Below the pieces are notes generated by a model. That model was not told the DNA's origin. It searched no databases and saw only the letters and a list, made by a program, of their open reading frames with translations. From a virus, in the IMG/VR virus record IMGVR_UViG_3300009103_001982, positions 1 to 33,739 of that record: a DNA stretch of 33,739 bases. One strand, written 5' to 3'. Each line of letters starts with the position of its first letter. Positions within the stretch are counted from its first letter, which is position 1. This document shows positions 1 to 33,739 of this stretch, one piece after another. The translations under genes were made by a program, and so were the position numbers.

Positions 1-2376
1 ACTATCAGTCGTAGCTTTTTCAATTTCGCTTGCCGCACGGTTCCTTAAGTAGTATGTACTTTTTAATCCAAGCTTTTTAGCATGAAAATAAAGATCATTT
101 AAGTATTTTAACGAAGTTTTATTATTAAACAAGTTTAAACTTTGCCCCATATCTATCCATTTTTGTCTAGCTGCCCCGCATTCAAGCAGCTTGAACTGAT
201 CATGGTCAAAGGCTGTGCAGTAGCGCGACTTTAGGTCTTCTGGAATATCACCATTTAAGCGCATTAGGTCACCATCCACAGCTTTTATGGCGTCGATCAT
301 TCCCTGATTCCATATATTTCTTTCTCGGCATTCTTTGATGAACCACTCATTTACTATAGTAAGGTTGCCACTCTTGTTCTCATATACAAATAACACAGAA
401 AAATCCGGCTCAATACATGGTGAACAACCTTGTATGTAAGAGATTGTCGCCGTCGGCGCAATAGCCATTGTATTACTGTTTCTCATTCCGTGTTCTTTAA
501 TGTGAGCGCGAACTTCTTTCCAGTCTAGGTCTGGGCAATATTTTTTTCCTCTATGCAAGATGGGTTTATAGTCTCCTAGGTATTCCATTAAGTTTTTGTA
601 CGTATCAGAAGGTAACGTATCTCTATCCCAGAGAGACCCTTCGTACGTAGAGTACTTTCCTTTCTCTTTAGAAAGCTTGCTGGAATTTAAAATGCAATGA
701 TAAGAAATAAATTCATAAAGCTCGTCAGAAAATTTAATAGCATCATCAGACGAAAAATTTACTTTATACGAATGGAATACGTCTGCCCAACCCATGCTCC
801 CGGCTCCGACAGGACGATGAGATAGATTCGCTTTTTCTGCTTCGGCGGTTGGGTAAAAGTTTAAATCAATTACGTTATCTAGCATACGCATTTGTACCGC
901 TATTGTTTTTGATAATTTTTTAAAATCTAGTTTTCCGTTTTGTTTCAGGTGCTCCTTGAGGTTTACAGAGCTTAGGTTGCATACCGCTGTCTCTCCTATC
1001 TCTGACTTGTCGCCGTGCTTGAATTGAGAGGGTTTGGTATGCAGGAAAATTTCAGTACATAAGTTAGAGCTATGAATAACACCTTTATGAGAATTTGAAT
1101 AACGCATATTGGCGCTATCTTTAAAAGTCATCCAAGGGTGGCCTGTTTCGAAAAGGGTTCTCAGCATTTTCTTCCACAGTTCTTTTGCGCTTATTGTACG
1201 GAAGTTTGATAATTCTCCGTTCCTTGCCATGGTACAGTATTTTTTGTACCGTTTATCGAAATCGCTTCCATAGAGCTCGTGTAGGTCTCTAACGTCAGAA
1301 GGAGAAAACAGGTACCAGTCTTTATCTTTTTCTACATAATCAAAAAATAAATTAGGCAGCCAGTTGGCGGTATTCATGTCATGACACCTGCGGCGTTCAT
1401 CGCCAGTATTCTTTTTTAGGTCAAGGAAGTCTTCTATATCTAAGTGCCAAGGCTCGAGATAAGCACAACCAGCGCCGGGCCGCTTACCGCCTTGGTTAAC
1501 TGCGACAAGTAGATCGTTATAAATTTTAAGCCAAGGTACAAGCCCGCTAGAAGTCCCATTTGTTCCCTTGATGTGAGACCCAGAAGAACGAAAATTAGTG
1601 ACATCAAAGCCTAGCCCTCCTGCATATTTAGATTTTCTTGCTTCTTGCCAAGCGCCTTCAAATATGCCATCGATGCTGTCATCGAAAGTGTTGAGATAGC
1701 AAGAACTAAGCTGACTGTGAGTAGTCCCGCTATTAAAAAGAGTGGGTGTAGAAGGGCATAGTAAAAATTTAGAAATGGTTTCATAGAATTCTATAGCTTT
1801 TTGTTCTTTATTTTTTTCGTTAAGCGCGAGCCCCATAGCTACTCTCATCCAGAATGACTGAGGGGCCTCTAGTCTCCTGTCTCTAACACGAAGGAGGTAA
1901 CGATCATAAAGGGTTTGAAGCCCAAGGTATTTAAATTTAAAATCCCTGCATAACTTAAGAGACTCAGAAAGTTTTTTTAAATCAAAGTCTAAAAGTTTTT
2001 CAGATAGGATACCTTCTTTCGTTAGAAGTTTTATGTTTTTAACAAAGGCTAGGCGATACTGATGCTCAAAGGCTTCCTTGTCTACACTGCTGCCAAATAC
2101 TTCTTTATGAATATTAAAAAGCAAAAGCTTAGAAGCGACGAAATTGTAATTAGGTTCCTTTTCAATTTTTTGGCGAGCAGATAAAATGAGAGCTTTGTCT
2201 ATTTCTTTTGTGGTAATTTTATCATAAAGCTGAACATGGGCGTCAAGAACTACCTCGCTTGCTGAGACACCCTCTAGGTTTTTACATGCTCTTTCTGCGC
2301 ACAGGTTGATTTTGTTAATGTCTAGGTCTTGGAGCCGACCGTTCCTTTTTTTGACATAAATTACTGAGTCGCTCAT
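1..2376 (-). CDS. nrdA: Ribonucleoside-diphosphate reductase, alpha (large) subunit, class I; 3' end beyond window
   Basis: This enzyme reduces ribonucleoside diphosphates to deoxyribonucleotides in the cytoplasm, supplying phage DNA synthesis. The 792 visible codons start at ATG 2376-2374 and run off the left edge, so the C-terminal redox-cysteine tail is not seen. An N-terminal ATP-cone-like segment (roughly residues 5-95) is followed by the catalytic barrel. Landmarks are SSCYLNT (first redox cysteine), GGLGFDVTNFRSSG, NQGGKRPGAG, the active-site NLCTEI (Asn-Cys-Glu), AVCNLSSVNL (second redox cysteine) and APTATISYIQG near the substrate phosphate site. No intein or intron interrupts the visible part. 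It lies 63 bases downstream of the GT/methyltransferase gene in a leftward operon. The beta subunit is presumably further left. Confidence 0.96.
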   Translation of the reverse strand, partial: MSDSVIYVKKRNGRLQDLDINKINLCAERACKNLEGVSASEVVLDAHVQLYDKITTKEIDKALILSARQKIEKEPNYNFVASKLLLFNIHKEVFGSSVDKEAFEHQYRLAFVKNIKLLTKEGILSEKLLDFDLKKLSESLKLCRDFKFKYLGLQTLYDRYLLRVRDRRLEAPQSFWMRVAMGLALNEKNKEQKAIEFYETISKFLLCPSTPTLFNSGTTHSQLSSCYLNTFDDSIDGIFEGAWQEARKSKYAGGLGFDVTNFRSSGSHIKGTNGTSSGLVPWLKIYNDLLVAVNQGGKRPGAGCAYLEPWHLDIEDFLDLKKNTGDERRRCHDMNTANWLPNLFFDYVEKDKDWYLFSPSDVRDLHELYGSDFDKRYKKYCTMARNGELSNFRTISAKELWKKMLRTLFETGHPWMTFKDSANMRYSNSHKGVIHSSNLCTEIFLHTKPSQFKHGDKSEIGETAVCNLSSVNLKEHLKQNGKLDFKKLSKTIAVQMRMLDNVIDLNFYPTAEAEKANLSHRPVGAGSMGWADVFHSYKVNFSSDDAIKFSDELYEFISYHCILNSSKLSKEKGKYSTYEGSLWDRDTLPSDTYKNLMEYLGDYKPILHRGKKYCPDLDWKEVRAHIKEHGMRNSNTMAIAPTATISYIQGCSPCIEPDFSVLFVYENKSGNLTIVNEWFIKECRERNIWNQGMIDAIKAVDGDLMRLNGDIPEDLKSRYCTAFDHDQFKLLECGAARQKWIDMGQSLNLFNNKTSLKYLNDLYFHAKKLGLKSTYYLRNRAASEIEKATTDS

Positions 2377-2439
2377 TTCTAAAGTGCCTACTTTACTAAT
2401 AGTACATGTTTTTTTTAAGAGGGGAAGAATAAAAAACAA

Positions 2440-3720
2440 TTAAATACGACGGCCATGCGGAACTAATACCTCTGGGTCATCAGGAAGCCTTACAAGGTGA
2501 GCCTTTGTGTAAACTATATTGTGATACTTATGGAAGTCGTTTGGGTGGTAATCCAATATTCTATTTAACTGGAATTTAACTGGAGTCCCTATGAATTGTG
2601 CTTGCTGTGCTTGTGTATAATACCAAAAACTATTGCTGTTCCAGAAACTAACATGAGTAGGATCTTGAAAGGCTCCTCGGCCATCAGTGCTTGGAACCTC
2701 AATAATTGCCCAACCCAATGGAGCGAGGCACCTGTGAATTTCTTTCATGGTGTTTATCGGGTCTTTCATGTGTTCTAGGGCGTCTTGCGCTCGGAATACG
2801 CCAACAGACCCATCTTCGAAAGGCCAGTTTGGTTCATCCAAGTCAAATACGATATCATCATTATTTAGCTTTCTTTTATCTATGCCTATAAATCCCTCTG
2901 GCTTATTATTACAAGAGCAGAGATCAACTTTCTTTAAGTTATTTATGTCCGCCCATTTAGAGGCCATAGCAAATATATACTTATCGTGAAGCTCGTGGGT
3001 TTTTTCTTGGATTTTTTTATTTTTTTCACCGTAAGCCGTATTGTCTTCGTGGTAAAAATATTTATATAATGGTTTGTCTACTCTAGCGCAGGTTCCGTGT
3101 ATGTATGTCCTGCAAATTAAATCGTAATCATCGCATATATCTAATTCAATATCGTGCCCCCCGATAGAATGATAGAAATCTTGTTTCCAAGCTCTTACGT
3201 GGTCAGGCGCATACCAGATATAAGAAAACGCAACAGCAGAAGGCTCGTGAGTAGGGTGGTATTTCTTTCCATCTTCTTCTACTACCGACCAGCCGAACTG
3301 AGCATTAAACGGTGTTTGAAAAACTTCCTCACCATCTTCCGGATTAAGCCTTACAGCGAAGTCGTCGGAGTAAACAAAATCTGCTCCAGTTGCTTTAAAT
3401 TTTTTATCGAGCTCTTCAAGGCAGTTGGGTTCTAGTTCGTCGTCGTGATCAAGCTCTACTAATATTTCACCTGAAGAAGCATTGCAGCATTCATTTTTAA
3501 GGTACCCAATGTTGCTGTTGTCGACCTGAAAGAATTCTACAAAGCGATATTTAATTTTCGTTCCTTTAAGCTTTGCTTCTAGAACTTCTCTTTCCTTGAG
3601 TGCCGCATTATTAAGCAGTACTATCCATTCAAAGTCTTTAAAAGTTTGGGCTTCAAGGCTTTTAATTGGTCTATCAATGCGACTTAAGTCGTGCGAGGGT
3701 GTAAATACGGAAAATCTCAT
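2440..3720 (-). CDS. Fusion of GT-A (family 2-like) glycosyltransferase with a SAM-methyltransferase-like domain
   Basis: A 426-residue protein with two parts. Residues 1 to about 230 look like a family 2 glycosyltransferase: an N-terminal FSVFTPSHDL nucleotide-binding strand, SLEAQTFKDFEWIVL, and the metal/UDP-binding DHDDE at 91-95. From about residue 264 the pattern changes to a class I methyltransferase of the type found in phage and capsule clusters: FIGIDKRKLN, WPFEDGSVGVFRAQDALEHM, IHRCLAPLGWAIIEVPS. The glycine-rich motif I is degenerate (DLCSCNNKPEG), so SAM binding is uncertain. The start ATG overlaps the stop of the upstream FmdB-like gene (ATGA), which indicates translational coupling. 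It probably modifies and extends a glycan; the acceptor is unknown. Confidence 0.85.
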   Translation of the reverse strand: MRFSVFTPSHDLSRIDRPIKSLEAQTFKDFEWIVLLNNAALKEREVLEAKLKGTKIKYRFVEFFQVDNSNIGYLKNECCNASSGEILVELDHDDELEPNCLEELDKKFKATGADFVYSDDFAVRLNPEDGEEVFQTPFNAQFGWSVVEEDGKKYHPTHEPSAVAFSYIWYAPDHVRAWKQDFYHSIGGHDIELDICDDYDLICRTYIHGTCARVDKPLYKYFYHEDNTAYGEKNKKIQEKTHELHDKYIFAMASKWADINNLKKVDLCSCNNKPEGFIGIDKRKLNNDDIVFDLDEPNWPFEDGSVGVFRAQDALEHMKDPINTMKEIHRCLAPLGWAIIEVPSTDGRGAFQDPTHVSFWNSNSFWYYTQAQQAQFIGTPVKFQLNRILDYHPNDFHKYHNIVYTKAHLVRLPDDPEVLVPHGRRI

Positions 3721-4061
3721 TTGTTTTTAAGTGGGTGGGGTTTACCTGTCTTTTTTTCGTAGTTTGTTACAGTTTTTTGCTTTACTGGGTCAAGTCCTGC
3801 GGACTTTTCTCTTTTGTTACTTAGCTCCTTAGAGAGGTCCATCATGTCTCCCGCTGTCATACCTGTTTTAGCTGTTGCTCTCATGAAGTCATCTTTAGAA
3901 AATGGGTCCATGCCAGCAGAGTCTATGGCGGTGTTGGGGGCAGAGAATAGTCTTTCCCATTCAACGCCCTCTTCATCAATGTAGATATGGTCTTCTTTCA
4001 TCTTTTGAACGACTTCTATCGTTTCTCCTGTGTCTGGGTGGATGTATTCGTAAGTTGGCAT
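3717..4061 (-). CDS. FmdB-like small protein lacking its zinc cysteines
   Basis: 114 residues. The first residues, MPTYEYIHPDTGE, match the start of FmdB-type zinc-ribbon proteins (MPTYEYxCxxCG), but the two CxxC pairs that bind zinc in that family are absent; the protein has no cysteine at all. The first 45 residues would form the small beta fold. The rest is charged and Met-rich (TAKTGMTAGDMMDLSKEL) and probably helical. The gene sits between two glycosyltransferase genes, 5 bases after the upstream stop and overlapping the next start. FmdB proteins are called putative regulators; the role of this cysteine-free phage form is unknown. Confidence 0.7.
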   Translation of the reverse strand: MPTYEYIHPDTGETIEVVQKMKEDHIYIDEEGVEWERLFSAPNTAIDSAGMDPFSKDDFMRATAKTGMTAGDMMDLSKELSNKREKSAGLDPVKQKTVTNYEKKTGKPHPLKNK

Positions 4062-4066
4062 TTTTT

Positions 4067-5140
4067 TTATAGTTTGTCTAGGAGTTCGTCTAAGGTTTTT
4101 TCGTAAGTAAAGTTACGTTGTAGTTGGATTCCGTATTCATTAATTGGTTCTGTCTCGCACCGTTTAATTGCCCTATCACATGCGTCTAGAAAATCGTCTT
4201 CTTCCCAGTCGAAAAAATTTCCCTGATTGAAGAGCTCTCCTTGTTTAAAGAATTTTCCGTCATGCGAATCGATAGTTCCTTTTGGTTCGACTAATACACT
4301 ATTGGTTTCATCCGCCCATTCTTTGTATCCGTGAGCGTTTAATATGATAGCATGTTTCCCGAGGGCTGTAGACTGAAACTCTGGTAACCCCCATCCTTCT
4401 CCACCTGACATGCCGATTATTATGTCTGAAGAATTAAGGAAGTCGTTATAGTCCTTGTTTGATGGAATATATCCTACAAAATGAATATTGAAAAAATCTT
4501 TATTTTCTAAAGTCCATTTAAAAAGCTCGGCATTTTCTTCTTCGGAGAAAAAATTATTATATATACAACATTGTAAATAGTATTTCTTGTTATTACCGTA
4601 TTTCTTAGCCCAAGATTGAATTATCTTTTTGTGGTGTTTTCTTTTTTCAAATTTTCCACACAGGTTAAAAACAATTCTATCGTCATTAAAATATTTTTTA
4701 TTAATTATTTGAAAGCTATTTACATCAAAGCCGAGAGGTACTACTTCCGCATCCACTCCAAAGGATTTGAATACTTCGGCGGTATATTTGTTGGTAACAA
4801 GGGTTCTGTTGTTCTTTATTACATTAACTTCTTGATCCGTAAGAGAATCTGTTTCGTGAAACGTAAGAAGTGTTTGCTTCTCACTAAACGAAAGAAGCGA
4901 ACCGCTCAGGTGCCATATTTTAAGACACGGATTTTTTCTATCGTGTAAGAAAGCTTTCTTTACACAAGATTCAATCCAAGATTCGAATTCTGCAGAGCGA
5001 TTTTGGTGTTCTAAGGAAATAGATCCACCCGCTGGAAAAAGCGGGGGACCTAGTTCCCTTTTATGAAGAACCCTTAGTATAGCTGTGCTAACTTGTCCGA
5101 AAGAACTTGGGTTAATCGGAGCGTTGATAGCAAAGCGCAT
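4067..5140 (-). CDS. GT-B fold glycosyltransferase (family 1/4-like)
   Basis: 357 residues. The C-terminal half carries the GT-B donor-site signature: FNLCGKFEKRKHHKKIIQSW (about 158-177), a FVGYIPSNKDYNDFLNSSD segment, then IGMSGGEGWGLPEFQSTALGK (242-262), where the glutamates and EGWG loop bind the nucleotide-sugar, followed by HGYKEWAD. The N-terminal half is a less conserved acceptor domain with HLSGSLLSF and LTFHETDSL. It transfers a sugar from a nucleotide-sugar donor, probably retaining stereochemistry; donor and acceptor are not predictable. It starts 3 bases after the 94-residue gene's stop, in the operon read from the promoter at 5465-5438. Confidence 0.88.
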   Translation of the reverse strand: MRFAINAPINPSSFGQVSTAILRVLHKRELGPPLFPAGGSISLEHQNRSAEFESWIESCVKKAFLHDRKNPCLKIWHLSGSLLSFSEKQTLLTFHETDSLTDQEVNVIKNNRTLVTNKYTAEVFKSFGVDAEVVPLGFDVNSFQIINKKYFNDDRIVFNLCGKFEKRKHHKKIIQSWAKKYGNNKKYYLQCCIYNNFFSEEENAELFKWTLENKDFFNIHFVGYIPSNKDYNDFLNSSDIIIGMSGGEGWGLPEFQSTALGKHAIILNAHGYKEWADETNSVLVEPKGTIDSHDGKFFKQGELFNQGNFFDWEEDDFLDACDRAIKRCETEPINEYGIQLQRNFTYEKTLDELLDKL

Positions 5141-5143
5141 ATA

Positions 5144-5428
5144 TTAAAGCACTTCTTCGTCTGCCAACGCAGGTTCCTGACTAGGAGCCTCTTTAGGTCC
5201 ATTACCCGTAGGGCGTGCGTCATCTACGGTATAAATTCGAAAATCTGGGTGATTATCTTTGTTTTTATGCCTGTTAGAAAAAACGACGACCTTAAGGAGC
5301 TTTTCTTCTCCATAATCATCAATTTTTACGTGACCAGAAAAGTATTTTTGAGACGGGCTTTCTTTTTTCCACAGCGCGCCTACTTCTCTTTTCTGCCAAT
5401 CAGTTTTAGCTTTGTTTTCTTCACTCAT
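5144..5428 (-). CDS. Conserved phage protein, 94 aa, unknown function
   Basis: A small charged protein beginning MSEENKAKTDWQKREVGALW with a beta-rich centre (KYFSGHVKIDDYGEEKLLKVVVFSN) ending in PDFRIY. The pattern 'W-xx-RE-x-GALW ... KYxSGHVK ... PDFRIY' recurs in many marine phages and faintly resembles DUF736 proteins, but no function is known. The C-terminal 20 residues are acidic and Pro-rich, probably disordered. It is the first gene of the leftward operon; its ATG lies 9 bases downstream of the -10 of a near-consensus promoter. Confidence 0.75.
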   Translation of the reverse strand: MSEENKAKTDWQKREVGALWKKESPSQKYFSGHVKIDDYGEEKLLKVVVFSNRHKNKDNHPDFRIYTVDDARPTGNGPKEAPSQEPALADEEVL

Positions 5429-5437
5429 ACTGCCTAA

Positions 5438-5465
5438 AGTATAATGTGTTTTTTTAAGTTGTCAA
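5438..5465 (-). promoter_or_regulatory. Sigma-70-like promoter of the leftward glycosyltransferase/nrdA operon
   Basis: On the minus strand TTGACA (5465-5460), a 16-base spacer and TATACT (5443-5438) precede the ATG at 5428 by 9 bases. Transcription would begin almost at the start codon. The -35 overlaps the stop codon of the upstream sigma-like gene. Confidence 0.7.
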
Positions 5466-6073
5466 ATCATATCTTGAAAATTTGTTGAAGTTATTTTTTT
5501 TCTTAATATTTCCTTGCCTCGTTGGTGTAGGTTAATGGCGGTTTGTGTGCTCGTTTTAATTTTTTTTGCTATAAAGCTCCATGTGGGTTTCTTTTTTTCT
5601 TTAAAATTATCGAAATATCTTAACTTAAACACCTTTGCTATTCGCTTATCCTTAAGGTTATTTAATATATTGAAAATATATTCTTTATCATGTTCAAACT
5701 TGCTTGTTTGGTCATGCATTTCCTTCGAGCGAGACTCTATGGTAAGAGTTAAGAGATCTTCTTCAGAGGTTATGAGTCTTTTGTTAGAGTTAATTAAAGT
5801 AAGGCAATAATATTTCGTGCAATTCCCTAGCCAAGTAGAAAATTTAGTTTTTTTATTATTTTTGTAAGAAAGTATAGCTTTGAATATCACAAAGTCTTTG
5901 TTCTCTATAACATCACTCCTTCTGAATCCTTTGGTCAGAGCTATGGGAACATAGTTCTGGCATATTTTATAGAAAAGTTTTTCATGGCGAGATGAGAGAG
6001 TCTTATAGCTTTCGTTACAGCCTGTCTTTTTAATTTTACTTATTAAGATTGAGTCTGTTTGTTGTTTTTTCAT
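5462..6073 (-). CDS. Sigma-70-like RNA polymerase sigma factor (phage type)
   Basis: 203 residues from ATG 6073-6071. An upstream in-frame ATG at 6115 would add 14 residues lying wholly inside the kinase gene, so the shorter form is preferred. Residues about 20-95 look like sigma region 2 (SSRHEKLFYKICQNYVPIAL, then FSTWLGNCTKYYCLTLIN, the core-binding/-10 helices). Residues about 140-195 look like region 4: LRYFDNFKEKKKPTWSFIAKKIKTSTQTAINLHQRGKEILRKK, a helix-turn-helix for the -35. It would redirect host RNA polymerase to phage promoters. It overlaps the end of the dNMP kinase gene by 38 bases, so the two are coupled. It could instead be a divergent late-type sigma such as T4 gp55; the subclass is not resolvable here. 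Confidence 0.7.
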   Translation of the reverse strand: MKKQQTDSILISKIKKTGCNESYKTLSSRHEKLFYKICQNYVPIALTKGFRRSDVIENKDFVIFKAILSYKNNKKTKFSTWLGNCTKYYCLTLINSNKRLITSEEDLLTLTIESRSKEMHDQTSKFEHDKEYIFNILNNLKDKRIAKVFKLRYFDNFKEKKKPTWSFIAKKIKTSTQTAINLHQRGKEILRKKITSTNFQDMI

Positions 6074-6713
6074 GGTCCACAAGCCAGTCGATAAAGTTAT
6101 CAATGTAACTTCCAAGCTTGTCTATTTGACCATTTTTAATAAACTCCCATTCAATTTGGAAGTCACTTTTTTCTTTAATTATTGGGTCGTTTCTGGCTTC
6201 TTCAGAGTTGACCGGAGCTTTAAATAACCTCAGTAGGTTTTCATTTTTCTCTTCAGGGATCCAAAGTTCTCTTGGGTCGTTGAACATTTCGGCTGCTACA
6301 GCTCTTTGGTACTCAAATTGAGAAATGTGTACGAGAATTCCGTTTAGCTCATTTTTTAACCAACTTACTTCATCGTTTTCATATTCGTCATAACGTATAT
6401 CAGTAACAATCTTGAATCCAGAGCGCTTATCGTTTATTAAAGTATCATTTAATTTATTTATCCAGTGGCGTCCCTTTGATGCGTGTCGCTTTGTTGTTCC
6501 GTGAAATACCAAGAACGGTCTTATAATTTCCTTTTCTTCTCTGGAACAATCAACGGAATCAATGCCATAATGCATTCGTGTCCATTGATTTACTTCTTTT
6601 TTTAGCTCGTTCGCTAGAGAGTACTTTTTGCACGGAAGTCTTTCAGACAGAAGATCATAAAATGTATCTTTGCCTGCTCCCGCTACTCCGGATATACCAA
6701 TTACTGTATTCAT
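6036..6713 (-). CDS. Deoxynucleoside monophosphate kinase-like P-loop NTPase
   Basis: 225 residues with a P-loop at residues 9-17 (GVAGAGKDT) directly after the first beta strand. A Walker-B-like strand follows later (FKIVTDIRYDEYENDE). The length and the internal RHASKGRHWINKL segment fit phage dNMP kinases of the T4 gene 1 type, which phosphorylate dTMP, dGMP and modified dCMP to diphosphates. ATG 6713 is preceded by AGGA at good spacing. Its 3' end overlaps the sigma-like gene. Function fits the nucleotide genes in the window (NrdA, dCMP deaminase, ThyX). Which nucleotides it uses cannot be told. Confidence 0.8.
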   Translation of the reverse strand: MNTVIGISGVAGAGKDTFYDLLSERLPCKKYSLANELKKEVNQWTRMHYGIDSVDCSREEKEIIRPFLVFHGTTKRHASKGRHWINKLNDTLINDKRSGFKIVTDIRYDEYENDEVSWLKNELNGILVHISQFEYQRAVAAEMFNDPRELWIPEEKNENLLRLFKAPVNSEEARNDPIIKEKSDFQIEWEFIKNGQIDKLGSYIDNFIDWLVDHEKTTNRLNLNK

Positions 6714-6739
6714 AATGTTCCTGTATAATATATAAAAAT

Positions 6740-7215
6740 TATTTAAACTTTAAATCTAACAATCTTCGTGTATGACTGCTTATCCTTTAAATTTTTCCAC
6801 TGGGTTGAGAAAGCCTGAAAAGGCTTTCGAGATAAGAACATAGCTGTCCACTTGGAAATAAATTTTACTTTTAACAAAGCCGCTTTAGTCCTGCGCGTTA
6901 ACCTCTTTTAGTCTCGCTCACTGACTTGTTAAACTATGGAGCTCTTCCCTTCTGCGGTGGGACTTTTCTTTTGACTGCTTATCCTTTTTCCTCTTGGGAG
7001 GATGAAGTTTCTAGCTTAAGTATTTCTACTTACATTAGCCTCAACTGCCGCTTTTTCCCGAAATAACAGCGAACTTATTAGGTTCAATTGGCTAAGGTCT
7101 TTTTACGGGCCTGTGGTCTCTTACGAGTTCGTGTGAGGCTTACCCTCACAAGCTGTTTCACCGCTAACAAAGAACTGAGGAAAGTTTAACATGGTTTTTA
7201 GCCAACGCAAGGTTT
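6740..7215 (-). ncRNA. Candidate large structured non-coding RNA (about 470 nt)
   Basis: A gene-free stretch with no ORF of substance but many stems. These are a 7-bp hairpin at 6809-6815/6822-6828; CCTC/GAGG at 6990-7001; a 6-bp stem 7017-7022/7027-7032 whose loop on the minus strand is a GAAA tetraloop; a 7-bp stem 7132-7138/7144-7150; and a 9-bp long-range pairing 6927-6935 with 7183-7191. A perfect 16-base direct repeat is embedded. The GAAA loop and the leftward neighbours favour the minus strand. It lacks recognisable tmRNA, RNase P or group I intron cores. Large ornate phage RNAs such as GOLLD or ROOL are possible relatives, unproven. No terminator is seen. Confidence 0.5.
6773..6987. 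repeat. Perfect 16-base direct repeat pair inside the candidate RNA
   Basis: TGACTGCTTATCCTTT occurs at 6773-6788 and 6972-6987, 199 bases apart. On the minus strand it reads AAAGGATAAGCAGTCA. The spacing suggests two equivalent modules of the RNA or a duplication; no transposase or integrase is near. Confidence 0.85.
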
Positions 7216-7219
7216 TATA

Positions 7220-7669
7220 TTAAGATTCTTCTTCGTTGTTGTTTTCTCCAGAGATTATCGCTTCTTTTTCTAAAACTTTTTGTTTATAAAAATGAACGAC
7301 ATGAACAAGGTTTCTTATGTCTTTCTCTTGAATGGAAGAAGTTTGACAAAGGTCAGTACTATCCTCAATAATAGTGCAGAATTCATTGATTTCACCTGCT
7401 ACGAATTTGGCTGTCCACGGTCCAAGGTCGACATTCTGCTGGAAAGCGTCCATGTGTTTTTCGAGAATATAATATTTCTTATCTCCGTAGTCTTTGGAGG
7501 CGATCAATTGCATTTCTTCTAGCTTTTCTAGGGCTATTTTAAAAGCAACCATGGTTTCTTCTTCGTTATCTACTATGGGTAAGACCTTTTTTAGATCCCT
7601 GCCCATTTCAAATGAATCCGTCTTCTCAAACCACGTAAAAAGCTCGTTGGATGCGTCCTGTATTGTCAT
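7220..7669 (-). CDS. Unknown acidic protein, 149 aa
   Basis: The frame is open from a TTG at 7729, but the first ATG is at 7669; it is chosen because the extra 20 codons would need a TTG start and would overlap the divergent promoter region. The protein is helical, beginning MTIQDASNELFTWFEKTD, and ends in an acidic NNNEEES tail. No motif is recognised. It is transcribed leftward, toward the structured non-coding region, and is divergent from the gene at 7754. Confidence 0.6.
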   Translation of the reverse strand: MTIQDASNELFTWFEKTDSFEMGRDLKKVLPIVDNEEETMVAFKIALEKLEEMQLIASKDYGDKKYYILEKHMDAFQQNVDLGPWTAKFVAGEINEFCTIIEDSTDLCQTSSIQEKDIRNLVHVVHFYKQKVLEKEAIISGENNNEEES

Positions 7670-7717
7670 ATTATAAATATAATAATCTAAAAACCCTCGT
7701 AAATCCAATAAAATCTC

Positions 7718-7745
7718 TTGACTTTTCAAAAAAACTAGTTAATCT
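7718..7745 (+). promoter_or_regulatory. Promoter, leaderless type, for the 102-aa gene
   Basis: TTGACT (7718-7723), 16-base spacer, TAATCT (7740-7745), then 8 bases to ATG 7754. The 14 bases TAATCTTAATTAAG spanning -10 to start are repeated exactly before the gene at 24299. Confidence 0.65.
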
Positions 7746-7753
7746 TAATTAAG

Positions 7754-8062
7754 ATGACAAATACAAAAGTTAAACTTCCCCAGCGGGGCCGTCCACCTGT
7801 AGATATTGACTGGCCAGATGTTGTTTTTACAGCTCAGGACGTAGTGGATACTTCTACGAAAAAAGTATCTAGAGTGACAATTCACAGTAAACTAAACAAA
7901 GCGGTGGATACTGGCACTCTTACGGTCGTAGGTGTTTCTAAATCTAGCAACGGTAGACCTCGGGTAAAATACAAGAAAACAGAAACAGATACTACTTCCT
8001 GTGTAGTGCCCGAGCCCGTGGGGGAGGCGGAAGAAGATGGAAAAAAGGCCTACATGGCATAG
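7754..8062 (+). CDS. Putative winged-helix-like DNA-binding protein, 102 aa
   Basis: Begins with a basic segment (KLPQRGRPPVDIDWPD) resembling an AT-hook/linker. It continues with FTAQDVVDTSTKKVSRVTIHSKLNKAVDTGTL, which looks like a helix-turn-helix with the recognition helix starting at VTIHSKL, and a wing-like VVGVSKSSNGRPRVKY. The C-terminus is acidic. I infer nucleic-acid binding from this layout only; no family is named with certainty. Its end overlaps the start of the dCMP deaminase gene by 26 bases, suggesting one transcript from the promoter at 7718-7745. Confidence 0.6.
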   Translation: MTNTKVKLPQRGRPPVDIDWPDVVFTAQDVVDTSTKKVSRVTIHSKLNKAVDTGTLTVVGVSKSSNGRPRVKYKKTETDTTSCVVPEPVGEAEEDGKKAYMA

Positions 8063-8453
8063 GCATGCAATAAGTATTGCTGAAGCAGCCTCCCAGAGGA
8101 GCGAAGACCCTTACAGAAAAGTGGGGGCGTGCGCTTTAAATAGTAACAATATGGTTGTGGGGGTGGGTTACAATGGCTTGGCTTCTGGAGTTTCAATGCC
8201 TTATAAAAATTTCTGGGATAATAGAGACTATCGCAGAAAATTTATGATTCACGCCGAATCGAATTGCTTGTCCTTGTGTAAAAAGGGGGAAGTCAGGCTA
8301 TTAGCTGTCACACTCTTACCCTGCTCTTCCTGCGCTACAATGATAGCTGCTTACGGAATAGAGGAAGTTTGCTATAAGGATACTTACGAGAGGGACGAGC
8401 AAGCCAAGGAAATTTTTAATTGGTACAATATAAAAATTGTTAGACTAGAATAG
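8037..8453 (+). CDS. dCMP deaminase family zinc enzyme
   Basis: 138 residues of the cytidine/deoxycytidylate deaminase fold. Zinc ligands and catalytic Glu are visible as HAE at 72-74 and PCSSC at 95-99, after the N-terminal SEDPYRKVGACAL and GVGYNGLASG strands typical of dCMP deaminase. It converts dCMP to dUMP, the substrate of ThyX (29298-30038), so the two would feed dTTP synthesis with NrdA. The start overlaps the preceding reading frame by 26 bases; the ATG at 8037 gives the usual N-terminus. ComE-like deaminases are the nearest alternative. Confidence 0.88.
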   Translation: MEKRPTWHRHAISIAEAASQRSEDPYRKVGACALNSNNMVVGVGYNGLASGVSMPYKNFWDNRDYRRKFMIHAESNCLSLCKKGEVRLLAVTLLPCSSCATMIAAYGIEEVCYKDTYERDEQAKEIFNWYNIKIVRLE

Positions 8454-8476
8454 TTCACTGAAGTATTATATTCAAA

Positions 8477-8827
8477 ATGGAAGCGATAGTTTATTCTTTT
8501 TTAATTGCCAATATTTTATTTTTTATGTATGAAACAGAGTTTTTTGTGGAATATGTGAAGTTATTTAAATTAAATAAACTTTTCAGTATACACAAATACG
8601 AGAAGCATCTAGAGGCCATGCCAGACGACACCTACTGGGAGTGGATCGCCTTTGAGAAAAGAAGTTTTTTAAGAAAGCTACTTTCATGCCCCTTTTGTTT
8701 TGGGTTTTGGATTAATGTCGGAGCTTATTTTTTATATAAAGATTTGGGGTTGTTTGTTGTAACTTTATGGTTTTCGTTTGTTTTGTATTTAGTGTTGAAA
8801 ATTTTAGCGAGGAAATCTTATGAGTAA
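8477..8827 (+). CDS. Small membrane protein with CPFCFGFW motif
   Basis: 116 residues with hydrophobic segments near residues 2-18, 74-90 and 92-110, and a cytosolic-type charged region between the first two. The motif SCPFCFGFW (70-78) resembles DUF1360-like membrane proteins that carry a Cys-rich CxxCxGFW signature. The ATG at 8477 follows TATTAT (8464-8469) by 7 bases and has no Shine-Dalgarno sequence. Inner-membrane location is likely; function unknown. Confidence 0.65.
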   Translation: MEAIVYSFLIANILFFMYETEFFVEYVKLFKLNKLFSIHKYEKHLEAMPDDTYWEWIAFEKRSFLRKLLSCPFCFGFWINVGAYFLYKDLGLFVVTLWFSFVLYLVLKILARKSYE

Positions 8828-9188
8828 AGAATATACCTTTAGAAGTTATAGAAATTTTGAGATGTTTATTAAGTGCGGCATTAACAAACTTTTCCTTGAG
8901 TCTGATAGCGAAACGTTTGGCGTTTTAAGAAATCAAGTAGATCTATTCTTAAAATCCGTGGAGAATACTGTCGGGGGTTGTCCCTGTAATAAAAAGAAGC
9001 GTCAGCAAGCCGCCGTTAAAGTTTATAAAGAAACTGTCGACTTACTAAAAGGAAACGAAGAGGCAAAAAAAAGAATAATGGGGCTGCTTAATAACCCTGA
9101 CGTAGTTTTCTTTGACGAGGGCAGGGAAGACGGAAACCCCGCTTATTCAGATAAGGAAGGCAAGCGCTTTGCTGAAATAAAAATTTGA
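8820..9188 (+). CDS. Unknown protein, 122 aa
   Basis: ATG overlaps the end of the membrane-protein gene by 8 bases. The protein is mostly helical (FRSYRNFEMFIKCGINKLF ... KKKRQQAAVKVYKETVDLL) with a central GGCPCNKKK that has two close cysteines. It ends in a beta-like acidic tail. No family recognised. It probably shares an operon with the sugar transferase 2 bases downstream. Confidence 0.6.
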   Translation: MSKEYTFRSYRNFEMFIKCGINKLFLESDSETFGVLRNQVDLFLKSVENTVGGCPCNKKKRQQAAVKVYKETVDLLKGNEEAKKRIMGLLNNPDVVFFDEGREDGNPAYSDKEGKRFAEIKI

Positions 9189-9190
9189 TT

Positions 9191-9973
9191 ATGAAGGTAT
9201 GCGTTTCATACAGTGATACCCACGAACTGTTTTTGTATGATTTTTTTATTGAGTCATTCCCTTTCGAGCCCGGTATTTCTCTTACAATAGAAAAGCTTCC
9301 CCAAAGATGCTCAACGGGAGCCCTGTTCTCGGATGGATGGAGAGAGCAAATGATGGAGAAACAAATTTTCATCAACAAACAACTAAAGAGCTCTGTAGAT
9401 GGAGAAATTTTTCTTTTTTGCGATGTAGATATAAGATTCTACGGGAAGATATATAATGACCTGAAGGAAAACCTAAAAGACTGCGACATATGTTTTATGA
9501 AAGACCATAACTCAGACACTGTGGGGAGATGCGGTGGCTTTTTTGCGGTAAAATCATCCAGTAAAATAAAAAAATTTTTTCAAGAGATATACAAAAAACT
9601 TGAGGCTTTACAGGGTCCCGTTTCCTTTGAAAGCTCAGAACAATCAGCAATAAATACCTTACTTAATGAGCGCAAAAATATTGTTTGGAAGTATTTACCC
9701 GAAAGATATTATACACACGGGCTATACACGAAAGGAATTAAAAACTTTTCTGAAAGCAATCAGTCTGGCTTATGGTGGGAAAATAAAGATCTTGACGAAA
9801 AGAGAGATGTATTCATGCCAACCGACATGTTAGTTCATCATGCTAATTGGTGCAACGGTATTTCTAATAAAATAGAATTATTACGTTTTATAAAATCAAA
9901 AATGGACTTTAGAAACAGAAGGCACAAAAATCTCACTGCAGGAGAGGCTCCCGCAACCAAAAGAAAAAGATGA
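9191..9973 (+). CDS. Nucleotide-diphospho-sugar transferase-like glycosyltransferase (GT77-like)
   Basis: 260 residues from ATG 9191; a TTG two codons earlier is less likely because it overlaps the upstream stop. The DxD motif is DVDIRF in EIFLFCDVDIRFYG (about residues 72-85). It is followed by CDICFMKDHNSDTVGRCGGFFAVKSSSKIKKFF and SSEQSAINTLL, a layout matching the nucleotide-diphospho-sugar transferase family, with VHHANWCNG at the C-terminus supplying a metal-site histidine. It would transfer a sugar to an unknown acceptor. The last 20 residues are basic and low-complexity. Confidence 0.72.
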   Translation: MKVCVSYSDTHELFLYDFFIESFPFEPGISLTIEKLPQRCSTGALFSDGWREQMMEKQIFINKQLKSSVDGEIFLFCDVDIRFYGKIYNDLKENLKDCDICFMKDHNSDTVGRCGGFFAVKSSSKIKKFFQEIYKKLEALQGPVSFESSEQSAINTLLNERKNIVWKYLPERYYTHGLYTKGIKNFSESNQSGLWWENKDLDEKRDVFMPTDMLVHHANWCNGISNKIELLRFIKSKMDFRNRRHKNLTAGEAPATKRKR

Positions 9974-10017
9974 GGACAGAAACAGCCTCGTCCGTGAGAC
10001 GATAATAAGACAGCGCG

Positions 10018-10398
10018 ATGCCAAAAAAGACACAACAATTTTGTTTTAAGTTTAGAAACGCTAACGGCATAAGATATGAAGTACGGTTTAGAAAGCCAAA
10101 CACCGCGCACTTCGGCAAGGCGGACGGCTATTGTGATGATCCAGAAGAAAGCAATCCAAGAATTTATATCAACCCACACTTAACGCCAAAGTCAGAGCTT
10201 AACACCATAGTCCATGAGTTAGCGCACGCCTTCTTTTGGGATAAGCCCGAGAAAGAAATCTATAAGTATGCCAACACAGTGGCGGCCTTCCTTTACAGGC
10301 AGGGGTGGAGAAAGAATACAGAACTAACGAACAACGAGCCTCCTCCTCCAAGAAAAAGGCCAAAGAAGAAATCTAAGAAATCTTCAAAAAGGAAGTAG
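10018..10398 (+). CDS. Small putative zinc metallopeptidase (HExxH)
   Basis: 126 residues. IVHELAHAFFWD holds HELAH at 66-70, the zinc-binding and catalytic motif of gluzincin/SprT-like peptidases. A preceding beta region has RIYINPHLTPKSELNT. No third ligand is obvious; candidates are Glu/His residues shortly downstream. The last 25 residues are lysine/arginine/proline-rich (RKRPKKKSKKSSKRK), suggesting DNA or RNA contact. Such small proteins are common in marine phages and often called metallopeptidases without proof. Confidence 0.65.
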   Translation: MPKKTQQFCFKFRNANGIRYEVRFRKPNTAHFGKADGYCDDPEESNPRIYINPHLTPKSELNTIVHELAHAFFWDKPEKEIYKYANTVAAFLYRQGWRKNTELTNNEPPPPRKRPKKKSKKSSKRK

Positions 10399-10656
10399 CC
10401 AAACCCCCTGTGACAAAAAGTAAAATTATAATGTATCCTCCTCGGTTAGTTGTCTCATCTTAAGACCTGTTTTTAACATTTACTTTCCTATCTAATATTA
10501 CACCAGTAATCAAAAGTATTATAATAAAACTAAGGAAGAGTCACCGTGACCCACTACACTTATTTAACAAAAAGAGCCACAATGTCCCAAAGTTTTATTT
10601 TTTTCTTAATTTTCTTTGTGTTTTTTTTGGCATGACTTGTGCTCCTTATAGTTACT
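10399..10656 (+). other. Gene-poor region with two consensus -10 hexamers
   Basis: About 258 bases separate the metallopeptidase and Hsp20 genes. TATAAT occurs at 10427-10432 and 10520-10525, each without a good -35 at 16-18 bases, so these may be phage promoters needing an activator. The only coding candidate is the short membrane peptide at 10546-10635. No hairpin followed by a T-run is seen. Confidence 0.4.
10546..10635 (+). CDS. Candidate 29-residue single-span membrane peptide
   Basis: GTG start preceded by AAGGAAGAG at 5 bases, a good Shine-Dalgarno, and by TATAAT at 10520-10525. The N-terminal 15 residues are polar (THYTYLTKRATMSQS) and the rest is very hydrophobic (FIFFLIFFVFFLA), a single transmembrane helix. 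It ends 21 bases before the Hsp20 ATG. It could instead be a leader with no product; the T-rich stretch could mimic a hydrophobic peptide by chance. Confidence 0.35.
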   Translation: MTHYTYLTKRATMSQSFIFFLIFFVFFLA

Positions 10657-11025
10657 ATGAGAACACTAGCATTAACAAACACATTATTTGACAACTTTTT
10701 AACCAACTGGGATAACGCTTATTTTGACGGCGACCATTCTTATTGGAGAAGAAAAGACAATTCCATTAATTGCAGGGAGAAGGAGGAGCACTACGAGTAT
10801 TACGTTCCTTTGGCGGGCTTCAAGAAAGAAGACATAGCTGCGAGGATTGATGAAGGACGCGTACATATCGTAGCAAAGAGAGATGAAAGTACAGCCTCAT
10901 ATTCTTTTGCCCTCCCTGACGAAGTAGATCTTTCCGGCCTGTCAGCGAGGCATGAAGACGGACTCCTTACCGTTAAAATACCTAAATCAGAAAAGGCTAA
11001 AGCTATTACAATAGCAATTGACTAA
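10657..11025 (+). CDS. hsp20: Hsp20/alpha-crystallin small heat-shock protein
   Basis: 122 residues; the ATG at 10657 gives MRTLALTNTLFDNF, preferred over an in-frame non-ATG start 18 bases earlier. The alpha-crystallin domain covers about residues 40-122: EHYEYYVPLAGFKKEDIAARIDEGRVHIVAKRD, then SFALPDEVDLSG and a C-terminal HEDGLLTVKIPKSEKAK, where the GLL/TVKIPK strand is diagnostic. It is an ATP-independent holdase; homologues in T4-like marine phages are thought to aid virion assembly. The protein lacks a long N-terminal region, as in other phage forms. No Shine-Dalgarno precedes it. Confidence 0.9.
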   Translation: MRTLALTNTLFDNFLTNWDNAYFDGDHSYWRRKDNSINCREKEEHYEYYVPLAGFKKEDIAARIDEGRVHIVAKRDESTASYSFALPDEVDLSGLSARHEDGLLTVKIPKSEKAKAITIAID

Positions 11026-11057
11026 ACCAAAGACTCTTGTACATTTAGAGGTGGGGC

Positions 11058-11131
11058 GCGGGTGTCGTATAATGGTATTACTCCAGCCTTCCAAGCTGAT
11101 AACGCGGGTTCGATTCCCGCCACCCGCTCCA
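11058..11131 (+). tRNA. tRNA-Gly (anticodon TCC)
   Basis: 74 bases with acceptor stem GCGGGTG/CACCCGC, anticodon loop CTTCCAA, T arm GCGGG-TTCGATT-CCCGC and an encoded CCA at 11129-11131. It lies 32 bases after hsp20 and may be co-transcribed with it. Confidence 0.96.
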
Positions 11132-11135
11132 TTTT

Positions 11136-11840
11136 TTATTTGGGATATAATTTTTTCCAAATAAATCTAACATGTTGGGGAGGAGAGGGTAAGCTAGGGT
11201 GTTTACGCGGCCGCCATTTTTCCCTGTTTATTCCCGGCGCAGTTCCGCGAGGACCGGTTTCTACATAAACATTTCTTAGGGTTGTTACATTTAATTCAGC
11301 TGCTCGCCACCCCGCCCAAAAAAAATTGTCCGTACCACCGTAATCTCCCACTAGATCTTCATTACATCCGCCCGCTTTCCAATAATCTTCTTTTCTTATT
11401 AGGCATGTTGCGGGATGAGGTTGCACGGTTTTTCCTTCTATATTTTTTCTACTAAATTTATATCCATCTTTTGCCAACGGACATTCGCGTGGGACGCTTG
11501 CCAGAGATAGAATTTGTTCGCTTGTTTCGTTAGTAATTATAGTGTCGACGTCAAGGATTACGATCCATTCCGTTTTGCACTCTTGAACAGCTAAGTTCCT
11601 TGCTCCAGCAATATTACAGTATAAATCTTGTTCTACTCTATATATATGAAGATCTAAATCAGATAAATCAATATCACCTATCGTGGAGAGAGCTGTCCCA
11701 GTTAAACTATAGTCATCAACGATAGAGAAAGAAAAAGCCTCCTTTACCTTCTCCGGATAAGATTTCCAGCCCAACACAATTTCCCTTAGCGCGGATTTCT
11801 GATTGTAATAAGACAGACAGATTGTTACTTTCTTTTTCAT
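11136..11840 (-). CDS. GT2-family glycosyltransferase (N-terminal galactosyltransferase-like)
   Basis: 234 residues. N-terminal VTICLSYYNQKSALREIV is the family 2 nucleotide-binding strand. FSIVDDYSLTGTAL follows, and the DxD motif sits in EWIVILDVDTIIT. The C-terminal CLIRKEDYWKAGGCNEDLVGDYGGTDNFFWAGW matches the conserved catalytic ED/GGxDxxF region of this family. It adds a sugar from UDP- or GDP-sugar to an unknown acceptor. It is an isolated leftward gene inside a rightward tRNA region, ending 4 bases from tRNA-Gly. A 9-bp inverted repeat (11135-11143/11157-11165) overlaps its 3' end. Confidence 0.88.
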   Translation of the reverse strand: MKKKVTICLSYYNQKSALREIVLGWKSYPEKVKEAFSFSIVDDYSLTGTALSTIGDIDLSDLDLHIYRVEQDLYCNIAGARNLAVQECKTEWIVILDVDTIITNETSEQILSLASVPRECPLAKDGYKFSRKNIEGKTVQPHPATCLIRKEDYWKAGGCNEDLVGDYGGTDNFFWAGWRAAELNVTTLRNVYVETGPRGTAPGINREKWRPRKHPSLPSPPQHVRFIWKKLYPK

Positions 11841-11861
11841 TTTCTAGTAAGTTATATTCTG

Positions 11862-11926
11862 CTCAATAAATAAAAAAACCAATTTTAAAACGAGCGAAAA
11901 AAACCACTCCATGGTGGACGATATAT
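11862..11926 (+). repeat. Copy A of a duplicated 65-base AT-rich element
   Basis: Runs from CTCAATAAATAAAAAAACC through ATTTTAAAACG to GGTGGACGATATAT. It aligns along its whole length with 14850-14913, with the ends (CTCAAT, ATTTTAAAACG, GGTGGACGATATAT) identical. It lies upstream of the promoter at 11938. Possible promoter/operator or duplicated gene-start region. Confidence 0.75.
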
Positions 11927-11937
11927 CATGTTTAGTC

Positions 11938-11965
11938 TTGATTTATTTAAAGAAAATTGTACCAT
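11938..11965 (+). promoter_or_regulatory. Promoter, leaderless type, for the 56-aa membrane protein
   Basis: TTGATT (11938-11943), 16-base spacer, TACCAT (11960-11965), 6 bases to ATG 11972. Same spacing as the other promoters in the window; the -10 is weaker. Confidence 0.5.
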
Positions 11966-11971
11966 AAAAGT

Positions 11972-12142
11972 ATGACAAACAAAGACGATAAGTGGAGAGA
12001 GAGGATTGAGTCACCTAAAGACAATTACGAAAGGTGGATTGACAGGCACAACCACAAACTTGAATTTGTTCGAACAATTGGAAGCATAATTGCTGCTATA
12101 ACTGGGCTTTTAGTTTTCTTGAAGGTTTTTAAATTTATTTAA
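11972..12142 (+). CDS. Small membrane-anchored protein, 56 aa
   Basis: ATG 11972 is chosen over a TTG at 11957. A highly charged N-terminal half (TNKDDKWRERIESPKDNYERW) is followed by one transmembrane helix (VRTIGSIIAAITGLLVFL). It ends one base before tRNA-Arg, so the tRNA is probably on the same transcript. Function unknown; similar short charged-plus-helix proteins are frequent in phages. Confidence 0.6.
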   Translation: MTNKDDKWRERIESPKDNYERWIDRHNHKLEFVRTIGSIIAAITGLLVFLKVFKFI

Positions 12143-12143
12143 T

Positions 12144-12220
12144 GCTCCAGTAGCTCAATTGGATAGAGCATCTGTCTTCTAAACAGAGGGTTCTGGGTTC
12201 GAGTCCCAGCTGGAGTACCA
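12144..12220 (+). tRNA. tRNA-Arg (anticodon TCT)
   Basis: 77 bases with acceptor GCTCCAG/CTGGAGT, anticodon loop CTTCTAA, T arm CTGGG-TTCGAGT-CCCAG and an encoded CCA. It reads AGA codons, common in this AT-rich genome. Confidence 0.96.
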
Positions 12221-12232
12221 TAAAAATAGTTG

Positions 12233-12260
12233 TTGACATTTTAAAAATGTTGATTAATAT
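12233..12260 (+). promoter_or_regulatory. Promoter for the 92-aa membrane protein
   Basis: TTGACA (12233-12238), 16-base spacer, TAATAT (12255-12260), then 11 bases to ATG 12272 that include GAAGG, a partial Shine-Dalgarno. The -35 is perfect. Confidence 0.6.
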
Positions 12261-12271
12261 GAAGGTTCATT

Positions 12272-12550
12272 ATGAGTAATACAAAACAAAATCAGTGTGA
12301 AACAGACCAAAATCAGTGCGAAACAAATGAAAATAAATATACGCAAGTCAAAACGGTATACGCTCGCGCAGCGGTTATTCTGTTGGCGGTAAACTTCTGC
12401 CTTACTGGATATGTTATGACGGGCATGATGAAGATCCAAGATGAGCAGGCAGATAGCTCACAATCTCCGCAGCCTCTCTCTAACACTGCGGCAACTACCC
12501 CACCCGCTCCAACCGAAATTCCTCAGACACTTGAGAAAGAAGATAACTAA
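12272..12550 (+). CDS. Single-span membrane protein with N-terminal repeat, 92 aa
   Basis: N-terminus KQNQCETDQNQCETNEN holds a seven-residue direct repeat (NQCETDQ/NQCETNE), also visible as a DNA repeat of 21-base period near 12288-12325. A transmembrane helix follows (RAAVILLAVNFCLTGYVMTG, about residues 32-51), then a Ser/Pro/Thr-rich tail (SPQPLSNTAATTPPAPTE) that would be outside the cytoplasm. The repeated cysteines are cytosolic by this topology. A terminator follows. Function unknown. Confidence 0.65.
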   Translation: MSNTKQNQCETDQNQCETNENKYTQVKTVYARAAVILLAVNFCLTGYVMTGMMKIQDEQADSSQSPQPLSNTAATTPPAPTEIPQTLEKEDN

Positions 12551-12580
12551 TTCATCGTTTAATCATCGATGATCTCCATA

Positions 12581-12620
12581 CCCTCACCTTTAGGCTTTTT
12601 GGCTTGGGTGGGGGTTTTTT
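12581..12620 (+). terminator. Rho-independent terminator after the 92-aa gene
   Basis: CCCTCACC (12581-12588) pairs with GGTGGGGG (12607-12614) with one G-U, followed by six Ts ending at 12620. The T-run directly abuts the first base of tRNA-Val. Confidence 0.75.
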
Positions 12621-12697
12621 ACGAGCGTAGCTCAGCTGGCTAGAGCGCCACGTTTACACCGTGGATGTCGGGGGTTCGAATCCCTCCGCTCGTACCA
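12621..12697 (+). tRNA. tRNA-Val (anticodon TAC)
   Basis: 77 bases with acceptor ACGAGCG/CGCTCGT, anticodon loop TTTACAC, T arm GGGGG-TTCGAAT-CCCTC and an encoded CCA. It is flanked at 12620 by a rightward terminator and at 12699 by a leftward one, so how it is transcribed is unclear. Confidence 0.95.
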
Positions 12698-12698
12698 T

Positions 12699-12743
12699 AA
12701 AAAAAGCTGCAGCAGAGGTCCATACACTGAACATGCTGCAACT
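12699..12743 (-). terminator. Rho-independent terminator of the HAD/AdoMetDC operon
   Basis: On the minus strand AGTTGCAGCA (12743-12734) pairs with TGCTGCAGCT (12714-12705) in 10 bp with one G-U, then a run of Ts (12705-12699). It lies 38 bases beyond the HAD gene stop. Confidence 0.75.
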
Positions 12744-12780
12744 TCGGGCCTCCACCTTGGTCCACCCCCTTGATAAAATT

Positions 12781-13197
12781 TTATATTTCTTCTATTCTTT
12801 TAGACTTGTCATCGATAACTAAGTCGTAAATCGGCTTTACACACTTTCCTTTTGTGCCAGTAGACAAGTCGTGGAATTTGCAGCCCCATGATTCTAGCTG
12901 CTTCCACGTAAATTCGTAGTAACATGCCCCCGTCTTTTTAGATTTTTCAGAACCACCCCTCGCGGTCCAGTATATAACCTTCCATCCCTCATCATATAGT
13001 TTGTTAATTTTTTCTATATTTTCGTGACTTGGCTCAGCTAAATTATACTGTCTTTTGCCAGTATAAAAACAAATAGTTTCATCGATATCTACGAGAACAA
13101 CTTTCTGGTCCCCCTCTGGCGCAAGCCTGTTTGATATATGAAAGTTTTGTTCCTCGGCATACTTTTCGTATTCGTTTCTTTCACTTTCGTACGTCAT
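12781..13197 (-). CDS. HAD-superfamily phosphatase/hydrolase
   Basis: 138 residues. VVLVDIDETICFYTGK contains the DxDxT nucleophile motif (DIDET, about residues 37-41). GWKVIYWTARGG is motif II with the conserved Thr, and YDLVIDDKSKR gives the motif IV acidic pair. It resembles the small phage/bacterial polynucleotide-phosphatase or sugar-phosphatase type; the substrate is unknown. The lack of a large cap domain suggests access to a bulky or polymeric substrate. Its start overlaps the small membrane gene upstream by 17 bases. Confidence 0.78.
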   Translation of the reverse strand: MTYESERNEYEKYAEEQNFHISNRLAPEGDQKVVLVDIDETICFYTGKRQYNLAEPSHENIEKINKLYDEGWKVIYWTARGGSEKSKKTGACYYEFTWKQLESWGCKFHDLSTGTKGKCVKPIYDLVIDDKSKRIEEI

Positions 13198-13303
13198 TTT
13201 TGTTTTCCCTTTTAACTTTACTCATTGCACGTAGGCAGTTGTTAAGCATTCCATAACACAATACGGTAACCACCCCTACTAATACTACTATGAAAATTCC
13301 CAT
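13181..13303 (-). CDS. Small single-span membrane protein, 40 aa
   Basis: MGIFIVVLVGVVTVLCYGML forms one transmembrane helix at the N-terminus, followed by a basic tail (RAMSKVKRENKNDVRK). Its ATG is one base after the stop of the AdoMetDC-like gene and its end overlaps the HAD start, so it fits tightly into the operon. Function unknown. Confidence 0.55.
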   Translation of the reverse strand: MGIFIVVLVGVVTVLCYGMLNNCLRAMSKVKRENKNDVRK

Positions 13304-13304
13304 A

Positions 13305-13721
13305 TTATTCTTTCCAAGTTATGTTAATTAAGTTATCCCCAAAAAATTCTTCCGTATAGTTTACGGCGTGTTTGGGGGTGAATTTTTTACAAGTATAAAT
13401 ATCGATGGAAAAAAACTTAGGATTTCTATTATCCCACGCATAAATATGCATTCCGGACTCTTTCCAGTGCGTATAAGCGCACCACCCATAGGTTGGTTCA
13501 TGATTACATACGGGTGTTGTTATTTCTGTCATATTTAATACCTCAGAGATTTCGTGACAATAACGCGTCATATCTTCAGGCAAAAAAACATTGTGCAGGG
13601 TGCCTTCGATAACCAGCCTTTGTCTACAAATATCTGGAGCCAAATCTACCCAAGCCTTGGAATTGACCTCAGACCCCGTGGAGTCGTAATAGTCATCGCC
13701 GGTTGACGTATTCCAGTTCAT
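13305..13721 (-). CDS. S-adenosylmethionine decarboxylase-like protein (SpeD/SpeH relative)
   Basis: 138 residues from ATG 13721 (a GTG at 13754 would add 11). LVIEGTLHNVF opens the fold like the VIDGTLHG strand of bacterial AdoMet decarboxylases. KESGMHIYAWD (87-97) aligns with the self-cleaving ESHLTIHTW segment, keeping Glu88-Ser89 (the pyruvoyl precursor) and Trp. FFSIDIYTC puts Cys111 where the catalytic cysteine sits. The histidine that helps processing is replaced by tyrosine, so activity is uncertain. The enzyme would make decarboxylated AdoMet for polyamine synthesis; T4-like cyanophages carry speD. First gene of the leftward operon. Confidence 0.65.
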   Translation of the reverse strand: MNWNTSTGDDYYDSTGSEVNSKAWVDLAPDICRQRLVIEGTLHNVFLPEDMTRYCHEISEVLNMTEITTPVCNHEPTYGWCAYTHWKESGMHIYAWDNRNPKFFSIDIYTCKKFTPKHAVNYTEEFFGDNLINITWKE

Positions 13722-13782
13722 ATATATAATTATAGTCTCACTTTCAATAACCACAAATTTTAATTTATTTTTTTGATAAATG

Positions 13783-13791
13783 TGATATACT
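13783..13791 (+). promoter_or_regulatory. Extended -10 promoter for tRNA-Ala
   Basis: TG-A-TATACT (13783-13791) lies 12 bases before the tRNA-Ala 5' end. No clear -35 at normal spacing; an extended -10 can do without one. Confidence 0.45.
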
Positions 13792-13803
13792 TTGAGCGCA
13801 ACA

Positions 13804-13879
13804 GGGGGTATAGCTCAGTTGGTAGAGCATCTGCTTTGCAAGCAGAATGTCATCGGTTCGAATCCGGTTACCTCCACCA
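13804..13879 (+). tRNA. tRNA-Ala (anticodon TGC)
   Basis: 76 bases with acceptor GGGGGTA/TACCTCC (one G-U), anticodon loop TTTGCAA, T loop TTCGAAT and an encoded CCA. The HNH endonuclease gene starts 11 bases later. Confidence 0.96.
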
Positions 13880-13889
13880 ATTTTTGACC

Positions 13890-14435
13890 ATGAAAACAAC
13901 AATCAAATTAAAGTGCGCCAAATGCAATTCTTATTTCGATAAAGATCTTCCCACCTATAAGTCTGACAGGCAAAAACCTCGGCCCAGATACGGAAAGGAC
14001 AAGTGGTTTTGCTCTCATAGATGTTCGGCTATGTGGAGCGATAGCAAAAGTCCCTTTAAACATATATTTAAAAATATTAGATCACGCTCAAAGGCCAACA
14101 AGACCGAGCTCAATATAGACTTGGACTATCTACGAGCTCTCTGGGAAAAGCAGGAGGGCAGATGTGCGTACACCAATCTCAAAATGGAAATGCCCGTAAC
14201 GCACTCTCAATCCAAATATCTTAAGAAAAGATCCAGTCCCTTTACGGGGTCAATAGACAGAATAGACAGTAATCAAGGATATATTAAAAACAATGTTCAT
14301 TTTATTTGCCTAGCCCTGAACTATGCAAAAAAAGACTGGACGGAAGAAGACTTTAAGGCATTTTTAAACGCTCTCATATATGGCGAAGTGGTGGAATTGG
14401 CAGACACAACAGACTTAAAATCTGTCGAACATTAG
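13890..14435 (+). CDS. HNH endonuclease between tRNA genes; C-terminus encoded by tRNA-Leu
   Basis: 181 residues from ATG 13890; the frame is open further upstream but only through tRNA-Ala. An N-terminal zinc-finger-like region has CAKC (about 8-11) and CSHRC (about 42-46). The nuclease core is WEKQEGRCAYTNLKM followed by GSIDRIDSNQGYIKNNVHFICLALNYAKKDW, the pattern of phage HNH endonucleases. Such enzymes usually spread as homing elements. The last 17 codons (from about 14382) lie inside tRNA-Leu and the stop is within that tRNA, so the natural C-terminus seems replaced by tRNA-derived sequence. Confidence 0.82.
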   Translation: MKTTIKLKCAKCNSYFDKDLPTYKSDRQKPRPRYGKDKWFCSHRCSAMWSDSKSPFKHIFKNIRSRSKANKTELNIDLDYLRALWEKQEGRCAYTNLKMEMPVTHSQSKYLKKRSSPFTGSIDRIDSNQGYIKNNVHFICLALNYAKKDWTEEDFKAFLNALIYGEVVELADTTDLKSVEH

Positions 14436-14468
14436 TTCGTGCGGGTTCGAGTCCCGCCTTCGCCACCA
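14382..14468 (+). tRNA. tRNA-Leu (anticodon TAA)
   Basis: 87 bases with acceptor GGCGAAG/CTTCGCC, anticodon loop CTTAAAA, a long variable arm (type II), T arm GCGGG-TTCGAGT-CCCGC and an encoded CCA. It reads TTA codons. Its first 54 bases are also the 3' end of the HNH reading frame. Confidence 0.95.
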
Positions 14469-14471
14469 ATG

Positions 14472-14546
14472 GGCCCGTTCGTCTATCGGCTAGGATGCAG
14501 CCCTTTCAAGGCTGAGAGATGGGTTCGACTCCCATACGGGCTACCA
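14472..14546 (+). tRNA. tRNA-Glu (anticodon TTC)
   Basis: 75 bases with acceptor GGCCCGT/ACGGGCT (first pair G-U), anticodon loop CTTTCAA, T arm ATGGG-TTCGACT-CCCAT and an encoded CCA. Three bases separate it from tRNA-Leu. Confidence 0.94.
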
Positions 14547-14549
14547 AAG

Positions 14550-14555
14550 TGTAAT
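14550..14555 (+). promoter_or_regulatory. AGTGTAAT-type motif 7 bases before a start codon
   Basis: TGTAAT within AGTGTAATA, with exactly 7 bases to ATG 14563. The same motif and spacing recur at 18230 and 22698. A -10-like element is one reading. Confidence 0.4.
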
Positions 14556-14562
14556 AAACTAC

Positions 14563-14751
14563 ATGAAGATTTACGAAGTAAGACAGCAAATGAACAATTT
14601 ACAGTGGCATAGCCTCGCTTTTCTTAAAAATAAAGAGGACGCAGAAAGATACCAGACACTGTACAACACGAAAGTTGTTGTGTATCCTACGAAAATAGTG
14701 GAACATACATTAACCAAGCTTGAGGACTTTGAAGATGAGCTTGAAAGTTAA
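14563..14751 (+). CDS. Unknown small protein, 62 aa
   Basis: Begins MKIYEVRQQMNNLQWHSLAF, then a helix with KNKEDAERYQTLYN and a C-terminal acidic stretch (KLEDFEDELES). The beta-alpha-beta feel resembles small phage domains that read 'how a value is spelled', with no known role. It overlaps the next zinc-ribbon gene by 17 bases. Confidence 0.55.
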   Translation: MKIYEVRQQMNNLQWHSLAFLKNKEDAERYQTLYNTKVVVYPTKIVEHTLTKLEDFEDELES

Positions 14752-14827
14752 AAAATGCCCCAAGTGCGGGCATTATTTTGTTGAATCTAAATTTCAGTGC
14801 CCTCGGTGCGCTTGGTGGGTAAAATAA
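14735..14827 (+). CDS. Mini zinc-ribbon protein, 30 aa
   Basis: Only 30 residues, with CPKCG and CPRC knuckles 14 residues apart (Cys8, Cys11, Cys22, Cys25), enough to bind one zinc. The rest is basic and aromatic (HYFVESKFQ, AWWVK). It overlaps the preceding gene. The four cysteines in two CxxC pairs argue that it is a real coding sequence. Likely contacts a protein or nucleic acid. Confidence 0.55.
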   Translation: MSLKVKKCPKCGHYFVESKFQCPRCAWWVK

Positions 14828-14849
14828 TTTTTTATTTTCAATCGTCCAA

Positions 14850-14913
14850 CTCAATATAAAAAAATCCGATTTTAAAACGGAACAAAAAATAGACTTATAG
14901 GTGGACGATATAT
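14850..14913 (+). repeat. Copy B of the duplicated 65-base element
   Basis: Matches 11862-11926 with one gap; CTCAAT, ATTTTAAAACG and GGTGGACGATATAT are identical. It runs into the ATG at 14912 and supplies GGTGG as a possible ribosome-binding site. An 8-base inverted repeat (ATCGTCCA 14841-14848, TGGACGAT 14902-14909) brackets this copy only. Confidence 0.75.
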
Positions 14914-15088
14914 GAAAGAACTAAATAAGCACGCTTCTCAAAAAAAATACCTCAAAACAAAAAAAGGAAAAAAAGCTTTAGAAAAAGCCCGTAAGAGATA
15001 TGATGAATCAGACCCAGAAAGAAGAAGAAAACAGAAAAGGGACTACATGCGAAGGAAGAGGGAAAAAGATCCCTACGCTTGGAGATAA
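14912..15088 (+). CDS. Very basic small protein, 58 aa
   Basis: Almost entirely helical and positively charged, with two related stretches (KKYLKTKKGKKALEKARKRY and DPERRRKQKRDYMRRKRE). It looks like a nucleic-acid-binding tail without a folded core, as seen in other phage proteins with GKxALxxARxRY/DPExxR repeats. The start lies inside copy B of the duplicated element. Function unknown. Confidence 0.55.
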   Translation: MKELNKHASQKKYLKTKKGKKALEKARKRYDESDPERRRKQKRDYMRRKREKDPYAWR

Positions 15089-15104
15089 AGCAATCTAATT
15101 TAAA

Positions 15105-15983
15105 ATGGCTACAATAGGTATCATAGGAAACGGCTACGTTGGGTCAGCAACCTCCCAACTTGGAAGACCTTGGACGACGTATTCTTCTGAAACACGCGTA
15201 TTTGTTTATGATATTGATCCCAAGTTATGCAGTCACGAAGGGCTATCTTTATCCGATTTAACGGAAGCTTGCGACTTTATTTTTGTTTGCGTTCCAACCC
15301 CCATGAATAGAGATGGTTCGTGTTCTATTTACGAAGTAACAAAGGTTGTCATTGGTCTGGAAGATTTAGGTTTTTCTCCAGAAAGAATTATAGTTAGATC
15401 TACAGTTCCAGTGGGAACATGTAGAGAGGCGGGCGTTATGTTTATGCCTGAGTTTCTAACAGAACAAAACTGGAATAAAGATTTCCTAGAACAAACCGAT
15501 TGGGTTTTAGGAACAAACAACAGGAATGATTCAGTAAGGGAAGAGGTATTTTCAATTTTTAAGACAGCTTATGAAAATAAAATCCTTTCCCATGATCCAC
15601 GCATGCATTTCTTAACGACAGAAGAGGCTGAATTAATAAAGTATGTTCGAAATTGCTTTTTAGCCACAAAGGTTTCTTTCTTTAATGAAATATATGATTT
15701 TTGCGCTTTTCACAATATAGATTATGAGAGAGTCAGAAGAATTACAGTTCTGGATGATAGAATTGGAGAATCACATTCTAAAGTTCCGGGGCCAGACGGA
15801 AAACGGGGCTTCGGGGGAACATGTTTCCCGAAGGACATGGCCGCTTTTCGTTCCCAATTAATGCAAGTTTCATCCCTTTTGGGCCTTGATCATGGAGTCG
15901 TAAGCGCCTGCATACAAAGAAACAATAAGCTAGATAGGCCGGAAAAAGACTGGAAAAAGAACAAGGGTAGATCAGTTTTATAG
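15105..15983 (+). CDS. UDP-glucose/GDP-mannose dehydrogenase family, short form
   Basis: 292 residues. The Rossmann loop GIIGNGYVGSA is at 5-15, FVCVPTPMNRDG at 60-71, RSTVPVGTC at 98-106, PEFLTE at 115-120. Lys189 lies in CFLATKVSFFNEI, and the catalytic cysteine is Cys240 in GFGGTCFPKD. It oxidises a UDP-hexose (typically UDP-glucose to UDP-glucuronate) with NAD. Full enzymes are about 390-450 residues; this one ends shortly after the catalytic cysteine, so the C-terminal UDP-binding domain is absent. With the GalE-like epimerase (21774) it would supply a sugar nucleotide for the glycosyltransferases. The truncated form may act on a different sugar. Confidence 0.88.
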   Translation: MATIGIIGNGYVGSATSQLGRPWTTYSSETRVFVYDIDPKLCSHEGLSLSDLTEACDFIFVCVPTPMNRDGSCSIYEVTKVVIGLEDLGFSPERIIVRSTVPVGTCREAGVMFMPEFLTEQNWNKDFLEQTDWVLGTNNRNDSVREEVFSIFKTAYENKILSHDPRMHFLTTEEAELIKYVRNCFLATKVSFFNEIYDFCAFHNIDYERVRRITVLDDRIGESHSKVPGPDGKRGFGGTCFPKDMAAFRSQLMQVSSLLGLDHGVVSACIQRNNKLDRPEKDWKKNKGRSVL

Positions 15984-15995
15984 TAAAATAAAATT

Positions 15996-16024
15996 TTGTA
16001 AAAAATAAAGCCTCCATATAGAAT
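15996..16024 (+). promoter_or_regulatory. Weak promoter for the exported protease
   Basis: TTGTAA (15996-16001), 17-base spacer, TAGAAT (16019-16024), 8 bases to ATG 16033. The -10 matches 5 of 6 consensus bases; the -35 4 of 6. Confidence 0.4.
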
Positions 16025-16032
16025 AATACAGT

Positions 16033-16971
16033 ATGAAAAAACTAGCTATATTCTTACTAGGCTTCACCCTTACTTTTACTTCGTATAGCGGTGAAAAGAA
16101 ACAATCTGTCGCAGAACATCTTCAAAATGTATCTGTTACGATCAGATCAGAAGGCGCGTACAGCGCGGGCGAAGGCTCGGGGGTAATCTTCACTAGGAAG
16201 GACTCCGAGGGAAATTTGGTAAATTTCGTTTGGACCGCTGCCCATGTTATAGATAACCTTCGTTCAGAAAGAAAGGTGTTGGTGCGCGGTATGCCAAAAA
16301 CCTTGATAGAATTTAAAGATCCCGTTATTATTAAAGAAATTCGCCAAAACGGAAGAACGGTTGGGCGCCTTCAGATGGACGCGGAAGTATTAAAGTATTC
16401 TGAGAGCGAAAAAGGCCATGATCTCGCTTTATTGCGGGTTCGTAAGCTTAATTTTGTAACAGATAGCGTGACGTTTTATCTTGATAAAAAAATTCCCCCT
16501 TTGGGTACGGATTTATTGCATGTTGGTTCTTTACTTGGACAAATGGGGGCGAATAGCATGACGGATGGAATTTATTCGCAGCATGGCAGAATTATTAAAA
16601 GCCTTAATAAACACGTGTTCGATCAGACAACTTGCACGGCTTTTCCGGGGTCGTCCGGAGGCGGAGTCTATCTAAAAAGTGGTGAAAATTCTAAATATGT
16701 AGGGATGCTTGTAAGAGGAGCGGGAGAAGGGTTTAATCTTATCGTACCTGTACGTAGGATGGTTGACTATTGTGAAAAAAATAAAATTATGTGGGCTCTA
16801 GACGCAAACGTAAAAATGCCGACAGAGAAAGAGCTTAAGGAAATGCCGATCGAAAGCACACCCAAAGAAAAGGAAGAGGCGGAAGATGTGGAAAAAGAGG
16901 CAGCTAAAAAGATGTTTCCCTTTATGCTTAGAGTAACTTACCCTAAAATAATTTTAATAAAGGAAAAATAA
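16033..16971 (+). CDS. Exported trypsin-like serine protease
   Basis: 312 residues. A signal peptide (MKKLAIFLLGFTLTFTSYSG) precedes a chymotrypsin-fold domain. The catalytic triad is visible: His71 in WTAAHV, Asp130 in GHDLALLRV, Ser208 in FPGSSGGGV. It resembles the protease domain of DegP/HtrA-type or S1 enzymes but has no PDZ domain. The C-terminal 60 residues are charged and helical (KEKEEAEDVEKEAAKK). The product would act in the periplasm or outside the host. A strong terminator follows. Its position next to Cys-rich peptides and a ClpP-like protease suggests a proteolytic module. Confidence 0.85.
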   Translation: MKKLAIFLLGFTLTFTSYSGEKKQSVAEHLQNVSVTIRSEGAYSAGEGSGVIFTRKDSEGNLVNFVWTAAHVIDNLRSERKVLVRGMPKTLIEFKDPVIIKEIRQNGRTVGRLQMDAEVLKYSESEKGHDLALLRVRKLNFVTDSVTFYLDKKIPPLGTDLLHVGSLLGQMGANSMTDGIYSQHGRIIKSLNKHVFDQTTCTAFPGSSGGGVYLKSGENSKYVGMLVRGAGEGFNLIVPVRRMVDYCEKNKIMWALDANVKMPTEKELKEMPIESTPKEKEEAEDVEKEAAKKMFPFMLRVTYPKIILIKEK

Positions 16972-16993
16972 ACGAATAAACTCAAAAAAATCA

Positions 16994-17022
16994 GCGTGAC
17001 ATGAAGGTGTCGCGCTTTTTTT
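16994..17022 (+). terminator. Rho-independent terminator after the exported protease
   Basis: GCGTGACA (16994-17001) pairs with TGTCGCGC (17008-17015) with one G-U, 6-base loop, then seven Ts (17016-17022). Confidence 0.85.
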
Positions 17023-17042
17023 GTACTAATTGACTTAAAAAG

Positions 17043-17048
17043 TGTAAT
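17043..17048 (+). promoter_or_regulatory. AGTGTAAT motif upstream of the Cys-rich lipoprotein gene
   Basis: TGTAAT in AAGTGTAATATA. Here 23 bases separate it from ATG 17072 and include AAAGGAG, so this transcript would have a leader with a ribosome-binding site. TTGACT occurs at 17030-17035. Confidence 0.4.
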
Positions 17049-17071
17049 ATATAGAAAGGAGAAAGGTTTTT

Positions 17072-17221
17072 ATGAAAAAATTAATCGCACTTTGCGCAGC
17101 ACTTCTTGTAATTGGCTGTAACTGGGGAAATTCCGGATGTCCGGACTGCTCCTGCGAAGCTGGCTGTTGTTCATCCGACAGTTGCTCAGTTGCCGATTGC
17201 AGTTGTGCATGCAAAAAATAG
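17072..17221 (+). CDS. Cys-rich lipoprotein, 49 aa
   Basis: A lipoprotein signal peptide (MKKLIALCAALLVIGC) has a good lipobox, VIGC, so Cys16 would be lipidated. The mature part has 33 residues with ten further cysteines in the pattern CxxCxCxxxCC, then CxxxxCxCxC, with Ser/Ala/Gly between them. This resembles metallothionein-like or disulfide-rich peptides. AAAGGAG lies upstream at suitable spacing. It is followed after 9 bases by another Cys-rich gene and then by the ClpP-like gene. No homologue is recognised. Confidence 0.65.
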   Translation: MKKLIALCAALLVIGCNWGNSGCPDCSCEAGCCSSDSCSVADCSCACKK

Positions 17222-17230
17222 GAAAATAAA

Positions 17231-17428
17231 ATGGGAACATGGAGTTCAGGTATTGGTAAATTTGCCAAGAAAGATCCCAACCACGGCAAGTGGTGGAAAA
17301 AGATAAAGCACTGGCTTTGCGATGTAGGTCTATGCAACTTAGACAAATGCGCCTGCAATTGCCACTGCAAAGGTCGCGCGCGAGCGTACCGCCAGTGCTG
17401 CAAGGGCACACCAAAAAAGGAGGACTAA
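17231..17428 (+). CDS. Cys-rich basic protein, 65 aa
   Basis: N-terminal glycine/lysine/tryptophan-rich segment (GTWSSGIGKFAKKDPNHGKWW) then a cysteine cluster CDVGLCNLDKCACNCHCKG and CCKG near the end: eight cysteines and histidines in 35 residues. There is no signal peptide. It may bind metal or be a disulfide-rich toxin-like peptide; neither is shown. It is encoded between the Cys-rich lipoprotein and the ClpP-like protease, with AAGGAGG at its 3' end serving the next gene. Confidence 0.6.
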   Translation: MGTWSSGIGKFAKKDPNHGKWWKKIKHWLCDVGLCNLDKCACNCHCKGRARAYRQCCKGTPKKED

Positions 17429-17431
17429 AAA

Positions 17432-18163
17432 ATGTCAGAAGAAAAAGAAGACAAAAAATCACCAGAGGAAATTCAAGCTGAACTAAAACTAAAAGACGCT
17501 GAAACACGCAAAACGGAAGCCGAAGCAAGAAAGACCGAAGCTGAAGCAGCGAAAGCGGAGTTTGATGCTCACAGCGCTCAGATAAGTCACGAAAAAGCTC
17601 TAATAGCAAGAAAAAAAGAGCTGTCCATTGACGAAGAAAACCATCTATATAGATTTTCTGGATCCGTCGGAGAAGCTTCGGTAAGAAAATGCATCACAAA
17701 GCTCACAGAGTGGTCTAGGCTTAGTCCTAAATGTGATATAGAAATAGTTTTTTCTTCACCCGGTGGTAGCATCATTGATGGCTTTGAATTGTTTGATTTT
17801 ATCCAAGACCTAAGGTTGGCAGGGCACAACATAACGACTGGCTCATTAGGAATGGCTGCCTCTATGGCGGGAATTCTTCTTCAGGCCGGTGACCATAGAT
17901 GGATCGGGCACCAATGTTGGTTAATGATCCACAGGGCCGCGTTTGGAGCAATTGGGAAAACATACGAAGTAGAAGACGAAGTAAAGCTTGTAAAAAGAAT
18001 CGAGGGAAGAATTTTAGATATATTTACAAAAAGGTCAAAGCTTACAAGGTTAAAAATTAAAAGAAACTGGGACCGCAAAGACTGGTGGATCGACGCAGAT
18101 GAATGCGTAACCTATGGCCTAGTAGATGAAATTAGAGGGATGATGCCAGAGTCTAAGAAGTAG
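17432..18163 (+). CDS. ClpP-like serine protease with N-terminal coiled coil
   Basis: 243 residues. Residues 1-60 are charged with a KTEAEARKTEAEA heptad-like repeat, so an N-terminal coiled coil not found in ClpP. The ClpP/crotonase domain follows: FSSPGGSIIDGFELFD (107-122), Ser144 in MAASMAG, His167 in MIHRA and Asp217 in RKDWW, then YGLVDEI. All triad members are present. Phage ClpP-like proteins often act as prohead proteases or in host-protein turnover, but no capsid gene is near. AAGGAGG precedes the start. A strong terminator ends the unit. Confidence 0.85.
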   Translation: MSEEKEDKKSPEEIQAELKLKDAETRKTEAEARKTEAEAAKAEFDAHSAQISHEKALIARKKELSIDEENHLYRFSGSVGEASVRKCITKLTEWSRLSPKCDIEIVFSSPGGSIIDGFELFDFIQDLRLAGHNITTGSLGMAASMAGILLQAGDHRWIGHQCWLMIHRAAFGAIGKTYEVEDEVKLVKRIEGRILDIFTKRSKLTRLKIKRNWDRKDWWIDADECVTYGLVDEIRGMMPESKK

Positions 18164-18188
18164 ATCAGCAATACTTACAGGAAGCAAG

Positions 18189-18223
18189 TACCCTTCGTTT
18201 TTATAAACGGAGGGTATTTTTTT
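18189..18223 (+). terminator. Strong Rho-independent terminator after the ClpP-like gene
   Basis: TACCCTTCGTTT (18189-18200) pairs with AAACGGAGGGTA (18205-18216) in 12 bp with one G-U, 4-base loop, then seven Ts (18217-18223). Confidence 0.9.
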
Positions 18224-18229
18224 AATAAG

Positions 18230-18235
18230 TGTAAT
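18230..18235 (+). promoter_or_regulatory. AGTGTAAT motif 7 bases before ATG 18243
   Basis: TGTAAT in AAGTGTAATC, exactly 7 bases from the start codon and just after a terminator. No -35 at normal spacing. Confidence 0.4.
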
Positions 18236-18242
18236 CATAAAC

Positions 18243-18416
18243 ATGAAGGACTTAGAGCTTAATGGAATTAGAGTTAGAGTCACTAAATACAAAGTCATAA
18301 TTTACGACAATGACGACAAAATGGGAATAGAACAGGCTGAGGTTATAGCTAGTTATTTAAGGGATGAAGGATTTATAAAAAAAGACGAATTTCCTATAGA
18401 AATAATTAAGCCTTAA
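18243..18416 (+). CDS. Unknown small protein, 57 aa
   Basis: ATG 18243 lies 7 bases after TGTAAT. The protein begins with a beta-hairpin-like RVRVTKYKVIIYDNDDK and continues with a helix GIEQAEVIASYLRDEGF, then EFPIEIIKP. The repeated beta-alpha-beta suggests a small compact fold. First of a run of short genes to 19550. No function known. Confidence 0.5.
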   Translation: MKDLELNGIRVRVTKYKVIIYDNDDKMGIEQAEVIASYLRDEGFIKKDEFPIEIIKP

Positions 18417-18455
18417 TTATAATATAAATAAATATTAAAAATTATTGTCAAATAT

Positions 18456-18608
18456 ATGAAGACTAAAGACAAATGTTACATAATCAGAGATAAAAAAAGC
18501 AAAATGCTTCAAGGAGCATTTCCATATACTGAGGATGGGAAAACAAAGGCAAAAAAATATCTTAAAAAGATAAACAAAAACAACGAATTTGAAATTGAAG
18601 TTTTATGA
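18456..18608 (+). CDS. Unknown small basic protein, 50 aa
   Basis: Sequence MKTKDKCYIIRDKKSKMLQG, then a helix KTKAKKYLKKINKNN and a final EIEVL strand. It overlaps the next gene by 4 bases (ATGA). No motif recognised. Confidence 0.5.
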   Translation: MKTKDKCYIIRDKKSKMLQGAFPYTEDGKTKAKKYLKKINKNNEFEIEVL

Positions 18609-18847
18609 ACGAAAAATTTTTAAAGAAAGTCGAAACCAGTAAAAAAAGCATAGATTGGTGGCAAGAACAAGCCAGACAAACTGCTTATGAAGCTGAAGAA
18701 TTAAACTGGCTTTATGAGATTGGCGAATTAACAGAGGAAGAGCTGCTTACAGAAACCAAAAAGCTAGACGGGAAAATAGGCTACCTCATGGCAAAGGGCG
18801 ACTTCGAACACAGGAATTTGTTTGAGACATTTGCGGAAATCGAATGA
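18605..18847 (+). CDS. Unknown helical protein, 80 aa
   Basis: Amphipathic helical protein (KKVETSKKSIDWWQEQARQTAYEAEELNWLYEIGELTEEELL). The repeated Glu-Leu and Trp spacing suggests a coiled coil or helical hairpin. ATGA overlaps join it to both neighbours. Function unknown. Confidence 0.55.
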   Translation: MNEKFLKKVETSKKSIDWWQEQARQTAYEAEELNWLYEIGELTEEELLTETKKLDGKIGYLMAKGDFEHRNLFETFAEIE

Positions 18848-19116
18848 AAGCAAATAATAAAATAGTTAAAAAAGTTTTTGTTTCCTCCGCCTCAGACAGG
18901 GGAATATTGGTTAAGTTTTCCAAGGATAAGGAAAAGATTTCGATTTCCTTCTGGGGAAACGATGATCCAAAAAATATATTTTTTTCCAAGGAGGAAGCTT
19001 TAGATATTTGCGAGTATATAATAAATAACACAAGAGAGGAGAGCACATCTCAAAAAAATATTTTTGAAAAAACATATAAGAACATGAAAGCTATCCTGCC
19101 CGAAACGCACCTTTAA
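18844..19116 (+). CDS. Unknown protein, 90 aa
   Basis: Starts with a beta-rich half (KKVFVSSASDRGILVKFSKDKEKISISFWG) and ends with a helix (SKEEALDICEYIINNTREE). The layout of a few strands and a helix is common in phage ORFans. Four-base overlap with the preceding gene. Function unknown. Confidence 0.55.
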   Translation: MKANNKIVKKVFVSSASDRGILVKFSKDKEKISISFWGNDDPKNIFFSKEEALDICEYIINNTREESTSQKNIFEKTYKNMKAILPETHL

Positions 19117-19117
19117 A

Positions 19118-19324
19118 ATGAAAAAATCTTTGGATTTATTGGGGCAAATAATTGAAGCCGCAGAAGTAAGTGATTTAGAGTTTAAAAAAAAGAACATTAA
19201 TAGCAAGGCTTCTCTCACAGTTGGAGAGAGCTGGTTGGTTAGTCACCTAAAGACCTTAAAGGAGTTAATAATTTTAGAAAATGCTAAGAGCCGAGATAGT
19301 AGACCCGACGAAGAGAAAGGCTAA
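19118..19324 (+). CDS. Unknown helical protein, 68 aa
   Basis: Helical (LDLLGQIIEAAEVSDLEFKKK, then WLVSHLKTLKELIILENAK). It overlaps the following zinc-ribbon gene by 44 bases, an unusually long overlap, so one of the two starts may be further downstream. Function unknown. Confidence 0.5.
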   Translation: MKKSLDLLGQIIEAAEVSDLEFKKKNINSKASLTVGESWLVSHLKTLKELIILENAKSRDSRPDEEKG

Positions 19325-19550
19325 GATAAGATGCTCTGTCTGTAGCCTGCACTATACGGCTAGAGACTACAAAATACTTTACGAGAACGAAAAGCTTGCG
19401 TTTTTTAAAATAAAACTTCCAGAACAAAGAAAAAAAATACATTGCCACGACTGCCTTTACAAGTCTATAGTAAAATCAATGGTAACGCGCGAGATACAAG
19501 TGGAAATGATAACGCTAGAGGGCAAAGCAATAGTAACGTTCAGCAAATAA
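19281..19550 (+). CDS. Zinc-ribbon-like protein, 89 aa
   Basis: Two CxxC pairs: CSVC (18-21) and CHDC (about 55-58), separated by about 33 residues, in a basic protein. Between them is HYTARDYKILYENEKLAFFKIK. A zinc ribbon or treble clef is plausible. An in-frame start further downstream is possible given the overlap. It is the last gene before the sigma factor. Confidence 0.55.
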   Translation: MLRAEIVDPTKRKAKIRCSVCSLHYTARDYKILYENEKLAFFKIKLPEQRKKIHCHDCLYKSIVKSMVTREIQVEMITLEGKAIVTFSK

Positions 19551-19593
19551 AAAGTCCCTTGACTTTATGGCATAACGGGTGAGTTTATCTACG

Positions 19594-20187
19594 ATGACAA
19601 AATACAGTGAATTGTCTGAAAAATCTTTAGTTAAAAAAGCTCAATCAGGTGACACAAGGGCGTTTGAAGAGTTAATGGAAAGAAGCGATTCTTATCTGAG
19701 AAATTGGATGCTCAAGAAAACCCAGAGCGCGCAGAGAACAGAAGAGCTTTTACAAATTACTTACATAAAATGCTGGAGAAAAATAGGCAAGTTCCTCGGG
19801 AATTCGTTATTTAAAACTTGGGCGTGCAGAGTGGGATACAACCTGTTTCTTGATGACCTTAGAAAACAAAGTAACGTAAGAGAAATATCCTTAGAAGGAT
19901 CAGAATCAGTTTTAGACTACATTAGTCATTCTTCTCACGGAGGATATGCTCTACTAAAGGGTAAGGATGAAGGGAGAGAGCTTGAAGAAGTTCTTAGTAA
20001 GCTTCCAAAGATACACAGGGATGTCTTATCTTCTTTCGCTATAGAAGAGCTTACTTATAAAGAAATCGCCAAAAAACTTCAATGCTCGGTGGGAACAGTT
20101 ATGTCTAGACTTTATTATGCTAGAAAAAAAGCTCAATTTTTAATTAGTAAGAACAAGGAACTTAAATATCATGGGGATTTTAAGTAA
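19594..20187 (+). CDS. ECF-type sigma factor
   Basis: 197 residues from ATG 19594; a GTG at 19579 would add five. Region 2 is at about 11-92: LVKKAQSGDTRAFEELMER, EELLQITYIKCWRKIGKF, then SLFKTWACRVGYNLFLDDLRK, the signature of RpoE-type sigma factors. Region 4 is at about 127-183: LEEVLSKLPKIHRDVL, TYKEIAKKLQCSVGTVMSRLYYARKK. Regions 1.1, 1.2 and 3 are absent, as in ECF sigmas. It could steer host RNA polymerase to phage promoters. It overlaps the next gene by 17 bases; that coding pattern often marks a sigma/anti-sigma pair. Confidence 0.85.
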   Translation: MTKYSELSEKSLVKKAQSGDTRAFEELMERSDSYLRNWMLKKTQSAQRTEELLQITYIKCWRKIGKFLGNSLFKTWACRVGYNLFLDDLRKQSNVREISLEGSESVLDYISHSSHGGYALLKGKDEGRELEEVLSKLPKIHRDVLSSFAIEELTYKEIAKKLQCSVGTVMSRLYYARKKAQFLISKNKELKYHGDFK

Positions 20188-20785
20188 GGTAATCTGTGAA
20201 ACAAAACTTCCTATTCCTTGGGAAGATTTTTCTGATAAAGAAAATGAAATTTTCAGTAAAGTGAAGTGGGATGAAATAGATTTTTACACTTCTTCTTTTT
20301 TTGATTACGAAGAGGCGGCTTTAGGCTTAAATATTGTTTCGTCCTATACGATTTCTGAAGATGGACAATTTTATAAGAGCTTGAAAGAATATAAATTTAT
20401 TGAAAATAAATCTGGCGAAATGATACCCCAAGAGCAAGACGCCGGAATAGAAAGGCAAGATTTTACGGGAGAAATCCTTTTCTGGAAAGAAATAATGGAA
20501 GAAAAAAACGATTACGAAGTGTCTTTCGTGGCGCTTTTTTTTAAAGGAGAACTCAAAGAACTTAATCTAGATGGATGGAAAAAAAGAAGTAATAAGGAAA
20601 GAAAGGCTGCCGAGAAAAAACTCAAGGAGGAGATAATTGAAGAGCGGAACGAAAGAGAATCCTTGTGGAGTAAAATAAAGTACCCCTTTAAAAGACTTGC
20701 TCTTATTTTTTCATCTTTAATAAAATGGATAATATTTAAAATCTTAGATATATTAATTAGGATAGAAGTTTGGATTGTAAAATGA
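20171..20785 (+). CDS. Unknown protein with C-terminal membrane helix, 204 aa
   Basis: Acidic soluble part (residues 1-150) with a charged helix (KERKAAEKKLKEEIIEERNERE), then SLIKWIIFKILDILIRIEVWIV near the C-terminus, a likely membrane-inserted or amphipathic helix. Coupled to the ECF sigma gene by a 17-base overlap. By position it could be an anti-sigma or a membrane anchor for one. No anti-sigma motif (HxxxCxxC zinc site) is visible, so this is inference. It overlaps the GT31 gene by 4 bases. Confidence 0.6.
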   Translation: MGILSKVICETKLPIPWEDFSDKENEIFSKVKWDEIDFYTSSFFDYEEAALGLNIVSSYTISEDGQFYKSLKEYKFIENKSGEMIPQEQDAGIERQDFTGEILFWKEIMEEKNDYEVSFVALFFKGELKELNLDGWKKRSNKERKAAEKKLKEEIIEERNERESLWSKIKYPFKRLALIFSSLIKWIIFKILDILIRIEVWIVK

Positions 20786-21441
20786 GCGCAGAGACACAAT
20801 TAATAGTTGCCATACGATCACCAGCGGGACAAAAACAGCGCAGGGACGCCATAAGAGAAACTTGGGGGAAAGCTTTTTTAGAGCATGGGGCACAAGTTTT
20901 TTTTGTGGTATCTGGGGGGATTGTTCAACGAAGCAACCCACAACTTAAAGAGGACGTACTTTATACTCCGGGGATTGACGCACATAGAGATTTAACGAAT
21001 AGGATGATTTGGCTTTGGTCATACCTAATGGGAAGCTGTTCGTTTACTCATGTTTTAGTAATGGATGATGATTGTAGCGTTAACGTGCCCCTTTTTATGT
21101 CTCTCCCGTGGAATGAGCATAATGCTTGGGGACATAATAGCGGTGGGTTTTTATCTGGATGTGCCGTAGTTTTTTCTAAGTTTACTATAGGTCATCTTTA
21201 TGAAAATATGTCGAGAGATGACGTAGTTATCGGAAGTATGCTGACTCGCGCGGGAATTGTAATGGAGCACGCCGGATCACCTTGCGCTGTAAGACCGTGG
21301 TTACCGGACGTAAAACTCATTAACGAAAGCCATAAGGGAGCGGGAGGAGGTTATGCTTTTGGAGATGAGGGCGTAGCGATACAGCACTATGTTCGTACTC
21401 CTCAAGAAATTATTCATAATCACCTGAGACTAAATAATTAA
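20782..21441 (+). CDS. GT31-like beta-1,3-glycosyltransferase
   Basis: 219 residues from ATG 20782. The RRDAIRETWG motif (20-29), DLTNRMIWLW (70-79), the metal-binding DDD (95-97) in VLVMDDDCSVN, GGFLSGCAVVFSK (121-133) and DDVVIGSMLTRAGI (146-159) follow the order of the Galactosyl_T (family 31) enzymes, where they correspond to RxxIRxTWG, DxxxNLTxK, DDD, and EDVxxGxxLxxLGI. GT31 enzymes are best known in eukaryotes. There is no membrane anchor. It would add galactose or N-acetylglucosamine to an unknown acceptor. It shares a 4-base tail overlap with the opposite-strand gene at 21438. Confidence 0.82.
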   Translation: MSAETQLIVAIRSPAGQKQRRDAIRETWGKAFLEHGAQVFFVVSGGIVQRSNPQLKEDVLYTPGIDAHRDLTNRMIWLWSYLMGSCSFTHVLVMDDDCSVNVPLFMSLPWNEHNAWGHNSGGFLSGCAVVFSKFTIGHLYENMSRDDVVIGSMLTRAGIVMEHAGSPCAVRPWLPDVKLINESHKGAGGGYAFGDEGVAIQHYVRTPQEIIHNHLRLNN

Positions 21442-21758
21442 TTCCACTTTTCAAAGCCCTTTAGCTGCCCCAAGATATTCAAAGTGTTCTCGCACCTTAT
21501 ACTATCAACTTGAATTGTTTTTGGATAGTTTAGTTCCCTATCAATTCTTACCCCTTCTTCCGCCCATTCAGGAAGGACGAAATCATCCACAAAATCAAAC
21601 CATCCTTTTTTTCTTAATAGGTTAAAATAATAATCAGTTTCCTCTTTGCTAGCCTCAAGAAGAATGTCATAACTGAGTTCTTCTTTTGCCATCATGGTGA
21701 TATATCTAAAATAAAGGCCCTCGTCACAAGATAAGCTGGAAACAATAATCAAATTCAT
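21438..21758 (-). CDS. Unknown protein, 106 aa
   Basis: Reads MNLIIVSSLSCDEGLYFRYI, then a helical middle (YDILLEASKEETDYYFNLLRKKGWF) and an acidic/aromatic C-terminus. The opening beta-strand is Rossmann-like, but no nucleotide motif follows. A leftward gene, divergent from the epimerase with 15 bases between starts, so the two may share regulatory sequence. No function recognised. Confidence 0.5.
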   Translation of the reverse strand: MNLIIVSSLSCDEGLYFRYITMMAKEELSYDILLEASKEETDYYFNLLRKKGWFDFVDDFVLPEWAEEGVRIDRELNYPKTIQVDSIRCENTLNILGQLKGFEKWN

Positions 21759-21773
21759 GTAGTATATTACACT

Positions 21774-22694
21774 ATGAAGAACGTTTTAGTCACGGGTGGC
21801 GCTGGTTTTATTGGTGGGCATATTGTAGACGAGCTTATAAATAGAGGAAAAAACGTAATTGTTATAGATAATGAATCCTCTTCTTCTGCGGATCAATACC
21901 ATTATAATGAAAGCGCAACTTATTTTAAACACGACATCACTGACTATAATAAATTATCATTTATGTTTAGAGACTACCCGCCCTTAAACGTAGATACAAT
22001 TTTTCATTTAGCAGCATTATCAAGAATTCCATACAGTATAGAATATCCTGAGAAAGCCTGCAAAACAAATTACATGGGAACCTTGAATGTTTTAGAAATT
22101 GCTCGTCATTACGGGGTTAAGCGAGTAATATACTCTTCTACATCTTCAGCTTATGGACTAAAAAATAAAATACCACTCAAAGAAAGTATGACCCCAGACT
22201 GCCTCAACCCATATTCCGCAAGTAAGGTCGGGGGAGAAAATCTTTGCAAGATGTACCACTCCCTTTATGGGGTAGAAACAATTATATTTAGATATTTCAA
22301 CGTTTATGGAGAAAGACATCCTCTTGAGGGCTCTTATGCCCCCGTAATAGGAATTTTTGACAGGCAATCTAAGGCCGGAGAGCCCATGACCATTGCGGGA
22401 GACGGACTACAAACAAGGGATTTTACTTACGTGCAGGACGTTGTACGGGCAAATATGCTTGCAGCAGAAACAACCAACAAGGACGCTATTGGTGAAATAT
22501 TTAATGTTGGAGCTGGAGAAAACCACTCTATCTTTGATATAGCTAAATTTATTGGGGGAGAATGTATTTTTGGACCCCCAAGAGAGGGCGAGGCGCGAGA
22601 CACGTTGGCAGATATTACTAAAATTAAAAAATTATTAGGCTTTGAGCCTAAAACAAAATTGGAAGATTGGATAGCGGGGAGAAATAATAAATAA
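21774..22694 (+). CDS. NAD-dependent sugar-nucleotide epimerase (GalE-like SDR)
   Basis: 306 residues of the extended short-chain dehydrogenase family. The NAD loop GGAGFIGG is at 8-15, Asp32 in VIDNESS sets NAD preference, and the active site is Ser122-124 with Tyr147 and Lys151 (PYSASKVG). RYFNVYG and FTYVQDVVRAN follow, typical of UDP-glucose/UDP-glucuronate epimerases or dehydratases. It would supply a sugar nucleotide to the glycosyltransferases, possibly downstream of the UDP-sugar dehydrogenase at 15105. The exact substrate cannot be told. Its ATG follows ATTACACT, the reverse complement of the AGTGTAAT motif found at other gene starts. Confidence 0.88.
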   Translation: MKNVLVTGGAGFIGGHIVDELINRGKNVIVIDNESSSSADQYHYNESATYFKHDITDYNKLSFMFRDYPPLNVDTIFHLAALSRIPYSIEYPEKACKTNYMGTLNVLEIARHYGVKRVIYSSTSSAYGLKNKIPLKESMTPDCLNPYSASKVGGENLCKMYHSLYGVETIIFRYFNVYGERHPLEGSYAPVIGIFDRQSKAGEPMTIAGDGLQTRDFTYVQDVVRANMLAAETTNKDAIGEIFNVGAGENHSIFDIAKFIGGECIFGPPREGEARDTLADITKIKKLLGFEPKTKLEDWIAGRNNK

Positions 22695-22697
22695 AGG

Positions 22698-22703
22698 TGT
22701 AAT
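22698..22703 (+). promoter_or_regulatory. GTGTAAT motif 7 bases before ATG 22711
   Basis: TGTAAT in AGGTGTAATA, exactly 7 bases before the ATG, as at 14550 and 18230. Confidence 0.4.
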
Positions 22704-22710
22704 AACTGTT

Positions 22711-23178
22711 ATGGCAAAGAAAAAACAGCGAATTAATAAACAAACTGGGGCAATTGACCCCGGAAAAGGGAAAACTAGGCCGCATCATAAAGAAGCGCTA
22801 AGAAAAACCCTCAAGGAGTCTAAAGGGGGATATCACCAAGATACACAATCTAAACTAGGGGCTGATACTCTTAAACATAGGGTACGACAGAATGAAAATG
22901 ATTACGTGCCAAGAACGCCAAATAAATACCAATCAAATTTTAAGAAAGTAAAAGAATCCAAGCATGAAGCCACATACGAATGGTTTGAAGATAACGGGCA
23001 CGCAGATCATCTTCAGTACAAAAGAAAAACGGTTATAAAAGAAGGGTCTGAGCCTGTGGTCATGTGTACCATCACCACGGAAGAGTATCAAAAAAATTAT
23101 AAAGAAATTTTTGGAGAAAGAGAGCGCGGCGTTAATGTCGATGGCGGCTTTAAGAAATTTAAAAAAGTTTATAAATAA
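22711..23178 (+). CDS. Unknown basic protein, 155 aa
   Basis: Lys/Arg-rich with a long disordered N-terminus (KKKQRINKQTGAIDPGKGK, TRPHHKEALRKTLKESKGG) and a folded C-terminal part (YEWFEDNGHADHLQYKRKT, MCTITTEEYQKNYKEIFGE). It may bind nucleic acid. The stop overlaps the next ATG by one base (TAATG). No family recognised. Confidence 0.55.
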   Translation: MAKKKQRINKQTGAIDPGKGKTRPHHKEALRKTLKESKGGYHQDTQSKLGADTLKHRVRQNENDYVPRTPNKYQSNFKKVKESKHEATYEWFEDNGHADHLQYKRKTVIKEGSEPVVMCTITTEEYQKNYKEIFGERERGVNVDGGFKKFKKVYK

Positions 23179-23351
23179 TGAGTGGAAAAGGCGACAAACC
23201 AAGACCAGTAGACAAGGAGAAGTACGACGAAAACTTCAATAAAATTTTCGGTCCTAGAGTTCCTTGGTGGAAAAAACGAAAAAAGTTGTTGACAGATAAA
23301 AAAGATCCTCTATCATTAAAACATGAGGATGAAAGAAATAAAAAACGGTAG
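23178..23351 (+). CDS. Conserved short phage protein (SGKGDKPRPV type), 57 aa
   Basis: Begins MSGKGDKPRPVDKEKYDENF and continues NKIFGPRVPWWKKRKK. This N-terminus recurs in many phages as a very conserved short protein of unknown function. The last 25 residues are lysine-rich. Its 3' half contains the promoter for the next gene. Start and reading frame are supported by this conserved opening. Confidence 0.7.
   Translation: MSGKGDKPRPVDKEKYDENFNKIFGPRVPWWKKRKKLLTDKKDPLSLKHEDERNKKR
23289..23316 (+). promoter_or_regulatory. Near-consensus promoter inside the upstream gene
   Basis: TTGACA (23289-23294), 16-base spacer, TATCAT (23311-23316), then 6 bases to ATG 23323. The start codon is about where transcription would begin, so the mRNA should be leaderless. 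Confidence 0.65.
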
Positions 23352-23538
23352 CCTCTACTTCAATTTTAACAGAGGAAGAGTAGAGCGGGTTAGAAGCAAA
23401 ATGAATTCTTCGTCAGTAATGACGTCAGAACCCCACAAAGATACCCTTTTGGGGGCAAAGGCGAACGATTTAAGGATGGCCACCGATGATGAGGTGGCGA
23501 AGTATAAACAAGAGAGTGAAGTAGTTCACGCTAATTAA
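23323..23538 (+). CDS. Unknown protein, 71 aa
   Basis: Starts at ATG 23323 or 23329 (MRMKEI). It has a beta-like opening (NGSLYFNFNRGRVERVRS) and a helical C-terminus (LRMATDDEVAKYKQESE). The middle HKDTLLGAKANDLRMAT resembles short phage proteins that describe a bound ligand region, without proof. It overlaps the previous gene by 29 bases. Its transcript would start at the ATG. Confidence 0.55.
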   Translation: MRMKEIKNGSLYFNFNRGRVERVRSKMNSSSVMTSEPHKDTLLGAKANDLRMATDDEVAKYKQESEVVHAN

Positions 23539-23539
23539 G

Positions 23540-23887
23540 ATGCAAGTTGTAGTAATTTACAATCCAAAAAAGAAGTGCTTAGAAGTTAAGGGTAGGAAAG
23601 AGAATGCCCGTTCTTATGTCGATAAGCCAGTGGTGCTTAAACGTACCCACGCTTTAGAAATGGGAGAAGTTTCCATTACCAAGCAAACACTTACTGGAAA
23701 AGTAGATTTAGACGACATTCGCTCTTTGGAAGAAAAGAAAAGCCCTCGCCCGAAGTGGAAGCACCAAGTGAGGGTTAAGAGGCAGAAGGGGAAGACCCCG
23801 AAACTTGTAAATTTAAAAGACGGGAAAGATATTGATCAATATAATCCCAGAGTCTTCTTAGAAGATTCTAAAATTTTTGTTCTTTAA
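23540..23887 (+). CDS. Unknown basic protein, 115 aa
   Basis: Starts one base after the preceding stop. Beta-strand opening (MQVVVIYNPKKKCLEVKG), then a highly basic middle (KKSPRPKWKHQVRVKRQKGK) and an ending FLEDSKIFVL. Likely small and nucleic-acid-binding. No family recognised. Confidence 0.5.
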   Translation: MQVVVIYNPKKKCLEVKGRKENARSYVDKPVVLKRTHALEMGEVSITKQTLTGKVDLDDIRSLEEKKSPRPKWKHQVRVKRQKGKTPKLVNLKDGKDIDQYNPRVFLEDSKIFVL

Positions 23888-23895
23888 AATAATTT

Positions 23896-24261
23896 TGCTG
23901 GTTGATCACCAGCAAAGGGTGTGACCGAATAAACTGCTGTCGCGGCAGTTAAGGTGCAGCGTCTATAGGTAGGAGATTACCGTCTCTGGGGACTTATAAA
24001 GGCTGGCTCAAAGTAGGGTTTCTCACGAAACTCAAGCTGTGACCCCGAAACGATGGAGGTAAATGAGATTCCTCCCACCCATTAATTTTGAAATTGAGCG
24101 GATAGCGATAGGCTTTGTGTCTTACCTCTCGAACCAGATGAGGTAGTCCTTGTAGTGTTAACTCTAATTCGGTTAAACAAATAGCCTTACGCCGTGACCC
24201 TCTCTTTTTCAGCCTAAAGGCGGTGAACTTTCTTAACGGATTTGTTCACCGTCTTTTTTTT
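23896..24261 (+). ncRNA. Large structured non-coding RNA (about 365 nt) with terminator
   Basis: The region has no coding frame but many stems: TGCTGGT/ACCAGCA at 23896-23914 (7 bp), GTTTC/GAAAC at 24018-24031, GGAGG/CCTCC at 24055-24075, TACCTC/GAGGTA at 24123-24145, and a 10-bp terminator stem before eight Ts. The dense hairpins, lack of ORF and ending terminator strongly suggest a stable RNA on the plus strand. No tmRNA, RNase P, 6S or group I/II core is recognised. GOLLD- or ROOL-like phage RNAs are possible relatives, unproven. Confidence 0.65.
24219..24261 (+). terminator. Rho-independent terminator of the large RNA
   Basis: GGCGGTGAAC (24219-24228) pairs with GTTCACCGTC (24244-24253) in 10 bp with one G-U, then eight Ts (24254-24261). 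Confidence 0.85.
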
Positions 24262-24262
24262 C

Positions 24263-24290
24263 TTGAAATAATAAAAAAAAACCGTAATCT
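24263..24290 (+). promoter_or_regulatory. Promoter, leaderless type, twin of 7718-7745
   Basis: TTGAAA (24263-24268), 16-base spacer, TAATCT (24285-24290), 8 bases to GTG 24299. The 14 bases TAATCTTAATTAAG are identical to those before ATG 7754, with identical spacing to -35 and start codon. Confidence 0.65.
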
Positions 24291-24298
24291 TAATTAAG

Positions 24299-24583
24299 GT
24301 GAAAAACTTTTTTGAGCCAGACGACGAGCACGATTTTCATGATATGGAAAATGTTCCTCAATATACTATTGAGCGCTACTTTGCTCAGGTTGAAGAAATA
24401 CTGCTTATTTTTGAAATGCAAGAGTTTTTTGTTTCTGACGAGACTCAGGTTCAAGATTTTAGCTTTACCCCACAGGAATTTGAGCTTTACAACCACAGGC
24501 TTAAAGCAAAGTATGGTGTCGAAATGACTAAAGATAGTTATATCTGGGAGATAGCAGAGGAAATTCATGAAAACCAATTCTAA
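24299..24583 (+). CDS. Unknown acidic protein, 94 aa
   Basis: GTG start placed by the promoter at 24263-24290. Acidic and aromatic (FFEPDDEHDFHDMENV, TIERYFAQVEEILLIFEMQEFF), mostly helical. Its end overlaps the next gene by 17 bases. No function recognised; the strong acidity could mean a DNA-mimic or inhibitor-type phage protein, which is speculation. Confidence 0.55.
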   Translation: MKNFFEPDDEHDFHDMENVPQYTIERYFAQVEEILLIFEMQEFFVSDETQVQDFSFTPQEFELYNHRLKAKYGVEMTKDSYIWEIAEEIHENQF

Positions 24584-24899
24584 AGACTTGTTTGAGGTAA
24601 TTTGCGGAAGCTACCGTAATAGTATAAAAATAGACAGAGAAGTATTCGAGTCTTATAAAGACGCTTGTTTCGAGGCGGCAACACAAAGTATTGAAGAATA
24701 TTTTAGAGACACAGACCCGATGGAGGCGGCGACAATTAGCATATTTTGCGTAATAAGAATGAAGGGAAATCAAAAAGAAAATGACTTTGTTATCTTAACT
24801 CATCATATGCTAAGAAATGCTGGGCATCATGATTTAGCAAACGAGTTTGAAAGAGCTTCGGACACATACCTTTCGGCTTTGAATAAAAAAGAAAAATAA
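24567..24899 (+). CDS. Unknown protein, 110 aa
   Basis: Helical protein with SKDLFEVICGSYRNSIKI, ACFEAATQSIEEYF and LTHHMLRNAGHHDLANEFE. Two HH pairs close together might bind metal, but no known motif is formed. Coupled to its neighbours by overlap. Function unknown. Confidence 0.5.
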   Translation: MKTNSKDLFEVICGSYRNSIKIDREVFESYKDACFEAATQSIEEYFRDTDPMEAATISIFCVIRMKGNQKENDFVILTHHMLRNAGHHDLANEFERASDTYLSALNKKEK

Positions 24900-24903
24900 T
24901 TCC

Positions 24904-25071
24904 ATGAAAGATAGAGAAGTTAATATAAATGTAAGTGGAAAGCATATCCACAGGACTCCAATCGAAGTTACTAACCCCCACAAAAACACAAAACACGATT
25001 GGTGGGATGAGGTGTGCAAAAAGCATGGGGCAAAAAATTACTTCCCCAAAAACAAAGATAAGAATAAGTGA
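24904..25071 (+). CDS. Unknown small protein, 55 aa
   Basis: Polar and basic (KDREVNINVSGKHIHRTPIE, TNPHKNTKHDWWDEVCKKHG). The stop TGA overlaps the next gene's GTG start. Function unknown. Confidence 0.45.
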   Translation: MKDREVNINVSGKHIHRTPIEVTNPHKNTKHDWWDEVCKKHGAKNYFPKNKDKNK

Positions 25072-25859
25072 AAGACATAAAGGGTAAATACATAAGAGTA
25101 AATTACTGGAATCGTTACTTCGTTCACGTAGTCAAAATGATTTTAGAACATTTTGATAAGGAAGAGTACAGTGATACGGTTTTTATATTAGGTTCATATA
25201 TATTTTATGATTTTTCGTTTTTTCAAGACAAATACAAAAATAAAAAAATAATAATTTACCAAATGGAGCAGCTTTTTATAGCCAAAGAACCCCATTGGGT
25301 TGACGTGCCGAAGGTATGTAGACGTTTAAACGAAGCTAAGGCTGCTGGTGCTGAAATTTGGGAAATGTGCGCTGTAAACGAAGCGTTTCTGTTAGAGCGC
25401 AGCATCAAGGTAGACAAGGTTTTACCACTTAAATACGCCAAGACGCTTGAAGAACTAAACGTAGACGCGGAACCAGAAATAGATTTATTTTTTTATGGAA
25501 ATTTAAACGAAAGAAGAAGCAGAAAACTTGCTAGTTTGGCTTATAATTTTTACCACAAAGACGTTTCTATAATGTGGATCTCCAACCTAGATTTTGACCT
25601 CCAAAAAAAGTACATAGAGAAATCAAAAATCATTTTAAACATTCACCATACCGAAAATTTTAACAGACAAGAACAGCCAAGAATATTTTACGCGCTGATT
25701 AATAAAAAATGCGTACTTAGTGAACCAAGCCAAAGAAACTACTTTGGCGGCGCAATAATTGAGAGCGAAAACCTTGTGGATTCAGTGCAGTTTTTATTAA
25801 AAAACAATAGGTATAAACACTACGGAGAAATAGCTTATGAACTTTTTAAAAGGATGTAA
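25068..25859 (+). CDS. Glycosyltransferase-like protein (GT-B fold)
   Basis: 263 residues with GTG start overlapping the previous stop. The C-terminal half shows a GT-B pattern: IDLFFYGNLNERRSRKL, SIMWISNLD, IILNIHH, EQPRIFYALINKKCVLSEPS, then a SENLVDSVQFLL helix. This is similar to family 1 and CgeB-like transferases in which a small set of motifs forms the donor site. The N-terminal half (IYQMEQL, VPKVCRRLNEAK) is acceptor-type. Sugar and acceptor unknown. It adds to the dispersed glycosyltransferase set. Confidence 0.7.
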   Translation: MKDIKGKYIRVNYWNRYFVHVVKMILEHFDKEEYSDTVFILGSYIFYDFSFFQDKYKNKKIIIYQMEQLFIAKEPHWVDVPKVCRRLNEAKAAGAEIWEMCAVNEAFLLERSIKVDKVLPLKYAKTLEELNVDAEPEIDLFFYGNLNERRSRKLASLAYNFYHKDVSIMWISNLDFDLQKKYIEKSKIILNIHHTENFNRQEQPRIFYALINKKCVLSEPSQRNYFGGAIIESENLVDSVQFLLKNNRYKHYGEIAYELFKRM

Positions 25860-25864
25860 TAATG

Positions 25865-25892
25865 TTGATTTTTCGTAAAGACAGACTAATAT
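25865..25892 (+). promoter_or_regulatory. Promoter, leaderless type, for the Tat-signal protein
   Basis: TTGATT (25865-25870), 16-base spacer, TAATAT (25887-25892), 7 bases to ATG 25900. Confidence 0.6.
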
Positions 25893-25899
25893 TTAATAT

Positions 25900-26412
25900 A
25901 TGAACAGAAGAGACTTCATCAAGGCATCAATTCCTGCTGTGGCACTGCCAGCAATTGCAATTACCTGCAAATATGAGGACGATGAGAAGGGGCCAGAGAA
26001 AGAATCTAACAATGTTAGCTGGCCTTATCGTGTTTATTGCTATGAGAGAGAGCAGGGCGAATGGACTTTTTCCCAAAATACTAGGGGGAGTTTCGATTAC
26101 CAAAGAGAGTATATGACTTTTGAGGAGGAGAATGATCTTTCTTGGAATCCGCATTACGCTACTGGATGGATGGATGGTGGTGTTTTACATTTTCAGACCT
26201 TTGATAATGCTACTGACTTTGTTGATATGCACGTTAGGACCAAAGATGACATTAATATTATAGATTCTATCTACGATGTTTACCGTCAGTCTGATGATGG
26301 GGGCGCAGAGATACAGGTTGCACACTATTGGTTTAACGGAGATACGGGCAGCCAGATTCAATGGCAGCAGGAAGATTTTAACACAAACTTTAATAAGGTG
26401 GAAAGTGGCTGA
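25900..26412 (+). CDS. Predicted Tat-exported protein, 170 aa
   Basis: The N-terminus MNRRDFIKASIPAVALPAIA is a classic twin-arginine signal (RRxFIK followed by a moderately hydrophobic stretch), with a possible cleavage/lipobox cysteine at AITC. The mature part is Trp/Tyr/Asp-rich and beta-like (SWPYRVYCYE, NPHYATGWMDGGVLHFQTF, AHYWFNGDTGSQIQW). Nothing like an enzyme active site is visible. A phage protein with a Tat signal is unusual. The preceding promoter implies a leaderless mRNA. Possible roles are a periplasmic or surface moron protein. Confidence 0.7.
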   Translation: MNRRDFIKASIPAVALPAIAITCKYEDDEKGPEKESNNVSWPYRVYCYEREQGEWTFSQNTRGSFDYQREYMTFEEENDLSWNPHYATGWMDGGVLHFQTFDNATDFVDMHVRTKDDINIIDSIYDVYRQSDDGGAEIQVAHYWFNGDTGSQIQWQQEDFNTNFNKVESG

Positions 26413-26539
26413 AGAACATACTTTTTGGAAGAGGGTATGGTACCTATTGGCCGTCGCAGTTATGAGCGCGGGGTACTTTATTGCAGCCATAGGAATAGGT
26501 CTTTGGGAATTAATCAAAACCCCATTTAATAAAAAATGA
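26405..26539 (+). CDS. Small membrane protein, 44 aa
   Basis: GTG start overlapping the Tat-protein stop. It has one long hydrophobic segment (VWYLLAVAVMSAGYFIAAIGIGLW, about residues 11-34) between short charged ends. The stop overlaps the next ATG by 4 bases, so it lies in a coupled unit. Function unknown. Confidence 0.5.
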   Translation: MAEEHTFWKRVWYLLAVAVMSAGYFIAAIGIGLWELIKTPFNKK

Positions 26540-27135
26540 CACCCAGACAACACAAAAAATCTGAAGAGTTTCGTCTCAAAAAATCTCAGGAAGCAGCCGA
26601 AGCTTGGCATCCGAAATTGTCTTCTTCTCGTAGAAAATTAAGAAGCGTCTTAAAAGAGATGGAATTATTTAAGCTTCGCCAAGAAAACATACCCTTAATA
26701 ATAAAGTTAGTAGAAAATCCCAACTATAAAACGTCCGGACTGTTTGGGGGTGCGGTAGACTTGTTTACGCATGATTGTGTTCATGTATTGCTTGGCCGTG
26801 GCCTTCTGCTCAAAGACGAGGCTTTTGTAATAGGGTACACAATGGGATCAACGAAGAGCATGAAGCGATGGAAAAGAAATCTTTTTATGTTCGTATCTAA
26901 ATATTTTTATCCCAAGGGATACAAATTCGGAGAGGAAGAAAGGTTTGTGTTTAATATGGGCGTGGTTGCTGGATCGCTATGTCCTACTGATTTGTCTCAA
27001 ATAAATTTTAAAAAATATTTAAATAAACAAATAGGCACAATAAGAAAAGATTTAAAAATAGATGTTGATTTTTTAAAAAAATATTATAGCCTAGAGAAAA
27101 GATGCTTCAACTCCAAAGAAAGTCAAAGGCTGTGA
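26536..27135 (+). CDS. Coq4-like protein with HDxxH-x11-E motif
   Basis: 199 residues. HDCVH at 79-83 is followed exactly 11 residues later by Glu95, the zinc-binding HDxxH-x11-E motif of Coq4, in FTHDCVHVLLGRGLLLKDEAF, close to the Coq4 HDxxHVLxGxG pattern. Coq4 helps assemble the ubiquinone-synthesis complex. The N-terminal 50 residues are charged. Its length (Coq4 is about 240-330) and the rest of the sequence fit loosely. A role in quinone or respiratory metabolism of the host is inference; the motif could also be convergent. The end overlaps the next gene by 34 bases. Confidence 0.55.
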   Translation: MTPRQHKKSEEFRLKKSQEAAEAWHPKLSSSRRKLRSVLKEMELFKLRQENIPLIIKLVENPNYKTSGLFGGAVDLFTHDCVHVLLGRGLLLKDEAFVIGYTMGSTKSMKRWKRNLFMFVSKYFYPKGYKFGEEERFVFNMGVVAGSLCPTDLSQINFKKYLNKQIGTIRKDLKIDVDFLKKYYSLEKRCFNSKESQRL

Positions 27136-27344
27136 AAAAAGACCTACTTGGTTGGTTGGGCGCGCTATTCGTTGTTTTTGGGTACTATCTTAACGCTAAT
27201 GAATCAATAGAGTCTTGGCCTGTTTGGATAGTGGGAAATTTGTTTATTGGGAAACACTGCCTAGATAAAAAGGCTTACCCTGCGGCAGTTATGTCTTTTG
27301 TTTTAGTGGTTTTAAATATTTATGGATATTTTAAATGGTTATGA
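27102..27344 (+). CDS. Small membrane protein, PnuC-like fragment, 80 aa
   Basis: Three hydrophobic segments: LLGWLGALFVVFGYYLNA, WPVWIVGNLFIG and MSFVLVVLNIYGYFKWL. The order GWxGxxxxxxGY, WPVWIVGN, then LNIYGYxxW resembles the last part of PnuC/DUF-type membrane proteins, but it is much shorter than a transporter. The overlap with the Coq4-like gene and the ATGA overlap with the next suggest coupling. Function unknown. Confidence 0.55.
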   Translation: MLQLQRKSKAVKKDLLGWLGALFVVFGYYLNANESIESWPVWIVGNLFIGKHCLDKKAYPAAVMSFVLVVLNIYGYFKWL

Positions 27345-27532
27345 AAGATGAATTTAAAAAAATTGTTAAAGATACGTTAATTGAATATTCTTATGATAAT
27401 GACGCTCAAAAGATTGACTTAACAACAGAGGTATCTCAAGATTTACTTTCCGAAGCCATAGAAGAAAGAATAAAATCAAAATTTCATATTTTTAGAATAA
27501 ACAAAATTTTAACGGGCGATAGCCCCGAATAA
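27341..27532 (+). CDS. Unknown protein, 63 aa
   Basis: ATG 27341 overlaps the preceding stop (ATGA) and is chosen over ATG 27335. Charged helical protein (KDEFKKIVKDTLIEYSYDND, LSEAIEERIKSKFHIFRINK). It ends just before the small structured RNA. Function unknown. Confidence 0.5.
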   Translation: MKDEFKKIVKDTLIEYSYDNDAQKIDLTTEVSQDLLSEAIEERIKSKFHIFRINKILTGDSPE

Positions 27533-27533
27533 T

Positions 27534-27636
27534 TTCCCCGTCCTCTGGATGCGTATAACACCGCGCAATAATGCGACATTTGTAAAGAATGTCATGCTTT
27601 TATTGTTTGTAGCCGGTGGCCGAAGGGGGCGGGGAA
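27534..27636 (+). ncRNA. Small structured non-coding RNA (about 103 nt)
   Basis: A 12-bp closing stem pairs TTCCCCGTCCTC (27534-27545) with GGGGGCGGGGAA (27625-27636), allowing G-U pairs. Inside are GACATT/AATGTC near 27574-27592, CGCA/TGCG near 27564-27575 and GCC/GGC at 27612-27621. This GC-rich hairpin domain stands out in AT-rich surroundings. Other reading: an unusual 5' or 3' UTR element. No known RNA family is recognised, and no T-run follows directly. Confidence 0.6.
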
Positions 27637-27647
27637 CTTCTTTTCTC

Positions 27648-27675
27648 TTGATCTAAAATAAAAAACCCATACTAT
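27648..27675 (+). promoter_or_regulatory. Promoter, leaderless type, for the 65-aa gene
   Basis: TTGATC (27648-27653), 16-base spacer, TACTAT (27670-27675), 6 bases to ATG 27682. Confidence 0.55.
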
Positions 27676-27681
27676 TAGAGT

Positions 27682-27879
27682 ATGGAAGATAATTCAGTCA
27701 TAATTTTACCAGATGGAGTAGAAATTCCAGAGGGAGCAAGAGATACGGCAGAAATAATTGGATACTTACAAAATGATGGCTCATTGAATGTAGTCTTTAG
27801 TAAATCTGAAAGCCCCGCCTCTTTCAATAACATGAGCGAGCTTTTCAGGTATGCGGCAAGCTTAAGAAAAGATGTATAA
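27682..27879 (+). CDS. Unknown small protein, 65 aa
   Basis: Acidic opening (MEDNSVIILPDGVEIPEGARDTAEIIGYL) followed by DGSLNVVFSKSES and a helical C-terminus (MSELFRYAASLRKDV). Its end overlaps the thermonuclease start by 8 bases. No motif recognised. Confidence 0.5.
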   Translation: MEDNSVIILPDGVEIPEGARDTAEIIGYLQNDGSLNVVFSKSESPASFNNMSELFRYAASLRKDV

Positions 27880-28237
27880 ATATAAAGCAAATGTTGTCAG
27901 AGTCGTCGATGGAGACACGATTGACGCCATGATTGATTTAGGTTTCAATACTTGGGTGAAGAAGCGAATAAGACTGGCTGGCATAAACGCTTACGAAACA
28001 AGGACAAGGGATAAGGCAGAAAAGGTGAAAGGCTTAGCCGCTAAACTCAGATTGAAACAAGTATTAGAAAGGAATGATAATGAAATTCTTTTAACTTCTC
28101 TCGGCGTTGGAAAATACGGAAGGTGCTTGGGAGAAATTATGGTTGCTAAAAACTATATCAAGTCAGAAAAATATCACGGCAAGTGCATTAATAAAATGCT
28201 AGTTGAGGAAGGTCACGCAAAGGAATACAAAACATGA
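27872..28237 (+). CDS. Staphylococcal-nuclease-like protein (thermonuclease family)
   Basis: 121 residues. VVRVVDGDTIDAMIDLGFN is the SNase opening. RIRLAGINAYETRT holds the catalytic Arg and Glu region (Arg, then Asn/Ala-Tyr-Glu-Thr), and GKYGRCLGEI supplies the second Arg. VEEGHAKEY at the end matches the VxxGxAxxY helix. It cleaves DNA and RNA in a calcium-dependent manner in related enzymes. Phage copies may degrade host nucleic acid or process phage DNA. Small size (about 120) is normal for the stand-alone domain; no signal peptide, so it stays in the cytoplasm. Confidence 0.82.
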   Translation: MYKYKANVVRVVDGDTIDAMIDLGFNTWVKKRIRLAGINAYETRTRDKAEKVKGLAAKLRLKQVLERNDNEILLTSLGVGKYGRCLGEIMVAKNYIKSEKYHGKCINKMLVEEGHAKEYKT

Positions 28238-28479
28238 ACAATAAAACAGTAGAAGCTTACTTAGATTTTCTTTGGCAACAATTTCAATACGATTGGGGGT
28301 GGATGTCTAACCCTTGGGTGCTTTACACGGTCTTTCCAGAATTAGCGTACCTTATTTTCTTTTGCGTAAAATGGACGGTTCTTCTTGCCCCAATAACTAT
28401 CCCCTGCATGATTCTTAGGTGGCCGGTAAGACAGATGCCTACCCAAAACAAAAACAGCCGAGACTTTTCAAACAATTAA
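28234..28479 (+). CDS. Small membrane protein, 81 aa
   Basis: Aromatic N-terminus (AYLDFLWQQFQYDWGWMSNPW), then a hydrophobic segment (LAYLIFFCVKWTVLLAPITIPCMIL, about residues 37-61), possibly one or two membrane spans, and a short polar tail. ATGA overlap with the thermonuclease end. Function unknown. Confidence 0.5.
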   Translation: MNNKTVEAYLDFLWQQFQYDWGWMSNPWVLYTVFPELAYLIFFCVKWTVLLAPITIPCMILRWPVRQMPTQNKNSRDFSNN

Positions 28480-28482
28480 AAT

Positions 28483-29283
28483 ATGCAAAAACACCAAATA
28501 GACGAAGAGGTTCACCAACAAGTGCAAGACCGCCGCCGAGTGTGGACCGATAAAGAAGTTGCAGTGTTAAGAAAGCACTGGAAAAATCATACGCAGAGAG
28601 AACTTCACGACAAGTTTTTGCCAGACAAAACCCCAGTGCAGATTTGTCAAAAGAAAATGCATATGAAATTAGTTGGGCGTAGAAAATGGAGTGAGGAAGA
28701 GAGAGGTATCTTAATAGAGCATGGAGCGGATTACACTCATAAAGAAATGGTAAGAAAGTTTTTACCTAATAAGACCCCTCGACAAATCACTGACATGAGA
28801 AAGTATCTTGGCATAAGCAGACGCGCTCACAAAGCCGCCGGAATGGTAGTTTGTTTTACGGATGGCGCGTATGATGAGAATAATAATTTCAAAGGAAAAC
28901 TAAAATTCTTACTCATTAAAGGTGGTTTTGGGTGGGAGTTCCCTAAAGGTCACGTTGAAGAGGGTGAATCTAGACTAGAAACAGCCAAGAGAGAAACAGA
29001 AGAGGAAACGGGTCTTGTGATAGAGAAAATCCATCCTACTTTTAAGTTTTTGTCTAAATATTTTGTAACAATAAATTACAAAACCCGCAAGAAACTAGGT
29101 TACCCAATACCTAAAACGGTGGCTTACTTTATAGGGGTTGCTCCAAATAAAGATGTTAAGCTGTCTTTTGAGCATAATGAGTACGGATGGTTTTCTTACA
29201 AGGAAGCGTTTGAAAAATTAAGCAAAAATAAAAAAGAAGTTCTTAACGCTGCGGTTCTGACTTTAAGGAATGGTCAAAAATAA
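28483..29283 (+). CDS. SANT/Myb-like tandem domains fused to a Nudix hydrolase
   Basis: 266 residues. Two repeated SANT/Myb-like motifs come first: WTDKEVAVLRKHW ... QICQKKMHMKL (21-63) and WSEEERGILIEHG ... QITDMRKYLGI (69-111), each with a Trp and KTPxQI turn typical of DNA- or protein-binding helices. Then a Nudix domain from about 118, with the box G156 to L178 in the correct GX5EX7REX2EEXG spacing (GHVEEG-E, RETEEETG). Nudix enzymes cleave nucleoside diphosphates linked to another group. WEFPKG before the box resembles ApnA/NTP hydrolases. Fusion to two SANT domains is unusual and may target the enzyme to RNA or DNA. Confidence 0.82.
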   Translation: MQKHQIDEEVHQQVQDRRRVWTDKEVAVLRKHWKNHTQRELHDKFLPDKTPVQICQKKMHMKLVGRRKWSEEERGILIEHGADYTHKEMVRKFLPNKTPRQITDMRKYLGISRRAHKAAGMVVCFTDGAYDENNNFKGKLKFLLIKGGFGWEFPKGHVEEGESRLETAKRETEEETGLVIEKIHPTFKFLSKYFVTINYKTRKKLGYPIPKTVAYFIGVAPNKDVKLSFEHNEYGWFSYKEAFEKLSKNKKEVLNAAVLTLRNGQK

Positions 29284-29297
29284 AAAGGATTTGAAAA

Positions 29298-30038
29298 GTG
29301 CAAGTTAAATTAATATCACTTACCCAACCACAGTTAAGTACGCCTGACCGTGCGCCTATGAGCGCAGAAGAAGTGATCACGTATTGTGCTAGAGTTTCTA
29401 ACCCTAAGAATCAAGCTAACATGAAAACAGCGCCAAAGCTTATTAAGTTTTTAATAAAGCATAAACATTGGTCGCCCTTTGAGCTTGCAAATATGTGTGT
29501 TGAAATAAAAACAAGCAGGGCTATTGCGGCGCAAATATTAAGACACAGGAGCTTTAGTTTTCAAGAGTTTAGCCAAAGATACAGCGAAGCCACAGACATG
29601 GAGCCGCTAGAGTTACGCTCCCCCGCAGAGAAGAACAGGCAAAGCAGTAGCGACAAAATAGAGGATGTAGTGATAAATAATGTGGCTAAATACTCGATGG
29701 AACAGTCTCTTAATTGTTATAATAAACTTATAGCGCAAGGTGTGGCAAAAGAGTGCGCTAGAGCAGTTCTTCCGTTAGGCACACAAACAACCATGTACAT
29801 GAACGGGACAGTTCGTAGCTGGGTTCATTATATTAATTTAAGGGCAGAAGAAAACACTCAAAAAGAACACAGAGATATTGCAAATGCAATAAAAAATATC
29901 TTTATTAAACAATTTCCAAACGTGAGTGAGGCGTTAGACTGGAAGGCTCACGAATGGAGCGATGATGAGCTTGAAAAAATGCAATGGGATGAATTTCAAA
30001 GCTATCATAAAAAACCAGATGAATCAGCGCACGAATAA
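29298..30038 (+). CDS. thyX: Flavin-dependent thymidylate synthase
   Basis: 246 residues from GTG 29298, with AAGGA upstream. The ThyX motif RHRSFSFQEFSQRY (82-95) matches the family signature RHRxxSxxxxSxR, with LIKHKHWSPFELA (52-64) as the dUMP-site strand. It makes dTMP from dUMP with FAD, NADPH and methylenetetrahydrofolate, giving 5-methyl transfer without dihydrofolate production. This fits the dCMP deaminase (8037), NrdA and the dNMP kinase. Its length is normal. Phage ThyX is common in marine myoviruses. Confidence 0.95.
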   Translation: MQVKLISLTQPQLSTPDRAPMSAEEVITYCARVSNPKNQANMKTAPKLIKFLIKHKHWSPFELANMCVEIKTSRAIAAQILRHRSFSFQEFSQRYSEATDMEPLELRSPAEKNRQSSSDKIEDVVINNVAKYSMEQSLNCYNKLIAQGVAKECARAVLPLGTQTTMYMNGTVRSWVHYINLRAEENTQKEHRDIANAIKNIFIKQFPNVSEALDWKAHEWSDDELEKMQWDEFQSYHKKPDESAHE

Positions 30039-30041
30039 TCT

Positions 30042-30323
30042 ATGAAAACAAATCAAAGATATAAACTTGAGCTAACTCCATATTATTTGGCTAAAAACGA
30101 GGAGTCTTGCGACCTTTCGGCAAACCATCTTTATGGAAAATTTTTAAACTATATCGACGACGACGATTATGTTGGCGCAAGCCTAGCTAAAAAGTTTCTC
30201 AAGAAAGGTGATGTCTCATGTGATAAATGTGGGTATGAAAATAATAAATTCAAGACCTTTTACTCTAGCGCAAACGAAAGCAAAAAGTTCAATAAATTAA
30301 AAAGGGAATTCTATTGTGAATGA
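30042..30323 (+). CDS. Conserved unknown protein, 93 aa
   Basis: Three bases after ThyX. Begins MKTNQRYKLELTPYYLAKNE and has a CDKCG knuckle at 60-64 with a late cysteine (FYCE), a possible half zinc site. The middle IDDDDYVGASLAKKFLKKG suggests a helix after an acidic loop. Overlaps the next gene by 8 bases. No function recognised. Confidence 0.55.
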   Translation: MKTNQRYKLELTPYYLAKNEESCDLSANHLYGKFLNYIDDDDYVGASLAKKFLKKGDVSCDKCGYENNKFKTFYSSANESKKFNKLKREFYCE

Positions 30324-30600
30324 TAAACAAATTCTAGACGAAGTTTACAAAATGTGCTGCAACCCATTTGAGAGATGCGATATCAAATCCTTCATCGAAC
30401 AAGAATGGCAAAGAGCAGACGAAATTGAAGCCAAGCTAAATAAAATAGAAAAAAAAGAGCGCACTAAAAAAAACGAAAAAAATGACCACCCCTTAACTAA
30501 ATGGGACGAAGGTCAACAATATTTCATGGACGTGGGTGAAATGGAACGTCATCGGGGGTTGGAAATAGGGGAAGATGGTACGGTAAAAAGCTTGAAGTGA
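30316..30600 (+). CDS. Unknown protein, 94 aa
   Basis: GTG start overlapping the previous gene. Charged helical protein (KQILDEVYKMCCNPFERCDIK, EAKLNKIEKKERTKK) with a C-terminal acidic tail. Its stop overlaps the GuaC start (GTGA). Function unknown. Confidence 0.5.
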   Translation: MNDKQILDEVYKMCCNPFERCDIKSFIEQEWQRADEIEAKLNKIEKKERTKKNEKNDHPLTKWDEGQQYFMDVGEMERHRGLEIGEDGTVKSLK

Positions 30601-31757
30601 GAATTGAACCAGAAATAAAGTTAGACTACAAGGACGTTCTCTTGCGCCCCAAGCGTTCTGAGTTAACCTCTCGCAAGGACGTTAACTTGATGCGTGAGTT
30701 TACTTTTAAGAATGCTGGCGGTGAAGGCTCCGATCCAAAGGCGTATGGCTGGAAGGGTATTCCGATTGTCGCTTCAAATATGGACACTGTTGGAACTTTT
30801 GAAACAGCGAAGTCCCTTGCTCGACACCATATGCTTACTTGTATCAGCAAGCATTACGATGGTGACGTTTGGGCGCATAAACTAAATGGCTATGGAATTT
30901 GGAAAAACAGAGAACAACGGGCCGCCAATGAAAAAGATTGGAAGTATGACCGCGACTCTGCTAATTGGCAAAATAGAATTTACGAACATATTTCTCCTTC
31001 TATTGGTATTAAGTATGACCCAGAGAAGACGGATGACATAGATTACCTTAATAATATTACATGGAATTTTTATCACACACGATTCGTATGTATTGACGCA
31101 GCTAATGGATATACATCAAGGTTTTGTGATTTTATTAAACGAGTCAGAGAAGAGCATCCCGCTCTTATTATCATTGCGGGTAATGTTGTTACTGGTGAAA
31201 TGACAGAGGAGATATTATTAAGTGGAGCAGATATTGTTAAAGTGGGCGTTGGCTCTGGGTCTGTTTGTACTACTCGCATACAAACTGGTGTTGGTTACCC
31301 TCAACTCAGCGCGGTCATTGAATGCGCGGATGCTGCTCATGGGATTGGTGGGCATATTATGGCTGACGGTGGGTGCGTGTGTGCTGGTGATGTATCCAAA
31401 GCCTTTTGCGCTGGTGCTGATTTTGTTATGTTGGGCGGGATGCTGGCAGGTCATACTGAATCAGCGGGGCAAGAAGAAATAATAAATGACGAGAAATACA
31501 AAGTCTTTTATGGAATGAGTTCCGACACGGCAATGAAGAAATATAATGGTGGTGTTGCCAACTACCGTTCGTCAGAGGGCAAAACCGTGAGAATAAAACA
31601 TAGAGGCTTAATAAAGAATACTATTGAGAGTGTCCTTGGGGGCATCCGTTCAACTTGCACATATATTGGAGCAAGAAACTTGAAAGATATGCCAAAGTGC
31701 GCGACATTTATTAGGACAACACAACAATCAAATGAGGTCTTTGGAAAAAATGTATAA
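30597..31757 (+). CDS. guaC: GMP reductase
   Basis: 386 residues of the IMPDH/GMPR barrel family. The catalytic loop is GSGSVCTTR with Cys224. It is followed by TGVGYPQLSAVIECADAAHG and ADGGCVCAGDVSKAFCAGADFVMLGGMLAGHTESAG, which is GMP reductase rather than IMPDH pattern. No CBS domains are seen; N-terminal DYKDVLLRPKRSELTSR fits GuaC. It reductively deaminates GMP to IMP with NADPH, moving guanine nucleotides toward adenine. This is a rare activity in phages. GTG start overlaps the preceding stop. IMP dehydrogenase is the alternative but less likely. Confidence 0.88.
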   Translation: MRIEPEIKLDYKDVLLRPKRSELTSRKDVNLMREFTFKNAGGEGSDPKAYGWKGIPIVASNMDTVGTFETAKSLARHHMLTCISKHYDGDVWAHKLNGYGIWKNREQRAANEKDWKYDRDSANWQNRIYEHISPSIGIKYDPEKTDDIDYLNNITWNFYHTRFVCIDAANGYTSRFCDFIKRVREEHPALIIIAGNVVTGEMTEEILLSGADIVKVGVGSGSVCTTRIQTGVGYPQLSAVIECADAAHGIGGHIMADGGCVCAGDVSKAFCAGADFVMLGGMLAGHTESAGQEEIINDEKYKVFYGMSSDTAMKKYNGGVANYRSSEGKTVRIKHRGLIKNTIESVLGGIRSTCTYIGARNLKDMPKCATFIRTTQQSNEVFGKNV

Positions 31758-31941
31758 ATTATTAATTTTAATAATATTTATTACGGGCTGTAAAGTATAT
31801 CACAGTCCTAACGGTAAGGCTTTCCCTAGAAGCTGGGGTAAGCCTCCAGAAATACAAACAAAAGATTATAGGCCATTGCCAGATGGGTATGGATATGGTA
31901 GCAGCACCCTGTACCACTGGATAATGGAAAATAAAAATTGA
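31750..31941 (+). CDS. Small lipoprotein, 63 aa
   Basis: ATG 31750 gives MYKLLILIIFITGCKVY, a lipoprotein signal with lipobox FITGC; an ATG 18 bases earlier is also possible. The mature part is short and Pro/Gly/Tyr-rich (SPNGKAFPRSWGKPPEIQ, DGYGYGSSTLYHWIM). It overlaps the GuaC end by 8 bases. It could act at the host envelope, for example in superinfection exclusion or lysis, but no evidence distinguishes these. Confidence 0.6.
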   Translation: MYKLLILIIFITGCKVYHSPNGKAFPRSWGKPPEIQTKDYRPLPDGYGYGSSTLYHWIMENKN

Positions 31942-32008
31942 AAGCTAAATTTCCAATTTACCGTTCGGTTATTTTTAAAAAATATAAAAATAAAATATAT
32001 AATATAAA

Positions 32009-32665
32009 ATGAAAGAAATAAGAGATTTTATAAATAATAATCCACCTATTAGTACTATGATGCAGATCAACCAGATATATGGCGTTATTTATTATTTAGA
32101 TACCGTGTTAAAAAATAATATAGATGGCGATATAGTTGAATTAGGGTGTAATATTGGGACAACTAGTATTTATATTCGAAATTGGTTAAACAAGCATAAA
32201 AGTTCTAAAATATATCATGTGTATGATTCTTGGGAAGGACTTCCTAAAAAATTAGAATGTGATAAAGGTTTGGGAAATAGGCAATTTTTTGAAGGACATT
32301 GTAAAACATCAAAAGAAAGCTTTATTCAACAATTCAAGATTAGAAATTTATTATTACCTGAAATACATAGTGGTTGGTTTAAAGAAATTCCAGATAAAGA
32401 ATATCCAGACAAAATATGTTTTGCCTTTTTAGATGGTGATTTTTATTCATCAATAATGGATTCATTAAATAAAATTTATTATAAAATGGTAAAAGGTGGA
32501 ATAATTATTATAGATGATTGTGGATGGGATGTATTACCCGGATGTAAAAAAGCAGTTGAAGATTTTTTACAAGATAAAGAAGAAATTTTAGAATTAAATG
32601 GTTATCCGAATAGTAAATATAAATTTACTGGTCATCATTACGGTGGTAAAATAGTTAAACTATAA
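32009..32665 (+). CDS. TylF/macrocin-O-methyltransferase-like SAM methyltransferase
   Basis: 218 residues. Motif I is DIVELGCNIGTTSIYIRNWL, followed by IYHVYDSWEGLP (acidic loop), CFAFLDGDFYSSIMDSL with the metal-binding aspartates, and GGIIIIDDCGWDVLPG. This order matches the TylF/MycE-type O-methyltransferases, which methylate sugars on antibiotics or polysaccharides. A glycan target would fit the window's glycosyltransferases. Base composition is visibly more AT-rich than the flanking genes (ATA, AAT, TTA codons throughout), suggesting recent transfer. A TATAAT lies 5 bases upstream of the ATG. Confidence 0.8.
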   Translation: MKEIRDFINNNPPISTMMQINQIYGVIYYLDTVLKNNIDGDIVELGCNIGTTSIYIRNWLNKHKSSKIYHVYDSWEGLPKKLECDKGLGNRQFFEGHCKTSKESFIQQFKIRNLLLPEIHSGWFKEIPDKEYPDKICFAFLDGDFYSSIMDSLNKIYYKMVKGGIIIIDDCGWDVLPGCKKAVEDFLQDKEEILELNGYPNSKYKFTGHHYGGKIVKL

Positions 32666-32683
32666 AAATATTAATTATTCGTA

Positions 32684-32938
32684 ATGCATCAAGACTACGG
32701 CAAGTATAATGAGTACGATTTTAATAATAGAATCAGTTACGACGAGGATTCTGATTCTATGTATATCTACGTCGCTCCACCGCAAGGACAAGTGGGGGCG
32801 GTAATGGTTTACAATGAAGATGGATGTATGGTGTCAATAGACACTGATGAAGTAAATACTCAAGTAGGTATTGAAATAATTGGCGTGTCTAAATTGATGG
32901 ACAAATTTAATTTAAAGAAGAGAATAATAAATAACTAA
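32684..32938 (+). CDS. DUF2283-like small protein, 84 aa
   Basis: SYDEDSDSMYIYVAPP and VSIDTDEVNTQVGIEIIGVSKLM follow the DUF2283 pattern (D-x-D-A/S-xYI ... VxxDxxExGxxVGIEI). The fold is a small beta sandwich. The family has no assigned function and occurs in toxin/antitoxin-like and phage contexts. Ten bases precede the tRNA-Ile gene. Start fits the first ATG with only partial ribosome-binding sequence. Confidence 0.6.
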   Translation: MHQDYGKYNEYDFNNRISYDEDSDSMYIYVAPPQGQVGAVMVYNEDGCMVSIDTDEVNTQVGIEIIGVSKLMDKFNLKKRIINN

Positions 32939-32947
32939 AAAGCTTTA

Positions 32948-33024
32948 GCTCCGGTAGCTCAAGGGGTTAGAGCGCACGCCTTATAAGCGTGAGGTTGTGG
33001 GTTCAATGCCCACTCGGAGTACCA
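32948..33024 (+). tRNA. tRNA-Ile (anticodon TAT)
   Basis: 77 bases with acceptor GCTCCGG/TCGGAGT, anticodon loop CTTATAA, T arm GTGGG-TTCAATG-CCCAC and an encoded CCA. It reads ATA codons, rare in many hosts but frequent here. It is distant from the main tRNA cluster. Confidence 0.93.
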
Positions 33025-33028
33025 AATC

Positions 33029-33232
33029 GTGAAAAAATATAAATCAAAATTAAACATTAAGTGGGGCGACCACGCTGGAGCAATAGCTCTTTGGTGTGTA
33101 GCTATAGTCTGCACGTTAGGTCTTGCAGCTATTCCATTTCAACTTTGGTTGGCTAAATTGATTTTAGACCATTGGGAAATACAAGAACACAAATTCAACG
33201 GAAAAGATTTTGACGTTGGGCAAAATGTTTAA
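33029..33232 (+). CDS. Small membrane protein, 67 aa
   Basis: GTG start 5 bases after the tRNA. Hydrophobic segment AIALWCVAIVCTLGLAAIPFQLWLAK (about residues 18-43) with charged ends. The C-terminal HEIQEHKF-like part would face the cytoplasm. It overlaps the next gene by 8 bases. Function unknown. Confidence 0.5.
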   Translation: MKKYKSKLNIKWGDHAGAIALWCVAIVCTLGLAAIPFQLWLAKLILDHWEIQEHKFNGKDFDVGQNV

Positions 33233-33512
33233 GATGGCAGATCAAGAAAAATTCATAAAATGTAGTTGTCACGGCGAAGGTATGCTACTTACCAAGTTTG
33301 ACAGCGAAGAAGAAATCTATGTCAGTTTTTGGCGAGAGGGTATAAACCCTGTCAAGCTAAGTTGGTGGATGAGACTAAAGTTATGTTGGATGGCGCTAAC
33401 AAAAGGTAACTATTATGATGACCAAGTTATTCTAAGTAGACAAAAATCTGTGGAGCTTGCGTCTTGGTTAATTTTAGAGTCAGGAGTATTAGACAAAGAT
33501 GTGGAACAATAG
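33225..33512 (+). CDS. Conserved phage protein, 95 aa
   Basis: ATG 33225 (or 33234) is preferred over a TTG at 33210. The pattern KCSCHGEGM, YVSFWREG, SWWMRLKLCWMALTKG and DDQVILSRQKSVELASWLI recurs in phage and bacterial proteins with the C-H-G/S-E-G opening, of unknown role. The cysteines may bind metal. Overlaps the preceding and following genes. Confidence 0.55.
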   Translation: MFKMADQEKFIKCSCHGEGMLLTKFDSEEEIYVSFWREGINPVKLSWWMRLKLCWMALTKGNYYDDQVILSRQKSVELASWLILESGVLDKDVEQ

Positions 33513-33738
33513 AATCATAAAACACGAAAAGGATGGAACCACTTGGCATAGCGTACATGAAGTCTTTTATAATGAAGACGGTAGTATTTATGGTCACACC
33601 GAAGACCCAATTACCATCGTTGGAGAAACCGAAGCAGAAGCGGTAGAACAAGCAGAACAAATATTAAGAGACATAAAGGACACGCCAGTTCTTGTGGCGT
33701 CTGAAATAGAATTTAAAGACCATGAAATAGAATTATGA
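33499..33738 (+). CDS. Unknown protein, 79 aa
   Basis: Complete within the window, with TGA at 33736-33738. Begins WNNRIIKHEKDGTTWHSVHEVF, then YNEDGSIYGHTEDPITIVGE and a helix (TEAEAVEQAEQILRDIKD). The strand-rich half followed by a helix resembles small DUF-type phage proteins. The next start (ATGA overlap at 33735) continues the operon past the window edge. Function unknown. Confidence 0.55.
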   Translation: MWNNRIIKHEKDGTTWHSVHEVFYNEDGSIYGHTEDPITIVGETEAEAVEQAEQILRDIKDTPVLVASEIEFKDHEIEL

Positions 33739-33739
33739 A

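Follow-up and report, generated by a model that had tools for sequence, protein, structure and literature searches.

The window analysed in this study is a stretch of 33,739 nt that spans positions 1 to 33,739 of the IMG/VR virus record IMGVR_UViG_3300009103_001982. On its plus strand lie about 365 nt, 23896-24261, which raise the question of whether they encode a folded RNA, to which family such an RNA belongs, and whether it serves the adjoining gene or acts on its own. The region was described as gene-free in a preliminary description, and the longest frames inside it indeed reach at most 33 aa. A coding explanation was rejected on account of these short frames and of a 3' part whose length differs between related loci (0 to ~126 nt); a coding frame conserved across the region was not found. 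The region folds at -119.1 kcal/mol, compared to -99.6 ± 5.3 kcal/mol for shuffled sequences (z = -3.7), and none of 100 shuffles folds as well. It had also been called far denser in hairpins than its surroundings, which is only moderately true: of about 90 tiles of 366 nt across the window, with 30 shuffles each, four have a better z score than this one (-2.7, rank 5), even though none of the tiles listed folds at a lower energy. Three of the four tiles ranked above it contain tRNA genes. Another dense tile, near 18084-18450, is explained by a strong terminator together with small ORFs.

Although no known family had been recognised at first sight, the covariance model of the Rfam family manA (RF01745) matches 23896-24085 on the plus strand. 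The match covers the full length of the model (positions 1-192) with 59.8 bits, above the gathering cut-off of 55.2. Ordinary manA loci score 155-197 bits with the same model, and the low score of the window RNA therefore marks it as a distant member. GOLLD, ROOL, HEARO and RNase P RNA are stand-alone structured RNAs, for which a search had been suggested. None of them, nor any other Rfam family besides manA, matches in 23880-24320 up to E 1, and the window RNA is also unlike them in being short (~365 nt). To guard against a chance manA match, a second covariance model (R2) was built from the 12 window-like RNAs alone. In a search of 245 kb, R2 recovered the manA RNAs of L122, L025, L044, L169 and L013 with E values from 4e-8 to 3e-4; the matches in ordinary cyanophages fall at the manA coordinates given by Rfam, and nothing was matched besides its own members and ordinary manA RNAs. 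The homology is thus valid in both directions. The first 190 nt of the gene-free stretch are almost certainly a manA homologue of a divergent subtype, and the stretch as a whole is a true folded phage RNA, distantly related to the known manA family.

The likeness to manA extends to its parts. The window RNA, which is likewise phage-borne, possesses hairpin P1, followed by a covarying closing helix of the form GGGNR/YNCCC, the core GUGACYGAAUAA ... UUAAGGUG, and the terminal hairpin. The central arm is the exception. Here the RF01745 alignment deletes part of the branched consensus, and several consensus pairs are non-standard in the window, though the version of the arm found in the subtype covaries by itself; a part of the branched central arm of ordinary manA seems to be missing in this subtype. 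The wcaG RNA motif (RF01761) is another structured RNA borne by cyanophages, which stands near manA in the phage S-CREM1, but no wcaG match was found in the window.

The structure was evaluated on an alignment (A1) of 12 sequences, namely the window and 11 IMG/VR loci, and comprises 56 pairs. Standard pairs fill 97.3% of the cells and covariation among the homologues is present, with changes on both sides in 14 pairs. The covariation score is 0.239, compared to 0.136 in shuffles, and was reached by none of 500 shuffles, figures that somewhat favour the structure since alignment and structure were both drawn on the tested sequences themselves. Slid versions of the structure are at most 46% paired. 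Hairpin P1 (23896-23914), the presumed transcript start, has four pairs changed on both sides and is 100% paired. So is the closing helix, in which GGGUG at 23917-23921 pairs with CACCC at 24076-24080 (helix 2 of A1) and which occurs in the alignment as GGGUG/CACCC, GGGUA/UACCC and GGGAA/UUCCC. Enclosed by it are hairpin P2 (23932-23950; helices 3 and 4), located in invariant columns inside the GUGACCGAAUAA...UUAAGGUG core, and the P3/P4 arm (23957-24005; helices 5-7), with CAGC/GCUG, UAUAGGU/ACUUAUA and an inner hairpin. They are followed by hairpin P5 (24016-24033; helix 8), which is mostly invariant and so yields little evidence of covariation, and hairpin P6 (24055-24075; helix 9), formed by GGAGG/CCUCC with one pair changed on both sides. 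All five stems proposed in the preliminary description are present: 23896-23914 is P1, 24018-24031 lies inside P5, 24055-24075 equals P6, 24123-24145 forms one arm of the 3' domain described below, and 24219-24253 folds into a stem of 10 pairs with eight T behind it. The helices P2, P3, P4 and the closing helix had been overlooked.

Directly after manA, the subtype continues with UUAAUUU and, in five of the 12 loci, with an additional 3' domain outside the Rfam model (24094-24204 in the window). In this domain, helices of variable sequence flank an invariant core, UAGCGAU / CGCCGUGAC, and six of 12 pairs of these helices display compensating changes on both sides among five sequences. A model of this domain (R1) matched only directly 3' of manA in these five loci and nowhere else in the records searched. 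In L134 the domain is absent and manA runs straight into the terminator. Other modules were observed as well. A further module with the long stem AAATAGCGAGC/GCTCGCTATTT is inserted between manA and the 3' domain at 5540-5668 of L133, and in this locus only. A structured 5' module of ~130-150 nt, with a long closing helix and a changing inner helix, is present in L135 (5731-5865) and matching in L142 and L144, between manA and the promoter-like motif discussed below. The optional 3' domain and the extra modules on both sides in some loci indicate that the RNA is modular at both ends. In ordinary cyanophages, 24 of 110 manA loci have a conserved hairpin, GACC-UAAGAUGCA-ACU..AGU-(S)GGGCAGAU-GGUC, right after manA, 10-20 nt from its 3' end (L010, L012, L016, L020, L038 and others) and often followed by a T-run. 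No Rfam family matches this hairpin, and every occurrence among the loci examined adjoins manA. The 3' domain and the terminator lie outside the Rfam model, while the manA family itself was already known; for the ordinary-locus hairpin and the 3' domain, novelty denotes absence from Rfam 15, not from every published figure.

The 5' end of the RNA is preceded in all 12 loci by a 16-bp promoter-like element, TTGTTCTTTAAAATAA (23877-23892 in the window, plus strand), from which some copies deviate by one or two bases. Some 6 nt separate P1 from a candidate -10 box in this element (TAAAAT, 23885-23890), for which no -35 box was recognised. Where the 5' module exists, the element stands before the module and not between module and manA, as a promoter would. 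The gene upstream of the RNA, which codes for a small basic protein (23540-23887, plus strand), is conserved throughout the 12 loci at a distance of 32-541 nt to the manA core. Its product has no Pfam or PHROG match; the protein is a possible candidate for an RNA-binding partner. This arrangement bears on the reading that the stretch has no transcript of its own and belongs to the upstream operon as its structured 3' UTR with terminator. The constant upstream gene on the same strand and its stop codon, which falls within the promoter-like motif in the window, would agree with a 3' UTR. Yet in L134, L135, L140 and L143 other DNA intervenes, which places this gene 245-541 nt from the core, and there the motif stays with the RNA. 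The motif is also kept in loci with a different gene just upstream; moreover, P1 of ordinary manA is preceded by complete sigma70 promoters. We consider a 3' UTR very improbable.

The 3' end is formed by an intrinsic terminator at 24219-24261 on the plus strand, composed of the 10-pair stem 24219-24253 and the T-run 24254-24261. The terminator is kept in L132, L133 and L134, and a script count over these and the window found three pairs with compensating changes. It is predicted to form at P ~1.0, and no antiterminator or upstream competitor for its 5' arm was predicted. A sigma70-like promoter follows at 24263-24290 (TTGAAA 24263-24268, N16, TAATCT 24285-24290). All four loci with the terminator have TTGAA[AC]-N16-TA[AT][AT]CT within 1-2 bases, with a start codon 8-13 nt past the -10 box; judged by consensus score the copy in the window is weak, and the evidence comes from the conservation. 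In the window the next gene (24299-24583, plus strand; 94 aa) begins with GTG only 8 nt after the -10 box and is thus probably leaderless. Its product has no Pfam or PHROG match, and a homologue at the same place was found in L133 only among the 12 loci. Both the Rho-independent terminator and the promoter right behind it had been noticed before, as had the appearance of a self-contained unit, and this is supported by covariation, by the fixed 5' promoter-like element, and by the conserved terminator with its separate promoter.

The most familiar alternative is that of a cis-acting leader. In the list of 2010 (Weinberg et al. 2010, PMC2864571), manA was a likely riboswitch, located in what may be the 5' UTRs of metabolic genes. 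Rfam assigns it the type cis-reg, which is an annotation and not part of the model, and the literature searched on manA, in which no functional experiment was found, describes it as a candidate cis-regulatory RNA. As a leader, manA would be the sensor for a metabolite or another factor, with the terminator 24219-24261 as the expression platform for regulated read-through into 24299 onwards. The order of aptamer-like domain, terminator and gene on one strand fits this reading. So do L140 and L144, in which only 11-13 nt, with neither terminator nor promoter, lie between manA and the start of an ORF, and in these loci, as in L143, L145 and L146 where no clear terminator or promoter separates manA from the next gene, manA would be an mRNA leader. 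Promoters after manA are also rare in ordinary cyanophages; with 5 of 98 loci they are less frequent than in the controls. The scarcity of second promoters in ordinary loci and the relatives with an ORF right behind manA thus allow a cis-regulatory reading as well. Against it stand the conserved promoter that the next gene possesses right after the terminator, and the terminator itself, which is predicted to act constitutively, its 5' arm having no other partner. A comparable terminator is, besides, absent after manA in most other window-like loci; in L135 and L138 a promoter matching 11 of 12 positions lies right before the next gene. The genes directly downstream are also varied, with nine families in the 12 window-like loci and 31 families among the first downstream ORFs of 107 ordinary loci, the largest being single-strand DNA binding protein and transaldolase. 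A leader of this kind seems to us rather unlikely at this locus.

The same variety is seen around individual ordinary manA RNAs, which stand before purL/hsp20 in P-SSM2, after the major capsid gene in MED4-213, P-HM1, S-SSM5 and P-RSM4, and before transaldolase in P-RSM6. In seven ordinary loci tRNA genes lie close behind manA. In S-CREM1 (L122 1716-2144) manA is located inside a tRNA array, with its last annotated base common with tRNA-Asn; an abiF match was observed 30 nt beyond this junction. The place where these RNAs begin is more uniform. A promoter scoring at least 10/12 is found right before P1 in 112 of 118 distinct ordinary loci (95%), compared to 2% at random control places, and a near-perfect TTGACA-N17-TATAAT ends about 6 nt before P1 in 95% of the ordinary loci (L002-L121). 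We conclude that manA RNAs begin at the transcription start. A terminator-like hairpin with T-run lies just upstream of manA in 42 of 123 ordinary loci, often with TTGACA in the loop. The position at the promoter, and the unrelated genes and tRNAs that follow, including the tRNA array of S-CREM1, would also suit a general 5'-end element for any transcript, acting by nuclease protection, RNA polymerase modification or enhanced translation and terminated early in this lineage. The put RNA of phage HK022, which reportedly modifies RNA polymerase, would be an analogue. We regard such an element as improbable here, since the window transcript ends right after the RNA and little is left to protect or antiterminate. 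A general-purpose leader might furthermore occur in several copies, whereas manA was found at a single place in each of 40 phage records, and likewise in 17 contigs apart from one weak partial extra match, and the subtype occurs once per contig in 11 further IMG/VR contigs.

The explanation towards which we lean, by a small margin over doubt, is a divergent manA RNA made as its own transcript and acting through its own fold. The more probable part is that this genome yields the RNA as a discrete, terminated transcript, as predicted from the sequence signals at both ends: transcription would start at P1 (~23896), continue across the manA fold and then the plug-in 3' domain, and end at ~24261, releasing a free RNA of ~365 nt, and the next gene would start from its own promoter. 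The RNA keeps its place in the genome while the downstream genes are exchanged, and ordinary cyanophage manA also begins at a promoter and precedes many unrelated genes or tRNAs; both observations argue for action through the fold and not on one particular neighbour. The RNA would most likely act in trans, through binding to a protein or RNA of either host or phage, with the 3' domain as an exchangeable extra binding module. Action in trans is putative and somewhat short of an even chance, as a free RNA alone does not prove it. A broader proposal, more tentative still, is that manA in general is a modular phage RNA gene acting in trans, always with its own promoter and with exchangeable 5' and 3' domains, never a cis leader, and here terminated as a free ~365-nt RNA. 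Unlike ordinary manA, the window RNA has an extra 3' domain, its own terminator and a separate promoter for the next gene, and the putative short transcript with its extra domain points to a role of manA RNAs beyond that of a switch for the adjoining gene. A constant RNA with changing neighbours, its own promoter-like element, a terminator and plug-in domains are all evidence on the nature of manA. The 95% promoter finding is directly testable in cultured Prochlorococcus phages, e.g., P-SSM2, P-HM1 and P-SSM7.

The 12 loci of the subtype in IMG/VR comprise the window and 11 contigs, and a second, wider and independent pattern gave the same set. Four relatives were found via the upstream gene and none via the downstream gene. 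No close copies at the DNA level were found in cultured phages, with only short, weak matches to Bacteroides phages. Pattern matches in bacterial genomes included three true manA RNAs (L167, L169 and L172), and L169, a Prochlorococcus assembly, may be a phage contig. The carrier contigs, the largest of 158 kb, encode DNA polymerase, DnaB-type helicase, primase, ribonucleotide reductase and collagen-like tail fibres, and their nearest cultured relatives by protein similarity are remote. T4-type Gp23 gave no match in the carriers, a weak test as the control genomes were equally silent. The carrier phages look unrelated to T4. If they are truly non-T4, the subtype extends manA beyond the range of 2010, which consisted of marine samples, gamma-proteobacteria and T4-like cyanophages (PMC2864571). 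Glutamine riboswitch matches were also observed no more than a few hundred bases away from manA in two cyanophage contigs, at 1194-1242 and 1707-1803 of L061 and at 312-360 of L016.
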